Below are positions 1-64,000 of a stretch of DNA of 64,000 bases, in pieces; positions within the stretch are counted from its first letter, which is position 1, and each line of letters starts with the position of its first letter. The translations under genes and the position numbers were made by a program. Source of the DNA: Sphingobacterium spiritivorum (lineage in GTDB: Bacteria; Bacteroidota; Bacteroidia; Sphingobacteriales; Sphingobacteriaceae); NCBI RefSeq assembly GCF_016725325.1, contig NZ_CP068083.1:3968001-4032000 (forward strand), in the 5' to 3' direction. A model generated the notes under the pieces. It saw nothing but the letters and a program-made list of their open reading frames with translations, had not been told where the DNA came from and made no database searches.

Positions 1-2014
1 AGCGGATAGTAGTTTGTGGCAAAGAAACCCCGGATAATGTTTCTGTTTTTCCTTCAAACTTTACCGTATCTGTCCTGCTGTATGTTTCTTTATTCGGTTC
101 AAAAAATACTTTAAAAGTTGGTCGTTTATACTCTTCTACTTTGAAATAATCGGATTCCAGCTGTTGTCCGTTATGTGTAAGTTCAATTCTGAAATTTCCA
201 CTCAAAGTTTTTACCGGTAAACGGAATTCTCCATTTACAGAGCCAAAAGTATTTGTATGGAGCAATAGCGAATCTATCAGTTGATTATTTGCATCTTTTA
301 GGTAAAGCTTTACTTTTTCACTAGCCATGATTTTTCCGTTGAGTACCGCACTGTTATACAGAATGGCTTTGAGGTATACGGTCTGACCAGGTCTGTAAAT
401 AGACCGGTCCGTCATGATCAGACTCTTTATTTTTTCCCCGTTATTTTCTTCCTCTTGTCCTCTTCTGGTATGATCTTCTACATCATTAAGTTCCAGAAGA
501 TCTACTAATTGGTTTTCTTCAGGGATGTATAATTGAAAATCGCTCAGATCATCCTTGCTGCTAAATGTAAGTTCACCCGCATAGTTTGTTTTCTTATCGC
601 CTATACGGATGAGCTCTCTTCTTTTATCCTGATATATTCCTATTTTTTTATTCGCATAAGGAATACCCGAAATACGGTTGATCAGTAATACTTTATAAGT
701 CGATAAGGACTTGTTTTCATCCTCTTTCTCTTTGGTGGCTGAAACAAACAGATCACTAATTGTCAGTTCAGAATATGTTGTGGTAAGATAAAGGCCATCA
801 TCTTTAAAATCAGGATTATTGGATGCCAGTACTGTATAATTTCCTGTTGAAAAAGGATTCAGCTTATAAATAGTAGTATGGTTTTCGTAATCATCAAATA
901 CCTTTAGGCTAACTTTATCTTCATAAACCAGCTGACCATCGAATGTTACTAAATTTGTTAAAGAATCATTGTTGACTTTAAATTGTCTGAATTTTTTGGG
1001 CGTATTGGTTCTGTTATATACCCGGATATACAATTGGTCTGCATTCCGTTGCTTAATCTGTATCGGTGTATATTGATTTGCAGGAGCGAATGTAGGGTGG
1101 CTAATGTCTATTTCAGCTTTAGTCATAGCATTATGGATTTGTTTTACATTACCCAGCCACGGGCTGTTTGGATATTTTTGTAATGAGCTCTTCAATAATG
1201 TTACAGCTTCTTTTTTAGACGGAGCATTTCGGGCAATGGAAGCTATTACATATGCATTGTAATCCGAATAAGTGGAGTCAAGCTTTTTTTTGATACTGCT
1301 GTAATTATTGTTCATATCCCAATAACTCTGGTTTAATACATTCAGGTATTGGAGATAGGCATTCGCGTTGTCATAATGATATTTTATATTGACCGCTGTG
1401 ATTTCTTTTTTAAAGGAATCAACTTTTAAGCTTTGATCACGCTGTCCATCCAGAAAACTCAGATAATTATAAGCTAATAAGTGGTATAAGGTAGGCGAAA
1501 GTTCTATATTCTGAGAAGAAGTGAGAAGTGTCGCCCAGTCTTCAGTCTTTTCCTTCAGCAGCCTCTCTTTATCTGCTAAGGACTGTCTGAATATGGAGTC
1601 TATTTTATAGAGCTCGGTAGCTCTCTGTACCGGTACAATCGCACTCTTTTCCAGTAGCTGATGGATGTTCGCAGATAAGAATACTGCATAGAAATTTGTC
1701 AGAACCTGTTGTTCAAGAGGATTTGCCTGTTTAATATTATTTTTAAAATGGTTTTGAAGTACTTTAAAAGAAGCTTCCGTAGTCTGGTTGATGGTATGTG
1801 CTCTGTTTTCAGCCAGAAAAGTACGAACCCACTCCGGACTGTTATTTGATGAGCGGGCTTCTGCCTTGATATCGGCTAGTATCGGTAGCGTCTGTTCATA
1901 GTTTTTGATGTTGATCAGCTCTTCTACTTTTTTCCATTTGGGCGAGCTTTCTTTCTTTTGTGCTTTTACAAAAAGAGGGAATAAGGCAATGATAATTAAT
2001 AACAGGTTTTTCAT
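1..2014 (-). CDS. Alpha-2-macroglobulin-like protein, MG2 domain (5' part only)
   Basis: Reading the minus strand from an ATG at 2012-2014 gives an uninterrupted frame to the window edge, about 671 codons, so the C-terminal part is missing. It begins with a signal peptide (MKNLLLIIIALFPLFVKAQ). A helical region follows, and near residue 535 sits the typical MG2 macroglobulin motif DRSIYRPGQTVYLKA, with beta-rich sequence after it (GEFRLPVKTLSGNFRIEL). Bacterial alpha-2-macroglobulins are large envelope proteins thought to trap proteases; Bacteroidota versions often exceed 1,800 residues. The bait and thioester regions would lie outside the window, so I cannot say whether this one has a thioester. 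It is transcribed away from the next gene. Confidence 0.85.
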   Translation of the reverse strand, partial: MKNLLLIIIALFPLFVKAQKKESSPKWKKVEELINIKNYEQTLPILADIKAEARSSNNSPEWVRTFLAENRAHTINQTTEASFKVLQNHFKNNIKQANPLEQQVLTNFYAVFLSANIHQLLEKSAIVPVQRATELYKIDSIFRQSLADKERLLKEKTEDWATLLTSSQNIELSPTLYHLLAYNYLSFLDGQRDQSLKVDSFKKEITAVNIKYHYDNANAYLQYLNVLNQSYWDMNNNYSSIKKKLDSTYSDYNAYVIASIARNAPSKKEAVTLLKSSLQKYPNSPWLGNVKQIHNAMTKAEIDISHPTFAPANQYTPIQIKQRNADQLYIRVYNRTNTPKKFRQFKVNNDSLTNLVTFDGQLVYEDKVSLKVFDDYENHTTIYKLNPFSTGNYTVLASNNPDFKDDGLYLTTTYSELTISDLFVSATKEKEDENKSLSTYKVLLINRISGIPYANKKIGIYQDKRRELIRIGDKKTNYAGELTFSSKDDLSDFQLYIPEENQLVDLLELNDVEDHTRRGQEEENNGEKIKSLIMTDRSIYRPGQTVYLKAILYNSAVLNGKIMASEKVKLYLKDANNQLIDSLLLHTNTFGSVNGEFRLPVKTLSGNFRIELTHNGQQLESDYFKVEEYKRPTFKVFFEPNKETYSRTDTVKFEGKTETLSGVSLPQTTIR

Positions 2015-2130
2015 AATCCGCTTTTAAAGACTTACTACTATAATAATACGTACAATTTTTGGTAACGGATGCAGAGCTTTCTATAATTCCATAACAGATT
2101 TTATATTTTTTTTAAATTTTATAAAACAGA

Positions 2131-2156
2131 AAAGCCCGCGTCTCCACGCAGGCTTT
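2131..2156 (-). terminator. Intrinsic terminator of the NTF2-like gene
   Basis: A perfect 11-bp stem (AAAGCCTGCGT on the minus strand) with a 4-base loop is followed on the minus strand by a T-rich tail. It lies 26 bases beyond the stop of the gene ending at 2183. Confidence 0.8.
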
Positions 2157-2182
2157 AGGTTGAAACAAAAATACCCAAGTTT

Positions 2183-2608
2183 TTAGGGGTATGTGGTTAC
2201 CACTTTACTCACTTTCCAGACATCCTGACTGCGGGTAAGGGTTATGTAGTCTACACGAGTGAAATTCTTAAAAGCCATAGTTGCTTTCGCCAGGCAGATA
2301 TCACTGTTTTCATCCAGCACCTGATATGAAGTGATACAGTCGTATTGCAATCCTTTGTTCTTTTTCAGGAACTCGGTGTATTGGTTTTTGTTAAATTTTT
2401 CATCGGGCTTACTTGCCGTATAGTATTCAAAGTCTTTAGCGAATAGCTGATTGCTGAAGTTAAGGCTGCCTGATGTGGTTGCTTCCAGAAATGATTTGAC
2501 AGTACTTACCGAATTATCTTTCACCGGGTTTGTGTTTTCAGCTGCGAAAGCACTTAGAGAAGTAACCAGGATCAGAGCAGTTGCGATGGATTTGATTGCG
2601 TTTTTCAT
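2183..2608 (-). CDS. Secreted NTF2-like (lumazine-binding type) small protein
   Basis: This 141-residue protein has a signal peptide (cleavage near SAFAAEN, residue 23). The rest has the size and pattern of the NTF2-like/SnoaL cone fold: an N-terminal helix (VKSFLEATTSGSLN), a phenylalanine-rich FAKDFEYYT strand, and C-terminal strands ending VDYITLTRSQDVWKVSKVV. Bacteroidota genomes often carry such periplasmic NTF2-like proteins annotated as putative lumazine-binding; the ligand is unknown. It is a single-gene unit with its own promoter box and terminator. The fold call rests on pattern only and the function is not known. Confidence 0.75.
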   Translation of the reverse strand: MKNAIKSIATALILVTSLSAFAAENTNPVKDNSVSTVKSFLEATTSGSLNFSNQLFAKDFEYYTASKPDEKFNKNQYTEFLKKNKGLQYDCITSYQVLDENSDICLAKATMAFKNFTRVDYITLTRSQDVWKVSKVVTTYP

Positions 2609-2655
2609 GTTATTTAGTTTCTTTAGTTTTTGTTGTTATGTGTTATTGTTTGAAT

Positions 2656-2663
2656 CAAAAGTA
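2656..2663 (-). promoter_or_regulatory. -7 box TACTTTTG for the NTF2-like gene
   Basis: On the minus strand the sequence TACTTTTG matches the Bacteroidota -7 consensus TAnnTTTG and lies 48 bases upstream of the ATG at 2608. Confidence 0.5.
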
Positions 2664-2797
2664 GGGTAGAATATGCCGCCGGGGAATAGAGATTAGATCA
2701 ATACAGTTAAAAACTCGGCAAAAACGGGGCTTCTGTCGGTGAAATTATTTTGACCGAAAGTCTGCTGTATGGAAATGCCTGTGAAAAAGCAAAAGAA

Positions 2798-2805
2798 TAT
2801 ATTTG
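2798..2805 (+). promoter_or_regulatory. -7 box TATATTTG for the first sigma gene
   Basis: TATATTTG matches TAnnTTTG. Transcription would start near 2812, downstream of the longest possible ORF start at 2750, so the box argues for translation from the ATG at 2861. No clear -33 TTTG is visible. Confidence 0.5.
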
Positions 2806-2860
2806 TATCAGGCATTTATCTTGTATACGAATAAAACTCTTACATTTATGCACAAGAGAA

Positions 2861-3463
2861 ATGGAATTGAATAGTATGGTTGATGTGACATCCTTATCGG
2901 AAGAACAACTGGTAGCGCTATTGCAGGATAGCCAGCAGCATGCTTTTAATGAAATCTATAAACGTCACTGGGCCGGAATCTTTCTGGCAGCGAAAAACCG
3001 GCTGTCTAATGAAGATGATGCTTATGAAATTGTCCAGAATATCTTTCTCAATCTTTGGCGCAAAAGAAGCTCTTTTGAACTGACCAAAAACTTTGCTGTG
3101 TATTTTGCTACAGCCACTAAATATGAAGTCCTGAAGTCATTATCCAGACAAGGGCATATCGAACAGTATCGGAATATATTACGGACTTCTGTTTCTGATA
3201 GAGACGATTCTACAGTAAATCAACTGGAAACAAAGGAACTGCTGGAATCATTGGAACAATCTATCCGCGTACTTCCTGAAAAGTGTCAATTAGTATTCAG
3301 ACTACGGGTGGAGAAGGAGTACAGTCAGAAAGAAATAGCAAAAGAGCTCAATATATCCGAAAAAACAGTAGAAGCTCACCTTACCAAAGCCCGCAAGCAT
3401 ATCCGTAATGATCTGGGCATTCTTGCATTTATACATCTGGTACATTATTTAAAAAATTTTTAA
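2861..3463 (+). CDS. ECF RNA polymerase sigma factor, FecI-like (locus 1)
   Basis: This is an extracytoplasmic-function sigma factor of about 200 residues. Sigma region 2 is visible (HAFNEIYKRHWAGIFLAAKNR through DAYEIVQNIFLNLWRKRSSF), and region 4 carries the helix-turn-helix (LPEKCQLVFRLRVEKEYSQKEI then LNISEKTVEAHLTKARKHIR). I start it at 2861 (MELNSMVDV) and not at the longer frame from 2750, because a promoter box at 2798-2805 lies inside the extension and the added residues are not sigma-like. It stands 54 bases upstream of a FecR anti-sigma gene and a SusC/SusD pair, so it should direct polymerase to that import locus when the FecR partner signals substrate. Confidence 0.93.
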   Translation: MELNSMVDVTSLSEEQLVALLQDSQQHAFNEIYKRHWAGIFLAAKNRLSNEDDAYEIVQNIFLNLWRKRSSFELTKNFAVYFATATKYEVLKSLSRQGHIEQYRNILRTSVSDRDDSTVNQLETKELLESLEQSIRVLPEKCQLVFRLRVEKEYSQKEIAKELNISEKTVEAHLTKARKHIRNDLGILAFIHLVHYLKNF

Positions 3464-3517
3464 TTTCCACTAAGGGATATTGCAGTTTCAGAGGGCTTAC
3501 TTATATAACCCTTTATT

Positions 3518-4681
3518 ATGAAGCAGAAACCGGAACCGCAGAGACTCCAATATTTGGCCGAAAAATGGCTGAACGGAACAATTTCAGCAGCTGAAAAGCA
3601 GGAATTTGATGAGTGGTATTTCTCTTTTGAAGACCACATTGTAACAGATCATACTGCTGAAGAGCTGGATAATATCGCTGCCGGGCTTTATAAAGATATC
3701 CAGTCTCGGTCCGGAATGACAGTCCCGCCCCGAATTTCAAAAATTTATCCTTTTAAACGTATGTTGTATTGGGCAGCCTCTGTTTTGATACTGATAGGTG
3801 CTGGTGCAATTCTGTACATCAGACAGGATAATGTTCCGCTTCAACCTACTAAAACGGCTGTTATTATTCCCGGTTCAGAAAGAGGGAATCTGCAATTGGG
3901 AGATGGTAACGCCTATGATCTGGAACAACTTGATACGGGTATTTTTCTTAAAAGAAGCGGGGTTGAAATTGTCAAAACCCGAAAAGGCGAAATTAATTAT
4001 ACTGTACGTTCGGTTGAAGCCCTGAATCCAGATGAAATTGTAGATAATACCGTATCCACACCGAATGGAGGGCAATATAAAATTCAATTGAGCGACGGAA
4101 CACGAATATGGCTGAATGCGGCGTCTGTGATCAGATTTCCAATAGCATTTGTCGGAGATAAGCGTATGGTTGAATTGCAGGGAGAGGCCTATTTTGAAGT
4201 CAGCAAAGACCCGGTGAAACCTTTTATTGTAAAAACAGGAAAAGAAGAGGTTCGGGTTTTAGGCACACATTTCAATGTGAATTCATATGAGGGTGATCCG
4301 GTATCTCGTGTTTCTTTATTGGAAGGAAAAGTAGAAGTTCTTGCTAAGAGAGGGCTCTACAAAACCCATCTATTGCCTGGACAGCAGACTGTTAACACCT
4401 CCAATTCGATAAATGTGGAATCTTTTAATACAGAAGAAAGCATCGCATGGAAGAATGGAGAATTTATATTTAACAATGAACGTCTGGATCAGGTCATGCT
4501 TAAAGTAGGCCGCTGGTATGATGCAGATATAATTGTCGATCCTGAGATCGCAAAAATACTGATCTGGGGATCTATATCTAAATCTGAGCAGATTGATAAG
4601 GTCTTAAAACTGATACAACTAACTAATGAAAATATAAAATACCGAATAGAAGGAAGGAGGATATATATGAGTCCAAAATAA
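3518..4681 (+). CDS. FecR-family anti-sigma factor (locus 1)
   Basis: This 387-residue protein has a cytoplasmic N-terminal part (1-80), one membrane helix (about 82-101, LYWAASVLILIGAGAILYI) and a periplasmic FecR domain. FecR signatures are GGQYKIQLSDGTRIWLNAAS near 180, LQGEAYFEVSKDPVKPFIV and VLGTHFNVNSY. The C-terminal part resembles the usual DUF4974 region (FIFNNERLDQVMLKVGRWYD). In known systems FecR holds the sigma factor and releases or activates it when the N-terminal signalling domain of the outer-membrane receptor reports bound substrate. Its receptor here would be the interrupted susC that follows, so the signalling path may be broken. Confidence 0.93.
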   Translation: MKQKPEPQRLQYLAEKWLNGTISAAEKQEFDEWYFSFEDHIVTDHTAEELDNIAAGLYKDIQSRSGMTVPPRISKIYPFKRMLYWAASVLILIGAGAILYIRQDNVPLQPTKTAVIIPGSERGNLQLGDGNAYDLEQLDTGIFLKRSGVEIVKTRKGEINYTVRSVEALNPDEIVDNTVSTPNGGQYKIQLSDGTRIWLNAASVIRFPIAFVGDKRMVELQGEAYFEVSKDPVKPFIVKTGKEEVRVLGTHFNVNSYEGDPVSRVSLLEGKVEVLAKRGLYKTHLLPGQQTVNTSNSINVESFNTEESIAWKNGEFIFNNERLDQVMLKVGRWYDADIIVDPEIAKILIWGSISKSEQIDKVLKLIQLTNENIKYRIEGRRIYMSPK

Positions 4682-4711
4682 CCATTAACAGCTAGCATAT
4701 ATATAAAATAA

Positions 4712-4739
4712 GCTAGAGAAGGTTGAAGGCTTCTCTAGC
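4712..4739 (+). promoter_or_regulatory. Stem-loop between fecR and susC (locus 1)
   Basis: Ten perfectly paired bases (GCTAGAGAAG / CTTCTCTAGC) flank an 8-base loop, 30 bases after the fecR stop. No run of T follows, so it is not a textbook intrinsic terminator. Comparable stem-loops occupy the same place in the other two loci of this window. Confidence 0.6.
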
Positions 4740-4812
4740 AGAGATAGTATATATTCTACATTGTACTGACTACAAGTATTACCAATGTAAAACCTTACAC
4801 TAATCAAATATA

Positions 4813-7800
4813 ATGAAAATAACCTCTAATTATGGGAAGGAAGGCTATTGCAGATACTCTTCTGTCCGAAAAATACTGATTGTGATGAAACTCATTACAT
4901 TATTCATGGTGGCGGCGCTCTGTCAGGTACAGGCTCTTACACATGCACAGTTAGTCACGCTCAAAGGAAAAAATGCGCGACTCACCGATATTTTAAAAGA
5001 AATAAAAAAATAGACCAGATACGATGTGATCAGTGAATCCGGTATCGTGGATCGTCTTCGGGTGGAGGAAGTCGATCTGAATAGAGTGTCTTTGGATAAG
5101 GGACTTTCACAGCTATTAGCTCCATTTGCATTAGATTTCGTGATTGAAGATAAAGCTATTGTTATAAGACGATCTTCAGTTGCAAAAATGAGCAAGGCCG
5201 AAAATACGACAGATGTACAAACGACAATAAAAGGTAAGGTCAGCGGAAAAGACGGACAGGCAATTAAAGGCGCCACAGTACAGGTGAAGAATACACGTGA
5301 AGCTACCGCCACAAAAGATAACGGTGAATTTGAGATTACAGCTAATCCTGGTGACCTTCTCATGGTAAGTTCTGTCGGATTCGTAGCTCAGGAAGTGTCT
5401 GTACAAGGTCGGGGATACCTGACCGTGGTACTTGATGTATCCAATAGTGCACTGGATGAAGTCGTAGTGGTGGGATATGGGGAGCAAAAGAGAAAAGATG
5501 TACTTGGAGCAATCAGTACAGTTACATCAGAAGATTTTGATGACAGACCATCTACCAATCTGGGCTATTCTATGGAAGGTAAATCAGCCGGCGTGATGAT
5601 TACGCGCCCGTCCGGTAAACCACAGAATGGGATGAGCGTACGTGTACGTGGTACAAACTCTATTACTGCCGGCAGCAATCCCTTATACATCGTGGATGGT
5701 GTGCCGACTCAGTTGATATACGATATTAATCCAAATGATATAGAAAGTGTGTCTGTTCTTAAAGATGCTGCATCAGCAGCTATCTATGGTGCTTCCGGAG
5801 CAAACGGGGTGATTCTGATCACAACTAAGCGTGGAAAAGAAGGAACTTCCAGATTAAAACTCTCCGGTTATACCGGTTTCAGCCGGATCGCAAAGAAAAT
5901 GGATGTGCTGGACAGAGATCAGTATATATCTCTGATGAATGAAATCGGGCAGGTTGCTGATTGGAGTAAATATACCGCCAATACAAACTGGAGTGACGAA
6001 GTATTTCGGGTAGCCCGGCTTCAGAATTATCAGATGACTGTAGAAGGTGGCAATGCAAAAACCAAATATTATCTTTCCGGAGCATACTCAAATGAAAACG
6101 GAGTAGTGAAAACAAATCATATCAAAAGGGGAACAGTCAAAATGAACCTGGACCAGAAGGTAAATGACTGGTTGAGTGTTGGTACAAGTATCAGCTACGC
6201 ACGTTGGTTTGATAAAAATATAATCGATAATTCGGGATCAGGCAATGCCGGCGTGATTATGAACGTGCTGACCAGTTCTCCGGTTATCGGTATCTACAAT
6301 GAGGATGGTACATTTACGGCTAATCCTCTTCGGCTATCTTTCAACAATCCTGTAGCCTATATAGACGGTTCCGTAAACGGATATAATAATAACCGTTTCT
6401 ACGGGAATATTTTTGCAAATATAGATTTGCTGAAAAATCTGAGATTCAGATCCATGTTTGGATATGATAATTATAACAGTAAATACAATTATTTTTTAGA
6501 TCCGTTTAAAACAGATTGGGGAAGAGTAAATCGTGGTATTGCCAATCTTTCCAATGAGCAGAGTGAATACTGGTTGTCAGAGAATACATTAGAATATAAA
6601 CAGACATTTCAGGATAAACATAATCTCGAAGTATTGGGAGGAGTGACCAGTCAGCGTAAATATGGAGAATCCAGCAGTATTGAATCTAAAGGATTCAATA
6701 GTACTGCTGTACAAACGGTCAACGGCGGAACAATATTTACAAATCCGATAACAGCTAAGAGTCAGCGGAGTAACATCTCCATTATTGGCCGTATACGCTA
6801 TTCATTTGACGATAAATATCTGCTGTCCAGTAATTTCAGAGCGGATGCTTCTTCCGTATTCGGTCCGGACAATCGCTGGGGATATTTTCCTTCTTTCTCT
6901 GCAGGATGGCGTCTGTCTGAAGAGAATTTTCTTAAAGACGTGTCGGCTATCAACGACCTGAAGATCAGGTATTCATGGGGGCAGGTAGGTAATGATGCAA
7001 TCGGCGCTTACAGTTGGTACGGAATCGTATCACCCGGAATCAACATGATTCAGGGTGGTCAGGTCGTAGCCGGTACGGGACCATCTACTCCGGAAAATAC
7101 AAGTCTGAAGTGGGAAGCTTCAACACAGAATAACCTGGGACTTGATGTAACTATCTTAGACAACAGGCTTACATTTGCCTTTGATGTATATCAAAAGAAG
7201 ACAAAGAATCTGTTGTTAAATAAACCGCTGGCTCTTTCCAGTGGTTTTACAGGAGCATTACAGAATATCGGAGATCTGGAAAATAAAGGATTAGAGCTGA
7301 CAATATCTTCCAAAAACCTGAAAGATAAGCTAATCTGGAATACGGATTTTAATTTCTCACTCAATAGAAATAAGGTCGGATATATAGGAGGACAGGATAT
7401 CCTCGACGGATACATTCCTTTACGCCAGGAGGTATCATTGATTCGTGAGGGTTTGCCTTTAGGTGTATTCTGGGGATATCGTTCACTTGGAGTAGATCCT
7501 GCTACAGGGATGATGAAGTATGAAGACCTGAATAATGACGGAAATATAGATGACGCTGATAAAATGATCATCGGTAATCCCAATCCCAAATTTGCATTCG
7601 GTCTGAATAACAACTTCCGGTATAAAAATTTCGGACTGTCTTTCTTTTTGCAGGGTATTTCCGGCAACGATGTATTCAATGCCACACGAATTGAAACTGA
7701 AGGAATGAATGATTTCAAAAATCAGTCTGTTAAAGTCCTGAACAGATGGACAACAGCAGGACAGCAGACCGATATCCCGAAAGCGATCTATGGAGATGTT

Positions 7801-8079
7801 ACTAATTCAGACATTTCTTCCCGATTCGTAGAAAACGGATCTTACATGCGGTTGAAATCTGCGACGCTTAGTTATAGTTTTCCATCTGACTGGCTTAGCA
7901 AATTGAAAATAACCGAATTGAGTTGCTATCTGACCGGTGAGAATATCTTTACCGTAACAAAGTATTCCGGATATGATCCCGAATCCAGCGCCTACGGTTC
8001 AAACGGAGCCTTTGGTATCGATTTCGGTACTTATCCACAGGCCAGACAATTTATTTTTGGTGTGAATCTAACCTTTTAA
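4813..8079 (+). pseudogene. SusC-like TonB-dependent receptor with in-frame TAG (locus 1)
   Basis: The frame from ATG 4813 encodes a signal sequence and the start of an STN signalling domain (LKGKNARLTDILKEIKK), then meets TAG at 5011-5013. The same frame continues with the rest of the STN domain (TRYDVISESGIVDRL...AIVIRR), a carboxypeptidase-D-like beta-sandwich (TIKGKVSGKDGQAIKGATV), the SusC signature LDEVVVVGYGEQKRKDV, plug and barrel, ending FIFGVNLTF. Restored length would be 1,088 residues, normal for SusC. The family usually has Q at the stop position, so CAG to TAG is likely. A restart at GTG 5026 leaves an open frame of 1,017 codons but without signal peptide, so it should not reach the outer membrane. 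The rest of the gene shows no other damage, so the mutation is recent or a base-call error. Confidence 0.85.
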
Positions 8080-8091
8080 CCTCCTGAAGCA

Positions 8092-9573
8092 ATGAGAACG
8101 AATTATTTTACACGAATCATATTCATCTTGATGATGATCCCCGGACTTTCTTCCTGTGAGAAATTCCTGGACAATGCGCCCATGTCAGAAGCGACTTCAG
8201 GCAATGCGTACCGTACAGCAAGTGATCTGGATGCCGCATTGGTCGGTGCTTACCAGACATTCTACACGGAATATTTTATTTGGGAATATTTTGTAGTATC
8301 TGATGTCCGTTCGGACAATGCCTATGCCGGCGGAGATGCGGATGAAATATACCAGTATGACGACCTCGATATTTCTCCGCTCAATTCTCGTATACTGGGC
8401 ACATGGCAGCAATTGTACAATGGTATATCCCGTGCCAATCTGGTCATCGGCAAAGCAGCCGAGGTTCAGGATCCGGCTTTAGATGTCAACAACCGCAGGG
8501 AATACCTAATTGCTGAAGCTAAGTTCCTGAGAGCTCTGTTTTATTATGAGCTGGTCAGACAATTTAGAGAAGTGCCTATAGTGACGGCTTATGCAAAGAT
8601 TAATCCGGAAGATGCCAATATTAAAAAATCTACAGAACTGGAAGTCTATAATTTTATTGTTAAAGATCTGGAAGAAGCTGCGATATTACCCGCTACCTAC
8701 AGTTCTTCTTCATTAAGTCAGTCTAAAGCAACCAAAGGTGCCGTTTACGCTTTACTGGCAAAAGTCTGGGCTCAGCGTCCGGATCGTGATTACAATAAAG
8801 TGCTGCAATATACAGATGAAGTAGAACGTCTGGGCTACGATTTACATGGCAGTTTTGATGAGCTGTTTGATGGTACACACTACGATAACAAAGAAAGCAT
8901 ATTGCTGATACAATTCAAGGAAGGTACAAATCAATCCAACTGGGGACCACAGATGTTGCTTCCTTCATCACTCTCAGGAGATGACTGGCGCAAATACATT
9001 ACACCATCCAAAGATCTTGTAAAAGCGTTTGATGATGCCGGAGATCATATCCGTAAGGATGCCAGTATCTTATTTGACGATGCAGGCTGGTCTGATGAGT
9101 TCTGGAAACCTTGTCCGACAACAGGAGAGATACCTTTTGCCTACAAATTCAGACATGCCAGCGGTTGGATGAGCGGAGACCATATTTACATTCTGAGATT
9201 TGATGATATTTTGTTGCTCAAAGCGGAAGCTCTCAATGCTCTGGGAAGGTCTGGAGAAGCTTTGGCTCCGTTGAATAAGATCAGAGACCGGGTAGATCTG
9301 CCGGCTTTGGATATTCAGAATAAAGATGCTTTGTTGCGTGCGATACTGAATGAACGGAGGTTAGAGTTTGCATTTGAAGGGGACCGCTGGTATTCTTTGC
9401 AGCGGACAGGTATGTTGCAATCCACCATGGACAATCTTAAAGAATACCGTCTCATCTGTGGAGGCAATGGTACATTAATGAATTATGGTATGAATGATAA
9501 CAGAGTCTGGCTTCCTATTCCGCAGAGTGAATTGAACAGAAATCCGAATCTGGTCCAAAATCCTGGTTATTAA
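8092..9573 (+). CDS. SusD/RagB-family outer-membrane lipoprotein (locus 1)
   Basis: This 493-residue protein has a lipoprotein signal peptide with lipobox LSSC (Cys22) followed by EKFLDNAP, the usual SusD N-terminus. SusD landmarks are EAKFLRALFYYELVRQF near 145, the TPR-like helices, RFDDILLLKAEALNALG, LNERRLEFAFEGDRWYSLQRTG and the ending WLPIPQSELNRNPNLVQNPGY. SusD proteins form the lid of the SusC transporter and bind the substrate. It starts 12 bases after the susC stop, so the two are cotranscribed. It is intact, which suggests that damage to its susC partner is recent. No hydrolase gene follows, so the substrate cannot be guessed. Confidence 0.95.
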   Translation: MRTNYFTRIIFILMMIPGLSSCEKFLDNAPMSEATSGNAYRTASDLDAALVGAYQTFYTEYFIWEYFVVSDVRSDNAYAGGDADEIYQYDDLDISPLNSRILGTWQQLYNGISRANLVIGKAAEVQDPALDVNNRREYLIAEAKFLRALFYYELVRQFREVPIVTAYAKINPEDANIKKSTELEVYNFIVKDLEEAAILPATYSSSSLSQSKATKGAVYALLAKVWAQRPDRDYNKVLQYTDEVERLGYDLHGSFDELFDGTHYDNKESILLIQFKEGTNQSNWGPQMLLPSSLSGDDWRKYITPSKDLVKAFDDAGDHIRKDASILFDDAGWSDEFWKPCPTTGEIPFAYKFRHASGWMSGDHIYILRFDDILLLKAEALNALGRSGEALAPLNKIRDRVDLPALDIQNKDALLRAILNERRLEFAFEGDRWYSLQRTGMLQSTMDNLKEYRLICGGNGTLMNYGMNDNRVWLPIPQSELNRNPNLVQNPGY

Positions 9574-9604
9574 TTAATATTCGTACGGTAAATATATTCG
9601 GAAG

Positions 9605-9650
9605 CCCCGGTCTTTTAAAAACAGACCGGGGTTTTTCCTTCTTTTTCTAC
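9605..9650 (+). terminator. Intrinsic terminator after locus 1
   Basis: A 9-bp stem (CCCCGGTCT / AGACCGGGG) with a 9-base loop is followed by a T-rich tract from 9632. It lies 31 bases after the susD stop and ends the susC-susD transcript. Confidence 0.9.
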
Positions 9651-9743
9651 TGTTTCTGTATTTTTTTAGACTATTTTGTTGTGATCATGTTTGGATATTG
9701 TCAAGAAATAAGGGTTTCTCCGGTAATTTTCTAAATAAATAGT

Positions 9744-9751
9744 TACTTTTG
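9744..9751 (+). promoter_or_regulatory. -7 box TACTTTTG for the second sigma gene
   Basis: TACTTTTG matches the TAnnTTTG consensus 89 bases upstream of the sigma gene start at 9840. A -33 element is not obvious. Confidence 0.5.
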
Positions 9752-9839
9752 CACGTAAGGTTTTGAAAAGTAACGTCTTTTAAGGGCGTAAACCTGCAAA
9801 TATGTCTATACCTATCCTCAACTAAACTAACGGAGCATA

Positions 9840-10448
9840 ATGTATCCTTTACAACATGAAGAAGAGTTTGTGAAGCATCTTTCTGAAGGATCTCAGAATG
9901 CTTATGAACTTCTTTTTTCCAGATACTGGACTCATGTATTTGCCGTAGTCAAGCTACTTGTTAAATCACAGGAACAGGCAGAAGATATTTCACAAGAGAT
10001 ATTTGTTAAGGTATGGAACCGCAGAGAGGATTTGGGAGAAGTTAAAAACATTAAAGCCTATCTCTATACTATTGCCCGGAATACAACGCTGGACCATTTG
10101 CGTAAAAAGGTACTCGTTACCGAAAATCTGGAGCAAATGATTCATTATTTTACTGATCACGCACTCACTCCGGTGCAGCGCATGGAATATAAAGAGTTGG
10201 AAAATATAATATCCAGAGGTATTGCCACATTACCTTCCAAAGTAAAAGAAGTATTTGTGATGAGTCGTATAGATGGTCTCTCGCACGAAGAAATTGCTGC
10301 AAGGCTGGATATATCTGTCACATCTTCAAAGACCTATGTCGTCAGAGCGCTGAAATTATTAAGACACTACATGTCAAAAAACACAGACCTCCAGGTACTG
10401 GTGTTAGGTGCATTATTGTTAGAAAAAATCATATCCCAAACAAAATGA
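9840..10448 (+). CDS. ECF RNA polymerase sigma factor, FecI-like (locus 2)
   Basis: This 202-residue ECF sigma factor has region 2 at about 15-85 (NAYELLFSRYWTHVFAVVKLL, then AEDISQEIFVKVWNRREDL, YLYTIARNTTLDHLRKK) and region 4 near 125-185 (LPSKVKEVFVMSRIDGLSHEEIAARLDIS). Its last residues are hydrophobic (LQVLVLGALLLEKII), as in many Bacteroidota FecI-like factors. It is followed after 66 bases by its FecR partner, then SusC, SusD and a metalloprotease, which should be its regulon. Confidence 0.95.
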   Translation: MYPLQHEEEFVKHLSEGSQNAYELLFSRYWTHVFAVVKLLVKSQEQAEDISQEIFVKVWNRREDLGEVKNIKAYLYTIARNTTLDHLRKKVLVTENLEQMIHYFTDHALTPVQRMEYKELENIISRGIATLPSKVKEVFVMSRIDGLSHEEIAARLDISVTSSKTYVVRALKLLRHYMSKNTDLQVLVLGALLLEKIISQTK

Positions 10449-10514
10449 TTTTTTTTGTCTTCCCCGAAGATCAGATTACGTCTATAGTTATGTAAAGCAT
10501 TTATTAATCTTTTG

Positions 10515-11690
10515 ATGAAGGACAAAAAAGCGTTCGAAATACTGTATGCCAAATATATAGAAGGATCTCTTTCCGCAGAAGAACTGCTGGAATGGGTAGA
10601 GGCATTTCAGCATCCGGAAAATGAGCAATACCTGACTGAACTGATCGGACGTACTTTTGAGAGCTACAGCGTTCCTGAAGATCCCGAGGCAGCGAAGCAG
10701 GCTTTTCATAGATTTGAAAGATTAATTGATACAGAAGACACCTCTTCAGAGACACCTTCGTTATCCCTGAATAAAAGTATATTCCGCATTTTCAGACAAT
10801 GGAAATACGTAGCAGCAGCCGTCCTTTTAAGTATTGCTTCGTATGGAATTTATCAGTATACATCACAGACAGCTCCACAAGATCGCATTGCAGAGCTTGC
10901 TAAATCAGATGTTGCTCCAGGAGGAAATAAAGCCATTTTAAAGCTGGAAGACGGGAGTGAAATGAAACTCGGTCCACAGGGCGAACTTATTGTAAACGGA
11001 GACAGGCTGGAAGACGGGGCAGGGAATATGCTGTTAAATGGCCAGTCCAGGGAAACATGGCAGAGCATAGAGGTACCAAAAGGAGGTCAGTATACAATTA
11101 TTTTGTCCGACGGAACAAAAGTATGGTTGAATGCTGACTCTAAAATGAAGTTTCCGGTCGAATTTGCAGCTCAGCAACGTCAGGTTCAGCTGCAGGGTGA
11201 AGCATATTTTGAAGTGACAAAGGATGCATCCAAACCATTTATTGTCAAGAGTGCAGAACAACAGATAGAAGTATTAGGTACCTGGTTTAATGTATCCGCA
11301 TATCCGGATGAACCTACTGTCACGACCCTGGTTTCCGGCAAAGTAAATGTATCGGCATTTGGAAAACAGGTGGCACTGAAGCCGGGAATGCAGAGTGTTG
11401 CGAATGATCAGCAACTTCAAAGTAAGCAGGTAGACGTAGAGCCAACTGTGGCATGGAAAGATGCCAAATTTGTATTTGTAAAAGAACCTCTGGAAGATAT
11501 TATACGTAAGCTCGAAAGATGGTATAATGTTGACTTTGTCATTCAGCCCGGATCAGAAGAATTAAAGAAAAAAACATTTAGCGGCTCATTATCCCGCAAT
11601 AGTAAACTGTCTGAAATATTAAATCTATTTAAAATCACTGAAACCATCAGGTTTGAAATCACAGAAAGGAGGGTTTACCTGATGAAATAA
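10515..11690 (+). CDS. FecR-family anti-sigma factor (locus 2)
   Basis: This protein has about 391 residues counted from ATG 10515; the codon before it is a TTG that could be read as a start but is less likely. It has a cytoplasmic N-terminus, one membrane helix at about 97-114 (YVAAAVLLSIASYGIY) and a periplasmic FecR domain (GGQYTIILSDGTKVWLNADS, LQGEAYFEVTKDASKPFIV, VLGTWFNVSAY). The C-terminal region has the usual FVFVKEPLEDIIRKLERWYN pattern. It should relay the signal from the STN domain of the next gene product to the sigma factor of this locus. Confidence 0.95.
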   Translation: MKDKKAFEILYAKYIEGSLSAEELLEWVEAFQHPENEQYLTELIGRTFESYSVPEDPEAAKQAFHRFERLIDTEDTSSETPSLSLNKSIFRIFRQWKYVAAAVLLSIASYGIYQYTSQTAPQDRIAELAKSDVAPGGNKAILKLEDGSEMKLGPQGELIVNGDRLEDGAGNMLLNGQSRETWQSIEVPKGGQYTIILSDGTKVWLNADSKMKFPVEFAAQQRQVQLQGEAYFEVTKDASKPFIVKSAEQQIEVLGTWFNVSAYPDEPTVTTLVSGKVNVSAFGKQVALKPGMQSVANDQQLQSKQVDVEPTVAWKDAKFVFVKEPLEDIIRKLERWYNVDFVIQPGSEELKKKTFSGSLSRNSKLSEILNLFKITETIRFEITERRVYLMK

Positions 11691-11706
11691 CCTCTACTAA
11701 TCAAAA

Positions 11707-11732
11707 AACCAGAAGCATTAATACTTCTGGTT
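11707..11732 (+). promoter_or_regulatory. Stem-loop between fecR and susC (locus 2)
   Basis: A 9-bp perfect stem (AACCAGAAG / CTTCTGGTT) has an 8-base loop, 16 bases after the fecR stop. No T tract follows. The position matches the stem-loops of loci 1 and 3. Confidence 0.6.
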
Positions 11733-11827
11733 GACCTAGGCTAATGAAATTAAAAGCGATGTGAATAAGTAAGACCCTTCGAAAGTAATACCTTATCCCT
11801 TCGCTTAAACCTAAACTCTTCAAATAT

Positions 11828-14800
11828 ATGAATTATAATGTGGGATTGGGAGGACTGCGTACTGTTCTCCTGAAATTATTATGGGTAATGAAAATTACTG
11901 TCTTCATGCTGGCTGTAGCTTTTGTCCTGGTATCCTTTAAGGGTGAGGCACAGACCATTAATATCCGGGGTAGTCATCTGCGGATTGAAAATTTAATCAA
12001 AGAAATTCAAAAACAATCAGGATATAACTTTTTGTTTGATGATCAGCTTCTCGAACGTACAAATGTTAAAAATGTACATATTGTCAATGCATCTGTCAAA
12101 CAGGCTTTGGATGCTATTTTCAATGAAACAGACATTACATATGTCGTGACTGATAAGAATATAGTCCTTAAGAAAAAGAAAGAATTGGGTGTGGCGGTCA
12201 CTACCCTGACGTTGCAGGAAGAAGTCATTAAAGGCATTATTCGTAATGATCAGGGTATTGTACTGCCTGGTGCAACTATCCGTAATAAACGAAGCGGACT
12301 TATTGTTTCTACCAATAATGAAGGAGAGTTCAGCATCCGTGCACAGGCAGGTGATGTTCTTGAATGCAGTTTTCTTGGATATCAAAGGGCAGAGTACAAA
12401 GTCAAAAATAATGAAAATGCTGCAGTTGTGCTTTCTAAAGCAATAACTGAACTGAACGATATTGTTGTAGTGGGGTATGGTGCCCAGCAAAAGAAATTGG
12501 TCGCGGGAGCTATCAATACGATCAAAGGGGATGAGCTTGCAAAATCTCCGGCAGTCAATCTATCTAACACCTTAATGGGAAGGGCTCCCGGAATATCATC
12601 TACGATGACTTCGGGAGCTCCTGACCGTGACCGTGCTACTATCAAAATACGCGGAATGGGTGAGGCGCTGATCGTCATTGACGGAGTGGCCAGAGAAGGT
12701 CAGGGAATCATTGGTATGGAAATGGATAAGTTGGATCCGAATTCCATTGAAAGTGTTACTGTGCTTAAAGATGCTGCTGCCGCAGTATACGGTACACGCG
12801 GTGCAAATGGTGTAATCCTCATTACCACTAAAAAAGGTAATAAAGAACGCCTGGATATTCAGTATAGCGGACAGTTTGGTTTTCAGCAGAGTACCAGATT
12901 ACCCCGTTTTCTGGATTCTTATCAGTATGCAATGCTGAATAATGAAATGTACGATAATGATGTTGCTGAAAGAGGTTCTTCACCACGGAGTAAGTATACA
13001 AATGAGGAATTGCAGAAATTCAGAGATGGCACCGATCCGGATCGTTATCCGAATACTGACTGGTATAAAGAAGTGCTTAATAATACTGCAATGCTGCAAC
13101 GCCATAATGTAAATGTAAACGGAGGTAGCAAAAATGCCCGTTACTTCGTGAGCGGAACATATACAGATCAGGATGGTCTGATGAAAACCTCCGGATTGAA
13201 AAGATATGGCCTTGTCAGTAATACGGAATATGATGTCACACCAAATACAAATTTATCTGTAGGTATTAACTATATCAGTGAAACGGCAAATAATCCGGCC
13301 GCATATGCAGAGACGATCTTTAGCAGACTGGCTTCATTGGGATCTATAGCTCCGGCCAGGTTCTCTAACGGATACTACGCTTATTCCGGATTTTCAGGTA
13401 ATCCCTATTCAGATGTATTAGCCGAAAGTGGCTATAACCGGACCACAAGAAACGTATTTACAGGTTCATTCCGATTGACACAGCAGATTCCTTTTATCAA
13501 GGGATTATCCGCAAGTGCTGCAGTAACTGTAGACCGTAACAACGCTTTTCAGAAAGGATTTACTACACCTGTTCCGCAATATACATTAGCACAGGACAGA
13601 GAAGAATATACGTTGCAGAATGGTTCGGAAAAACCTTACCTGAGTCAGTCTTACAACCAGAATAACAATGTCAATGTACAGGTGAAATTAAACTACAAGC
13701 AAAAGTTTGGAGACCACCATGTCGATGCAATGGCACTTTATGAACAAAATGAATTTAAAAGTGAAATGTTCTCCGCCGACAGAAGCAACTTTCCTGTAGC
13801 GAGCTTAGATCAGCTTTTCCTTGGTGACGCCAGTACCCAGAAAAATTTAGGTTCTTCTACAGAAAATGCAAGACAAAGTGTCGTTGGCCGTCTTGTATAT
13901 AGCTATGATCAGCGTTATGTGGTAGAAGGAAGTTTCAGATATGACAGTTCACCTTATTATCCCAAAGGAAAGCGTAATGCACTTTTCCCGGCAGTATCAG
14001 CAGCGTGGATTGTGTCTGAAGAAGACTTTTTCAAAGAGCGTTTCTCATTTGTTGACAATCTGAAAATCAGATCTTCATTTGGACGGTTAGGCAATGATGG
14101 CGGTAGCTTGTATACCTATTTTTATAATTATGCCATCATGCCGGCTGGATATGTATTCGGGACAAATAATGCGATTACTCCACTGACCAGAATTTCAAAT
14201 CTTACTGTTCCTAATACGAATATTACCTGGGAAAAAGTAGATGCCTTTGATATCGGAGTGGATGCCATTCTATGGAAAGGTAAGCTGGGATTGGAGCTGG
14301 ATTACTATAACAAGAATAAGTTTGATATTCTGCGTTCCAGATCATATGATGTGCCATTGTCATTTGGTATGACTCCTGCTTTGCAGAATTTTGCAAAAGA
14401 AAGATACTATGGCTATGAAGCTGCATTGTCACATAGAAGCCGTATAAAAGACGTACAGATCAATGCCCGGATCAACATGACGTATACGAAAAGCCGTGCA
14501 GTAGATTATGGAGAAAACGATGCGGTATTACCGGGTTTACGTCAGGAGGGATCTGCCATTGGAATGGTGCGTATTCTGAATGCAAAAGGTATCTTCAGAG
14601 ATGAGGCAGATGTAGCTAACTGGCCTAAATATCTGAGCAGTCCTAATGGCACTCCTGTTACTCCGAAGCCGGGAGATATCAAGTATGAAGATATGAACGG
14701 TGATGGGGTAGTCGAATTGTATAGTGGCAGTCCGGATCGTGCATTTGAGGCACGCTATATCAATCCACCGACTGTATACGGAATCAATCTGGGTGCAGCA

Positions 14801-15217
14801 TGGAAAGGTTTATCTGTAGATGCATTTTTCCAGGCATCGACAGATGTATTTATCAATTATACAGCTGCCAATGATATTGCTAATTTCTATGAACTTCATC
14901 TGGACAGATGGACTCCGGATAATCCGGATGCCAGTTATCCTAGATTATTGTCGAATCATGAGAATAACAGACTTCCATCTACCTTTTATGTGAAAAACGG
15001 AAACTATATCAAATTGAGAACAGCACAGCTGGCTTATGATATTCCAAAAGACTGGATCAAAGCTGCAGGTCTGAGATCTATGAGTATCACTGTGCAGGGG
15101 CAAAACCTGTTTACGATCAGTAAAAACAGAAGATATGATCCGGAATCTACCGGTGCAACAGCCAACTTATATCCTCCACAACGCATCTTCTCTATGGGAG
15201 TTCGCGTAGGTCTTTAA
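11828..15217 (+). CDS. SusC/RagA-family TonB-dependent receptor with STN domain (locus 2)
   Basis: This 1,129-residue outer-membrane importer has a signal region (FMLAVAFVLVSFKGEAQ, ending near 38) and an STN signalling domain at about 40-115 (INIRGSHLRIENLIKEIQKQ, then SGYNFLFDDQLL). A carboxypeptidase-D-like beta-sandwich follows (VIKGIIRNDQGIVLPGATI), then the SusC box LNDIVVVGYGAQQKKLVAGA, plug domain and 22-strand barrel. The STN domain lets it sense bound substrate and signal to FecR. It is intact, unlike the receptor in locus 1. With SusD and a secreted metalloprotease downstream it probably imports peptides (inference). Confidence 0.96.
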   Translation: MNYNVGLGGLRTVLLKLLWVMKITVFMLAVAFVLVSFKGEAQTINIRGSHLRIENLIKEIQKQSGYNFLFDDQLLERTNVKNVHIVNASVKQALDAIFNETDITYVVTDKNIVLKKKKELGVAVTTLTLQEEVIKGIIRNDQGIVLPGATIRNKRSGLIVSTNNEGEFSIRAQAGDVLECSFLGYQRAEYKVKNNENAAVVLSKAITELNDIVVVGYGAQQKKLVAGAINTIKGDELAKSPAVNLSNTLMGRAPGISSTMTSGAPDRDRATIKIRGMGEALIVIDGVAREGQGIIGMEMDKLDPNSIESVTVLKDAAAAVYGTRGANGVILITTKKGNKERLDIQYSGQFGFQQSTRLPRFLDSYQYAMLNNEMYDNDVAERGSSPRSKYTNEELQKFRDGTDPDRYPNTDWYKEVLNNTAMLQRHNVNVNGGSKNARYFVSGTYTDQDGLMKTSGLKRYGLVSNTEYDVTPNTNLSVGINYISETANNPAAYAETIFSRLASLGSIAPARFSNGYYAYSGFSGNPYSDVLAESGYNRTTRNVFTGSFRLTQQIPFIKGLSASAAVTVDRNNAFQKGFTTPVPQYTLAQDREEYTLQNGSEKPYLSQSYNQNNNVNVQVKLNYKQKFGDHHVDAMALYEQNEFKSEMFSADRSNFPVASLDQLFLGDASTQKNLGSSTENARQSVVGRLVYSYDQRYVVEGSFRYDSSPYYPKGKRNALFPAVSAAWIVSEEDFFKERFSFVDNLKIRSSFGRLGNDGGSLYTYFYNYAIMPAGYVFGTNNAITPLTRISNLTVPNTNITWEKVDAFDIGVDAILWKGKLGLELDYYNKNKFDILRSRSYDVPLSFGMTPALQNFAKERYYGYEAALSHRSRIKDVQINARINMTYTKSRAVDYGENDAVLPGLRQEGSAIGMVRILNAKGIFRDEADVANWPKYLSSPNGTPVTPKPGDIKYEDMNGDGVVELYSGSPDRAFEARYINPPTVYGINLGAAWKGLSVDAFFQASTDVFINYTAANDIANFYELHLDRWTPDNPDASYPRLLSNHENNRLPSTFYVKNGNYIKLRTAQLAYDIPKDWIKAAGLRSMSITVQGQNLFTISKNRRYDPESTGATANLYPPQRIFSMGVRVGL

Positions 15218-15236
15218 CATTTAATGCATTTGATCC

Positions 15237-16871
15237 ATGAAAAATAACAACACTATACTTCGTATTTTATTATTATCAGGACTGATAGGATTCTCGTCCT
15301 GTCAGAAGGATTTTTTAGATCGCAAGCCGCTCAATCTGGTATCTGAAGAGACCGTATGGTCAGATCCGGCGCTGATCAAACTTTCGGTCAATGAATTCTA
15401 TACATTTTTAAATACCGGATTTACCAATACCTATATACCTGCTGCAGTAACAGATGATCTGCAGTTGATCGGTACAGAAGAAAAAAAGATAACAGCTTAC
15501 CTGACGGGTGACTTTTTTAACAGCACATTTCCGGAACGTAATCTCTGGAAAGACGCCTATGTTCAGATCCGTAAGATTAATTATTTTATCGGCAGAGCTG
15601 AAACGGCAAAAGTACTGAATGAGGAGGACAGACGCCTGTTATTGGGACAGGCCCGTTTTATGCGTGCCTATTTATATTTTCAAATGTTTTCTTCTTTTAA
15701 AGATGTTCCCCTTTTATTAAAGGCTCAGCCTATAGAAGAAGCAGAAGAGAAACCACATAAAATGTCGCATGAAGAAGGAATGGCATTTGTCGCTTCAGAA
15801 CTTGAAAAAGCAGCTTCGGAATTGCCTGCTACTTATGCTAAAGAGGAGTGGGGACGAATTACCAAAGATGCGGCTTTGGCATTCCGTACAAGAGTACTGC
15901 TTTGGGCTGCCAGTCCGCTTAATAACACAGAACAAAATATGAACCGCTGGAAAGTAGCTGCTGATGCAGCTGAGGCGGTTATCAGCAGTAACGCTTTTCA
16001 ACTGCAGAAAGAATATAATGACGTATTCCTGGTTAAAAACGTAATGACGCGCCCGGAAGTAATTCTCGAATTCAGATATAATGGTTTGAAAGGTGAAAAA
16101 CAACATGCATTTGATAAAAACAATAGCCCTACTGGTTACGGTGGCAAGGGTATCAATTGTCCTACCCAGGATCTGATTGATATGTATGAAATGGCCAATG
16201 GAAAGGCTATTGATGAAACCGGATCAGGTTACGATAAATCAAATCCTTATAAAGGAAGAGATCCGAGATTTGAAAAATCTATCCTGTATAATGGAAGTAT
16301 GTTTAAGGATCGGGCAGTAGAAGCTTTTACCGGTGGTAAAGATATGCCAAGAACAAATCCAAGTCCGACAGGATACTATATGAAGAAATTTATTGATGAA
16401 AAATTCGACTACAATAAAGATGCAAGTATAGGGAGCAGCACCAACTGGGTAATTATGCGTTACGCTGAAGTCCTGTTGAATTTTGCAGAAGCAAAGAATG
16501 AAGTAGAAGGGCCTGTACAGAGTGTATATGATGCTGTAAATGCAATACGTAAAAGGGTGGCAATGCCAGAATTGCCCAAAGGTCTGGATAAAGACAAAAT
16601 GCGTCAGCGTATACAGAAAGAGAGAAGGATAGAACTTGCTTTTGAAGATAATATCCGCTATCAGGATCTGAGACGTTGGAAAACAGCAGATGTGGTACTG
16701 AATAAGTCTGTAAATGGCGTGACGATTACGAAGAATACCGATGGGACATTTAAATATGTAGCAAAATCTGCCGGAACACGGGTATTTACGGAAAAAAATT
16801 ACTGGATGCCTATCCCGCTGACAGAGCTGGGTGTCAATACAAATCTTCAACCGCAGAATCCGGGTTGGTAA
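15237..16871 (+). CDS. SusD/RagB-family lipoprotein (locus 2)
   Basis: This 544-residue substrate-binding lipoprotein has a signal peptide ending in FSSC (Cys22), followed by QKDFLDRKPLNLVSEE. SusD landmarks include LLGQARFMRAYLYFQMFSSF, RYAEVLLNFAEAKNEVEG, IQKERRIELAFEDNIRYQDL and the closing WMPIPLTELGVNTNLQPQNP. It starts 19 bases after susC and 21 bases before the metalloprotease gene, so the three form one transcription unit. Confidence 0.95.
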   Translation: MKNNNTILRILLLSGLIGFSSCQKDFLDRKPLNLVSEETVWSDPALIKLSVNEFYTFLNTGFTNTYIPAAVTDDLQLIGTEEKKITAYLTGDFFNSTFPERNLWKDAYVQIRKINYFIGRAETAKVLNEEDRRLLLGQARFMRAYLYFQMFSSFKDVPLLLKAQPIEEAEEKPHKMSHEEGMAFVASELEKAASELPATYAKEEWGRITKDAALAFRTRVLLWAASPLNNTEQNMNRWKVAADAAEAVISSNAFQLQKEYNDVFLVKNVMTRPEVILEFRYNGLKGEKQHAFDKNNSPTGYGGKGINCPTQDLIDMYEMANGKAIDETGSGYDKSNPYKGRDPRFEKSILYNGSMFKDRAVEAFTGGKDMPRTNPSPTGYYMKKFIDEKFDYNKDASIGSSTNWVIMRYAEVLLNFAEAKNEVEGPVQSVYDAVNAIRKRVAMPELPKGLDKDKMRQRIQKERRIELAFEDNIRYQDLRRWKTADVVLNKSVNGVTITKNTDGTFKYVAKSAGTRVFTEKNYWMPIPLTELGVNTNLQPQNPGW

Positions 16872-16892
16872 TCTATATACATAAAGACAGAA

Positions 16893-19385
16893 ATGAGATA
16901 TATAAGTAAGATAACCATCGCATTGGCGATGATGACTATGGGGACAGGATCTCTTTATGCCCAATCAGGCAAATGGTCCGGTCTGGTGAAACTGACAGAT
17001 AAATCAGATACTTCAAAGAAGGAAGATGATAAACCAAAAAAAGATAAGATCAAAAAATTCGATGAACTGATCAGTAAAGATGCTGTTAAAAGTAAGGGGC
17101 TCTTTAATAGTTACCGTGTTGGCGATAAGTATTATATGGAGCTACCGGATAGTCTGTTGAACAGAGATATGTTAGTGGTCACACGCTTTACACAGACGCC
17201 TGTCGGCCTCAAAGAATTCCGTTCACAATATGGAGGAGAGATGATCAATGATCAGCTTTGGCAATGGCACCGAAGAGAAAATACAATCTATATTCGCGTA
17301 CCGAGCTATGCCTACATGGCTACAGGAAATACAGACATCAACCAGGCACTGGCCAATTCCAACGCTATGCCTATTCTGGCTGCTTTTGATATAAAAGCGT
17401 TTAATGAAGGGGGGCGCAATGTAGTGATTGATGTAACGGATTTCTACAACGGGGATATTCCGGGGATGCAATTGCCGGAGAACCTGAAGAAAACATATAA
17501 AATCGCAGGTATAGATGCTTCCCGTTCTTATATTGATACAGTCAAAGCTTTTCCGGAGAATGTGGAGGTAAGGACTGTCAAAACCTTTAAGACACCTGAT
17601 CTGCCCGCAGATAAGACAGTCGGAGCGATGACTTTCGGACTCAATACCTCCATGGTATTGTTACCAAAAGTACCTATGCAGCCACGTTATGATAATCAGA
17701 GAGTAGGCTATTTTTCTAACCGCAAGATTGATTTTGGTGCGAATGATCAAAAAGTAACCAAAAAAGCATTTATTCAGCGCTGGCGGCTGGAACCTGCTGA
17801 TTTGGAAGCGTACAACAGAGGGGAACTGGTCAGGCCTAAGAAACAGATCGTATACTATATTGATCCGGCTACACCCAAGAAATGGGTGCCTTATCTGATT
17901 GCTGGTGTAAACGATTGGAATGAAGCCTTTGAAGCCGCTGGATTTAAAGAAGCTATCGTAGCCAGAGAGGCTCCGACTCCACAGGAAGATCCGGAATTCA
18001 GCACAGAAGATGCACGCTATTCTGTCATCCGTTATTTTGCTTCGGAAACTGAAAATGCATATGGTCCGCGTATATCTGATCCGAGATCAGGAGAGATCAT
18101 AGAAAGCCATATCGGTTGGTACCATAATGTAATGTCATTGCTTCGCAATTGGTTTTTTGTACAGACTGCAGCTATTCATGACGGAGCACGTGGTGCCAAA
18201 CTTAGTGATGAGCAGATGGGACAACTGGTTCGGTTTGTATCTTCACATGAAGTCGGACATACTTTAGGGTTGCTCCACAACTTCGGATCCAGTGCAGCAT
18301 ATGATGTAGACTCTCTTCGTTCTCCGGCATTTACCGAAAAATATGGCACAGCACCTTCTGTAATGGACTATGCACGTTTCAATTATGTAGCACAGCCAGG
18401 TGACGGAGTGAAACAGATCTATCCTAAAATAGGAGAGTATGACCGTTTTGCGATTGACTTTGGTTACCGTTATTATGCAGGCCAGACTCCGGAACAGGAA
18501 GAGCGTGCATTAGAATTGCAGATTCGCGAGAAAGTAAAGAATCCTGTATATTTCTATGGCAGACAGGGATCTATGGATCCGCGTGCACAAAGTGAAGATC
18601 TGGGGAACGATGCTGTAAAAGCAAGTGATTATGGAATTGCCAATTTACGTTATATTCTGCCGAATCTGGAAAAATGGACGTATGATAATGCGGATGATTT
18701 AAGTGGTACTAAAGAATTGTATCTGGAAATTATGCGCCAGTATCGCCGCTATGTCAATCATGTGCTTGCAAATGTTGCAGCTATGACAGAAGACGTGAAG
18801 ACAATGGGCGAACCAGGAGCTGTATTCACGTATGTAAGCAAGGATAAACAGCAGAGAGCTGTTGACTTTGTGGGGAGACAGGTTTTCCAGACGCCTACCT
18901 GGTTATTGGATTCCACATTACTTTCCCGTGTAGATTACGGAACAATGGTCAACCGGATCGTTGAAATGCAAAATCAGGTACTGACTTCACTGATGGAAAC
19001 ATACGGATTTGCACGCATGCTGGATGATGAATTTAAAAATGGTAATCAGGCTTATACTGTAAAAGAACTGTTGAACGATCTGGAGAAACAAATATTTGAA
19101 TCAAATGCCAATGATGTATTCAGCAGAGGATTACAGCGTGCGTATGTAGATCGGTTAGGCGTATTGCTGAAACTTGATAAACCTGTACAGGAGACAGCCT
19201 ACGCAGCAGCAGGTCTGACACCTTACAATCCGAATCTATCAGATATGCGTATCATTATGTACGAAGCGTTGCTACAGGTGGAGCAAAAGATTGCTAAATC
19301 TGCCAAAAGATCAAAAGATTTTGAGGCGGTTCATTACAAAGACCTGTTGAATCGTATAGAGAATATCAAAAAACTTAATAAATAG
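16893..19385 (+). CDS. Secreted zinc metalloprotease, DUF5117/DUF5118 type
   Basis: This 830-residue protein has a signal peptide (IALAMMTMGTGSLYAQS). The catalytic motif HEVGHTLGLLH spans residues 452-462, which fits the extended metzincin pattern HExxHxxGxxH with three histidine ligands and Glu453 as base; a Met-turn-like SVMDY follows about 40 residues later. The N-terminal part has the look of DUF5118/DUF5117 and the centre of DUF4953 (YYIDPATPKKWVPYLIAGVN), the usual order for this Bacteroidota family. It probably cuts extracellular or periplasmic polypeptides and feeds products to the SusC/SusD pair upstream. Substrate is not known. Confidence 0.92.
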   Translation: MRYISKITIALAMMTMGTGSLYAQSGKWSGLVKLTDKSDTSKKEDDKPKKDKIKKFDELISKDAVKSKGLFNSYRVGDKYYMELPDSLLNRDMLVVTRFTQTPVGLKEFRSQYGGEMINDQLWQWHRRENTIYIRVPSYAYMATGNTDINQALANSNAMPILAAFDIKAFNEGGRNVVIDVTDFYNGDIPGMQLPENLKKTYKIAGIDASRSYIDTVKAFPENVEVRTVKTFKTPDLPADKTVGAMTFGLNTSMVLLPKVPMQPRYDNQRVGYFSNRKIDFGANDQKVTKKAFIQRWRLEPADLEAYNRGELVRPKKQIVYYIDPATPKKWVPYLIAGVNDWNEAFEAAGFKEAIVAREAPTPQEDPEFSTEDARYSVIRYFASETENAYGPRISDPRSGEIIESHIGWYHNVMSLLRNWFFVQTAAIHDGARGAKLSDEQMGQLVRFVSSHEVGHTLGLLHNFGSSAAYDVDSLRSPAFTEKYGTAPSVMDYARFNYVAQPGDGVKQIYPKIGEYDRFAIDFGYRYYAGQTPEQEERALELQIREKVKNPVYFYGRQGSMDPRAQSEDLGNDAVKASDYGIANLRYILPNLEKWTYDNADDLSGTKELYLEIMRQYRRYVNHVLANVAAMTEDVKTMGEPGAVFTYVSKDKQQRAVDFVGRQVFQTPTWLLDSTLLSRVDYGTMVNRIVEMQNQVLTSLMETYGFARMLDDEFKNGNQAYTVKELLNDLEKQIFESNANDVFSRGLQRAYVDRLGVLLKLDKPVQETAYAAAGLTPYNPNLSDMRIIMYEALLQVEQKIAKSAKRSKDFEAVHYKDLLNRIENIKKLNK

Positions 19386-19417
19386 CCGGTTTTCAGACTA
19401 TTATATTAAGATCTTAT

Positions 19418-19450
19418 AACCCCGTACCGGCTACAGCCGGTACGGGGTTT
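19418..19450. terminator. Bidirectional terminator between convergent genes
   Basis: A 12-bp near-perfect GC-rich stem (CCCCGTACCGGC / GCCGGTACGGGG) with AA/TT extension lies between the metalloprotease stop and the convergent thioredoxin-domain gene. The T tail is better on the plus strand. Confidence 0.85.
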
Positions 19451-19453
19451 TAT

Positions 19454-21634
19454 TTAATACAATGTCGCTAGTTGTTTAACAAAACCTTGCCAATCAGAGC
19501 CAAACATTGTCGATATTAGTTTTCCTTCAGGCGTAACAATAAATTTGCTGGGATAGCCCGGTACTTTGTAGCTATACTGTACTTTTTCATCAGACATCAA
19601 TACCGGAATTGTAAACTTGTTTTTAGCTAAAAAGGCCTCTACCTTTTCCTTTGTATCATTACAGGCAATGGTGATAAAATCTATTTTGCTTTTATCATCT
19701 TCCTTTAGCTTCTCATGATAGGTGTTTAGTCTTGGCATTTCAGCCACACAAGGACCACACCAGGTTCCCCAGAAATCTATTACAGTCCATTTACCCTTAA
19801 ACTGAGCGATATTTACATTCTTTTCTTCCAGATCAGTTAACTCAAATGCAGGTGCATCTGCGAGCTGAGGAATAATCTTATCTTTAAAATACTGACCAAA
19901 AGAAACAGAATCGAATTGCTTTTCATAAAAATTCTTTAATCCACTAAAATTACCGGAATGATTTATCAAAAATTCCTTTACATAGTTTTGTAAAGCCAGA
20001 TCTTTTTGCCCGTTTTGAGCCAGCATGTCGAGGTATTTTTCATTGTAATTTTCTTTAGCTACACCAAATGATCTTTCATAACTATTGACACGTCGATCCT
20101 CATTTTTATTCTCGTGGGAATAGAATACCGCCTTTTCCGTATAGGCAAGAGCCTGAGCCGGATCTGCTTCCGCCGCATGCAGATAGTAGCAGTATGCGAG
20201 GTGTGCTTTTTTAACAATACGATAGCCGTTTTGTTCATCCTCAGCCAATGGAGTCAGCTTTTTTATAATTTGATCCAGAAATGCTGTTGCAGTACTTTTA
20301 TCTTTTTCACCAAGTAATTTGCAGATAAATAAAGCATATCTGCTGGCATTTCCATCATTCCAGTAGGAGGGATCAAGTGCTAAAAGTGCATTGCCATAGT
20401 AAAGCAGACTGTCTGCATTATTTTTATTTAAAAAGGCTTTATGCCATAGTATCATGGGAGTGGCCGTTGTTTTTTCTCTTTCACTGAAAGAAACCGATAA
20501 TTTGGATAGCTTATTAATAGCTTCACTTTTTCCGGCTAAGACATGTTGGTAAAGATCATTCTGTGCCCAGGAATAGAGTTGTTCATTATCCAGTAAAGGA
20601 ACAATCTCGATAAAATCAGCCTCACTTAAATCATCAAACACAATCTTATTGGAAAGGTGATATGTACTCTTTAAAAGAAGTGGTCTTGTTTTCTTAAGCT
20701 CTTCTTTATAGGTTTCATAATTTCCCTGACGTTGTATCAGCCCAAGTTTAATACTATTGAAATCCGGACGTTCACCGTAGAGCGGATCGTATTTGCTGAT
20801 GTAATTCTTTAATTTTATACTGTCAATTTCGTTGTTAGTCATTACTGCCTGACTCCATCCACTTCCCTCAATAATCATGACCAGATAGTTTTTTTCAGCA
20901 TCAGATTTTACCGGAGGTAATGAAGACGGTTGGACGGCAAAGTAAAATTCACTTTTTACCCCCTTATTGTTTACATCCTGATCTACTTTTGTAGTAAGGC
21001 TGGCCTCTGTTATCTGAAACGTATGGATGTCAAAGATCGTTTTCTCCTGAGTTTTTTCCGCTGTATTATTTTCGTCCCGGATAAAGGAAGCCTGATTTTT
21101 ATCTTTTTTCTGTGTCTGACCACTTAGTTTACTCTTCTCTTTTGAAAAAAATAAATACTGGGCCATTGTCTGACTCTTACTTATTGTATTGGCTAAAATA
21201 TTGCTCTGATATTCTGGCGTAATCTGCCAGTCTGTTAATTGCCGGAGTAATTCTGAACGAAGTTTTAGAGAGTCAATTTTTACTTTTCCGTTTGTCACCT
21301 CAAACTGGATGGGCCTTCCATATAACAGTACATAAGGAATCGTAGCTGTAGTATTCTGAATGTTCCTGTTTTTGCTCGGATGAGCAGTTGATAATGTCAT
21401 ATTGAATCTATTGTCCACTGTCGAATAATAGATATCATTGACCTGTATTTGCATCAGGAAAGTAGAATCTGATATTTTTCGGATTTGTTTTAATGTAACA
21501 GTGTACTCTTCATCACTTACCTGTTGACCAATACTGTATTTATTGCTTACTTTAAGATGCTGCTCTTTTTGTTTCTGTGCGAAACTTAGTGTCGCTGTAA
21601 AAAGAAGAAAACAGGTTAAGGTTATATTTCTCAT
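19454..21634 (-). CDS. Secreted protein with C-terminal TlpA-like thioredoxin domain
   Basis: This 726-residue protein has a signal peptide (ITLTCFLLFTATLSFAQ). Residues 30 to about 580 are of unknown type, with a helical TPR-like middle (KAFLNKNNADSLLYYGNALLALDP). The last 140 residues are a thioredoxin/AhpC-TSA domain with active site WGTWCGPC near 623-630 and the cis-proline loop VPGYPSKF. TlpA-like proteins reduce disulfides in the periplasm; Bacteroidota often append them to large uncharacterised modules. It is a single-gene unit, and nothing nearby shows a partner. Confidence 0.88.
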   Translation of the reverse strand: MRNITLTCFLLFTATLSFAQKQKEQHLKVSNKYSIGQQVSDEEYTVTLKQIRKISDSTFLMQIQVNDIYYSTVDNRFNMTLSTAHPSKNRNIQNTTATIPYVLLYGRPIQFEVTNGKVKIDSLKLRSELLRQLTDWQITPEYQSNILANTISKSQTMAQYLFFSKEKSKLSGQTQKKDKNQASFIRDENNTAEKTQEKTIFDIHTFQITEASLTTKVDQDVNNKGVKSEFYFAVQPSSLPPVKSDAEKNYLVMIIEGSGWSQAVMTNNEIDSIKLKNYISKYDPLYGERPDFNSIKLGLIQRQGNYETYKEELKKTRPLLLKSTYHLSNKIVFDDLSEADFIEIVPLLDNEQLYSWAQNDLYQHVLAGKSEAINKLSKLSVSFSEREKTTATPMILWHKAFLNKNNADSLLYYGNALLALDPSYWNDGNASRYALFICKLLGEKDKSTATAFLDQIIKKLTPLAEDEQNGYRIVKKAHLAYCYYLHAAEADPAQALAYTEKAVFYSHENKNEDRRVNSYERSFGVAKENYNEKYLDMLAQNGQKDLALQNYVKEFLINHSGNFSGLKNFYEKQFDSVSFGQYFKDKIIPQLADAPAFELTDLEEKNVNIAQFKGKWTVIDFWGTWCGPCVAEMPRLNTYHEKLKEDDKSKIDFITIACNDTKEKVEAFLAKNKFTIPVLMSDEKVQYSYKVPGYPSKFIVTPEGKLISTMFGSDWQGFVKQLATLY

Positions 21635-21785
21635 AGTCTAAGGTTTTTATTGTTTTCATAAAAGTATGTTTTATTTTTCTTGTAGTAGTCTGATTAGTTA
21701 ACAATTAACAACAATTAACAAAGAAGGCAGACGTAAGACTTAATAATCCCTGATATCAGCTATACCCATACTATTTTTAATTGGG

Positions 21786-21793
21786 TACTTTTG
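21786..21793 (+). promoter_or_regulatory. -7 box TACTTTTG for the gene at 21835
   Basis: TACTTTTG matches TAnnTTTG, 42 bases upstream of the ATG. Confidence 0.5.
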
Positions 21794-21834
21794 AAAGTAT
21801 GCATTATTTCAGTGAATCCAAAAATTGAATATCT

Positions 21835-22920
21835 ATGAAACATCTGCTTTTACTTTTTTTCATTAGTTTATATTACCCGCTGAGTGCCCAGAACTCCTCC
21901 GAACTTATTTCTGAAGCTACAGAACTTAAGAGTATGAAATCATATTTAGCAAAAATCACACTTAAGGACTGGCCTTATATGATCCCATTTCAACAGGATA
22001 AAAAATGGGGATATCTGGATCAGAGAACAATGAAAATAACTGTTCCGGCTTTGGCAAATACCTTATATCTGTTTAAACCAGAGGGATATATAGGTACATT
22101 CAATGACTATAATAATGATTTATTTTATACCCTGACTTTAGATGAGGAAGGAAAGTTGCGAACACATTCTGAACAGGTGGCTGAACTGGTCATGCCGCCT
22201 CAGCAATACGGACGATCCCCAAATCCGAATATTAAATCTATATCTTCTGAAAATGGATATACCGGATTTGAATATAGAGTGGTGGCTGGTGATATCATAG
22301 AAATTACAGCGTATTCAGATCTGTACACATCACATAATGTAAATGAACCTAAGCTGACCCCCATGCGTATTGATGGAAAAGTATATGCAGTAGCAGGTAA
22401 GTCTACAGCAGATCCGAATGTGACACATTTTGGAATTATAGCCAGTGACGGTAAGCCTTTACCAGGTTTTAATTTTGAGCATCAAAAGGTTATTCCTATC
22501 GGAGGTGTAAAGGACACAACATCAAACTGGTTTCTTGTACAACTGACAGGAGGTAGAGATATGAAATACAGCTACATGAATCATAAAGGAGAGTACAAAC
22601 TTAAAGACAGTCTTTCTTCAAGAATATATAACTGGGCTTATCAAAGTAGCCAGGAGCATTTTCCATACTACATGCCTGTGAAGACAACAGCCGGATATTT
22701 TCTGACAGACCAACGTATTATTGATACTTATGAATTGAAATATATTAATTCAATTCCGCAGAAATTCAGACTGGAATATCTGGACTATATGAATACTAAA
22801 GCATATAATAAGGAAAGTCCGGATATAACGCGTCAGACAGCAAAAGTATTTGTCGTAGTCAGTCAGGAAGGGAAGTCCTATTATATGGATTTGGAAGGTA
22901 AGATTTATGAACCTCAGTAA
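21835..22920 (+). CDS. Secreted protein, WG-repeat-like, function unknown
   Basis: This 361-residue protein has a signal peptide (LLLLFFISLYYPLSAQ). The segment QDKKWGYLDQRTMKITVPAL looks like one degenerate WG repeat (KxGYxDxxG...I.P), and FGIIASDGKPLPGFNFEHQK may be another. I do not recognise the family. WG-repeat proteins are common in Bacteroidota and mostly uncharacterised. It stands alone, with its own promoter box and a terminator hairpin that overlaps its stop codon. Confidence 0.8.
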   Translation: MKHLLLLFFISLYYPLSAQNSSELISEATELKSMKSYLAKITLKDWPYMIPFQQDKKWGYLDQRTMKITVPALANTLYLFKPEGYIGTFNDYNNDLFYTLTLDEEGKLRTHSEQVAELVMPPQQYGRSPNPNIKSISSENGYTGFEYRVVAGDIIEITAYSDLYTSHNVNEPKLTPMRIDGKVYAVAGKSTADPNVTHFGIIASDGKPLPGFNFEHQKVIPIGGVKDTTSNWFLVQLTGGRDMKYSYMNHKGEYKLKDSLSSRIYNWAYQSSQEHFPYYMPVKTTAGYFLTDQRIIDTYELKYINSIPQKFRLEYLDYMNTKAYNKESPDITRQTAKVFVVVSQEGKSYYMDLEGKIYEPQ

Positions 22921-22939
22921 CAGGACTGAGGTTTCTTTC
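22911..22939 (+). terminator. Terminator overlapping the stop codon of the 21835 gene
   Basis: An 8-bp stem (ACCTCAGT / ACTGAGGT) with a 6-base loop that contains the end of the TAA stop is followed by TTTCTTTC. Confidence 0.6.
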
Positions 22940-22965
22940 AGATAAATCGGGTACTTATTTCATAT

Positions 22966-23379
22966 TAAATTGCGTCAGTTGGCGTCCTCGCCAACTGTAT
23001 ATCATCATTTAGCTAAATCGGATTCTCTCTTTCACATTAAATTGCGTCAGTTGACGTCCTCGCCAGCTGTAACATCATTTAGCTAATTCGGACTCTCCCT
23101 TTCACAGGAAGACGCGTCATTTGGCATCCTCGCTAGCTGTATATCATTATTCAGATAAATCAAGACCTTTCTTTCAGAAGAAGTTGCGTCAGTTGGCGTC
23201 CTCGCCAACTGTATATCATCATTTAGATAGATTTGGGATCTCTTTTTCACAAGAAGTAGCGTCAGTTGACATCCTCGTTGGCTGTATATCATTACTCAGA
23301 TAAATCAAGATCTTTCTTTCACAAGAAGTTGCGTCAGTTGGCGTCTTCGCCAGCTGTAACATCATTCAGATAGATTGGC
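22966..23379. repeat. Tandem array of six ~72-bp hairpin repeats
   Basis: Copies begin with GCGTCA at 22972, 23044, 23114, 23186, 23259 and 23331 (spacing 72, 70, 72, 73, 72). Each carries an inverted repeat of the form AGTTGGCG-TCCT-CGCCAACT, then TGTATATCATCATT and an AT-rich tail ending in CTTTCAC. All copies have the same orientation and differ by point changes. The array lies between two convergent genes and each of these has its own terminator on its side. Short ORFs through it are by-products of the repeat. A related motif occurs at 32420 and 32787. Confidence 0.95.
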
Positions 23380-23398
23380 AATAATAGACTAAATAGCA

Positions 23399-23428
23399 AA
23401 AGCCCGGGGTTTTTATATCCCGGGCTTT
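23399..23428 (-). terminator. Terminator hairpin downstream of the 23589 gene
   Basis: An 11-bp stem (AAAGCCCGGGG / complementary CCCGGGCTTT, 8-10 paired) has a T-rich loop, with TTTTGCT following on the minus strand and CTATTTTT on the plus strand. It may act in both directions and separates the repeat array from the minus-strand gene. Confidence 0.7.
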
Positions 23429-23588
23429 CTATTTTTAAAATTATTCGTTATGTCTTAAAACCTTTAGTCTTAAACTAACCAATAATCTTATTGTACTATA
23501 TAAAACGTCTTATTAGCCTATTTGTTTTATAAATTTTTTGAAATATATGTAAGCATCTGATTTGCAGCTTTTTATTTTTATTATAAGC

Positions 23589-24953
23589 TTATTTCTCTTC
23601 CGCTACACGCTCATCTTTGGTGTTGATAAGAAACAGATCTTCCATATCAGAATCCATGGCTACGTATGCCACCCCATTAGAAAAACCTGTTGCATAAGCA
23701 TATTTGAAAGGAATCATTACTTTGCCATTCTGATCCAGAAAGCCATATTTATCATCCTTTTGTGCTAAAAAGATATTCGGATCTTCCGTAGTAGCGATGA
23801 ATTGAATGTTACCGCCCAGTCTTTTCTGATCTTTTATAGTATACAGATTATAGAGTTCGCCTTCTATCGCAATAAAATGCGTCGCATTCCGGTCGGCTAT
23901 ATAACCATAATTTGCCGGAACGATTTGTTTATCTTGCTCGTTAATTAGACCACTTTTGCCATCGATCTGAAAGATTGCAGTACCATGTTCAAAGAAGGAA
24001 AGCATGTCATATTTGGCATTGATCACAACTTTACCATATTTGTCCATCAGACCGAATTTGTCATTTTTACTGAAGAGAAACTGTTCACTATTGGTATCAT
24101 AAGACAGAAAGCTGTAATTAAAAGGAATGACTGTATTTCCTTTAGGATCAATGGTTCCGTAATTATAATCTGCATCACTTGCCACTGCGTTGCCTTCGTA
24201 AAAGTGTAGTATCGATGTGAATTTTGGTTGGGTAATTACATTTCCTTCCTCATCTCTCAATCCGTACAATGAAGTATTTTCATCTGTATATAGATAAACA
24301 CCTTCTCCAAGCGATTCTGTATCTACCGCTTCTGCTGCTGCTTCCTCCATTTCAGTAAAATCCTGAGGTACAGTTAACAACGTTTCTGCAACATCTTCCT
24401 GCTCAATTTTATGTGCAATGATGCCGCTGCCCATAGCACTCATACTTAGTGCTGCACCAGGAAGTTTTTTTAGAAATTCGTAATCTCCCCAATAAATACT
24501 AGGGATCTGCTCTGTATACCAGATTTCCAGTGAATAAGCACCATCCGTATCTTCCGAAGCATTGATCTTTGCAAGTTTACAGATATATCCGGCAATTTTT
24601 TTCTGTTTACCAGCCACATATTCAATATTCAGATCGTCAAAATTATGGTCAGCAGGAGCTTCATTTTCTCCGTATATAGTAGCAAATTGTTTCAGGCCGG
24701 GATACAGCATAGTGGAGGTTCCCGTGTTTTTATTTGTAAGCTGTACAGTAGGATCCTCTCCTTCTACATAAAAACGGATAAAATCCTTATTTACCCAGCC
24801 CTGAAAAATAGTTTCCTGTTCATCGTTCTGGTTGTTGTCTGCTGTTTCCTGCGAAAAAAGACTGTAATCAATTCTGAACATTTTTTTGCTTTGTGCAAAT
24901 GATGTGACACAAGACACAAGCAATGCAACTAACGTAATACTTATTTTCTTCAT
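23589..24953 (-). CDS. Secreted GLPGLI-like plus WG-repeat protein
   Basis: About 454 residues when started at the ATG at 24953 (MKKISITLVALLVSC...SFAQ, a clean signal peptide); five further codons upstream are possible but unlikely. The N-terminal half resembles DUF4412/GLPGLI-type envelope proteins (KKIAGYICKLAKI, then EIWYTEQIPSIYWGDYEFLKKLPG). The C-terminal half contains about five WG repeats (LYGLRDEEGNVITQPKF, YGTIDPKGNTVIPFNYSF, KFGLMDKYGKVVINAKYD, KSGLINEQDKQIVPANYG, KYGFLDQNGKVMIPFKYA). It should lie in the periplasm or envelope. Function is unknown. Confidence 0.87.
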   Translation of the reverse strand: MKKISITLVALLVSCVTSFAQSKKMFRIDYSLFSQETADNNQNDEQETIFQGWVNKDFIRFYVEGEDPTVQLTNKNTGTSTMLYPGLKQFATIYGENEAPADHNFDDLNIEYVAGKQKKIAGYICKLAKINASEDTDGAYSLEIWYTEQIPSIYWGDYEFLKKLPGAALSMSAMGSGIIAHKIEQEDVAETLLTVPQDFTEMEEAAAEAVDTESLGEGVYLYTDENTSLYGLRDEEGNVITQPKFTSILHFYEGNAVASDADYNYGTIDPKGNTVIPFNYSFLSYDTNSEQFLFSKNDKFGLMDKYGKVVINAKYDMLSFFEHGTAIFQIDGKSGLINEQDKQIVPANYGYIADRNATHFIAIEGELYNLYTIKDQKRLGGNIQFIATTEDPNIFLAQKDDKYGFLDQNGKVMIPFKYAYATGFSNGVAYVAMDSDMEDLFLINTKDERVAEEK

Positions 24954-25316
24954 GTTGTAATAATACATATTGTTAGTACAAAGATGCTCAATGTAGCGGA
25001 GGTATTTTATCCCTGAAAACGGCTAATTTTTCTATTTCATACATTTTTGTGATTATCAGCCTGATAAATATTATTTTTATGATGAAGTAGCAGCCTATTT
25101 AACCTGAAAAATTATCATCTGAAATTAAAATCAACTTGCTGAGCTAAAAAAAAAGCGATGTTTTCGAAAGCCTGTCGGAATGATTTTTTTGTTTTAATTG
25201 AAAGTAGCATATAAACTGTATCCCTTGTATATTGAAAAACTGTGACTGTATTTATTTCTTAAAGAAGCATATTTTTGGTTATAAATAAATTATCCGCTTG
25301 TTAAATATATAAGTAA
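24954..25316. other. Divergent intergenic region with promoter signals only
   Basis: A 363-base AT-rich gap lies between divergent genes. On the minus strand CATCTTTG at 24978-24985 is one base off the TAnnTTTG box, 25 bases before the WG-repeat gene. On the plus strand a good box lies at 25270. I see no ORF with coding character in between. Confidence 0.6.
25270..25277 (+). promoter_or_regulatory. -7 box TATTTTTG for the PaiB-like gene
   Basis: TATTTTTG matches TAnnTTTG, 40 bases upstream of the ATG at 25317. Confidence 0.5.
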
Positions 25317-25928
25317 ATGTTTGTACCCAATAGTTTCAAATTTGATAACCTATCAGATCAGGTGGCTTTTATGAAGCAATATAGCTTTGCTACTATGATT
25401 ACAGCTCACGACAATTTGCCTCTCGCTACACAACTTCCCTTTTTCGTAGATGATACAGGAGATACACTCTTGCTCAAATCTCATTTTGCTGCTGCAAATG
25501 AACAGACGAAATATATAGAAGCAAATACTTCGCTTGTTATCTTTTCAGAGCCCCATGCTTATATATCGCCATCTCATTATGACAAAACAGAAAGTGTACC
25601 TACCTGGGACTATATTACGGTACATGTATATGGTAAGACCAGAATAGTTGACGATGAATACACTAAATCGGCAATGTTAGAGCAAATGATAAAGTTCTAT
25701 GAAAAGGATTATCTCAAGCAATGGGAAAATCTTCCTGAAAAGTATAGAAAAGGGATGATGAAAGGTATAGTCGCTTTTGAAATGGAGGTGTCAGCTATTC
25801 AGGGACAGAAAAAGCTGAGTCAGAATAAAACAAGTGCAGAACGAAACCGAATCGTACAACAACTGGAGAAAAGTGAAATAGCTGTGGAAAAAGATCTGGC
25901 CAGATATATTCGTGAAATCGATACTTAA
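25317..25928 (+). CDS. PaiB-family FMN-binding protein
   Basis: This 203-residue protein has the hallmarks of the PaiB/FMN-binding split-barrel family: start MFVPNSFKFDN, the strand FATMITAHDNLPLATQLPFFVD, LLKSHFAAANEQ, VIFSEPHAYISPSHYDK, VPTWDYITVHVYGKTRIV and a C-terminal VAFEMEVSAIQGQKKLSQNK. In Bacillus PaiB is described as a negative regulator of sporulation and protease genes, but most members are simply flavin-binding proteins of unknown role. Length is typical. It is cytoplasmic (no signal peptide) and has its own promoter box. Confidence 0.93.
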   Translation: MFVPNSFKFDNLSDQVAFMKQYSFATMITAHDNLPLATQLPFFVDDTGDTLLLKSHFAAANEQTKYIEANTSLVIFSEPHAYISPSHYDKTESVPTWDYITVHVYGKTRIVDDEYTKSAMLEQMIKFYEKDYLKQWENLPEKYRKGMMKGIVAFEMEVSAIQGQKKLSQNKTSAERNRIVQQLEKSEIAVEKDLARYIREIDT

Positions 25929-25940
25929 GAAGAGATTTTT

Positions 25941-25948
25941 TATCTTTG
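25941..25948 (+). promoter_or_regulatory. -7 box TATCTTTG for the gene at 25974
   Basis: TATCTTTG matches TAnnTTTG exactly, 25 bases upstream of the ATG. The gene is therefore probably not dependent on read-through from the PaiB-like gene. Confidence 0.55.
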
Positions 25949-25973
25949 TAATCTTAAATTGTAATATAACGTT

Positions 25974-26636
25974 ATGAAACATAATGTCTTCTCTTTAACA
26001 GCAGTTATTGTATGCTTCTGTATAACGACTTTAAATGCCTACAGTCAGGTAAACAATACGGTTTCTGATTTTATAATTACTGCGCAGAGAGATACACTGT
26101 ACGGTAAGATCTTGTCCGTAAAAGACAATAAGTTGAAATTTAAAAATAAAGACGGAAATAAGATATTCAAACCAACTGAAGTTTTGAAAGCGTATAACTC
26201 TTTTACGGACAAAGTATATGCTCCTATATCTATACAAATCAAGGCGAACGCTGTTGTTAAACCGGTATTTGCAGAGATTGTTCAGGAAGGAGAAATTGCG
26301 ATATATGCGGTTGAAAAGATGCATAATGGTTCGCCCAGACATAGAAATTACGGGATTGGAAATCGTGAATTAGTAATGGGGCCAACCGGGTCTATTTCTG
26401 TAAAGCATTATGCTGTCAAAAAATCTACGGGTGATATCGCTGAAATAGGAAATTCTGCGATAGATTTATTTGGAAAACAAACAAAAAAGAGAGCGGATAA
26501 TCTGTTGAAACTTATTGAAGATGAACTCGTACTTTCCAGTAACTTACAAAAGGAAAAAAGCTACAGTCAGGATGTATTCATCCGCTATATAACAGATTAT
26601 AACAAAGGCAGAACTTCCGGGAAACTCTCTGATTAA
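25974..26636 (+). CDS. Secreted protein of unknown function
   Basis: This 220-residue protein has a signal peptide (LTAVIVCFCITTLNAYSQ). The N-terminal mature part is beta-rich with an SH3-like feel (DTLYGKILSVKDNKLKFKNKDG, then IFKPTEVLKAYN), as seen in several Bacteroidota envelope proteins annotated only as hypothetical. The C-terminal 60 residues are charged and helical. It lies 45 bases after the PaiB-like gene and converges with the DUF1772 gene after 15 bases. No function can be assigned. Confidence 0.78.
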   Translation: MKHNVFSLTAVIVCFCITTLNAYSQVNNTVSDFIITAQRDTLYGKILSVKDNKLKFKNKDGNKIFKPTEVLKAYNSFTDKVYAPISIQIKANAVVKPVFAEIVQEGEIAIYAVEKMHNGSPRHRNYGIGNRELVMGPTGSISVKHYAVKKSTGDIAEIGNSAIDLFGKQTKKRADNLLKLIEDELVLSSNLQKEKSYSQDVFIRYITDYNKGRTSGKLSD

Positions 26637-26651
26637 AGAATTTTTAAACTC

Positions 26652-27149
26652 TTATTTGGATCTTGTAATACAGGAGATAAGCACCAGAACTATTGTACCT
26701 ATGGCAGCAAAAGTTCGTACGTTATTCCAGAAATTCCACCGCTCTTCAAAAATATCCCGCATTTCACGAATCTGAGCCGCTGTAGAATCATTTATTTGAA
26801 AAGCTTCCAGTCGGTTATTAAGAGGTACATTTACAATTGCTGTAACAGCAAAAACACCAAATATATAGCAACAACTTGCCAGCAATAGCAGGATAAAAAC
26901 TGTGGAGGAACTCTTGTAGTGTTGAAATGTAGTTAAAGGAAGTAATAGCAGCGATCCCATAAAACAGGCAAAGAAGTAGGTATTCAGTACAGCTCTGTTT
27001 ATTTGTTGCATTGCCCTTAAGTATTCTGAATCTGTCAATTTTCCTAACCCTGTGCTAACTGAAATAGAGTAGGAGTAGAAGAAACCTGCCATCAATGCAG
27101 TGCTGACAGCGGTTAATAATAGTATAATATCTGGTAATTTCATAGGCAT
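26652..27149 (-). CDS. DUF1772 (anthrone oxygenase-like) membrane protein
   Basis: About 165 residues from the ATG at 27149 (MPMKLPDII); a longer start at 27176 exists. There are four hydrophobic segments: DIILLLTAVSTALMAGFFYSY, YFFACFMGSLLLLPLTT, VFILLLLASCCYIFGVFAV and TFAAIGTIVLVLISC. The conserved VNVPLNNRLEAF loop and the EERWNFWNNVRT motif before the last helix are typical of DUF1772. Some members of this fold are linked to anthrone oxidation in polyketide pathways; no such genes are nearby, so the role is unknown. Confidence 0.88.
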   Translation of the reverse strand: MPMKLPDIILLLTAVSTALMAGFFYSYSISVSTGLGKLTDSEYLRAMQQINRAVLNTYFFACFMGSLLLLPLTTFQHYKSSSTVFILLLLASCCYIFGVFAVTAIVNVPLNNRLEAFQINDSTAAQIREMRDIFEERWNFWNNVRTFAAIGTIVLVLISCITRSK

Positions 27150-27195
27150 ATAATTTATTTCAGCGTCATCTTTCAAGGACTTTCCTGAAGTGGTT

Positions 27196-27300
27196 GCTCA
27201 CTTTTATAAATTACTAATATACATATTGATGGTGCTAAAATTTTATTAGTATATTTAAAAGAGGATTTGAATTCTTGAATTTAAGAGCATTTAACGTTAT
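27196..27300 (+). promoter_or_regulatory. Promoter region resembling that of prpB
   Basis: The stretch around 27220-27295, including TGCTAAAATTTTATTAGTAT, aligns closely with 28581-28655 upstream of prpB (ACGCTAAAATTTTATTTGTA). TATATTTA at 27250-27257 would be the -7 box. The GACGC half-sites seen at prpB are changed here (GGTGCT, GAGCAT). Confidence 0.45.
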
Positions 27301-27436
27301 CTTTCAGATGGATTTCTGTTTCTTTTAAGTTGTAAATCTCCTGGAGATGTTGCAAAATACTGATAGCAATATAACTAAGGCAAAAGTTTTACTTCTCTTT
27401 CAGAAAAACCCAAACAATCTTATCAGAGGAATAATT

Positions 27437-27745
27437 ATGAGGTACCGATTATATATTTACTATCTTAAGAATATTATGATCGTTAACTTGGTTATTTCAG
27501 GATTATTTGCTGCATTTGCTCCGGTTCAAATCCTATTTTTCAAAAATCCCTATCTTTCAACGTTTTCTTTCCTTTTTACAACTATAGGATATGCTTCAAC
27601 AGCACTGGTTTTTGATTATTTTGGAAAAAAAACAAAATACATGTACTTTAATATGGGCGTTTCCTTCTCTCATATATATGTGTTTGGGTTTCTCTTTAAT
27701 TTACTTTTCGTATTTACCCTTTATATTATAATAGAAATGTTATGA
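27437..27745 (+). CDS. Small three-helix membrane protein next to an ABC ATPase
   Basis: About 102 residues from ATG 27437 (MRYRLYIYYLKNI); a longer frame from 27347 exists but adds a polar stretch. Three membrane segments are visible: IMIVNLVISGLFAAFAPVQIL, TFSFLFTTIGYASTALVFDY and VFGFLFNLLFVFTLYIIIE. It overlaps the next gene by four bases (ATGA), so the two products are translationally coupled and probably act together. It is too small for a standard ABC permease, though it could form one as an oligomer, or anchor the ATPase. No family recognised. Confidence 0.75.
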   Translation: MRYRLYIYYLKNIMIVNLVISGLFAAFAPVQILFFKNPYLSTFSFLFTTIGYASTALVFDYFGKKTKYMYFNMGVSFSHIYVFGFLFNLLFVFTLYIIIEML

Positions 27746-28419
27746 ATAATCCAAAGGAGTTGCATGTAGATTCTGTCCAATTCAGCTATACAGCTAGTCA
27801 GCAACTTCTCACTGGTGCCTATTTACAATGTCGCACGGGAGATGTTATTGGATTGTTAGGTCGTAACGGATGTGGCAAATCAACATTTCTTAAAATAATT
27901 TTTGGAACATTAAAAGCCCATAATAGCTATATTCTTTTAAACGGCAAGAAAGTTGAAAAGACCTATCTGACACAGAAAATAGGTTATCTTTCTCAGGATT
28001 CTTTTTTGCCTTCAAATGAAAAAGTTTCCACGCTTATCAAACTTTTGGTGGAGGATCAATTGTTTAGAAATACATTACTGGATGATGTAAAACTTAAAGA
28101 ATTAAAAGATAAGAAAGTATATCAATTGTCTGGCGGGCAGTTGCGTTATTTGGAAATATGCTTATTAATCTATCAGCCCACAGACTTTTTACTTTTAGAT
28201 GAGCCATTTACAGGTATTGAACCTATTTATGTAGAATATATAAAACAGTTAATTGTACTGTTTAAAAATAAAAAAGGCTTCGTGATTTCTGATCACAATT
28301 ACAGAAGTGTACTGGATATAGCTACCCAAATTATGTTACTTCAAAACGGAGGGTGTCGCCAAATCAATAACAGGAGAGAACTGGAGTTTTTCTACGTCCC
28401 GGATGGAACCTTCGAATAA
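27742..28419 (+). CDS. ABC transporter ATP-binding protein
   Basis: This 225-residue stand-alone nucleotide-binding domain has Walker A GRNGCGKS (residues about 38-45), Q-loop GYLSQDSFLP, signature LSGGQLR near 131, Walker B LLLDEP near 151 and an H-loop histidine in VISDHNY. Length is short but all catalytic motifs are intact. It begins inside the stop of the small membrane gene. No full permease is encoded nearby, so the transported substrate, or even whether it transports, is open. The gene is noticeably AT-rich and lysine-rich. Confidence 0.92.
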   Translation: MNNPKELHVDSVQFSYTASQQLLTGAYLQCRTGDVIGLLGRNGCGKSTFLKIIFGTLKAHNSYILLNGKKVEKTYLTQKIGYLSQDSFLPSNEKVSTLIKLLVEDQLFRNTLLDDVKLKELKDKKVYQLSGGQLRYLEICLLIYQPTDFLLLDEPFTGIEPIYVEYIKQLIVLFKNKKGFVISDHNYRSVLDIATQIMLLQNGGCRQINNRRELEFFYVPDGTFE

Positions 28420-28570
28420 AATATATTGCTTCTGAAAACTTTAAAATCCTTAATACTGAGCCTTTGTTTCAGGTAATTTTATGTTTAATCCTTTGCTCAT
28501 TGAGAATAAACGTTTTTCTAATAATAATTGATTGTGATCAAACGTTTTAAAAATAAGGATTCAGCTAAAA
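28420..28570. other. Intergenic segment with paired AAACGTTT motifs
   Basis: Two copies of the 8-base palindrome AAACGTTT, about 34 bases apart (near 28507 and 28541), lie between the ABC gene and the prpB promoter. They could pair with each other as a weak terminator or act as binding sites. I see no gene here. Confidence 0.35.
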
Positions 28571-28571
28571 T

Positions 28572-28653
28572 GCGTCTGTAAATATTGTAGACGCTAAAAT
28601 TTTATTTGTATCTTTAAAAAGAAGGTTTAGACGCTAAAAATTTAAAAGCGTCT
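28572..28653 (+). promoter_or_regulatory. prpB promoter framed by two inverted repeats
   Basis: IR1 is GCGTCT-N11-AGACGC (28572-28594). IR2 is AGACGCT-N11-AGCGTCT (28629-28653). The AGACGC half-sites stand 40 bases apart, close to four helical turns. Between them lies a likely -7 element TATCTTTA (28609-28616, one base off TAnnTTTG). The layout suggests a regulator that binds on both sides of the promoter, but no regulator gene is adjacent. Confidence 0.6.
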
Positions 28654-28726
28654 GACATTCGGACATAAAAACAGAATCGTCTAAAATCCTCAGGCCGCTT
28701 TCTGTTTATTTTCAATTTCCAATTAT

Positions 28727-29623
28727 ATGATAAACTCTCCAGGGCTTCTTTTCAGAGAAGCAATCAAGAATGAGAAACCATTGCAGGTGGTCGGTGCGAT
28801 CAATGCTAACCATGCTTTGCTGGCTCAACAGGCCGGATTTAAAGCAATCTATCTCTCCGGAGGAGGAGTAGCTGCAGGATCTCTAGGAGTACCTGATCTG
28901 GGTATTACCAATTTACAGGATGTACTGATCGATGTAGAACGCATCAGCAATGTGTGTACTTTGCCTTTGATGGTGGATATTGATACAGGATTTGGGCCCT
29001 CGGCTTTTAATGTTGCCCGTACTATCCGTTCGCTCGTTAAAGCCGGTGCAGCAGCTGTACATATGGAAGATCAGGTCGGTGCTAAACGCTGTGGTCATCG
29101 TCCGGGTAAAGAGCTTGTATCTACAGATGAAATGGCAGACAGAATAAAAGCTGCAGTAGATGCCCGTACTGATGTCAATTTTGCTATCGGTGCCCGTACA
29201 GATGCGTTAGCATCAGAAGGACTTGATAAAGCACTCGACAGGGCTATTGCATATAAAGAAGCAGGTGCGGATTTTATTTTTGCTGAAGCTGTACACACAC
29301 TGGAGGAATATACTCGCTTTAGTGAAGCCACAGGCTTACCTATTCTGGCAAATATCACGGAATTTGGACAGACACCTTTATTTACTACAGATGAACTGGG
29401 CGCAGCTGGTGTTGCTATCGTCCTGTATCCGCTTTCAGCATTTCGCGCGGCTAACAAGGCGGCTGCAAATGTGTACAGTCACATACGAAAGGATGGAGGC
29501 CAGGCGGCAGTACTCGATACTATGCAGACAAGAGAAGAGCTGTATAAAAGTATAAACTACTACGAATATGAAAACCGATTAGATCAATTGTTCAATACCA
29601 AGTATGATGAAAGAAACAAATGA
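28727..29623 (+). CDS. prpB: Methylisocitrate lyase
   Basis: This 298-residue protein cleaves 2-methylisocitrate to pyruvate and succinate, the last step of the methylcitrate cycle for propionyl-CoA. Family signatures are [38 protein letters not shown] near 45, metal-binding VDIDTGFG near 84, and the catalytic-cysteine loop [10 protein letters not shown] near 122 (isocitrate-lyase superfamily KKCGH type, here the PrpB form). Length is normal for PrpB (about 295). It is first in a prpB-prpC-prpD operon and overlaps prpC by 20 bases. Cytoplasmic. Confidence 0.96.
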
Positions 29624-30758
29624 AACGGGCTTTAAGCCTAAGAAAAGTGTTGCCCTTTCGGGAGTAGCGGCAGGTAATACTGCCCTAAGTACAGTTGGAA
29701 AGAGTGGCAATGATCTGCATTACCGAGGATATGACATTCTGGATCTGGCAGATCAGGCGACATTTGAAGAAGTGGCTTATCTATTAATATACGGCAGTTT
29801 GCCCACTCGTGCTCAATTGCTGTCTTATCAGGCTCAGCTGATCAGTCAAAGGGGACTGCCTATTGCTTTGCAGAACGTCCTGAAACAATTGCCAACCACA
29901 GCACATCCTATGGATGTACTGAGAACTTATGTATCCGTATTTGGAAGCATTCAACCCGAGAAAGAAAGTCATCCTTTGGCCGGAGCACGTGATATTGCCA
30001 ACAGATTAATGGCTTCTATGGGGTCGGCACTGTTGTATTGGTATCATTTCAGCCAAAATGGACGGGAGATTGCCGTGGAAACAACTGATGCTACATTGGG
30101 AGGACATTTTTTACATCTTTTGCATGGTACACCGCCATCTGAATCCTGGGTAAGAGCTATGCAGGTTTCGCTAAACTTATATGCAGAGCATGAATTTAAC
30201 GCCTCTACATTTACAGCGCGTGTTATCGCCGGTACCGGATCAGATATGTATTCCTGCATTGCCGGGGCTATAGGTGCACTGCGCGGGCCTAAGCATGGAG
30301 GTGCCAATGAGGTTGCTTTTGAAATTCAGACACGTTATGCCAATGCGGATGAGGCAGAAGCAGATATACGGAAACGGTTGGCCAATAAAGAAGTCATCAT
30401 TGGGTTTGGCCATCCGGTATATACCATAGCAGATCCCCGTAATCAGGTTATCAAAATGATCGCCAGAGAATTATCTGAGGAAGCAGGAGATATGACCTTA
30501 TATAATATTGCCGAACGATTGGAAACGGTCATGTGGGAAGAGAAGAAAATGTTTCCGAATCTGGACTGGTATTCTGCAGTATCCTATCATTTAATGGGAA
30601 TACCAACAGAGATGTTTACCCCTCTATTTGTATTGGCGCGCATTACAGGCTGGTCTGCCCATGTCTTTGAACAACGGCAGGATGGTAAGATTATACGTCC
30701 CAGCGCAAATTATATCGGACCGGAAAACAGGGCTTTTGTGCCAATATCTGAAAGATAA
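29604..30758 (+). CDS. prpC: 2-methylcitrate synthase
   Basis: This 384-residue protein condenses propionyl-CoA with oxaloacetate. Citrate-synthase motifs are [20 protein letters not shown] near 25, GPKHGGANE (first active-site histidine region, near 228), [13 protein letters not shown] near 267 and the aspartate-bearing [16 protein letters not shown] near 315. The length and its place between prpB and prpD favour the methylcitrate enzyme over housekeeping citrate synthase. Two ATGs stand in tandem at 29604 and 29607; either may serve. The start lies within the last codons of prpB. Confidence 0.95.
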
Positions 30759-30820
30759 ACGAATGTATCATAGGAGATTTTAATATTTAACTACACTAAA
30801 ACTTTATATTTTATATAAAA

Positions 30821-32272
30821 ATGGCTTCAATTATTTCAAATGAAAGACCACAACCCGATCAGGTACTGACGGATATTGTTGATTATGTACTGGACTACAA
30901 AATCCAAAGTGACGTAGCCTGGCGCACTGCATTTTATTGTTTTTTGGATACACTTGGCTGTGGATTCGAGGCATTGACGTATCCGGCATGTACTAAGCTG
31001 TTAGGTCCGGTTGTACCAGGCACTATTGTGCCTAATGGAGCCAAAGTTCCCGGAACACCTTATCAGCTGGATCCGGTACAGGCAGCTTTTAATATCGGGG
31101 CTATTGTACGCTGGTTGGATTTTAATGATACCTGGCTGGCTGCAGAGTGGGGTCATCCTTCAGATAATCTGGGAGGAATTCTTGCTACTGCTGATTGGTT
31201 GAGCCGCACACATGTAGCTAATGGTGAAAAACCCCTGAAGGCAAAAGTGGTATTAGAAGCGATGGTAATGGCGCATGAAATACAAGGAGTATTGGCACTG
31301 GAAAATTCATTTAACAAGGTTGGATTGGATCACGTTATTCTGGTCAAGGTCGCTTCTACAGCTGTTGTAGGTAAATTACTCGGACTGAACCGGGAAGAAC
31401 TGATCAATGCCGTATCCTTAGCTTTCGTGGACGGTCAGGCATTGCGGACGTACAGGCATGCACCAAATACCGGGAGCCGTAAATCCTGGGCTGCCGGCGA
31501 TGCAACTTCGCGTGCTGTACGATTAGCGCTTATCGCACAAACCGGAGAAATGGGTTATCCTTCGGTATTAACTGCTCCGGTTTGGGGATTTTATGATGTC
31601 TCTTTCAAGGGGCAGGCATTCAAATTTCAACGCCCGTATGGTTCTTACGTAATGGAAAATATTCTGTTCAAAATATCCTTTCCCGCAGAATTTCATGCAC
31701 AGACAGCTGCTGAGGCAGCTATGCAATTGTATGAGCAACTTGCACGTATAGGTAAATCTACAGAGGATATTGCTCGTATTACCATTCGCACACATGAAGC
31801 CGCTATACGTATTATAGATAAAAAAGGACCGCTTCATAATCCGGCAGACCGTGATCATTGTATACAGTATATGGTTGCTGTACCGCTGATTTTCGGACGC
31901 TTAACCGCTGAAGATTACGAAGATGTTATTGCACAGGATCCGCGTATTGATATACTTCGTGATAAGATGACCTGTCAGGAAGATCCGCAATTTACTGCAG
32001 ATTATCACGATCCGCAAAAACGTGCTATTGCTAACGCTTTGACAGTAGAAATGAAGGATGGAACGGTGTTGCCGGAAGTGTTTGTACCATATCCTATTGG
32101 ACATCCTCGTCGTCGGGAAGAAGGTATTCCTAAACTTATCGAAAAATATAAGCGTAATCTGGCACGTATTTTTTCCGAAAAACAACAGAAACAGATTATA
32201 CAATCTACATTGGACTACGATACTTTTGTTGCACTCGACGTACAGCAGCTAGTCGATCTGATGGTACGATAA
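30821..32272 (+). CDS. prpD: 2-methylcitrate dehydratase
   Basis: This 483-residue protein is of the MmgE/PrpD family and dehydrates 2-methylcitrate to 2-methylaconitate or aconitate-type product. Recognisable parts are [10 protein letters not shown] near 45, the substrate-binding [20 protein letters not shown] near 103-122, [20 protein letters not shown] near 205, [17 protein letters not shown] near 285 and a C-terminal [19 protein letters not shown]. Length equals the iron-independent PrpD of enterobacteria (483). It follows prpC after 62 bases and is closed by a strong terminator. Confidence 0.96.
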
Positions 32273-32274
32273 AT

Positions 32275-32304
32275 AAAAAAGCCGTTGCTTGCAACGGCTT
32301 TTTT
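32275..32304 (+). terminator. Intrinsic terminator of the prp operon
   Basis: The perfect stem GCCGTTGC-TT-GCAACGGC (32281-32298) is flanked by A6 and T6 runs, directly after the prpD stop. Confidence 0.93.
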
Positions 32305-32323
32305 ATTATTTGATAAACCAATT

Positions 32324-32346
32324 CCCTCTCCTTAAAAAGGAGAGGG
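32324..32346. repeat. Palindrome CCCTCTCCTT / AAGGAGAGGG
   Basis: A perfect 10-bp inverted repeat with a 3-base centre, followed by GTTAGGGAGAGG. The same GGGTTAGGGAGAG phrase recurs at 32566 and 32711, each after a GCCGACAAGTYGGAA segment, and a related nested pair (TGCCC-TTC-GGGCA, CTCTCCTTT-G-AAAGGAGAG) lies at 32605-32637. These look like a dispersed intergenic repeat family. Confidence 0.8.
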
Positions 32347-32523
32347 TTAGGGAGAGGTTATAATACTTATCATATAACAGCCTGTCCCGGAAACTTGAAT
32401 TAACTTAAAATACTCAATAGCGTCATTTGGTGTCCACACCAAATAATAGAACAGAAGTTATCATATTGCCGGTGAGGACATCGTCAGACGCGATAAAAAT
32501 ACTTTATGTATGCTAAAGCTATT
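32344..32523. repeat. 180-bp intergenic module, copy A
   Basis: It aligns without gaps with 32711-32890, about eight mismatches in 180 bases. It contains GCGTCA + TTTGGTGTCC-ACACCAAA (hairpin, 32420-32443) and, 35 bases on, the same motif family in opposite orientation (ending CAGACGCG at 32492). The outer ends GCGTC...GACGC make the whole an inverted pair. Confidence 0.9.
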
Positions 32524-32710
32524 CCTTCTGCTTTTTAAGGAGAACTTGTGCCGACAAGTCGGAAGGGTTAGGGAGAGATTCTAAACTATTGTTATTAACC
32601 TCTCTGCCCTTCGGGCATCTCTCCTTTGAAAGGAGAGAAAGGTTATAACAGGGGTACTGCAATATAATTCCCTCTCCTTTTTAAGTAGAACCTGTGCCGA
32701 CAAGTTGGAA

Positions 32711-32890
32711 GGGTTAGGGAGAGGTTATAATGCTTATCATATAACAGCCTGTCCCGGAAACTTGAATCAACTTAAAATACTCAATAGCGTCATTTGGTGT
32801 CCACACCAAATAATAGAAGAGAAATTATCATATTACCGGTGAGGACACCGTCAGACGCGATAAAAATACTTTATCTATGCTAAAGCTATC
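32711..32890. repeat. 180-bp intergenic module, copy B
   Basis: A second copy of the module at 32344-32523, offset 367 bases, same orientation. The hairpin GCGTCATTTGGTGTCC starts at 32787 and the inverse half ends at 32859. It lies just downstream of the stop of the minus-strand gene at 32953. Confidence 0.9.
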
Positions 32891-32952
32891 CTTTTAAGTA
32901 GAGAAAAAGGTTCCGACAACGTCACTACCAGGGAGGGGTTTTAAGTGAAGAA

Positions 32953-35034
32953 TTATGACCAGTTAGAGTCAAATCCTGTGTAAAAGCTAAAGTTGCGGTC
33001 TGCCAACTGTTTGAGAGCCGGAGGGATTTCCCATTGCTCCCCGTATGAAGAATACTCCTGACACTCGTTCACAAAAGCAGATAATCCAACCTGATCAATA
33101 TGTCCGAATACACCGCCAGTGTGAGTAGCATAGCCGATACCCAATACCGAACCAATATCTCCGTCTATAGGACGTTGCAAAACCCCTTCATCCAGACAGC
33201 GAAAACTATCCAGTGACATCACATGCAGTAGTCTTTTACGGATTTGCTCCCCGGCAGGTAAATGATCTGCTTCCGTAATTTCCGGATCCTGCCAGATGGT
33301 CTTTTTTCCGGTTTCCGCATCGTAGTCATAGAAACCTTTTGCTGTTTTACGGCCGTTTCGACCCGCAGTTACTAATTTTGTTAGATAATTATAGCATCTT
33401 TTTTGACTGGGATGTAGCTGTGGCAACTGATCATACACATGTAACATGAGGGGCAGAGAAATCTCATCCAGAACAGCCAGCGGACCTACAGCAAAACCCG
33501 CTATCCGTGCCTGCTGTTCGATTTCATTTGCCGGAATGCCTTCCAGAAGCATAGTAATGGCTTCTAATAAATAGTTGAAAAAAATACGGGAAGTAAAAAA
33601 AGCAGGACCATCGTAAACCACAATCGGAATTTTGCCAAACTGACGAGCTACCTGAAGTGCCTTTTTTAATGTGTCTTCACTGGTCTTCCTGCCCCTGATA
33701 ATCTCAACCAAAGCCATACGGTCCACCGGAGAGAAAAAATGCATACCAATAAAATTTTCAGGTTTTGAGGATACAGAAGCCAGTTCGCTGATGGGTAAAG
33801 ATGTTGTATTTGAGGCAAAGAATCCCTCTGCATTCAAGTAAGGAAGACTCTCCGATGTAACTTCCGCTTTTAACACTTTATCCTCAAATACGGCCTCTAT
33901 AATCAGATCTGTATTTTCCAGATCAGTCATTTGATCTGTAGGATGGATATGTGTAAGTAATTGCTGTTGTGTATTTTCTGTCAGAATACCCTGTTGTACA
34001 AGTTTACTACTGACCTTTTCAGAATAAGCTTTTCCTCTTGATGCCTGGGCGAGATCTACGTCTTTGAGGAATACATCAATACCTGCACGCGCACCCTCAT
34101 ATGCTATTCCGGATCCCATCATTCCGGCGCCGATTACTCCTAACTTTTTAAGCTCAAATCCTGTTGAAGCATCCGGCCTGATAGCATCTTTGATTCCATA
34201 ATAATGTGTCCGCAGCATGCTTATTGCTTCGGGGCTATTCCATACTCGTGTGTAGCGTTGTGCCTCCTGCATCAATGCTTCTTTTAGAGGTAGCTGTCTT
34301 GCATTCAGGATCATTTGCAAACTGTGATCTATTGCTGAAATAAGACCATTACTTCTTCTTTTAATCGTTGCTGTGCTTGCTTCAAACGCTTCTGTGTTGA
34401 TCGGCAAAGGAGAAGTTGTGACTTGTAAAACAGGATGCTGAAGTATGTATTGCTGAGCCGATTCCAATGCTTCAGTCAGATCAGAAACTACCTCATCTAT
34501 TATTCCTGTTTCCTGTGCCTGCATAGCAGTAAGGATATTGCCTTGTGTGAGAAAAGGAACAGCTTTTTCAGGATCTGTTAAACGGGAGGTAAGTACCGTT
34601 GCTCCAAAGCCTGGAAATAAACCATATCGGGCTTCCGGAAAACCAATTCGCGCTTCCTGAGTTGCTATTCTGCGCGAGCTCCATAGTGCGGCAGCCATCG
34701 ATATACCTGTGCAATCATGCTGTACTATACTGATTACGGGCTTATTTTGCTGTAACTCCGGAATTTTAGAAAGAAGAAGAGAAAGACGCTCTTCGAAAAT
34801 ATCCGCATATGAAGCTACCGAATAAAGAGACTTATAATCCGTTTCTTTAGTAATTAACGGGTTCCGATAGATAATGCCCTTTATTTCTGGTTCCTGAAGA
34901 TAGACTAGGATTATTGCAATGAATTCTTCCAATTGATCCAGCTCATTTGTATTGCTATCTTTTGTTGAAGGGTGAATGAGCACTATACCTTGCGTATTTT
35001 GTTCGGTATGAAAATATTTTAGGTTCTTATTCAT
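32953..35034 (-). CDS. Bifunctional enoyl-CoA hydratase / 3-hydroxyacyl-CoA dehydrogenase (FadB/FadJ type)
   Basis: About 693 residues from ATG 35034; the longer frame starts with a TTG. Residues 1-190 form a crotonase domain (oxyanion-hole SYADIF near 75, GFPEARYGLFPGFG near 131). From 295 a 3-hydroxyacyl-CoA dehydrogenase follows with Rossmann motif GVIGAGMMGSG (299-309) and catalytic GMHFFSPVDRMALVEII. Two of the usual beta-oxidation steps would thus sit in one chain. In the crotonase half one of the two catalytic glutamates looks replaced (TGISMAAAL where GGGxE is usual, near 110-117), while Glu134 in the second motif is kept, so hydratase activity is doubtful. It is followed by the acyl-CoA dehydrogenase gene upstream on the same strand. 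Confidence 0.93.
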   Translation of the reverse strand: MNKNLKYFHTEQNTQGIVLIHPSTKDSNTNELDQLEEFIAIILVYLQEPEIKGIIYRNPLITKETDYKSLYSVASYADIFEERLSLLLSKIPELQQNKPVISIVQHDCTGISMAAALWSSRRIATQEARIGFPEARYGLFPGFGATVLTSRLTDPEKAVPFLTQGNILTAMQAQETGIIDEVVSDLTEALESAQQYILQHPVLQVTTSPLPINTEAFEASTATIKRRSNGLISAIDHSLQMILNARQLPLKEALMQEAQRYTRVWNSPEAISMLRTHYYGIKDAIRPDASTGFELKKLGVIGAGMMGSGIAYEGARAGIDVFLKDVDLAQASRGKAYSEKVSSKLVQQGILTENTQQQLLTHIHPTDQMTDLENTDLIIEAVFEDKVLKAEVTSESLPYLNAEGFFASNTTSLPISELASVSSKPENFIGMHFFSPVDRMALVEIIRGRKTSEDTLKKALQVARQFGKIPIVVYDGPAFFTSRIFFNYLLEAITMLLEGIPANEIEQQARIAGFAVGPLAVLDEISLPLMLHVYDQLPQLHPSQKRCYNYLTKLVTAGRNGRKTAKGFYDYDAETGKKTIWQDPEITEADHLPAGEQIRKRLLHVMSLDSFRCLDEGVLQRPIDGDIGSVLGIGYATHTGGVFGHIDQVGLSAFVNECQEYSSYGEQWEIPPALKQLADRNFSFYTGFDSNWS

Positions 35035-35126
35035 GAGTTTCAACTTTAAGATATTAAAAATGAGTTAGTTTTTGTGCTTTTGTTATAGTGTCGGAATAGG
35101 TCCATCATACTGTCATTGATCCGGAT

Positions 35127-36296
35127 CTACTCTTTTTTAGGATGGTAATTCACTTTGTCAATTGCTGTTTTTGCTATGATCTCACGCATAATCTCAGACG
35201 TGCCACCGATGATTGTTCCTACACGTACATCACGGTATAAGCGTGATATTTTATAGTCCTCTGTAAAACCATATCCCCCGAAGAGCTGTAAACATTCATG
35301 GACAATTTTAATCGCCAGTTCGCTGGACTGTAATTTGGCTATTGAGCACTCCTGAACTGCATAATCTCCACGTTGCTGAAGGTCGCAGCAATGGTATACA
35401 AATGCTTTTGTCGTGGCTATATCTGCAACCATCTGTGCTATCCGATGCCTTAGTACCTGAAAATCCATCAGTTTTTTACCAAATGCTTCACGCTTGTCAA
35501 TATACGCTAAGGTGTACTGTAAGGCGGAATCAGCAGTGGATAAACTTTGAATTGCTGCAGTGAGACGCTCCAGTTGCAGTCCACCCATCAGATAGCCGAA
35601 TCCGGCACCTTCTTCACCAATCAGATGAGATACCGGGACTTTGACCTGGTCGAAACCCAGTTCTGCAGTGTCGGAGGCATGCCATCCCATCTTACTTATT
35701 TTATGAGCACTCACTCCGGCTGTATTCCGGTCTATAAGTAAAAGGCTGATACCTTTACTTTTTTTGCTTGGATCGGTCTTGACTGCTGTAATAAAAAAGT
35801 CACCGTAATAACCATTTGTAATAAAGGTTTTGGAACCATTGACAATATAATAATCACCTTCCCGGGTTGCAGTAGTCTTGATATGTTGTATGTCCGATCC
35901 GGCACCAGGTTCGGTAATCGCAACAGCACTGATGAGATCTCCGGCGATAACACCCGATAAATAACGTTGTTTCAGTTCCTCAGAAGCATATTTCAGAAGA
36001 TAAGGGGCGGACATATATTGAATAACCAATGCAGATATGGTAAACCCTCCGGAATAACAATAGGAAAGTTCTTCGCAAAAGATCATAGAGTAGTAGAAGT
36101 CCAGGTCTAATCCACCATAAGCTTCGGGATAGTTGAGTCCCATAAAGCCCATATCGCCCATTTTTTTCCAGATAGATTTGTCGATTTGATTGTCTTTTTC
36201 CCAACGGTCAATATGAGGTAAGATCTCCTTACGTATAAATGCCCGTAGCGTTTCGCGAAAGGTTTGATGCTCAGCTGTTAGTAGGGTGGCCTGCAT
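35127..36296 (-). CDS. Acyl-CoA dehydrogenase
   Basis: This 389-residue flavoprotein performs the first step of fatty-acid beta-oxidation. Motifs are AITEPGAGSDIQHIKTTA near 126-143, WHASDTAELGFDQVKVP near 205-221, LQLERL near 240-245, REAFGKKLMDFQVLRHRIA, QLFGGYGFTEDYKISRLYRD and GGTSEIMREIIA at the end. The position that carries the catalytic glutamate in medium-chain enzymes is glycine (IIGGT), while Glu243 in LERL matches the base used by isovaleryl-CoA and long-chain types, so I expect one of those specificities. It lies 92 bases upstream of the hydratase/dehydrogenase gene, probably the same transcript. Confidence 0.94.
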   Translation of the reverse strand: MQATLLTAEHQTFRETLRAFIRKEILPHIDRWEKDNQIDKSIWKKMGDMGFMGLNYPEAYGGLDLDFYYSMIFCEELSYCYSGGFTISALVIQYMSAPYLLKYASEELKQRYLSGVIAGDLISAVAITEPGAGSDIQHIKTTATREGDYYIVNGSKTFITNGYYGDFFITAVKTDPSKKSKGISLLLIDRNTAGVSAHKISKMGWHASDTAELGFDQVKVPVSHLIGEEGAGFGYLMGGLQLERLTAAIQSLSTADSALQYTLAYIDKREAFGKKLMDFQVLRHRIAQMVADIATTKAFVYHCCDLQQRGDYAVQECSIAKLQSSELAIKIVHECLQLFGGYGFTEDYKISRLYRDVRVGTIIGGTSEIMREIIAKTAIDKVNYHPKKE

Positions 36297-36698
36297 ATAT
36301 TATAAATTTATTGGTTATGATATGCCCTGAGCATATTTGATTTTCGTCAGGGACAAAGACGAATTTAGGGAAAAAATAGGGCTTTTCGTTAATTTTTACG
36401 ATTTAATTTTTCCAAATGTCTTTTAGATAAGTATTCGTTTTATTTTCATTATATTGTTACTTTATGAAAATATAGGCATGTAATTCCGTATTGAATTCGT
36501 TCTTTTTATATATTTACAAAATAAAAGTAATATGTGTGTGTCATCTTACTTTTCCATTTCCGGTTAAGGGAGCTGTATCAACAGGAAAACTGAAGACAGG
36601 TTGTTTTTACCTGCTAAAAGGCAAGTCAAATACTATTTTGATTTCAATGTTAGTACACTGCATTTTGTGATTTTTACCATTATAAACAAAAGATAAGC
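36297..36698. other. Divergent regulatory region between beta-oxidation genes
   Basis: A 402-base AT-rich gap lies between the acyl-CoA dehydrogenase (minus) and thiolase (plus) genes. On the minus strand CGTCTTTG near 36353-36360 resembles a -7 box. A short inverted repeat CAGGT-N7-ACCTG lies at 36597-36613. I see no convincing gene, and no match to the prpB inverted repeats. Confidence 0.5.
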
Positions 36699-37877
36699 AT
36701 GAATAAAAAAGTATTTATAGTCGCTGCCAAGCGTACAGCTATCGGTAGTTTCGGAGGAGCACTTTCTACACTCTCTGCTACTGAACTAGGTGCTAAAGCT
36801 GTTTCTGCCGTTTTGGATCAGTCCGGTATTGCTGCAGAGCATGTAGATGAATTGCTGATGGGCTGTGTCCTGCAGGCTAATCTTGGGCAGGCTCCTGCAC
36901 GTCAGGTGGCGAAGATCTCGGGTTTGCCTGATCAGGTAACCGCAACCACAATCAATAAAGTATGTGCCAGCGGGATGAAAGCGGTATCTCTTGCTGCACA
37001 ATCCATCTTATTGGGAGATGCTGATGTGGTGCTGGCAGGAGGGATGGAAAGTATGAGTCAGACACCTTATTATGTACCTGCAGCCCGATGGGGTGCAAAA
37101 TACGGAAGCCAAAGCTTGACAGATGGGGTGCAAAAAGATGGATTAAGCGATGCATACACGCAGGATGCTATGGGTGTCTTCGGGGAATTATGTGCAGAGA
37201 AATATGCTATCGGACGCGAAGATCAGGATACATATGCTATAGGCTCTTATCAGCGTAGTCGTGAAGCCTGGGAAACAGGCAAATTCACAAAAGAAGTTGT
37301 GCCTGTCGTGATCAGTACACGAAAAGGAGAGCAGATTGTCGCACAGGATGAAGAGTTTTCGCAGGTCAATTTTGATAAGATTCCTTCCTTGAAACCTGCA
37401 TTCAAAAAAGACGGAACAATCACAGCAGCCAATGCCTCTACTATCAGTGACGGTGCCGCAGCTTTATTACTTGTAAGTGAGGAAAAAGTAAAGGAATGGG
37501 GATTAAGTCCACTGGCAGAGATTGTTGCTTATGCAGATGCCGAACAGGCTCCGGAATGGTTTACAACAACACCACGTATTGCAACAGAAAAGGTGTTGAA
37601 AAAGGCTGGTCTTTCACTATCCGATATTGACTACTTTGAGTTTAATGAAGCTTTTTCTGTAGTGGCATTAGCAAATGCACAGCTCTTAAATATTCCGGCT
37701 GATAAAGTGAATGTGTACGGAGGTGCGGTATCATTAGGACATCCGCTGGGATGTTCAGGTGCACGTATCCTGGTCACGTTAACCAGTGTATTGCAGCAGG
37801 AACAGGGGCAATACGGACTGGCAGCAATCTGTAACGGCGGTGGAGGAGCATCTGCAGTAATTATCAGAAGAGTTTAA
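36699..37877 (+). CDS. Acetyl-CoA acetyltransferase (thiolase)
   Basis: This 392-residue thiolase shows the acyl-enzyme cysteine in NKVCASGMKAV (near residue 89), the motif VYGGAVSLGHPLGCSGAR with the active-site histidine near 349, and the second cysteine in AICNGGGGASAVI near 379. Start MNKKVFIVAAKRTAIGSFGG is typical. It can cleave or form acetoacetyl-CoA or longer 3-ketoacyl-CoA. Facing away from the acyl-CoA dehydrogenase and hydratase/dehydrogenase genes, it completes a beta-oxidation set; acetyl-CoA acetyltransferase is the closest name, but a broader 3-ketoacyl-CoA thiolase is possible. Confidence 0.95.
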   Translation: MNKKVFIVAAKRTAIGSFGGALSTLSATELGAKAVSAVLDQSGIAAEHVDELLMGCVLQANLGQAPARQVAKISGLPDQVTATTINKVCASGMKAVSLAAQSILLGDADVVLAGGMESMSQTPYYVPAARWGAKYGSQSLTDGVQKDGLSDAYTQDAMGVFGELCAEKYAIGREDQDTYAIGSYQRSREAWETGKFTKEVVPVVISTRKGEQIVAQDEEFSQVNFDKIPSLKPAFKKDGTITAANASTISDGAAALLLVSEEKVKEWGLSPLAEIVAYADAEQAPEWFTTTPRIATEKVLKKAGLSLSDIDYFEFNEAFSVVALANAQLLNIPADKVNVYGGAVSLGHPLGCSGARILVTLTSVLQQEQGQYGLAAICNGGGGASAVIIRRV

Positions 37878-37889
37878 AAAAAGCAATCA

Positions 37890-37920
37890 AGAGAAGCTCT
37901 AAACAGCTTCTCTTTACTTT
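37890..37920 (+). terminator. Intrinsic terminator of the thiolase gene
   Basis: The stem AGAGAAGCT / AGCTTCTCT (9 bp, 6-base loop) is followed by TTACTTTTATTT, starting 13 bases after the stop. Confidence 0.85.
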
Positions 37921-37969
37921 TATTTCTACTCCAAACCTAAAATTTAATATTCTCCTAATCTTAGGAAGC

Positions 37970-37977
37970 TATCTTTG
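37970..37977 (+). promoter_or_regulatory. -7 box TATCTTTG just before the third sigma gene
   Basis: TATCTTTG matches TAnnTTTG exactly and ends only four bases before the GTG start at 37982. Transcription from it would begin at or next to the start codon, giving a leaderless message. Confidence 0.5.
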
Positions 37978-37981
37978 CGGC

Positions 37982-38602
37982 GTGACCACGACCAGATTAA
38001 GAATAGAATCCTCATTCCTTGCCCGCTTTAAGGAGGGTGACACGGAAGCATTTACTTATTTTTTTAATACCTACTGGGAAGAACTGTATACGGTAGCGTA
38101 CAGACATGTGCAGGATGAGGGGTTATCAAAAGATGTTGTGCAGGAAGTATTTATTCATATATGGGAACGTAAGCATTTGATTAATACGGAACACGGATCT
38201 CTAAAGCCCTACCTCTTTAAAGCCGTGAAAAATAAAGTTCTTAATCATTATGCTTCGGAAAAAGTACGTAGGCAGGTGCTGGATCAGGTTATGTTGCGAA
38301 TGGAGTCTATGGCGCATGAAGAACAATATAACCCGGATACATATAGAAAACTGGAAAAAATTGTAGATGAAGCTGTTGCTACACTTCCTCCCTTAGTACA
38401 GACGGTATACCTGATGAAAAATGATAATTATTCTATTAAACAGATAGCACAGACATTAAATATTGCGGAGCAAACAGTTAAAAACTACCTTACTGATGCC
38501 CGGAAAAAACTGCAGCAGGATCTGACACAACGTTTTGCGGATCATGATCTGATCCTGATGTTCCTGATAAGCTCCAGTGTAGTTTATAATTATTTAACCT
38601 AA
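37982..38602 (+). CDS. ECF RNA polymerase sigma factor, FecI-like (locus 3)
   Basis: This 206-residue ECF sigma factor has region 2 (FLARFKEGDTEAFTYFFNTY, then VVQEVFIHIWERKHLI) and region 4 (LPPLVQTVYLMKNDNYSIKQI, then LNIAEQTVKNYLTDARKKL). Translation seems to begin at GTG 37982: no ATG occurs in frame until far inside the domain, and the promoter box ends four bases upstream. Its anti-sigma partner begins 66 bases downstream and also with GTG. It should control the susC-susD-phosphoesterase genes that follow. Confidence 0.92.
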   Translation: MTTTRLRIESSFLARFKEGDTEAFTYFFNTYWEELYTVAYRHVQDEGLSKDVVQEVFIHIWERKHLINTEHGSLKPYLFKAVKNKVLNHYASEKVRRQVLDQVMLRMESMAHEEQYNPDTYRKLEKIVDEAVATLPPLVQTVYLMKNDNYSIKQIAQTLNIAEQTVKNYLTDARKKLQQDLTQRFADHDLILMFLISSSVVYNYLT

Positions 38603-38668
38603 ATAAAACAATAGCTTAAAGTACTTTCGGAGCTTTCACCTGTATGAGTTGTATAAAAGACAAAACAG

Positions 38669-39646
38669 GTGAGTATAGAACAGTTCAAACAAAAGCTTCA
38701 ACATTATCTTCAGGGAAGACTATCCGAAAACGAGCAGGATGAAATAGATCGCTGGTATGATTCGATCTCAGAAGATAAGGTAAACCCCTTTCAAAATCAG
38801 ATACATAAACAGCAGATACAACAGGAAATTTTGACGGTTGTGCAGGCACATATTTATACTGAAAAAACTCCCGTTCCGATTCTCAAACAGCGCTGGCTGG
38901 TCGCTGCAGCTTCCGTTCTTTTGGTATGTGCTATCAGTTTTTTCTTTATGTATTCCTCAGACAAAGGATTATTTGGGCTTTTCTCTAATCATGGAAAAGC
39001 AAGATATACTGAACTGACAACAGAAATAGGGGATGTAAGACAATTTATATTGCCAGATAGTTCTTCCATATGGCTTAGCGGGAATACACGTTTGCGATAT
39101 GATAAAGATAATTACAGCAGCAACCGGAAAGTTTATCTGGATCGGGGGGAAGTATTCTTTAATGTCCATCGGGATACCTTACATCCGTTTGTAATCGAAT
39201 CCGGAGATCTGGATATTAAGGTGCTGGGGACTTCCTTTAATGTCAATCATGCCGGAGATTCTCATCGTATAGCTGTGGATGTAAAAAGTGGAAAAGTAAG
39301 TGTCACGCAACGAAAGAATAATATTGCTCAGGTACTCGTAAAAGGTGAAAGTCTGCGTTATGACCCTTTGGTGGACGGATTTACGCTGCTTAGCAACAAC
39401 CCGCATCATACAGATCTTTGGACAAGCGGAGGTATTTTTCTTCATCAGGCTACTTTCTCAGATCTACAGGATCTTGTGTACAATCGTTACGGTATACATC
39501 TGCACAGTGAAAAAAATGATACAGACAGTTCTCAATATGCTATTCTGATGCCACAGGTTAAATCTGTAGATCATCTGCTGGATATGATATGCAGCATTCA
39601 CCAAATAAAATACAGGAGGGAGAAAAATGAAATAATACTCTACTAA
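38669..39646 (+). CDS. FecR-family anti-sigma factor (locus 3)
   Basis: This 325-residue protein starts at GTG (MSIEQFKQKLQHYLQGRLSE); an ATG at 38644 is out of frame. The single membrane helix is at about 76-94 (WLVAAASVLLVCAISFFFMY). The periplasmic FecR domain has RQFILPDSSSIWLSGNTRL, YLDRGEVFFNVHRDTLHPF and VLGTSFNVNHA. It is shorter than the other two FecR proteins here and diverged from them, so the three loci are not recent duplicates. It should pair with the sigma factor just upstream. Confidence 0.92.
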   Translation: MSIEQFKQKLQHYLQGRLSENEQDEIDRWYDSISEDKVNPFQNQIHKQQIQQEILTVVQAHIYTEKTPVPILKQRWLVAAASVLLVCAISFFFMYSSDKGLFGLFSNHGKARYTELTTEIGDVRQFILPDSSSIWLSGNTRLRYDKDNYSSNRKVYLDRGEVFFNVHRDTLHPFVIESGDLDIKVLGTSFNVNHAGDSHRIAVDVKSGKVSVTQRKNNIAQVLVKGESLRYDPLVDGFTLLSNNPHHTDLWTSGGIFLHQATFSDLQDLVYNRYGIHLHSEKNDTDSSQYAILMPQVKSVDHLLDMICSIHQIKYRREKNEIILY

Positions 39647-39695
39647 TAGAACGACATACATTTTGCCGGATCAGATAGGTTTGGCAAATAAAAAA

Positions 39696-39735
39696 GTGCT
39701 CAGACTGGCAGACCGCTAAATCGTCCAGTGAGCAC
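39696..39735 (+). promoter_or_regulatory. Stem-loop between fecR and susC (locus 3)
   Basis: GTGCTCA and TGAGCAC pair, and CTGG / CCAG extend the stem after a two-base bulge, with a 16-base loop. It lies 49 bases after the fecR stop and 39 before the susC start. CATTTCTTT follows it, a weak T-rich tail. Confidence 0.6.
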
Positions 39736-39774
39736 CATTTCTTTCATGTTTAAATAAAACACTATAACAAATAT

Positions 39775-42700
39775 ATGTATAATCTAGGAAAGCTTACCAT
39801 ATTAACCACAAAGGTTTTGCTTTGTACATCCATACTTTACGCCGATCTGCCTGTCGCGATAGCCCATATTTCCGTCTTTCAGGAATATTCTAACGGTATT
39901 AACATAAGACTTACAAACAGTAATGCCGAACAGGCAATTATCCAACTTTCCCGTCAGACCGGAATAGCTTTGGCGTATGATACTAAAGCGCTGCAATTGG
40001 ATCAGATCCGTATCAGAGAAAAGAATTTTGAGAACAGTACTTTTGATGAAGTACTCCGTTATATTTTAAAGAATACTCAAATAGTAGCGCATAAAAGATC
40101 CGGAGGTATTGTTCTGGTTCGTGATCCGAAAGGACAAACCACTTATTTACTTCGGATCAGACTGATTGATGAGGTTCGTAGGCCTGTTGCAGGGGCATCT
40201 GTTCAGATACTTTCGACAGATAAAGCAATGTCTACGGATGAGAATGGAAATGCAGAATTCAGACTCCCTGAAGGTCAGTACAATCTTAAGGCCACACATG
40301 TGGGTTATGAGGATAAATATATAAATCAAATAACTGTAGACAACAGAACTGCAGGGGTTCAGACTCTTGTCATGCAGGATAAAAGCAGCGAGCTGGGTGA
40401 AGTAGTTGTTACCGCATTAGGTATGAAGCGGAAAGATCGTTCACTGGGTTATGCTGTAGGAAATATTAAAGGAGAGGATCTTAACCGTGTCGCTAATGAT
40501 AATTTTATGGTTGCTATGGCTGGTAAGGTACCGGGTGTATCCATTAGTTCTACAGGACCTACAGGTTCCTCGGTGAGTATGGTGATACGTGGAGCTACTT
40601 CCCTGAGCACGGATAATCAACCCTTATTTGTTGTTGATGGTGTGCCTTTGATGAACAGCCTTAATAATATCGGACAGATTGGTGATGATAACAGGGTAGA
40701 TTATGGTAATGCCATTTCGAATATCAATTCCGATGATATTGAGAGTGTTTCGATTCTTAAAGGACCAAGTGCAGCAGCTTTATATGGATCCCGTGCAGCA
40801 AATGGAGTCGTGCTCATCACTACCAAGAGTGGCAAGAATGCGGAAAAAATGACGATTGCAGTCAATAGTAATACGGTATTTGATATCCCATATCATTATA
40901 TAAAATTGCATAATAAGTTTGCAAGTGGCACTATGCCGCTTACACCTGATCAGGTAAAAGGAAATCTGACCATTGAAGAAGGATCCAGCGGTATGGTAGG
41001 GCCTGCACTGGATAAGGGATATAAAGCAATTCAATGGAACAGCCCCCTCGACGAGAATGGAAATCCGATACCAACTGAATTAAAATCTTATCCGGACAAT
41101 ATCAAAAATTTTGTCCAGACCGGGATTACTTCTGTCAACGGACTTTCGATAGCTAATCGTAGTGAGCGTCTGGATTATCGGTTTTCTTATTCTAATATGA
41201 GTAGTAAAGGGATTATTCCTAATTCAGATCTGTTTCGCAACTCATTGAACATTAACTCGACCATGCATGTGAGAAAAGATCTGTCAATCGGTCTGCAGCT
41301 GGATGCCAGTCGTAACAATTCCAATAATCGGCCAGCAGGCAACAGAGGTACAAATCCGATGCAGGCTGCTTATGAGGTGGCTCCTCATATCAATATTCTG
41401 GATCTGAAAGATTACTGGATGCCGGGACAGGAAGGACTTCAGCAACGGTCCCAATCTGTCGGAAATCGGAATAATCCTTATTTTCTGGCTTATGGAGTTA
41501 ATAACGCATTTGTAAGGGATCGTATCTTCGGAAATCTGCGTATTGACTGGAACATTAAAGAAGGATGGACCGCGATGGTACGTTATGCGGCTGATGTGTA
41601 CTGGGAAAACAGGGAAACTAAGATCCCTTTTAGTTACACTAATGAACCGCGGGGAGCATATGGAGTTGTCAATCTGATGAATCTGGAGCAGAACATCGAC
41701 TTTCTGACTTCATATACTAAAAAAGTTAACGATTTTCATTTTACAGGATCGCTTGGAGGTAATATCCGGTATTATAAAGGAACTTCAGTACAGAATACCT
41801 CTAAAATCGGATCCGGACTTATCACTCCCGGCTTTTTCAGTCTTACAAATATTGCCCCGGACAATCTGGATTATAACAGTGCAATTGCAGAGAAAGGGGT
41901 CAACAGCTTATACGGATTGCTGAATTTTGGTTACAAAGATATGGTCTATCTGGATGTCACAGGAAGAAATGACTGGTCCAGCACACTTCCGGTGAATAAC
42001 AGATCTTATTTTTATCCTTCAGCTTCCCTCAGTATACTGGCAGACCGTATTTTTTCATTACCTAAACCTATCAGTCTTTTTAAACTTAGAGGAGGTATAG
42101 CACGTGTGGGGAATGATACGTCACCTTATAACCTCTCTAATGTATTGATTAATCCCGGTGCATGGGGCAATGTACTTCGTCTCACAAAGTCCGGTGCATT
42201 GCGTATTCCGGATCTGAAACCTGAACTGGCAACTTCGTATGAATATGGTACGGATATAGGTTTATGGAATAACAGACTGAAGTTTGAAGGTACGTACTAC
42301 AAAGTTGAAAACAGAAATCAGATTATCCCAACGACTTTACCCGGATCCAGCGGATTTAATTCCATGAATATCAATGCGGGTCTGCTGACAAGCAGAGGAT
42401 TTGAACTGGCAATGTCTGGTCGCCCTGTACAGAAAACAGACTGGACCTGGGATATTGGTGTAAACTGGTCACGCAACCGGACGAAGATCAATGAACTCTC
42501 TGATGGGGTACAATTCTATACATTCTGGACAGATGGACGGGGAGGAGCGCGTACCTATATAGGTGAAGAGATCGGAGACCTTTATGATTCCAAACTTGTA
42601 GTGGTGGAAGATCCGGAATCACCTTATTATGGCTATCCAATACTGAATAAAAACGGATCCTGGCAGGCTATCCGAATCAACAACAGTCGTAATAAGATCG

Positions 42701-43437
42701 GAAATTTCAATCCTGATTTTTCAATGGGTCTGCAGTCTACTTTGCGTTACAAAAAATGGACGATGAATATTGCTGCAGATATGCGTTTCGGAGGCAAGTT
42801 TATGTCGCAGACGTACCGCTATTTTGAGTCTAACCTGACGACACAGCGCTTTCTGGATCAGCTGATCCACCCTAACGGAATGACTGGTGCAGCTCTGCGG
42901 GATTATCTGGTTAATAACAATTTGGTAAAAGTGGAGGGCAACAGATATCCGATTGTCGGAGGTCCTGGTGACGAATACGGTGGTTACCCTATAACATCAG
43001 GAGGTATTACCGGTAATTATGGCGTATTTAATCCAGGTGTTATTGCGCAATACGATTCACAGGGTAATATTACCGGATATACCGAAAATCTGGGGGATGC
43101 AGGGACCAAATACATTGCCTATTCCGATAACTATCCATGGGATTTTATGAACGCTTCTACGTTTGATGCATCCTTTATCAAATTACGGGAATTATCTTTT
43201 AGCTACGATCTTACTGGCAACTGGTTAAAACGTCTTGGAGTATCCGGAGGAAGTGTAGGTGTATATACACGTAATTTACTGTTATGGACTAAAGCTAAAG
43301 TAGGTATTGATCCTGAAATGGCATTTCAGCCTGAAGCGGGTACACATGGTGGAATACAGTTCAAACAAGGTATAGAACGCTATAATGTAACTCCGTGGGC
43401 AATGCCGGTAGGCTTTAAACTGAATCTAACATTTTAA
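39775..43437 (+). CDS. SusC/RagA-family TonB-dependent receptor with STN domain (locus 3)
   Basis: This 1,220-residue protein has a signal sequence (TTKVLLCTSILYADLPVAIA), STN signalling domain (INIRLTNSNAEQAIIQLSRQ to about 115), carboxypeptidase-D-like sandwich (DEVRRPVAGASVQILST), the SusC box LGEVVVTALGMKRKDRSLGY, plug with PLFVVDGVPL, and barrel ending MPVGFKLNLTF. It is somewhat longer than the receptor of locus 2. The phosphoesterase genes downstream suggest that it imports a phosphate-bearing compound such as a glycerophosphodiester (inference); the receptor sequence itself does not reveal the ligand. Confidence 0.95.
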   Translation: MYNLGKLTILTTKVLLCTSILYADLPVAIAHISVFQEYSNGINIRLTNSNAEQAIIQLSRQTGIALAYDTKALQLDQIRIREKNFENSTFDEVLRYILKNTQIVAHKRSGGIVLVRDPKGQTTYLLRIRLIDEVRRPVAGASVQILSTDKAMSTDENGNAEFRLPEGQYNLKATHVGYEDKYINQITVDNRTAGVQTLVMQDKSSELGEVVVTALGMKRKDRSLGYAVGNIKGEDLNRVANDNFMVAMAGKVPGVSISSTGPTGSSVSMVIRGATSLSTDNQPLFVVDGVPLMNSLNNIGQIGDDNRVDYGNAISNINSDDIESVSILKGPSAAALYGSRAANGVVLITTKSGKNAEKMTIAVNSNTVFDIPYHYIKLHNKFASGTMPLTPDQVKGNLTIEEGSSGMVGPALDKGYKAIQWNSPLDENGNPIPTELKSYPDNIKNFVQTGITSVNGLSIANRSERLDYRFSYSNMSSKGIIPNSDLFRNSLNINSTMHVRKDLSIGLQLDASRNNSNNRPAGNRGTNPMQAAYEVAPHINILDLKDYWMPGQEGLQQRSQSVGNRNNPYFLAYGVNNAFVRDRIFGNLRIDWNIKEGWTAMVRYAADVYWENRETKIPFSYTNEPRGAYGVVNLMNLEQNIDFLTSYTKKVNDFHFTGSLGGNIRYYKGTSVQNTSKIGSGLITPGFFSLTNIAPDNLDYNSAIAEKGVNSLYGLLNFGYKDMVYLDVTGRNDWSSTLPVNNRSYFYPSASLSILADRIFSLPKPISLFKLRGGIARVGNDTSPYNLSNVLINPGAWGNVLRLTKSGALRIPDLKPELATSYEYGTDIGLWNNRLKFEGTYYKVENRNQIIPTTLPGSSGFNSMNINAGLLTSRGFELAMSGRPVQKTDWTWDIGVNWSRNRTKINELSDGVQFYTFWTDGRGGARTYIGEEIGDLYDSKLVVVEDPESPYYGYPILNKNGSWQAIRINNSRNKIGNFNPDFSMGLQSTLRYKKWTMNIAADMRFGGKFMSQTYRYFESNLTTQRFLDQLIHPNGMTGAALRDYLVNNNLVKVEGNRYPIVGGPGDEYGGYPITSGGITGNYGVFNPGVIAQYDSQGNITGYTENLGDAGTKYIAYSDNYPWDFMNASTFDASFIKLRELSFSYDLTGNWLKRLGVSGGSVGVYTRNLLLWTKAKVGIDPEMAFQPEAGTHGGIQFKQGIERYNVTPWAMPVGFKLNLTF

Positions 43438-43488
43438 TATCGTCTTGTAGAAATAATGCATACCGGACTAATGAAATACAAAACACAC

Positions 43489-45141
43489 ATGAAATATTTC
43501 AATAAACTAAAATATCCAATATTGCTGGTTTTGATAAGTGTCAGCGTATGGAGCTGTAAAGATCTTACCGAACTGAATATCAATCCAAATGGTGTCAGTG
43601 AAGAACAGGCTAATCCTAATCTGGTTTTACCGACCGTACTTACAGGTTTAGGCAGCAGTTATAATGAGTTGAGTTTTACAAACCTGGGAGGAGTTGTGCA
43701 GCACACGCAGTTAGATGCATGGTTTGCTTCGCACAATGATTACGAATGGACCGGAGGCATATTAAGCTGGGACGGTTATTATGGTTTGCTTCGGGATAAT
43801 GAGTTGCTTCGCAAGCGCGCAGAAAGTCTTGGTCTGGAATTCCATCAAGGTGTAGCTTTGGTAATGAGAGCTTATATTTTTGGATTGATTACAGATCTTT
43901 GGGGAGATGCGCCTTATACAGACGCTCTGAAAGCCGAACTGGGAGATGTTAAATACAGTTTTCCCAAGTACGATTCACAGGAAACGATCTATAAGGGAAT
44001 AATAGAAGAACTCTTGCAGGCGAATGATTTGTTGTCCAGGCCGGATGCGGCATATACATCCATTTTGCCCGAAGCGGATGTCTATTTCAAAGGAAAGGCA
44101 TCCAAATGGAGACGATTTGCGAATTCACTGGCCTTACGTTATTATATGCGCTTGTCCGAAAAACAACCGGATTATGCACGTCAGGGAATAGAAAAGATTG
44201 CTGCACAGCCTGACCGTTATCCTATTATAACGGATGTGGCAGATGAAGTGAAGATGGACTTTGTAGGAACTAATCCGGCCAATTCCTGGCCGTCTAATAC
44301 CGTTTTTGATGCCAGCGGAAGCAATTACAGACGGATTAAAATGTGTGCTACACTGGTAGAGAAGCTTCAGACGCTGCAGGATCCCAGATTATCTGTTTGG
44401 GCGAGTAAGATTGAGATTCCGATAGAGGTGCGCAATAATTTGCCTGCAAAAACAGATAGAATCGAAAATGGCGTTCGGATAGTTTCTCCGGATGTTGTAC
44501 AGGGAATAATGGTCGATACAGATCCGCAATACGTAGGATTGCCGGCTAGTGTTTCCAAAAATCCGTCAACTTATAATCTTAATCCTACTCCTGGGCAGAC
44601 ATCCATGAATCCGCATGTGTCTTATTTGCATGAGCGTTACAAAGAAGCTAAAGGGGAGTTGCTTAAAGCAAGACTGCTGTCTGCGGCTGAGATCAGTTTT
44701 ATACTGGCTGAAGCAGCGTGGAAAGGCTGGTCATTACCATCAACAGCTAAAATCTATTACGAACAAGGGATTAAAAATTCACTGGATAGTTGGGGAAAAG
44801 GTGCGGAGTATAATGCCTACATACAGCAAAATACAGTTGCATATGCCAATTCTCAGGCGCAGATTCTCGAACAGAAATGGATTTCCGGCTGGACTACCGC
44901 AGCGCAAGCCTGGTTTGATTACCGTCGTACAGGATTCCCGAATCTGAAAGCTGGTCCGGCTGCCATACGCACACAGTTGCCTGTTCGTATTCCTTATATG
45001 CAAAATGAGATGAGTGTCAATCAGGCTAATGCAGAAGAAGCTCTTCGCCGTATTGAGAAAACACAATATTCGCAGGCTGACAATGAGAATAGCGCCTGGT
45101 CGAAGCCCTGGCTGTTACAGGGGGCAAATAAACCCTGGTAA
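43489..45141 (+). CDS. SusD-like (SusD-like_2 type) lipoprotein (locus 3)
   Basis: About 550 residues from ATG 43489 (MKYFNKLKYPILLVLISVSV, lipobox WSC with Cys23); starts at 43456 or 43471 are possible but give an overlong signal peptide. The mature start CKDLTELNINPNGVSEEQANP is that of the SusD/RagB-like group often labelled SusD-like_2. Other landmarks are GLITDLWGDAPYTDAL, LLSRPDAAYTSILPEADVYF, KWRRFANSLALRYYMRLSEK, the helix LSAAEISFILAEAAWKGWS and AWFDYRRTGFP. It should cap the SusC of this locus. Confidence 0.92.
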   Translation: MKYFNKLKYPILLVLISVSVWSCKDLTELNINPNGVSEEQANPNLVLPTVLTGLGSSYNELSFTNLGGVVQHTQLDAWFASHNDYEWTGGILSWDGYYGLLRDNELLRKRAESLGLEFHQGVALVMRAYIFGLITDLWGDAPYTDALKAELGDVKYSFPKYDSQETIYKGIIEELLQANDLLSRPDAAYTSILPEADVYFKGKASKWRRFANSLALRYYMRLSEKQPDYARQGIEKIAAQPDRYPIITDVADEVKMDFVGTNPANSWPSNTVFDASGSNYRRIKMCATLVEKLQTLQDPRLSVWASKIEIPIEVRNNLPAKTDRIENGVRIVSPDVVQGIMVDTDPQYVGLPASVSKNPSTYNLNPTPGQTSMNPHVSYLHERYKEAKGELLKARLLSAAEISFILAEAAWKGWSLPSTAKIYYEQGIKNSLDSWGKGAEYNAYIQQNTVAYANSQAQILEQKWISGWTTAAQAWFDYRRTGFPNLKAGPAAIRTQLPVRIPYMQNEMSVNQANAEEALRRIEKTQYSQADNENSAWSKPWLLQGANKPW

Positions 45142-45164
45142 ATTATATTTATATCACAATCAAA

Positions 45165-46361
45165 ATGAAATTAAGAACTCTATTTATCACATTCGGTCTG
45201 TGTTGTAGCCTGTCTATGGCTGCAGCACAACGGCCGGAAATTGTAAATTATCCGGATCGTATTATGCTTACCTGGTCGGATGATCCCGCTGTCACACAGT
45301 CTGTCAGCTGGCGTAGCCCTCAACACAGTACTAAAGCTCTGGGACAGATTGTTGAAGAAAACAGCCATCCTGAACTGGAAGAAAAAGCACAGACAGTGGA
45401 AGGACAGCAATTGAACTTAGTATTGGCAGAGGGTGGTAAGGATACCTATCAGCATGTTACCTTTCGGGGACTTAAACCCGCAACAACTTATGTATACCGG
45501 GTCGGAGACGGTTCCACCTGGAGTTCATGGAATCAATTTCGGACAGCAGGAGCTAGGGAGGATTTTTCGTTTATCTATCTGGGAGATGCACAGAATGATC
45601 TGCGCTCCCGTTGGTCCCGGACGATCAGAAAGGCATTTCAGCAGGAGCCCGATGCCAGATTTATTGTGCATGCAGGCGATCTCATAAACAGATCCAATAC
45701 GGATAGTGAATGGGGAGAATGGTACGAAGGAGCCGGATTTATTCATCAGATGATACCGGCAGTACCGACTCCGGGTAATCACGAATACAAGAGAGACTCA
45801 CTTGGACAATTGGTATTAGATCCGCATTGGAAAGTACAGTTTCAACTTCCAAAAAACGGACCTCAGCATTTACAGGATGCAGTATATTTTCTGGATTATC
45901 AGGATGTTCGCCTTATTTCATTAAACTCTCAATTGATCATGTTAGATTCTTCTGCTGCCCTGGAACAGGAAAAGTGGCTGGAAAAAGTCTTAGCTAACTC
46001 TTCTAAAAAGTGGAATATTGTGATTATGCATCATCCGGTATATTCAACGGCCAAAAACAGAGATAATACGATTTTACGCGAGCGTTTCAAACCTGTATTT
46101 GAGAAGTATGGCGTTGATCTGGTTTTGCAGGGACACGATCACACTTATGCACGCGGTGCGGCTAGCAGGGAACGACCTGTATATCTGCTTTCTGTAGCCG
46201 GTCCTAAGATGTATCAGTCAGATTCAGAACGATGGATGTATGTATCTGCCCAAAACACACAACTCTATCAGGTGATCAGGATGACCGGAGACCGCTTATA
46301 TTTTAAGAGTTATAAACTGAATGGTGAACTTTTCGATTCTTTTGAATTATCTAAAAAGTAG
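45165..46361 (+). CDS. Secreted metallophosphoesterase with N-terminal Fn3-like domain
   Basis: This 398-residue protein has a signal peptide ending SMAAAQ (about 21). A fibronectin-III-like purple-acid-phosphatase N-domain follows (IMLTWSDDPAVTQSVSWRSP to LKPATTYVYRVGDG), then a calcineurin-like phosphoesterase domain with the full set of metal ligands: GDAQ (140-143), HAGDL (169-173), GNHE (204-207), HHP (289-291) and GHDHTY (323-328). The tyrosine ligand that gives true purple acid phosphatases their colour is not seen after GDAQ. It sits 23 bases after susD and four bases before the GDPD gene, so it probably releases phosphate from a compound taken up or processed by this locus. Confidence 0.93.
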   Translation: MKLRTLFITFGLCCSLSMAAAQRPEIVNYPDRIMLTWSDDPAVTQSVSWRSPQHSTKALGQIVEENSHPELEEKAQTVEGQQLNLVLAEGGKDTYQHVTFRGLKPATTYVYRVGDGSTWSSWNQFRTAGAREDFSFIYLGDAQNDLRSRWSRTIRKAFQQEPDARFIVHAGDLINRSNTDSEWGEWYEGAGFIHQMIPAVPTPGNHEYKRDSLGQLVLDPHWKVQFQLPKNGPQHLQDAVYFLDYQDVRLISLNSQLIMLDSSAALEQEKWLEKVLANSSKKWNIVIMHHPVYSTAKNRDNTILRERFKPVFEKYGVDLVLQGHDHTYARGAASRERPVYLLSVAGPKMYQSDSERWMYVSAQNTQLYQVIRMTGDRLYFKSYKLNGELFDSFELSKK

Positions 46362-46364
46362 GAT

Positions 46365-47204
46365 ATGAACGCGTATATAAAAACAACTGTACTTCTGTTA
46401 TTGCTGGTTTTCAATAATTCTGGTTCTGCTTTTGCGCAGCCTTCAGCTATGTTAGATAAGCTGGCGCCTGATCACATTCATATTGCTGCACATAGAGGTG
46501 CACATCGTACTGCACCCGAAAATTCAATAGCTGCTATTGAAGAAGCTATCCGGCTTGGGGTAACGTTTGTCGAATTGGATATACGCAGCACCAAAGACGG
46601 AGTTCTTATTCTGATGCATGACAAAACACTCGACCGTACTACTACCGGGAATGGGAAGGTGAGTAGCAAGACCTATGCAGAGATTCAACAGCTTTATCTT
46701 AGAGAGACAGCGCATGGTGAAGCAGGGAGACACCGCATACCTACTTTGGAAGAAGCATTGAAGGCTTGTAAAGGAAAGATTGTGATGGATATCGACTTTA
46801 AGGAAGAGCGTAAGGAATTCATGCAAAAAACGTACGAACTCATCCGCCAACAAGAGATGGAAGATGAAGTTATGTTCTTTTTGTATGATCACCTTGATAT
46901 GCATGCTTTGCACAAACTTAATCCGAAAATTACTCTTTTTCCGCGTGCCCGTAATATGGAGGACCTGAAAGAAATTCTTAAATCCGGATTGACGCATATT
47001 ATTCATATTGACGAGTCTTTTACCGATAAGGATTATCTTAATGAACAGAAAAAGAAAGGAGTCTTCTTTTGGATCAATAGCTTAGGCGAGACAGATGATA
47101 AGGCTTCACAGAATGGAATAGCTGTATACAGAGATTTTATACAGCGTTATCCTTTTGTCAGAGTTGTGCAGACAGACGATCCCGGGTTGTGGAACAAACT
47201 GTAG
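46365..47204 (+). CDS. Secreted glycerophosphodiester phosphodiesterase
   Basis: This 279-residue protein has a signal peptide (TTVLLLLLVFNNSGSAFAQ). GDPD-fold motifs are IAAHRGAHRTAPENS near 42-56 (first catalytic histidine and arginine), VELDIRSTKDGVLILMHD near 75-92 (metal-binding ELD and the second histidine) and DRTTTGNG. It hydrolyses glycerophosphodiesters to glycerol 3-phosphate and an alcohol. Its start is three bases after the phosphoesterase stop, so the last four genes form one unit: import pair, phosphatase, phosphodiesterase. Confidence 0.93.
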   Translation: MNAYIKTTVLLLLLVFNNSGSAFAQPSAMLDKLAPDHIHIAAHRGAHRTAPENSIAAIEEAIRLGVTFVELDIRSTKDGVLILMHDKTLDRTTTGNGKVSSKTYAEIQQLYLRETAHGEAGRHRIPTLEEALKACKGKIVMDIDFKEERKEFMQKTYELIRQQEMEDEVMFFLYDHLDMHALHKLNPKITLFPRARNMEDLKEILKSGLTHIIHIDESFTDKDYLNEQKKKGVFFWINSLGETDDKASQNGIAVYRDFIQRYPFVRVVQTDDPGLWNKL

Positions 47205-47242
47205 CACTGAAACTTTTTAAAAACGTTATTTCTTTAAACAGT

Positions 47243-47280
47243 ACTCCTGAAACCAATCCGTTTCAGGAGTTTTTTGTTGT
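47243..47280 (+). terminator. Intrinsic terminator of locus 3
   Basis: An 11-bp perfect stem (ACTCCTGAAAC / GTTTCAGGAGT) with a 6-base loop is followed by TTTTTTGTTGT, 39 bases after the GDPD stop. Confidence 0.93.
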
Positions 47281-47363
47281 AACTTATGATGACCTTAACT
47301 TTTGGAGTTGGATTTTTGTTTCTTGATTTCGAAAAGTAGATGGACATCCTGTTATTAAAAGTT

Positions 47364-47371
47364 TATTTTTG
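47364..47371 (+). promoter_or_regulatory. -7 box TATTTTTG for the MscS-like gene
   Basis: TATTTTTG matches TAnnTTTG. The predicted start of transcription falls next to the ATG at 47377, which favours the second ATG at 47392 as the real start. Confidence 0.5.
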
Positions 47372-47391
47372 TTCATATGCATAACAGAATT

Positions 47392-49701
47392 ATGAAGAAG
47401 TTATTGGTTTTTCTTTCGTTTTTATTGTATCTCGGATCAGCTTATTCCCAGGATTCCGTTTCTATATCGACTACTCATCCGGATTCATTGTCTAATAATC
47501 TGGAAGCTTTACAGTCAGGAATGAAAAGCCTGAATATAGAATACATTACGAATATTCGGGCAAAGGATATCGCTATTGTAGTATCAAAAATAGAAGATAA
47601 TTATAAAAAGTATGCAGGAATATCGGATAGTACTTCTCTGGACTCGCTACAAAAATGGCATCAGGATGCAACCGCTGAAATGGTGCGTCTTCGATCTATG
47701 GAGCATACGATCAATAATTATAATCTGGGATTAATTTCCACAAGAGATAAGTTTCATGAATTGAAAAGGAAATATGAACCAACTTTGCTGGCAAACCCGG
47801 TACTCAATAATACACTAAGCCATTCGGAAAGGGAATTAAGTGCAAAGATGGATTCTCTGCATACGATCGAATTAAAGATCAAAAAAATGATTTCCGAATC
47901 ACCCTCCATAAGCGCTGATATAAACGAAGCTATTACATCATATGGTGTATCTGATGAGTCCGAAACTGTTAAAACAAAAAGCTCGCTTTGGCGTGCGCAT
48001 ACACAAGGAATCACAAAAAATGATATTGTAAACAGTATAAAGCAAAACTATGCGAGTACACGGTCACTTAATTTATATGTCAATCATACAGACTGGGGAT
48101 CGCGCATCTTACTTATCGTATTGACATTAGGGTATATCTACTGGGTTTTTAATGTTGAATTTATTTCCAGAAAAGCCGCCGGCGACAAGAGGCGCATAGT
48201 GATCAGTAATCCATGGAAACTACTGCGTATTTTGGGGAAAGGAATCATCTTTCTACTGACACTGCTACCGTTGGTTAAATTTATCACACCTACTTTTCTC
48301 ATACAGGCCTCTCAGCTTGTGATCATGATTTTATTCAGCTTGTTACTGCTGGACAAGCTATCCAGAACACAGCGTAAGATGCTGGCCTTTATATTTTTGT
48401 TTTACAGTTTGGTTGTCATTGCCAATCTGATTGTCAACGATGGATTATTCCTTAGAGGAGTATGTATTCTATTCAACCTGATGGCGCTGGTTCTGGTGAT
48501 TTATACAAAGAAAAAGATTCGCAATCCGGAATCTCCGGGCTATATCGGCACTTTTGTATATCTGCTGGTTATAGTGTTAAGTATTCTGGCTATTGTTTCC
48601 AATACACTCGGATATGTAGATCTGGCACGTAGCTTTAGTGTGGCTTGTGCAGTAGCTTTTGCGCAATCATTTACACTACAGTTTTTTACGGAAATGATCC
48701 GCCGCGATGTACGGAATCAGTTTAAAAAAGATCGTATACAAGGAGGGTTCTGGAGTCGTTTTAATGAACAGCGCACAATCAAAGTTCTGTCCGACATCCT
48801 CAGACTGTTGTGTATTATAGTGGCCATTATAGTCTTTGCCAACAATTTGCAGTTTATAGAGCGTCTGCTGACTTCAAGTGATCTGTTTTTTAACAAAATC
48901 CGCAAGATTGGTAATTTGTCATTTACCATAGGAAATATGGGTATTGCTGTATTGTTACTTTTCGTAACCAACTGGCTTCAGAAAAATATAAGTCTGCTGA
49001 TTCTTGGTGGTGAAAATGGTAAACTGAACAGAGACTACAACCAGAAACTGACTTTATTTCCTTTATTTCGGTTAGCTATTATTCTGATAGGGTTCTTTTT
49101 TGCAATTTCTGCTCTTGGAATGAGTTTGGATAAACTTACGGTTGTCATTGGGGCATTGAGTGTGGGTATTGGTTTAGGTATGCAGAATATAATCAATAAC
49201 TTTGTGTCAGGTATCATTCTGGTCTTTGACAAGCCTTTCCGGGTAGGAGACCAGATTGAACTGGCGGATAAAAAGGGGAGGGTTAAAGAGATTGGTATTC
49301 GCGCCAGCGTATTGCAGACCGGCGATGGCGCAGATGTTATTATTCCGAATGGGGATTTATTATCTGGGAGGCTGGTTAACTGGACGTTGTCTCAGGATTA
49401 CAGCCGTACAAGTTTTACAATACAGGTTGACCGCAGGGTTGACCTTGCGGAAGCGACCACCTGGATCGTTGAAGCCATGGAGAGCAGTACGTACTGTCTC
49501 AAAGATCTCGGGACTAATGTAAGTGTGCAGGATGTCAGTGAAGATATGATCTATCTCAATCTGGGCTGCTGGATTAATGCTGCGGCAAATGCAGGACCTT
49601 TCAGAAATGATGTACTCAAAGTTTTATATCAAAAATTTGAGGAACAGAAACTTAATTTTTATAGTGTATCGACAGCAAAAACGATCATCAATACAAAATA
49701 A
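47392..49701 (+). CDS. Mechanosensitive ion channel, MscS family (large form)
   Basis: About 769 residues from ATG 47392 (MKKLLVFLSFLLYLGSAYSQ, a signal peptide); five extra codons upstream are possible. Residues 20-235 form a periplasmic helical coiled region, followed by about eight to ten membrane helices (for example ILLIVLTLGYIYWVFNV, IIFLLTLLPLVKFI). The MscS core at about 575-700 has the pore-lining LSVGIGLGMQNIINNFVSGI, the beta domain FRVGDQIELADKKGRVKEIG and VIIPNGDLLSGRLVNWTLS. Such large MscS proteins release solutes upon osmotic downshift. It is a single-gene unit between a terminator and the RDD gene. Confidence 0.94.
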   Translation: MKKLLVFLSFLLYLGSAYSQDSVSISTTHPDSLSNNLEALQSGMKSLNIEYITNIRAKDIAIVVSKIEDNYKKYAGISDSTSLDSLQKWHQDATAEMVRLRSMEHTINNYNLGLISTRDKFHELKRKYEPTLLANPVLNNTLSHSERELSAKMDSLHTIELKIKKMISESPSISADINEAITSYGVSDESETVKTKSSLWRAHTQGITKNDIVNSIKQNYASTRSLNLYVNHTDWGSRILLIVLTLGYIYWVFNVEFISRKAAGDKRRIVISNPWKLLRILGKGIIFLLTLLPLVKFITPTFLIQASQLVIMILFSLLLLDKLSRTQRKMLAFIFLFYSLVVIANLIVNDGLFLRGVCILFNLMALVLVIYTKKKIRNPESPGYIGTFVYLLVIVLSILAIVSNTLGYVDLARSFSVACAVAFAQSFTLQFFTEMIRRDVRNQFKKDRIQGGFWSRFNEQRTIKVLSDILRLLCIIVAIIVFANNLQFIERLLTSSDLFFNKIRKIGNLSFTIGNMGIAVLLLFVTNWLQKNISLLILGGENGKLNRDYNQKLTLFPLFRLAIILIGFFFAISALGMSLDKLTVVIGALSVGIGLGMQNIINNFVSGIILVFDKPFRVGDQIELADKKGRVKEIGIRASVLQTGDGADVIIPNGDLLSGRLVNWTLSQDYSRTSFTIQVDRRVDLAEATTWIVEAMESSTYCLKDLGTNVSVQDVSEDMIYLNLGCWINAAANAGPFRNDVLKVLYQKFEEQKLNFYSVSTAKTIINTK

Positions 49702-49914
49702 TGTGAAGAACTTAAGACAAAGGTTGTCTGGCAATTATGATAAAATAAACAACGAATATAGGGTCATCTGATGCGAATATAAAATACATCGATAGCAAAT
49801 AGAAAAAATATTGTTTATTTGAGTATTATTATGATTTTTATTCCTTTATAAAGGGTTTAAAATATTTAAAATAAGGAGTTTATATTTATTTTTTTAATAC
49901 TTAATACAGATCTT

Positions 49915-50553
49915 ATGCTTGTCATTTTTGGTACAAAATCCGTAGGTAAAACAGTAAAAACCGGAGAATTCGAATGCGCTAGATGTAATACACAACGCAC
50001 ATATCAGTTGAAACAAAATCAGAGATTTTTCTCCTTATTTTTTATTCCGGTTATTCCTTTGGGCAAATTGGGAGATACACTGGAGTGTACGTTTTGTAAG
50101 ACTGCATATATTCCCTCTACCGTATTATCGGCTTCTGAATATACCTCCTCAACAGCGGTGATAGACAGTCTGGAAGCTCCTTTGGCATCCGCAGGCAAGC
50201 GCTTTGGAAGTTACCTGATAGATATGGTTGTTTTAACATTACTTAATTTTCCATTAGCTTTCCTAAGCAAACTTTTACCGGACTATTTTGACAACAAATT
50301 TTACCTGTTATTCTTCCCGTTATGGATACTTTATTTCTTCCTGATGGAATTACTTTTTAAGGGTACTATAGGTAAGAAAGCCCTGTCTATTAAAATTATT
50401 TCGGATAATGAAGGCAGTAAGCTGTCTGTATTTCAGTATTTTGTAAGAAGTATAGTCAAATGTATTCCTGTTCTTCCGGTTATTCTATTGTTCAATGATA
50501 AACGAAAAGCTGCTCATGATATGATTGCAGGCACTATTGTTGTTGAAAAATAG
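49915..50553 (+). CDS. RDD-family membrane protein with N-terminal zinc-ribbon-like part
   Basis: This 212-residue protein has CARC (near 22) and CTFC (near 62) as two CxxC pairs in the first 75 residues, flanking SLFFIPVIPLGK; these resemble zinc-ribbon proteins of the type found at the N-terminus of some RDD proteins. From 97 the RDD domain follows (KRFGSYLIDMVVLTLLNFPL, then FKGTIGKKALSIKIISDN, NDKRKAAHDMIAGTIVVEK) with about three helices. RDD proteins are of unclear function, some linked to ion transport. It lies 31 bases upstream of the serine-hydrolase-like gene and may be first in that operon. Confidence 0.9.
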   Translation: MLVIFGTKSVGKTVKTGEFECARCNTQRTYQLKQNQRFFSLFFIPVIPLGKLGDTLECTFCKTAYIPSTVLSASEYTSSTAVIDSLEAPLASAGKRFGSYLIDMVVLTLLNFPLAFLSKLLPDYFDNKFYLLFFPLWILYFFLMELLFKGTIGKKALSIKIISDNEGSKLSVFQYFVRSIVKCIPVLPVILLFNDKRKAAHDMIAGTIVVEK

Positions 50554-50584
50554 AAACGAATAAATAATATTCGTCAACCTATAC

Positions 50585-52003
50585 ATGAAAAAAATCAATA
50601 TTATACTCGTATTGTCTGTACTTGTAAACATTTGTTTTGCACAGCAGCAACAAAAACAGAGTAAACAACTCGACAGCATATTTTCTATGATGAACGAGCA
50701 GAATCAGTTTAACGGAGTAGTTCTTATAGCAGATAAAGGTAATATTCTCCTTGAAAAAGGTTATGGCTATTCCAATGAAGAGACGAAAGAGTATAATAAT
50801 CCGGAGACAATATTTGAATTGGGGGCCGCTTCCAAACAGTTTACGGCGGCAGCTATTGTTCTGCTCAAAAGACAAGGAAAGTTGCACTATGAAGATTCAA
50901 TAGAAAAGTATCTGCCTGAACTCGGGTTCTGGAATAAAGTTACTATTTATGATTTGCTGCGTCATACAAGTGGTCTGCCTGAATTTATTATTGATATGCC
51001 AAAGCAATGGGACGATAGCCGGATTGCAACCAACGATGATCTGATCCGGTTTTATGCAGAGAGAAAGGATTCTTTGCAATTCAAACCAAAGAATCTGTAT
51101 CGTTACAACAATACAGGCTATGCATTGCTCGCCACTATTATTGAACGTGTGTCAGGCGAGAAATATGCAGATTTTATGGCTGATCATATTTTTAAGCCTT
51201 TAAAGATGAACAGCACATTTGTGTATAACAGCAGACTCCATCCCCGCAACATAAAGAATTATGCTACCGGTTATGTGTGGGCACGTAACTCTTTCCGTAA
51301 GGTAGTACCTGAAGATACCGCATACAATGAAAAAAAAGTCTATTTCCTGGATGGGATTGTAGGTGCAGCCAAGATTAGTTCAAATGTAAAAGATATCTAC
51401 AGCTGGTTCAATGCTCTAGAAGCTAATACACTGCTTAGTAAACAAGAGTTTGAGGAGATGACAGAGGTAACACAGAATGCCTATGGTAAAAATATTCCCT
51501 ATGGTTTTGGTTTTGATCTGACAAAGAAAGAAAATATTTTCACCTATGGAAATGTTGGAAATTGGGGTGGATATGTAGCTCTTCTTTACCGGGATGTGGT
51601 CAAAGACAGAATGGTACTTGTGCTAGAGAATTTTAAATTAGGTTCGTATCCTTTTAACAATATCACACAGATATTGGAAAATCGGCCTCTGAAAACAGAA
51701 TTCAGAAAGAAGGTCCAGCTTTCCGAAGCAGATATAAAAAAATATGAAGGCCGGTATAAAGATAATAGAGATCCGGATGAAGATCATATGGTGACATATG
51801 TAGACGGTCATCTTATTTATAATACTTCCAGAACCAGATTGGATCTGCGTTTTTATCCTGTTTCGGCAAATGAGTTTCAGGGCATAAGACAAGGAGGAAT
51901 GGATAGTGCATTAAAATTTACGGTGTTAGAAAACGGGAATATCAAATTACAGATGTCGGAATATGCTGATACAATAGCTACGGGAATCAAAACCACAAAA
52001 TAA
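50585..52003 (+). CDS. Secreted beta-lactamase-fold protein lacking the nucleophile serine
   Basis: This 472-residue protein has a signal peptide (IILVLSVLVNICFAQ). The class C beta-lactamase/PBP4* fold is clear: FNGVVLIADKGNILLEKGYG, the SxxK region FELGAASKQFTAAAI, HTSGLPEF, and YRYNNTGYALLATIIERVSG with the Y-x-N motif. In the SxxK motif the expected serine is Ala81 (A-A-S-K) while Lys84 and the Y-N-N tyrosine are kept, so classic acyl-serine chemistry seems lost. The C-terminal 100 residues look like the DUF3471-type lipocalin-like tail (KKYEGRYKDNRDPDEDHMVT). It starts a tight run of secreted-protein genes to 55442. Confidence 0.88.
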   Translation: MKKINIILVLSVLVNICFAQQQQKQSKQLDSIFSMMNEQNQFNGVVLIADKGNILLEKGYGYSNEETKEYNNPETIFELGAASKQFTAAAIVLLKRQGKLHYEDSIEKYLPELGFWNKVTIYDLLRHTSGLPEFIIDMPKQWDDSRIATNDDLIRFYAERKDSLQFKPKNLYRYNNTGYALLATIIERVSGEKYADFMADHIFKPLKMNSTFVYNSRLHPRNIKNYATGYVWARNSFRKVVPEDTAYNEKKVYFLDGIVGAAKISSNVKDIYSWFNALEANTLLSKQEFEEMTEVTQNAYGKNIPYGFGFDLTKKENIFTYGNVGNWGGYVALLYRDVVKDRMVLVLENFKLGSYPFNNITQILENRPLKTEFRKKVQLSEADIKKYEGRYKDNRDPDEDHMVTYVDGHLIYNTSRTRLDLRFYPVSANEFQGIRQGGMDSALKFTVLENGNIKLQMSEYADTIATGIKTTK

Positions 52004-52027
52004 ACTGCCGTTACAATCTTAAGTCGT

Positions 52028-53098
52028 ATGAAAAAACAAATAATAATCTTACTTATGGTACTTTCTGCATCTTATCTATCCGCACAGAATCCAAACGATA
52101 CCAGATATAAAAAATATGAAGGACGTTATGGAGGAAATGATGGCATTTGTCTTTTTGATGACGGGCATTTTTTGCTTTACGGATATGCAACGGCTGTATT
52201 TGGTACATATCGTTTCGAGAAAGACCATCTTCTTTTTTATCCGGATAAGCCTGAATTATTTGAAGTTTTTGCTTACGAGAATAGAAGTCTGGCCGATAGC
52301 GTGAGCATTAATTTTACAGGTTTTGAAGACGGAACTACTTTTGCCCAATTTGATAAGGGTGGTATACAACGGGTTTTCAATCAAGACGCGAATTGTTTTG
52401 ATGCTCCGTTCGTATATAAAAGAGCGCATCGTTTTCAGCAACTTAGTCTTTCTCAGGGAGGCCAGGAGCAGGAGGGAGAAATAGAAAATTCTAATGTTTC
52501 CTGGTTGTATACGATAGCTCCGGAGTATAATGACTTTATTGTTATATACAATAAACCAAAATCTGTTTACCAGGATTTTGCAGCCCTTATATATAATAAA
52601 GACGGAGAATTATGGTTAAAGGGAGATGGATATCAGGACAGTGACGGATTTTCGCGAAAGTATGATGTCAAAGATGACAAGGAATGGCCAGCTATAGTAG
52701 ATTGGAAAGCTCAATATTTTAAAAAGAAAGACCTGGAAGACGCTATATTTGCCAACCGCCATTACAACAGCTTTCCGTATCCGGATGGCCAAGCACATGA
52801 TTACGATGCAAAGACCAATCAATACATCAGTAAGGACTATCTTGAAAGTGAAGAATACTACAAACAGAATGAGTATAATGATGATCGCTTTCTCCGGAAG
52901 TACAATAAGCTTCAATCGGGTTATCAGGAACGATTTGATTACGGACAAGCGAATATGGTATCAGGAAGTATGTTTTATACCACGTGCGAAGAACCAGATA
53001 AATCTTATAAATATAATGGTTTAAAAAAAATTGATTCAGCGAGTGATGAAGCTATTCCTACTACAACAGTTCCGGTTCCCATGCTTCCAAATCAATAA
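52028..53098 (+). CDS. Secreted protein of unknown function
   Basis: This 356-residue protein has a signal peptide (IIILLMVLSASYLSAQ). The mature start KKYEGRYGGNDGICLFDDGH is similar in feel to the C-terminal tail of the upstream beta-lactamase-fold protein (KKYEGRYKDNRDPDED), which suggests a shared lipocalin-like small domain. The C-terminal third is charged and tyrosine-rich. I do not recognise a family. It lies 24 bases after the upstream gene and two bases before the leucine-rich-repeat gene. Confidence 0.78.
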   Translation: MKKQIIILLMVLSASYLSAQNPNDTRYKKYEGRYGGNDGICLFDDGHFLLYGYATAVFGTYRFEKDHLLFYPDKPELFEVFAYENRSLADSVSINFTGFEDGTTFAQFDKGGIQRVFNQDANCFDAPFVYKRAHRFQQLSLSQGGQEQEGEIENSNVSWLYTIAPEYNDFIVIYNKPKSVYQDFAALIYNKDGELWLKGDGYQDSDGFSRKYDVKDDKEWPAIVDWKAQYFKKKDLEDAIFANRHYNSFPYPDGQAHDYDAKTNQYISKDYLESEEYYKQNEYNDDRFLRKYNKLQSGYQERFDYGQANMVSGSMFYTTCEEPDKSYKYNGLKKIDSASDEAIPTTTVPVPMLPNQ

Positions 53099-53100
53099 TT

Positions 53101-54045
53101 ATGAAACAGTTATTTAGTCTGACACTTCTATTCTTATTGCCAGTCCTTTCAATTTGTCAGGAGATAGTGATGAGCCCTGCAGTAATAAGAGAAGTAAAAT
53201 TGAAATTAATAAACGATTCGACACTCTTTCTCAATAAGGCCACCGAAATAAATACATTTGATCTTGATAAGATCAAATGTATAGAGATCTTTGCATTAAA
53301 TAAGGAAAGTGCGCCATTGGACAAGGATATTCTTGACAAGATATTTAATCTCACTCCTCATTTAGAGGAGCTTACCTTGCATCATAATCTTACTAAACTA
53401 CCGGAGATATTATCCCCAAGCAAAAAATTGCGCATATTGGATCTTTCCAGAAATAAGCTGGACAGTATTCCCGAAAGTATTGGCCGGTTTACTACTCTTA
53501 AAATATTAAAGTGTGATTACAATGAGCATTTGAAAGCCCTTCCTTCATCTATAGTGCAGTTGTCTGACCTGGAGCTATTATCTCTTTATGGAACAGGATT
53601 TGAAGAATTTCCGCAAGAGATTTTTTCGCTGTCAAAGTTGACAAAACTTTATTTAGCAGGTCCTCTGCAGATTGGAAATCAGGTGAAAAGTCCTAAGAAA
53701 ATAAATTCAATACCCGATCAGTTTGCCAAACTCCCGGAACTAACTGATCTGAGTATACGTTATACCAATATTTCGACTTTGCCTGCTTCTATAACAAAGC
53801 TGTTGAAACTTGAAGAATTATCATTGTCTGGCAATGCATTTAAGACATTTCCTGATCAGCTGAAAGCAATGAAAGGATTAGTAATTGTAGACTTCGGAAA
53901 TAATCCGGTAGATCCTAAAACCTTTATCAATTCGCTGCACAATATTAAATGGAGAGGTTTGTTCTATCTACATGATCTGGGACTGAACAATATCCAGCAG
54001 GAAAAGATACAGGCCATGCTCTCTACTATAGATGTATATTACTAA
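53101..54045 (+). CDS. Secreted leucine-rich-repeat protein
   Basis: This 314-residue protein has a signal peptide (LTLLFLLPVLSICQE). From about 85 there are at least six leucine-rich repeats of the bacterial/plant-like type: LEELTLHHNLTKLPEILSPS, LRILDLSRNKLDSIPESIGR, LKILKCDYNEHLKALPSSIV, LELLSLYGTGFEEFPQEIFS, LTDLSIRYTNISTLPASITK and LEELSLSGNAFKTFPDQLKA. LRRs bind proteins; partner unknown. It belongs to the same gene run as its neighbours (2 and 12 bases spacing). Confidence 0.88.
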   Translation: MKQLFSLTLLFLLPVLSICQEIVMSPAVIREVKLKLINDSTLFLNKATEINTFDLDKIKCIEIFALNKESAPLDKDILDKIFNLTPHLEELTLHHNLTKLPEILSPSKKLRILDLSRNKLDSIPESIGRFTTLKILKCDYNEHLKALPSSIVQLSDLELLSLYGTGFEEFPQEIFSLSKLTKLYLAGPLQIGNQVKSPKKINSIPDQFAKLPELTDLSIRYTNISTLPASITKLLKLEELSLSGNAFKTFPDQLKAMKGLVIVDFGNNPVDPKTFINSLHNIKWRGLFYLHDLGLNNIQQEKIQAMLSTIDVYY

Positions 54046-54057
54046 ACTGCATGAATT

Positions 54058-54927
54058 ATGAGACCTACACAAACCCTACTTATGCTGATAACAGTATTCA
54101 TGCACGTGTATGTAAGTGCACAGACGGATCCTGCATTAGTGCCCGTGAATGACAGAAAGCAGGGATATATCGGTTATTATCTGGAAGACGGAACAGAAGT
54201 CGTTCCTCCGCAATTTTGTACGGCAACCTATCTTATCGACGACAAATATTATATCGTTTCGAGAGCCGAACATGATCATTACCCGGACGGACGAAGAAAG
54301 GAAGAGCATATTCCTGGCACCGAAAAATACGGATTACTGAATAGTAAGGGAAAGGTAATCATTCCATTAGAGGCTAATTACAGCTTTGTAACGGTTAGTA
54401 ATGACGTAATTATTGTCGGAAAGAATAACAAATATGGCGTCATCAACGAAAGGAATCAAATAACAGTGCCTTTAGCATATAGTTGGTTAGATCCAATTGA
54501 TGCGAATCTGATTGTTGCCGAGAAGGATAACAAATCCGGTATAATTGATACCCATAATAATGTGAAGGTGAGTTTTGAATTTGATAAGATTTATGCTTTC
54601 GAAAAAGGATATAACGGAAGTCTGTTAGCTATGGCTGAAATAGGAAATAAAACCGCTGTAATAGATCCGCAAGGTACGTATATACTTCAGCCTGCAGATA
54701 TTTCTATTTCCTACCTTACTCCGGTTTCTTTTGTTATAAAAGAAGGAAATAATTACGGGCTAATGGATTATCATAAAAAGGTACTCATCCCATCTACATA
54801 TACCGAAGTCTATAAGACAGAGAAGGAGTTGCAGTTTAAAAAAGGTGATCACTACTATTACTTTAGTTTTGATGGGAAATTGATTCGTAAAGAAAAGATT
54901 GAAGAATCGTATAAATACTTAAACTAA
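54058..54927 (+). CDS. Secreted WG-repeat protein
   Basis: This 289-residue protein has a signal peptide (LLMLITVFMHVYVSAQ). About six WG-type repeats are visible: KQGYIGYYLEDGTEVVPPQF, EKYGLLNSKGKVIIPLEAN, NKYGVINERNQITVPLAYS, NKSGIIDTHNNVKVSFEFD, NKTAVIDPQGTYILQPAD and NNYGLMDYHKKVLIPSTYT. Its stop codon overlaps the next start by one base (TAATG), so the two are coupled. Role unknown. Confidence 0.87.
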   Translation: MRPTQTLLMLITVFMHVYVSAQTDPALVPVNDRKQGYIGYYLEDGTEVVPPQFCTATYLIDDKYYIVSRAEHDHYPDGRRKEEHIPGTEKYGLLNSKGKVIIPLEANYSFVTVSNDVIIVGKNNKYGVINERNQITVPLAYSWLDPIDANLIVAEKDNKSGIIDTHNNVKVSFEFDKIYAFEKGYNGSLLAMAEIGNKTAVIDPQGTYILQPADISISYLTPVSFVIKEGNNYGLMDYHKKVLIPSTYTEVYKTEKELQFKKGDHYYYFSFDGKLIRKEKIEESYKYLN

Positions 54928-55442
54928 TGAAGAACAGCTTAAGATCTTGGATTATTCTTATATCAGTGATCGGTATGCTGTATATTCCACTCAAAGCTCT
55001 TTATCGTTATCATACTTTAGTTCCGGTGACTGGTACTGTTACCGAACTTATAAAAACCCGAACACGCATTCCATATTATAAATTTCGTGTGGCAGAGTAT
55101 GATAATATGTTCTATCATCCCGGAAGAGGAATATTAACACTCTTTAAGAATGACCCGATTAAAAGTAATACTCCGATTATTTTTTACATTCTGAAAGGAG
55201 ACGCCGGAAACCTAAATACTGGAAAACAGATTCTTTATATAGGATTTGGAAATAAAGATAAAGCCGTTGATGTATTTTACAGTATTACAAAGCCGGGTTT
55301 GTTCGTTCAGTTCCTTACCTTAATTTTTTATTTTACGATCATGTGTCTGAATGTCTTGTGTACCTATCGATATAAGGAAAAATGGTCTGAACGGTTTACA
55401 GTTGTATACTTCTTACTTTTTATTTTACTGATGGCACTGTAG
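54927..55442 (+). CDS. Small membrane protein of unknown function
   Basis: This 171-residue protein has one N-terminal membrane helix (WIILISVIGMLYIPLKALY, 8-26), a beta-rich soluble loop (LVPVTGTVTELIKTRTRIPY..., about 28-125) and two C-terminal helices (FVQFLTLIFYFTIMCLNVLC; VVYFLLFILLMAL). The loop pattern GTVTELIKTRT...YKFRV is reminiscent of DUF3592-type membrane proteins. It is last in the run that begins at 50585. Confidence 0.78.
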   Translation: MKNSLRSWIILISVIGMLYIPLKALYRYHTLVPVTGTVTELIKTRTRIPYYKFRVAEYDNMFYHPGRGILTLFKNDPIKSNTPIIFYILKGDAGNLNTGKQILYIGFGNKDKAVDVFYSITKPGLFVQFLTLIFYFTIMCLNVLCTYRYKEKWSERFTVVYFLLFILLMAL

Positions 55443-55466
55443 GAAGAATCCTTTTGAGGATCCGGA

Positions 55467-56189
55467 CTAAAGTTTTTCAGCCTTCCAGGAGACCACTTTT
55501 ACTCCTGGAGAATAATGCGCTTTTGTCATTTTTATTGGAGAAAGTTTAATATCTCCGAAATTATAGTTAACCTCCAGATTAGTCAAATGTACATGGTGTA
55601 TTTCCCATTCTTTATGATGGATGTTATATCTCCATAACCCGGATTTTTTTTCGAGATAAAGACAGTATCGTTCTGTCAGCCACATATCCAGTGCGGATTT
55701 TTCAGCTACCTTATCGAGAATTTGAAAGTCCGAATGCAGGTTAAAATTCTTTTTTATATTCGTATTCGTATACAGATCCGTTTGGCGTGCTATTACAGAT
55801 TTTTGGTATGGAAGCCCGGACAGCGTTCGGGCTACAAATGCGGAAAGTGCTTTTTCTGCTTCTATGTGGATAAAATACACACCTTTTTTCTGGTCATTAT
55901 CAATATAGGTTCTGACATTTATTTCATAAAAATCAGATATAAATCCTACAGGAGGCAGATTTCGGGGACGTATATTTTGCATCTTAAATGCTACCAAAGA
56001 GATATAATATTTTCCATCAAAACTATCGATATGCAAAGCAGCCGGAACCAGCTTACGAAGGTGGTCATAGTCAATCTCAAAATGCAGAAACAGCGCATCG
56101 TTCCATTCCTGATAATACTGCCATTTTGAAGCAGGCATGTCCCAGGGTCTGTGTCCGATATCTGTTAGTAATTGTTTAATGGCATTCAT
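55467..56189 (-). CDS. DUF2071 (YqjF-like) protein
   Basis: This 240-residue cytoplasmic protein shows DUF2071 features: GHRPWDMPASKWQYYQEWND, then LFLHFEIDYDHLRKLVPAAL near 34-53, YISLVAFKMQNIRPRNLPPV near 62-81, FYEINVRTYIDNDQKKGVYF and a tail IKMTKAHYSPGVKVVSWKAE. The Bacillus homologue YqjF is of unknown function. It converges with the operon ending at 55442 and lies 50 bases after the PhyH gene on the same strand. Confidence 0.9.
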   Translation of the reverse strand: MNAIKQLLTDIGHRPWDMPASKWQYYQEWNDALFLHFEIDYDHLRKLVPAALHIDSFDGKYYISLVAFKMQNIRPRNLPPVGFISDFYEINVRTYIDNDQKKGVYFIHIEAEKALSAFVARTLSGLPYQKSVIARQTDLYTNTNIKKNFNLHSDFQILDKVAEKSALDMWLTERYCLYLEKKSGLWRYNIHHKEWEIHHVHLTNLEVNYNFGDIKLSPIKMTKAHYSPGVKVVSWKAEKL

Positions 56190-56239
56190 ATCTGTAATCA
56201 GGAGCTTCTTAATTAATGCTAATATCTGTTGTTTTTCAT

Positions 56240-56992
56240 TTAGCTGTATTCGGTTTTGACTATTTTTGCCGTATTCAGATCTATTCTTTCAGACCATTGC
56301 AATCCATCCGGCAGTTCAAGGTCTGCAAACTCTATATGAATAACCCTTCGTTTTCGATTATTTGTTGTCCGGCCTGAGCTATGAAGAAGCAACGGTTTCA
56401 TAATCATAATTCCACCAGATTCAACATCGCAGGTATACTCTTTTTCGATTTGCCAATCGATTGTTTCCGGTCTGTATATGTTTTTGAGGTGAGACTTTTC
56501 AATTACTTTCAGTGCACCGTTGTTTTCATTTGTTTGATCCAGATGGATTCTGACAGTAAAGATATTTTCCAAAACAGGCAAAGGAGGCTGCACAGCAAAT
56601 TGTCTTTGTTTTGCAGTCCATGACGTAAAACCCGGTATGTCCAGTTTTTTATCCACTGAAATGGTCAGATCCTGATGATAAGCGACATACCAGTTAGATG
56701 TTTCAGGTTTGTCAAAATATATGCTTTTGACTGAAAAATAGTTTTTTCCAAACAGGTTACTAATTACTTTCCGGAGATTCGGGGTGAAAACAATATTATA
56801 AAGAGACGGAATTTCCTTAAGAACCTGTCTGATAGCAAATAGATCGGTAGATTGACGGAATGTATCTTTATTCCTTTCGGTATTTTCAATACTTATGATC
56901 ATTTGATCTATTTCTTCTATTGAATATACGGCATTGATAATGACATATCCCTTTTCCTCCAAAACTTGTTTATAGAAAAGTATCTTTTCCAT
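56240..56992 (-). CDS. Phytanoyl-CoA dioxygenase (PhyH) family protein
   Basis: This 250-residue member of the Fe(II)/2-oxoglutarate dioxygenase superfamily has the first metal pair H-x-D in VAYHQDLTISVDKK near 119-121, the second histidine in MKPLLLHSSGRTT near 204 and a 2-oxoglutarate-type arginine shortly after (NNRKRRVIHIEF). The N-terminal KQVLEEKGYVIINAVYSIEE is typical. Substrate unknown; the family hydroxylates varied small molecules. It is followed by DUF2071 on the same strand, but no pathway is evident. Confidence 0.9.
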   Translation of the reverse strand: MEKILFYKQVLEEKGYVIINAVYSIEEIDQMIISIENTERNKDTFRQSTDLFAIRQVLKEIPSLYNIVFTPNLRKVISNLFGKNYFSVKSIYFDKPETSNWYVAYHQDLTISVDKKLDIPGFTSWTAKQRQFAVQPPLPVLENIFTVRIHLDQTNENNGALKVIEKSHLKNIYRPETIDWQIEKEYTCDVESGGIMIMKPLLLHSSGRTTNNRKRRVIHIEFADLELPDGLQWSERIDLNTAKIVKTEYS

Positions 56993-56998
56993 CTTTTT

Positions 56999-57576
56999 CT
57001 ATTTCTTTTTCCCGATAATAAAACCAATTTTCTCTATTTCTTCTTGTTTTCTGAACTCCATTTTATCGTGTAAGAGATCCAGACAATTAAAGAGAGTATC
57101 TAAGCTTTGGTCATAGCTGTTCTGTTTTTTTATAATCATTTCTACTGTATTCCTTAGTTCTGCGATTTCTAATTGAGCTTGAGTGTTATCGGTAATAACT
57201 GACGTAAACGCGTGAAAATACGCATTATCTGTATATTAATATGAATAGCAGGTTTACTGTTTAGTACAGATGATAACATCGCCACCCCTTGTTCTGTAAA
57301 ACAAAACGGAGAATATCTTAATCCCTTTTTATCAGAGTTGGAGATCACATTTTGTGATCTCCAATCTTGTAACTCTCTATCAGACATTTCAAACATAAAA
57401 TCTTCAGGAAACCGGTCTATATTTCTACGGACAGCCTGTTTGAGTACCCTGGTTTCTACATTATAAAGTTGAGCTAAATCTCTATCCAGTATAATTCTCT
57501 GTCCTCTGATGAGATATATCTTATCAATAAGAACTTCGTCAGAAAGTACATTTTGTATCTGGTCTTTTCTATTCAT
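56999..57576 (-). pseudogene. ORF6N-domain protein, frameshifted near the C-terminus
   Basis: The frame from ATG 57576 encodes an ORF6N DNA-binding domain ([20 protein letters not shown], then [54 protein letters not shown]) and stops at 57169 after a short unrelated tail (PITLKLN). In the next frame the family ending continues as [40 protein letters not shown] and EEIEKIGFIIGKKK to a TAG at 56999. One missing base around 57196-57200 explains the break; repaired length would be 192 residues, normal for the family. ORF6N domains are found in phage antirepressors and chromosomal relatives. An XRE repressor gene lies just upstream. Confidence 0.85.
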
Positions 57577-57694
57577 AGCTTTGTATTTGTTGATTAAGAC
57601 TGTGCAGATACCGTAATTATCTTTTGGTAAAGAAGATTGCTTTTTTATCAGTTCAGCATGATTTCAAACAGAGGCTTAGAAATCCTAAATACCA

Positions 57695-57952
57695 TTATTT
57701 CTTTTTGCTCTTGTCTTTTTCGAACGGAGGTATACTACTATCTTTCCAGTCGCTTGGATACAGCAAGTCACGGATATCTACACGCAGGTATTCCGCGATA
57801 TCATTTAGGGTATTTACAGTCGGCTGTTGCTTATTGTTAACCCATCTCGAAACCGTTTCCTTCTTTACATTGAGATGTCTGACCAGATCGTTATTTACTG
57901 CGCCTTTCTCTTCAAGAACGTCTTTTATTCGATTTGTTTTAATTTCTTTCAT
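57695..57952 (-). CDS. XRE-family helix-turn-helix regulator
   Basis: This 85-residue regulator has an HTH_3 domain at 5-62: IKDVLEEKGAVNNDLVRHLN, VKKETVSRWVNNKQQPTVNT and LNDIAEYLRVDIRDLLYPSD, with the recognition helix around KKETVSRWVNN. The C-terminal tail is short and lysine-rich. A 9-bp palindrome lies seven bases upstream of its start, a likely autoregulatory operator, and the divergent strand carries a promoter box facing a structured leader and a tiny ORF. It may be the remaining regulator of a small mobile or phage-like unit. Confidence 0.93.
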   Translation of the reverse strand: MKEIKTNRIKDVLEEKGAVNNDLVRHLNVKKETVSRWVNNKQQPTVNTLNDIAEYLRVDIRDLLYPSDWKDSSIPPFEKDKSKKK

Positions 57953-57959
57953 AATTATT

Positions 57960-57978
57960 GTTGATTTTTAAAATCAAC
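57960..57978. promoter_or_regulatory. Palindromic operator GTTGATTTT-T-AAAATCAAC
   Basis: A perfect 9-bp inverted repeat around one base lies between the XRE start (57952) and the divergent -7 box (57983). Its position suits binding by the XRE protein to control both directions. Confidence 0.6.
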
Positions 57979-57982
57979 TTTG

Positions 57983-57990
57983 TATATTTG
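57983..57990 (+). promoter_or_regulatory. -7 box TATATTTG facing the structured leader
   Basis: TATATTTG matches TAnnTTTG, five bases after the palindrome. Transcription would begin close to 57997, at the edge of the nested inverted repeat at 58000. Confidence 0.5.
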
Positions 57991-57999
57991 TTTATCATG

Positions 58000-58079
58000 T
58001 AGCGAAAATTAAATACGGTGTAAAGTTTTTACTGTCAGTAAAATCTGAGCCTTTACACCCTTTATAGAATATTTCGCTA
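58000..58079 (+). ncRNA. Triple-nested inverted repeat, candidate structured leader RNA
   Basis: The outer arms are TAGCGAAA (58000-58007) and TTTCGCTA (58072-58079). The middle arms are GGTGTAAAG (58017-58025) and CTTTACACC (58051-58059). The inner arms are TTTTACTG (58027-58034) and CAGTAAAA (58036-58043). All three are perfect and nest in each other, so the RNA could fold as one long stacked hairpin. It ends 21 bases before a 39-codon ORF with a good ribosome binding site. It could be a regulatory leader, a small RNA or a DNA-level binding site. Confidence 0.5.
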
Positions 58080-58100
58080 TACTAATTAAAGAGAGAGATT

Positions 58101-58220
58101 ATGAAAACATACGTTATTCATATCATAACCATTAATCCCGATCGTCATATACATCCCGAAACAGATGTACGGCACGATGCGCAATTCCATAAAAAGAACA
58201 TATCCTGTCCGCCAGAATAG
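58101..58220 (+). CDS. Possible 39-residue protein
   Basis: ATG 58101 follows the purine-rich AAAGAGAGAGATT, a good ribosome binding site, and the ORF stops at TAG 58218-58220 (MKTYVIHIITINPDRHIHPE..., histidine-rich). The same frame stays open for another 39 codons up to a TAG at 58338, which may be chance or a decayed longer gene. No family recognised. Its position behind the divergent promoter and leader is the main support. Confidence 0.35.
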   Translation: MKTYVIHIITINPDRHIHPETDVRHDAQFHKKNISCPPE

Positions 58221-58590
58221 GGCGTTTATCCTATTACAGACAGCAAAAAAGGCTGTACGATATTCCTTTTACCGGAAATCGTAGTATTTCCTTTCTACAA
58301 CAGAAAAGAAATAAGAAAGCCCCTTTGCTTTCGTCTGTAGACCAACCTCTCTTCCATAAGAAATCCCTTGCTTCAAATGGTTAAATCAATTGTTCTTCTT
58401 TTTTTTAGCTCATTAAAGATAGATTGTTTTTTCTGCCAAAGCAAGTAACTTGTATCATATTTTTTGATACTTTCTTAAAAGGAGGGGTTTGGTTTTTTTA
58501 AATTAATTGATTCTGAAAACTTATATAGTTCTCTTCGTAAGGTGTTGTGAACATGTAAGATAAGAAAGGTATTCCGCTAAGCCCAAGTAT
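58221..58590. other. Intergenic region without a recognised gene
   Basis: This holds a small hairpin GAAAGC-CCCTTT-GCTTTC (58317-58334), an inverted GTATCA...TGATAC pair around 58454-58472 next to AAAGGAGGGG, and otherwise AT-rich sequence. I see no coding frame with protein character apart from the continuation noted for the 39-codon ORF. Confidence 0.4.
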
Positions 58591-59718
58591 ATGAGACATT
58601 ATACATATGATATAAATTATACACTCTTGCTGACCGATGAAGAAATCTGTAATCCTTTTACTGTATTGGATGATGTTTTTGGAGATACTTCTTCCTGCTT
58701 TCGTATGCAGGAGCATTTATGGGATCTGGTTACAGTGGCTATGCGTCCGCATTACTGGACACGCTATGATTCTCCTCTTAAAATCTGTAATCTGTATAAA
58801 TCTATTTTGAGATTGATAGAAGCCGGTTGGCTGATATCTCTTGTACGGCCGGAGCAGGAAATAAGGTCATCTTTGTCAGACAAATTTATGGCAAAGCAAA
58901 CGGATCTGAAAAGACCCGTCATCAAACCCTTAGAGCAACAGGCTTTGCTAAATGCATATAAAATAGTATTACAATCTTATAGAGAAGACAAACTGTTTTC
59001 AGTCCGCATCGATCTTTTTGAATTTCTGTTTGAAGGATTACATCCTACATGTGTGGAATATTCACCTTCTCTGAATGAATATCTGGTTGATCGCTACCAC
59101 TACCTGAGCAGGCTTATAGATGCTTTATATATCATTCATGATCAGGAAAAGAGAAGAGAATGTTCAGCTGAGGATCTTCTTATTCTGGAAAAATATCAAC
59201 AAGATGACACAGCTGGTATACGGCAAATTCATATATATCAGCATCAGTTAACGGATATGTTTACCTATTCTGAAAAAGAAAATTTGCAACATGCCTTATC
59301 ATCTTCGTATAAAGTATTGTACCATAATGATTTCTGGAAATACCATCATGATCCGGCCAATGTACTCCATTACTTCCATGACTTTATATTTATAATAGAT
59401 AGCGCTTATGTATTTTTACAACATAGCATATCCAGCAACACAGATCCGGAGTTGGAATGGAATATTCCGGCTCATATACTTCAGGAGATAACATTACAGA
59501 CTGTAAAGGAAGGCAAAAAACCTTTGAAATATCTGAGTGAAATGTTTGGGACCCGAACACGGAAGGAATGGAGAGAGGAACTTATGAAATGGGAGGAAGC
59601 CGTACTCAGCAATAAAAAGGTTCCCTATGAACAGAAGAGTATATACAAGGAAGTTCAGCAATTCTTAGCAGGTCTGCTTGAATTTATTACGCTTCTGCCG
59701 TATGCACCTAAAGGTTAA
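58591..59718 (+). CDS. Orphan helical cytoplasmic protein, function unknown
   Basis: This 375-residue protein has no signal peptide or membrane helix. It is rich in leucine, tyrosine and charged residues and is probably mostly helical (ILRLIEAGWLISLVRPEQE, LLNAYKIVLQSYREDKLFSV, YHYLSRLIDALYIIHDQEKR). I do not recognise any family or motif. It stands alone between the XRE island and a bidirectional terminator and is preceded by a long gene-poor stretch, so it may be lineage-specific. Confidence 0.8.
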   Translation: MRHYTYDINYTLLLTDEEICNPFTVLDDVFGDTSSCFRMQEHLWDLVTVAMRPHYWTRYDSPLKICNLYKSILRLIEAGWLISLVRPEQEIRSSLSDKFMAKQTDLKRPVIKPLEQQALLNAYKIVLQSYREDKLFSVRIDLFEFLFEGLHPTCVEYSPSLNEYLVDRYHYLSRLIDALYIIHDQEKRRECSAEDLLILEKYQQDDTAGIRQIHIYQHQLTDMFTYSEKENLQHALSSSYKVLYHNDFWKYHHDPANVLHYFHDFIFIIDSAYVFLQHSISSNTDPELEWNIPAHILQEITLQTVKEGKKPLKYLSEMFGTRTRKEWREELMKWEEAVLSNKKVPYEQKSIYKEVQQFLAGLLEFITLLPYAPKG

Positions 59719-59749
59719 ACGCAAATATCCATGTACCCTAATACCGCTT

Positions 59750-59789
59750 AAATACGGTCGGCTCAATTTTTATTAAGCCGACTGTATTT
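59750..59789. terminator. Bidirectional terminator between convergent genes
   Basis: A 14-bp stem with one G-T wobble (AAATACGGTCGGCT / AGCCGACTGTATTT) has a T-rich 12-base loop and flanking A and T runs, between stops at 59718 and 59798. Confidence 0.85.
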
Positions 59790-59797
59790 GTAAAAAA

Positions 59798-60424
59798 CTA
59801 TAGGGTCGTAAAAGTAAGTTTCTCGACTATATAGGCTTTTCCGAAATTATCAGGATCATGTTTTACTCTGGCAGTGACCATGTGCCATTTTGGAACTGCA
59901 TTCTGATTTGCTTTCCATTTTGCTTCCAGATCCATTTGTTCCTGCCACAGCATCTCCAGTTCTGCTGCAGCTTCAGTATTCAATGGTTTCAAGATGAGCT
60001 TTTCTCCCTCAAAATAATATTTGCCTTCTTTTTTACGGATTAAGATATAAGGTCCTCCGGGCATAACAGAACGAATAAGGGGGATGGTAAAGGTTTCAGT
60101 TCCGTTGTATTTTTCCTTATTCAGCACTTTCATAAATTCAAAGTAATAGGAGGATCCATCCATTGGTGGTTCTTTGAGACCCACCATTTTGGCCTTCACT
60201 TTATAACTATATCCCGTTTCCCGTTCATTAAAGTCATACAAAGGTATATCTATAGGTTCCTTTCCCGGCAATAACAATAATTGGTTATCTGTTGAACCGT
60301 ATTTATGACTGACCTGTATTTCAACGATCTGTCCGTTTTTTAATTTCCATGGACTGTATACTTCTTCTTTTTTACAGGAAAGCACCAATAAAAGGGTGCA
60401 CAGGGTAAACAATAGGTTCTTCAT
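59798..60424 (-). CDS. Lipoprotein of unknown function
   Basis: About 208 residues from ATG 60424 (MKNLLFTLCTLLLVLSC, lipobox VLSC with Cys17); the longer frame to 60559 adds 45 residues that do not look like a signal region. The mature part begins KKEEVYSPWKLKNGQIVEIQ and is predicted beta-rich; ELEMLWQEQMDLEAKWKANQ is a helix near the end. I do not recognise a family. Confidence 0.82.
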   Translation of the reverse strand: MKNLLFTLCTLLLVLSCKKEEVYSPWKLKNGQIVEIQVSHKYGSTDNQLLLLPGKEPIDIPLYDFNERETGYSYKVKAKMVGLKEPPMDGSSYYFEFMKVLNKEKYNGTETFTIPLIRSVMPGGPYILIRKKEGKYYFEGEKLILKPLNTEAAAELEMLWQEQMDLEAKWKANQNAVPKWHMVTARVKHDPDNFGKAYIVEKLTFTTL

Positions 60425-60597
60425 GTTTTTTACGAATAAATTGATTTGTATGGATAACGACCAGAAGGAATTAGATGCTACATCAGAACTTAAAATATTG
60501 CTTAATATATTTGACAGATAAAAAGGGAAAAAATAGCGGAAATCAGGGATATCCCGCACTCCTAATTTTATGTTATTTTACAGTATTAATATAACAT

Positions 60598-63060
60598 ATG
60601 GCACACCGCATCTATACGTACAATATTGATCTGAAAACCAGACAGAATTACCCTCATTATCTCGGCGAGTGGAATTATGTCATTCCTGAATTACTGTTTC
60701 CGTTATTTTCTGCAAATCCGCGAAGTAAAGGGACCCGACTTTATTTTGATCGGGAGTCCGGGATTATTGCGCTGCGTCAATTCTACCATCTTCTGGCTGA
60801 AACGTATCAACTTCACCATGAAAAGGCATATACTGAACCGGTAAATACAATGTTCAGTTTTTTAGAAAATCTGCCCTACGATACTTTTGTGATGGATGCA
60901 ACGGATGTATTCAATATGAGCGAAGAAAAGCATAGTAATCAGTCAAAAGATTGGGTAGTGGAGATCCGTGAAAAAACCGAACTTTATTATAAGGCTATTG
61001 CTGAAAAGGACCTGAGTTTCTTGAATGATATACTGGTTCAGTCGGGTCATGCTACATTTCTGGATATGCTGCAGTATGACTGGATCAATTATGGATTAGG
61101 ATACTGGAATGAAGAGGCTTATAAGGAAAGCGGAGCTGAAGTTTTTGAACAAAATGAATATTATGGACTCAAAGACAATAAAGGGAATATTCTGGTAAAT
61201 CCAGTTTACGATGATATTTACAACTTTACAAACGAAGGTGTAGCTGTCGTGATGAAAGATGATTTGTACGGATATCTCAAAGATAACGGGGAACTCATTA
61301 TTCCCTGTCAGTATGAGGATGCTTTCGATGCCTTTCTGATAGAAGAAGAACTCTTCGCTATAGTGATAAATCAAGGGAAGTCAGGACTTATCAATTTAAA
61401 GACCGGGAACTCCAGTATTCCTGTACAATATACGCAGTTGGAAGAATTATACCGTGGACTCTTTAATGCAAATACGAATGGATTCTATACACTCTTAAAT
61501 TTTAAAAATGAACAGATTATCCCAGGGCAAAGCGATTTTCCTTACGAATTTCAATATCCTGATCTGGTTTTAAAAAAGGAAAAGGGTTCTGCGCTTAGAC
61601 ATTATTATACCTTACCCGGTATTTACATGGGAGCCTATCCGGAAGATGTATTGCGCAATATTTCAGATGGTTATTATTGGGTAGAACCCAATAAATTTCA
61701 TAAAAAAATCAGCGTGTTGAATCCGGAAGGTGCCGTTTTCAAAGATGAAATTGACCGGATTATTGTATTGGATAATTACAACAGTATAGCTTATCTCAAA
61801 AATAAAGCCTGGTATATCTACGATATCCGGCATCAGGTGATACGTCTGGGAGGCGAGGGAGTCGAAAGGATAGGGATTGACTCCTTAAACAATTATATGC
61901 CGGATGTATTTATCGTGACAAATCAGGGTGCTAATGGTCTTTATGATGCCTTACAAGACAGATGGCTGATACCCCTGTCTGTTGAAAATACGAAGATCGA
62001 ACATTGCCATATGGAATTCCTGCGGATTACGCAGGGGACACACATGCGATATTATGATTATAAAACTGGGATAATGAGCCAGTTGTACGATTATGTGTGT
62101 GAAGCGATAGATTATCAAACTCAATTTTTATGTCTTTTTGCAGGAGATACTATGTGGACGCTGGATTACGATCGTCAGATCAAAGAAGTCGGCAACGATC
62201 AGATGGGAGAGTTACATGAGAATAATCATGCGTTGAGAGGAAATGATCAGCGTTATTTTCTGGATTACTACCGGAGCTGGACACAACTTATAGGTGAAGG
62301 TTACGAATCTTACTTTGATCAGGAAACTCTTTATCTGAAAGCAAGTCGCTTTGCCCGATCTGCTGATATGGAAAATGCGATCAGACTATATACATTGGGT
62401 GCTGAACAGGGGAGTGCCCGTATGATGTTTGAACTGGGAAGTATCTATACAATGGATGAACAATTCGAAAACATTCCATTAGGTGTCACATATTATGAGC
62501 AGGCTGCTATGGAAGATTTTCCGGCAGCATGGAATGATATCGGCTATCTGTATCAGAATGGAATAGGCTACCCCAAAGATATGGAGAGAGCTATGGTGGC
62601 TTACCAAAAGGCAGCTGAGCTTGGGAACGGATTAGCTCTGGCCAATCTGGGAGATCTCTATTTTTATGGTCATGTAGAGCTGGATTATGATCGGGCACTG
62701 GACTATTACAGAAAAGCAGAAAAGAAGCGGCATCCTAGAGTAGAGAATATGGCAGAGATCTACTATCAAAAGAAAGACTATACAAACCTGTTGCGTTACC
62801 TTAGAAAAGATTATGGAGATACCTTTTCTGCTATCTACTATGGCATTCTATATGATTATGGGTACGGAGTGAAGCAAAATGCGAAAAAATCTGTTGAAAA
62901 TTATGAGAAGGCAATGTCTCAGGGGCAGTATTTCTACGGCTTGGAAAGATTATTATACTATTACAAAAATGATCCGGCCTATGCTGATCCTGAAAAATTT
63001 AAACATTGGATAGCATATGCAAAAGAATACGATATGGAAGTAAGTGAAGAATATAAATAA
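60598..63060 (+). CDS. Large WG-repeat and Sel1-repeat protein
   Basis: This 820-residue protein has no signal peptide. The N-terminal 180 residues (MAHRIYTYNIDLKTRQNYPH...) are an uncharacterised module. WG repeats cover about 190-560 (YYGLKDNKGNILVNPVYDD, LYGYLKDNGELIIPCQYED, KSGLINLKTGNSSIPVQY). Sel1-type repeats cover about 590-800 (AIRLYTLGAEQGSARMMFEL, YLYQNGIGYPKDMERAMVAY, ILYDYGYGVKQNAKKSVENY). Both repeat kinds are protein-binding scaffolds. Cytoplasmic WG/Sel1 proteins are often seen beside secretion-effector genes, but no effector is visible here. It is followed after seven bases by the next gene. Confidence 0.9.
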   Translation: MAHRIYTYNIDLKTRQNYPHYLGEWNYVIPELLFPLFSANPRSKGTRLYFDRESGIIALRQFYHLLAETYQLHHEKAYTEPVNTMFSFLENLPYDTFVMDATDVFNMSEEKHSNQSKDWVVEIREKTELYYKAIAEKDLSFLNDILVQSGHATFLDMLQYDWINYGLGYWNEEAYKESGAEVFEQNEYYGLKDNKGNILVNPVYDDIYNFTNEGVAVVMKDDLYGYLKDNGELIIPCQYEDAFDAFLIEEELFAIVINQGKSGLINLKTGNSSIPVQYTQLEELYRGLFNANTNGFYTLLNFKNEQIIPGQSDFPYEFQYPDLVLKKEKGSALRHYYTLPGIYMGAYPEDVLRNISDGYYWVEPNKFHKKISVLNPEGAVFKDEIDRIIVLDNYNSIAYLKNKAWYIYDIRHQVIRLGGEGVERIGIDSLNNYMPDVFIVTNQGANGLYDALQDRWLIPLSVENTKIEHCHMEFLRITQGTHMRYYDYKTGIMSQLYDYVCEAIDYQTQFLCLFAGDTMWTLDYDRQIKEVGNDQMGELHENNHALRGNDQRYFLDYYRSWTQLIGEGYESYFDQETLYLKASRFARSADMENAIRLYTLGAEQGSARMMFELGSIYTMDEQFENIPLGVTYYEQAAMEDFPAAWNDIGYLYQNGIGYPKDMERAMVAYQKAAELGNGLALANLGDLYFYGHVELDYDRALDYYRKAEKKRHPRVENMAEIYYQKKDYTNLLRYLRKDYGDTFSAIYYGILYDYGYGVKQNAKKSVENYEKAMSQGQYFYGLERLLYYYKNDPAYADPEKFKHWIAYAKEYDMEVSEEYK

Positions 63061-63067
63061 GTAAAAG

Positions 63068-63634
63068 ATGGTCAGAAGAATAATAGGAATAGCAGCACTT
63101 ATCATGAATATGTGGTCTGCCTATGGACAGGAGTTAAACGTAAATATTATACAGGAAAATAAAAAGATAGTTGCTGAAGGAGACTGTTATACCCTGCGGA
63201 AATTGCCGTTTACTTTTCAGGTAGAGGTATCCGGTACAGATGCTTTCCTGATAGGAGCAACGACTGATGATGATGTCTACAGATCTGCAATTGGTGAAGC
63301 TGATCTGGAGGTTGAATGGTTTGAGAACACAGGTATGGCGGAAGGGCGTTTTAATGCAGAACAGTCTCTGTTTATAAGTAATGATGCGCCTAGCTACTGG
63401 TATTTTACAGCAGCAGATGATCATCGTTTTGATCGTAATCCAAAAGGAACTCTGGATCATTGGACTGCGAGCAGAACTGTTGCCAAAATAGATCTGCTGG
63501 CTCTGGATAAACAAGTATCTTTGAAAGATATAGAAACACCGCTTTATCTAATTTTTTATACAACTACTTATGATAAAGATTATAATGTAGTAGATAAAAA
63601 GATCTTGTATAAGGCGGAGCTGGTATGGGAATAG
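63068..63634 (+). CDS. Secreted protein of unknown function
   Basis: This 188-residue protein has a signal peptide (IIGIAALIMNMWSAYGQ). The mature part is beta-rich (LNVNIIQENKKIVAEGDCYT, FTFQVEVSGTDAFLIGATTD) and ends LYKAELVWE. No family recognised. It starts seven bases after the WG/Sel1 gene and ends 17 bases before the next, so the three are probably one operon. Confidence 0.78.
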   Translation: MVRRIIGIAALIMNMWSAYGQELNVNIIQENKKIVAEGDCYTLRKLPFTFQVEVSGTDAFLIGATTDDDVYRSAIGEADLEVEWFENTGMAEGRFNAEQSLFISNDAPSYWYFTAADDHRFDRNPKGTLDHWTASRTVAKIDLLALDKQVSLKDIETPLYLIFYTTTYDKDYNVVDKKILYKAELVWE

Positions 63635-63651
63635 TCAGATAAGAGAAATAG

Positions 63652-64000
63652 ATGGGAATATTAGATATGTTTGCAGCGAATAAAAAAGAAATATATATAG
63701 AAGGAGAGCAGCTGTATTTCCTGGAATACGGGAATATGGAACAGGTAGATCTGAGCAAACTCAAATATGCTTATGCAGAAGTGCTAGGCGGAGATCCTTA
63801 TCTCTTTTTATTCGATCACCGGCAATGTTATATATCAGGGCTTTTGAACGGTTTTGATACGGTATACCGCCAACTCTCCTTACGTTTTGGTTTTGATGAT
63901 ACGGTATTCTATAAGGTGACCGGACAAACAAACGATATAAAGAAACGGATCTGGCTGAAAAAATATTCCCGTAATTACAGCATTCTGCAAGGAGATGTTG
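63652..64000 (+). CDS. Cytoplasmic protein of unknown function (5' part only)
   Basis: The frame from ATG 63652 (MGILDMFAANKKEIYIEGEQ) is open to the window edge, 116 codons seen. No signal peptide. The sequence YAEVLGGDPYLFLFDHRQCY and LSLRFGFDDTVFYKV is protein-like, and the spacing to the upstream gene is 17 bases. Family not recognised. Confidence 0.7.
   Translation, partial: MGILDMFAANKKEIYIEGEQLYFLEYGNMEQVDLSKLKYAYAEVLGGDPYLFLFDHRQCYISGLLNGFDTVYRQLSLRFGFDDTVFYKVTGQTNDIKKRIWLKKYSRNYSILQGDV

Follow-up and report, generated by a model that had tools for sequence, protein, structure and literature searches.

Near 58 kb of a 64,000-nucleotide stretch of Sphingobacterium spiritivorum DNA (the window, in what follows), a small XRE regulator gene faces away from a tiny ORF with a structured leader. 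The ORF is followed by a second structured element, termed module B, and by a gene for a protein of 375 amino acids. The features are collected in Table 1.

Table 1. Features of the locus and their positions in the window.
Feature	Position	Strand	Basis
XRE (Cro/C1-type HTH) regulator, 85 aa	57695..57952	-	Pfam HTH_26 2.5e-10, HTH_3 2.7e-7
Likely XRE operator GTTGATTTT-T-AAAATCAAC, halves 57960-57968 and 57970-57978	57960..57978	.	perfect 9-bp inverted repeat
Predicted promoter P1: TTG in the operator, -7 box TATATTTG at 57983-57990	57961..57990	+	sequence
Leader hairpin: outer stem 58000-58007/58072-58079, middle stem 58017-58025/58051-58059	58000..58079	+	inverted repeats, fold
Tiny ORF MKTYVIHIITINPDRHIHPETDVRHDAQFHKKNISCPPE, 39 codons	58101..58220	+	sequence; G033 counterpart
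Family signature K-N-I-S-C-P-P-E and TAG, last 8 codons of the tiny ORF	58194..58220	+	pattern search
Terminator-like hairpin and T-run, leftward transcription	58315..58332	-	1 site in scan of 57600-58650; 0.5 +/- 0.8 expected
Module B, arms at about 58341-58348 and 58486-58493, T-run after	58339..58497	+	CM R1 match
Predicted promoter P3 within module B: TTGC at 58444, -7 box TATCTTTA at 58421-58414	58414..58444	-	sequence; invariant promoter columns in alignments
375-aa gene where the SusC operon would stand; possible new client	58591..59718	+	homologue at the same place in G033

A preliminary description of this DNA had reported a 9-bp palindrome beside the XRE start, a divergent promoter box and an ORF of 39 codons, and all three were found, the box on the plus strand and the XRE gene on the minus strand. 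The palindrome covers the upstream element of P1, and the proposed XRE operator overlapping a divergent promoter was borne out at the level of sequence. The Bacteroidetes promoter consensus is given as TAnnTTTG and TTTG (PMC7366714); P1 of the window has the -7 box TATATTTG and a -33 score of 3 out of 4. Three inverted repeats of 8, 9 and 8 bp had also been described. All are present at their positions, but the inner one (58027-58034/58036-58043, 8 bp with a spacer of 1 nt) is unpaired as such in the minimum-energy fold of 57997-58108, which contains the outer and middle stems only. This fold reached -25.1 kcal/mol, compared with -14.3 +/- 3.1 kcal/mol for 200 dinucleotide shuffles (z = -3.43), and one of the 200 shuffles was as good. 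The putative ribosome binding site of the tiny ORF is AAAGAGAGAGATT. The view that a structured leader probably governs a real small ORF was supported. Module B at 58339-58497, with its leftward promoter, was absent from that description.

A family of tiny ORFs and its peptide end

The ORF end K-N-I/L-x-x-x-P-E-stop recurred at the 126 Sphingobacteriaceae loci examined (denoted L; genomes are denoted G), made up of 70 strict-pattern sites and 56 from a relaxed-pattern search. The strict pattern, covering the last eight codons and the stop, was found in 41 of 93 genomes of the genus with up to five copies per genome, and its reversed-pattern control gave 0; the whole genome of the window holds one copy. 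The relaxed pattern, which misses the window's own copy, had sites in 63 of 399 genomes, spread over 7 of the family's 25 genera, and its control gave 1. One site, in G317 (L121), was left out because a longer coding sequence appears to enclose it. In a scan of 84,980 species, the 48 matches comprised 39 in Sphingobacterium, 3 in Olivibacter, 1 in Parapedobacter and 5 scattered others, the last being by our own estimate about the number expected by chance. Rfam 15 gave nothing above the gathering score in 56000-60000 of the window, and only sub-threshold, unrelated matches in 17 family loci. The family is apparently an undescribed control region that combines RNA with a mini-peptide. Many of its loci are related, and the permutation tests reported below count each as separate.

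In 114 of the 126 loci, the ORF is followed on its own strand by a homologue of the TonB-linked transporter SusC, which is upstream in one locus, and a TlpA-like gene is downstream in 97; the SusC of one family locus scored 443.6 bits to TIGR04056. For five of the 12 loci that have no SusC, the downstream sequence is shorter than 2.7 kb; the other seven are the window, G033, L071, L153, L161, L163 and L186. L153, L163 and L186 share the end KNIV[KR]SPE and a short leader, and are perhaps another orphan form like the window.

Further recurrent features were seen downstream of the ORF. A protein of about 124 amino acids (c1), which had no Pfam or NCBIfam match, is encoded between the tiny ORF and the TlpA/SusC genes in 46 of 126 loci (e.g., L102:5545-5919). 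In L048, L053 and L058, long repetitive low-complexity reading frames, possibly non-coding repeats, stand before or over the TlpA/SusC start. In L047, L050, L054, L063 and L106, the next frame, about 220-260 nt past the tiny ORF, begins with another recurrent start (M-K/R/N-x-F followed by G-rich, AGGGGTGGGAGAGG-like DNA).

The preliminary description had suggested a toxin-antitoxin-like or phage-derived unit. A type I toxin-antitoxin or phage-derived control unit would account for the XRE gene, the nearby ORF6N gene, the small ORF and the opposing promoter, and a hydrophobic stretch of 15 residues, by our own cut-off, occurs in 5 of 126 peptides, the window peptide not being one of them. However, the family context is that of transporter operons, the peptides are mostly short and basic (121 of 126 carry a net positive charge), and viral contigs contained no match to the C-terminal pattern. 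The suggestion found no support at the family level, and a unit of this kind is very improbable. Since the family stands at SusC operons, the locus probably serves as a gene switch rather than as a toxin unit.

Upstream divergent proteins were obtained from 116 of the 126 loci, 10 having none by the selection rule, and 62 of the 79 non-redundant ones were scanned. The most frequent matches were HTH_3 in 27, HTH_19 in 21 and HTH_26 in 18 of these 62, with overlapping counts and E values up to 0.05. For the window, the rule chose the ORF6N gene and not the XRE gene. The operator motif of the window occurred in six of 126 loci, namely the window, its ortholog in G033 and four others. An XRE with 72-75% identity to that of the window was present in precisely these four, and two loci with 50% and 33% identical XRE proteins were without the motif. 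The motif therefore tracks the XRE type, which ties the putative operator to the regulator by sequence. A different, longer palindrome, TAGCTATxxCTAAG...CTTAGTGATAGCTA, was seen in the P1 region of L087 and L107, about 470-425 nt before the motif, and is presumably the operator of another regulator type.

When the likeliest ATG was taken, the ORF had at most 20 codons in 65 of 126 loci and 33-47 codons in 61. Many peptides were only 14-16 amino acids long, and the residues before the C-terminal motif were variable but often K-K-Q. When P and the preceding residue were left free, P was present in 81 of 84 matches; when E and the stop were left free, P-E followed by TAA or TAG was found in 68 of 74 matches, and P-E-TGA in none. 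The reversed-pattern control gave 3 matches for the search with E and the stop free and 11 for the search with P free, and both the 13 new sites with P and the six exceptions to P-E-TAA/TAG were counted as pattern matches. E is nearly, not wholly, fixed, because three of the six exceptions, KNIIRAPD and KNIIKSPV (twice), agree with the rest of the motif. All four Pro codons and both Glu codons were used across the 126 loci. Conservation of residues with free synonymous codons indicates that the peptide end is under selection at the residue level, and the family thereby shows the conservation before the stop, at the peptide level, that is looked for in stop-codon stalling.

The stop codon was TAG in 84 and TAA in 42 of the 126 loci, TGA being excluded by the search patterns. 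Mechanically defined ORFs of at least 200 amino acids at the same loci (n = 370) ended in TAA in 221, TAG in 78 and TGA in 71 cases, and those in the window (n = 38) in 29, 7 and 2 cases, respectively. The missing UGA is weak evidence, because UGA is rare in the window genes anyway, and hairpins around the stop could account for part of the excess of TAG. UAG is specific for RF1 and UGA for RF2, and UAA is read by both (PMC10314930). The ending P-E-UAA/UAG points to a peptide acting at translation termination, and the shift to UAG is as might be expected of peptides that arrest the ribosome at termination.

The same conservation would be produced by a peptide acting in trans, for example by binding the transporter protein or a regulator, with the RNA structure only metering its dose. 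Conserved C-terminal residues with free synonymous codons are as compatible with this explanation, and so are the variable but often K-K-Q positions before them. However, an event at termination accounts better for the position of the conserved residues directly before the stop codon and for the surplus of TAG. The shortness of many peptides, given above, also speaks against a role in trans, and no signal peptide was seen by reading. A trans-acting peptide is accordingly regarded as distinctly unlikely.

The long leader hairpin and module B

In the 106 family loci with P1, a second TAnnTTTG was found about 133 nt past P1 in 80 cases, compared with 1 on the reverse strand and 11 in mononucleotide shuffles. 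Its -33 score was at background (2.06 versus 2.02), which makes an ordinary promoter at this box doubtful. The score of P1, 3.63, is not independent, because P1 was picked by a -33 score of at least 3. In 46 loci, a subset of our own choice with the second box in 45 and a variant box in one, this box is part of a long hairpin and mostly falls at the tip or close to it. The hairpin had z below -2 in 46 of 46 loci (mean -5.1) versus 4 of 45 control stretches. With its own arms it reached -34.3 kcal/mol, compared with -19.9 +/- 0.7 kcal/mol for swapped arms (0 of 2000 permutations), and its sequence was too variable between loci for a good alignment. In all 46 the sense strand was the more stable (-36.8 versus -26.5 kcal/mol for the antisense), as it was in 27 of 45 controls. 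Such an asymmetry is a mark of G-U pairs and suggests that selection acts on the sense RNA. A DNA cruciform as the selected form was rejected for the same reason.

Two helices could compete for the middle strand of the leader in part of the family. Pairing between the 5' strand and the middle strand scored 19.8 versus 16.6 +/- 0.4 in 45 loci (0 of 1000 permutations) and was locus-specific. Pairing between the middle strand and the ORF start scored 15.3 versus 14.0 +/- 0.3 in the same number of loci (0 of 1000), a small effect. The two best helices shared middle-strand bases in no more than 18 of 45 loci, so that the case for a strict switch extends to those loci only. RNA begun at the second box would lack the 5' strand, which is encoded upstream of it, and so could not form the closing stem that RNA from P1 could form. 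The outer stem of the window may be the positional equivalent of this closing stem.

Module B, about 142-162 nt long, follows the stop codon in the long-peptide class. By an arm search it was present in 45 of 126 loci, of which four KNIFKSPE loci were removed as chance arms (n = 41), and alignment A1 contains 26 hand-chosen modules, among them those of the window and G033 and four that were spotted by eye. The invariant columns are the arms and the boxes of a leftward promoter, P3, at promoter spacing. In a CM search of 30 loci, module B was not found in 23, mainly short-peptide ones. The module lies 5' of the tiny ORF, still pointing left, in L040, L064 and L180 (KNIIKSPE class), where the long hairpin was not seen.

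The covariance model R1, built without the window and G033, matched the window at 58339-58497 with 50.6 bits and an E value of 2.9e-9 in 64 kb, and G033 with 56.4 bits. In the whole genome the window copy was the best match (E 2.4e-7). The next four matches (E 0.16-0.25) comprised the promoter part only, upstream of 16S rRNA genes and in the predicted orientation, which supports P3 as a promoter; the sixth match had an E value of 0.35. In the arms, four of eight pairs had changes on both sides. The covariation score exceeded that of each of 500 shuffles; the number of additional pair types did no better than shuffles (239 of 500). The exceptions in the arms, read on the sense strand, were 12 G-U cells, 1 A-C and 7 others, and the ratio of G-U to A-C argues that selection acts on the sense RNA of module B. 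The terminator-like site at 58332-58315 lies downstream of P3, which predicts a leftward RNA of about 100 nt; this RNA (58408-58306) was not unusually structured (z = -1.0). A conserved leftward terminator for the family was not claimed, as the relaxed scan that found one in 33 of 46 was too loose. The leftward columns of the 26 aligned modules place a predicted opposing promoter in the operon leader, as in cis-antisense control; in the window, no susC follows it.

Promoters between inverted arms serve phase variation in Bacteroides. Module B might likewise be an invertible promoter that flips to drive the transporter, being a promoter bracketed by inverted arms upstream of SusC. However, 26 of 26 aligned modules have the same orientation (a hand choice not based on orientation), and the arms tolerate G-U but hardly A-C, which DNA inversion would not explain. 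On the single orientation and the G-U tolerance, this explanation was rejected as extremely improbable.

The orphan form and the proposed switch

When a region of 401 bases was compared with 59 genomes, seven gave some match and, besides the window's own genome, G033 alone matched over most of the region, with 77-79% identity and the same neighbour genes. The ORF is not confined to the window: G033 carries an open counterpart of 36 codons in which the start (MKTYVIH) and the end (KNLSCPPE, against KNISCPPE in the window) are kept and the centre is rearranged and poorly alignable. Within the last 27 nt of the ORF, the two species differ at one site. The leader stems are conserved in part. The outer stem is kept in G033 (7 of 8 pairs by eye, and also in the computed fold), but the middle stem is broken; the G033 leader folds at -21.0 kcal/mol with z = -1.7 (mononucleotide shuffles).

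The window keeps the regulator, the putative operator, P1, a short closed hairpin, the ORF and module B. It is without the long hairpin, the second TAnnTTTG and the SusC operon; the P1 box is the sole such box 5' of the ORF, the leader from P1 to the ORF is about 110 nt, and no alternative pairing at the start codon was found by eye. No similarity to SusC or TlpA was found near 58 kb, and the G033 locus is also without SusC. Other SusC-like regions of the window (5086-8076, 12179-15214 and 40108-43320) are far from the leader. The gene for the 375-aa protein starts 94 nt past module B, occurs in 2 of 126 loci (window and G033, at the same place) and had no Pfam or NCBIfam match. The ORF end at 58193-58228 is closest to KNISC loci (97% over 36 nt with G010), and the XRE and operator resemble those of KNIFRAPE/KNIFCSPE loci; for this reason the window copy looks mosaic.

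We judge the window locus to be an orphan member of the family, a reduced, operon-less copy of the control region that is either rewired to the 375-aa gene or a slowly decaying relic. In the stronger form of the latter, the unit lost its operon and its switch part, has no present function, and is conserved by recent inheritance. The missing SusC/TlpA similarity, the short leader lacking the second TAnnTTTG, and the broken middle stem and poorly alignable ORF centre of G033 would all agree with such a loss. However, the last 27 nt are nearly unchanged despite the rearranged centre, both ORFs are open, and module B still scores highly in both genomes. A functionless relic is a serious reading that we hold to be rather unlikely.

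In the preferred reading, which we hold with moderate confidence, the locus is a cut-down copy, lacking the operon, of a cis-acting control region that stands in front of TlpA/SusC operons and works as a switch combining a leader peptide with RNA folds. In this mechanism, the HTH/XRE protein would control the divergent promoter P1. RNA from P1 would fold into the long hairpin, the closing stem of which would join the 5' strand to the middle strand just 5' of the tiny ORF, as the locus-specific pairing suggests. At some loci, the ORF start region could take the place of the 5' strand as partner of the middle strand, and computed pairing potentials suggest that mutually exclusive folds may be used in the cell. 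The ORF would be translated up to the near-invariant P-E-stop, with UAA or UAG as an RF1-type stop codon, and there the nascent peptide would probably delay termination. The position of the ribosome would then set the downstream fold and, through it, the expression of the transporter operon. In one class, P3, a promoter by its sequence, may produce an opposing RNA between the ORF and the operon. In the window, the switch part appears to have been cut to a simple hairpin and the transporter lost, with the ORF and module B kept before the 375-aa gene.

A bolder version is offered tentatively and, taken as a whole, is unlikely. Here, the choice between P1 and the TAnnTTTG of the hairpin would pick the fold, P-E-stop would sense a condition through RF1, and the switch would set one of several TonB-linked transporters; the window lineage would have been rewired to 58591-59718.

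Likenesses to several known systems can be seen. The PUL-associated cis-antisense RNAs of Bacteroides (DonS type) and the FopS sRNAs also act through RNA at the 5' end of susC operons, and there, too, an RNA is encoded divergently to the operon (PMC10994844, PMC11697453). These are antisense or trans-acting small RNAs, and a conserved leader peptide is not mentioned in the portions of the two sources covered, whereas in the present family P3 is a predicted promoter between the tiny ORF and the operon. TnaC, SpeFL and MsrDL also have a short leader ORF in which the end residues matter, a release-factor step is involved and the choice of stop matters (PMC10314930). No sequence relation to these three was seen; the family ends in P-E-UAA/UAG, its client is a TonB-linked transporter operon, and stalling is a prediction. 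In the replication control of plasmid R1 and IncI plasmids, a structured leader, a leader peptide ORF and an opposing antisense RNA occur together. The combination of parts is alike, but the present family stands at chromosomal transporter operons and the peptide sequence itself is conserved. Among the literature matches listed, which came mostly from outside subscription journals and preprints, no description of a KNIxxxPE leader family was present. The single elements are known, and the combination and the family were not found in the literature covered.

Which SusC transporters are made by bacteria that have many of them is a standing question. Sigma/anti-sigma pairs and hybrid sensors are known answers. 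At the RNA level, antisense RNAs and FopS-type sRNAs have been described (PMC10994844, PMC11697453). A recurrent leader with a conserved mini-peptide is a directly testable RNA-level answer to the choice of SusC, and P-E-UAA/UAG adds a candidate motif for stalling at termination. The window holds such a leader parted from its operon.
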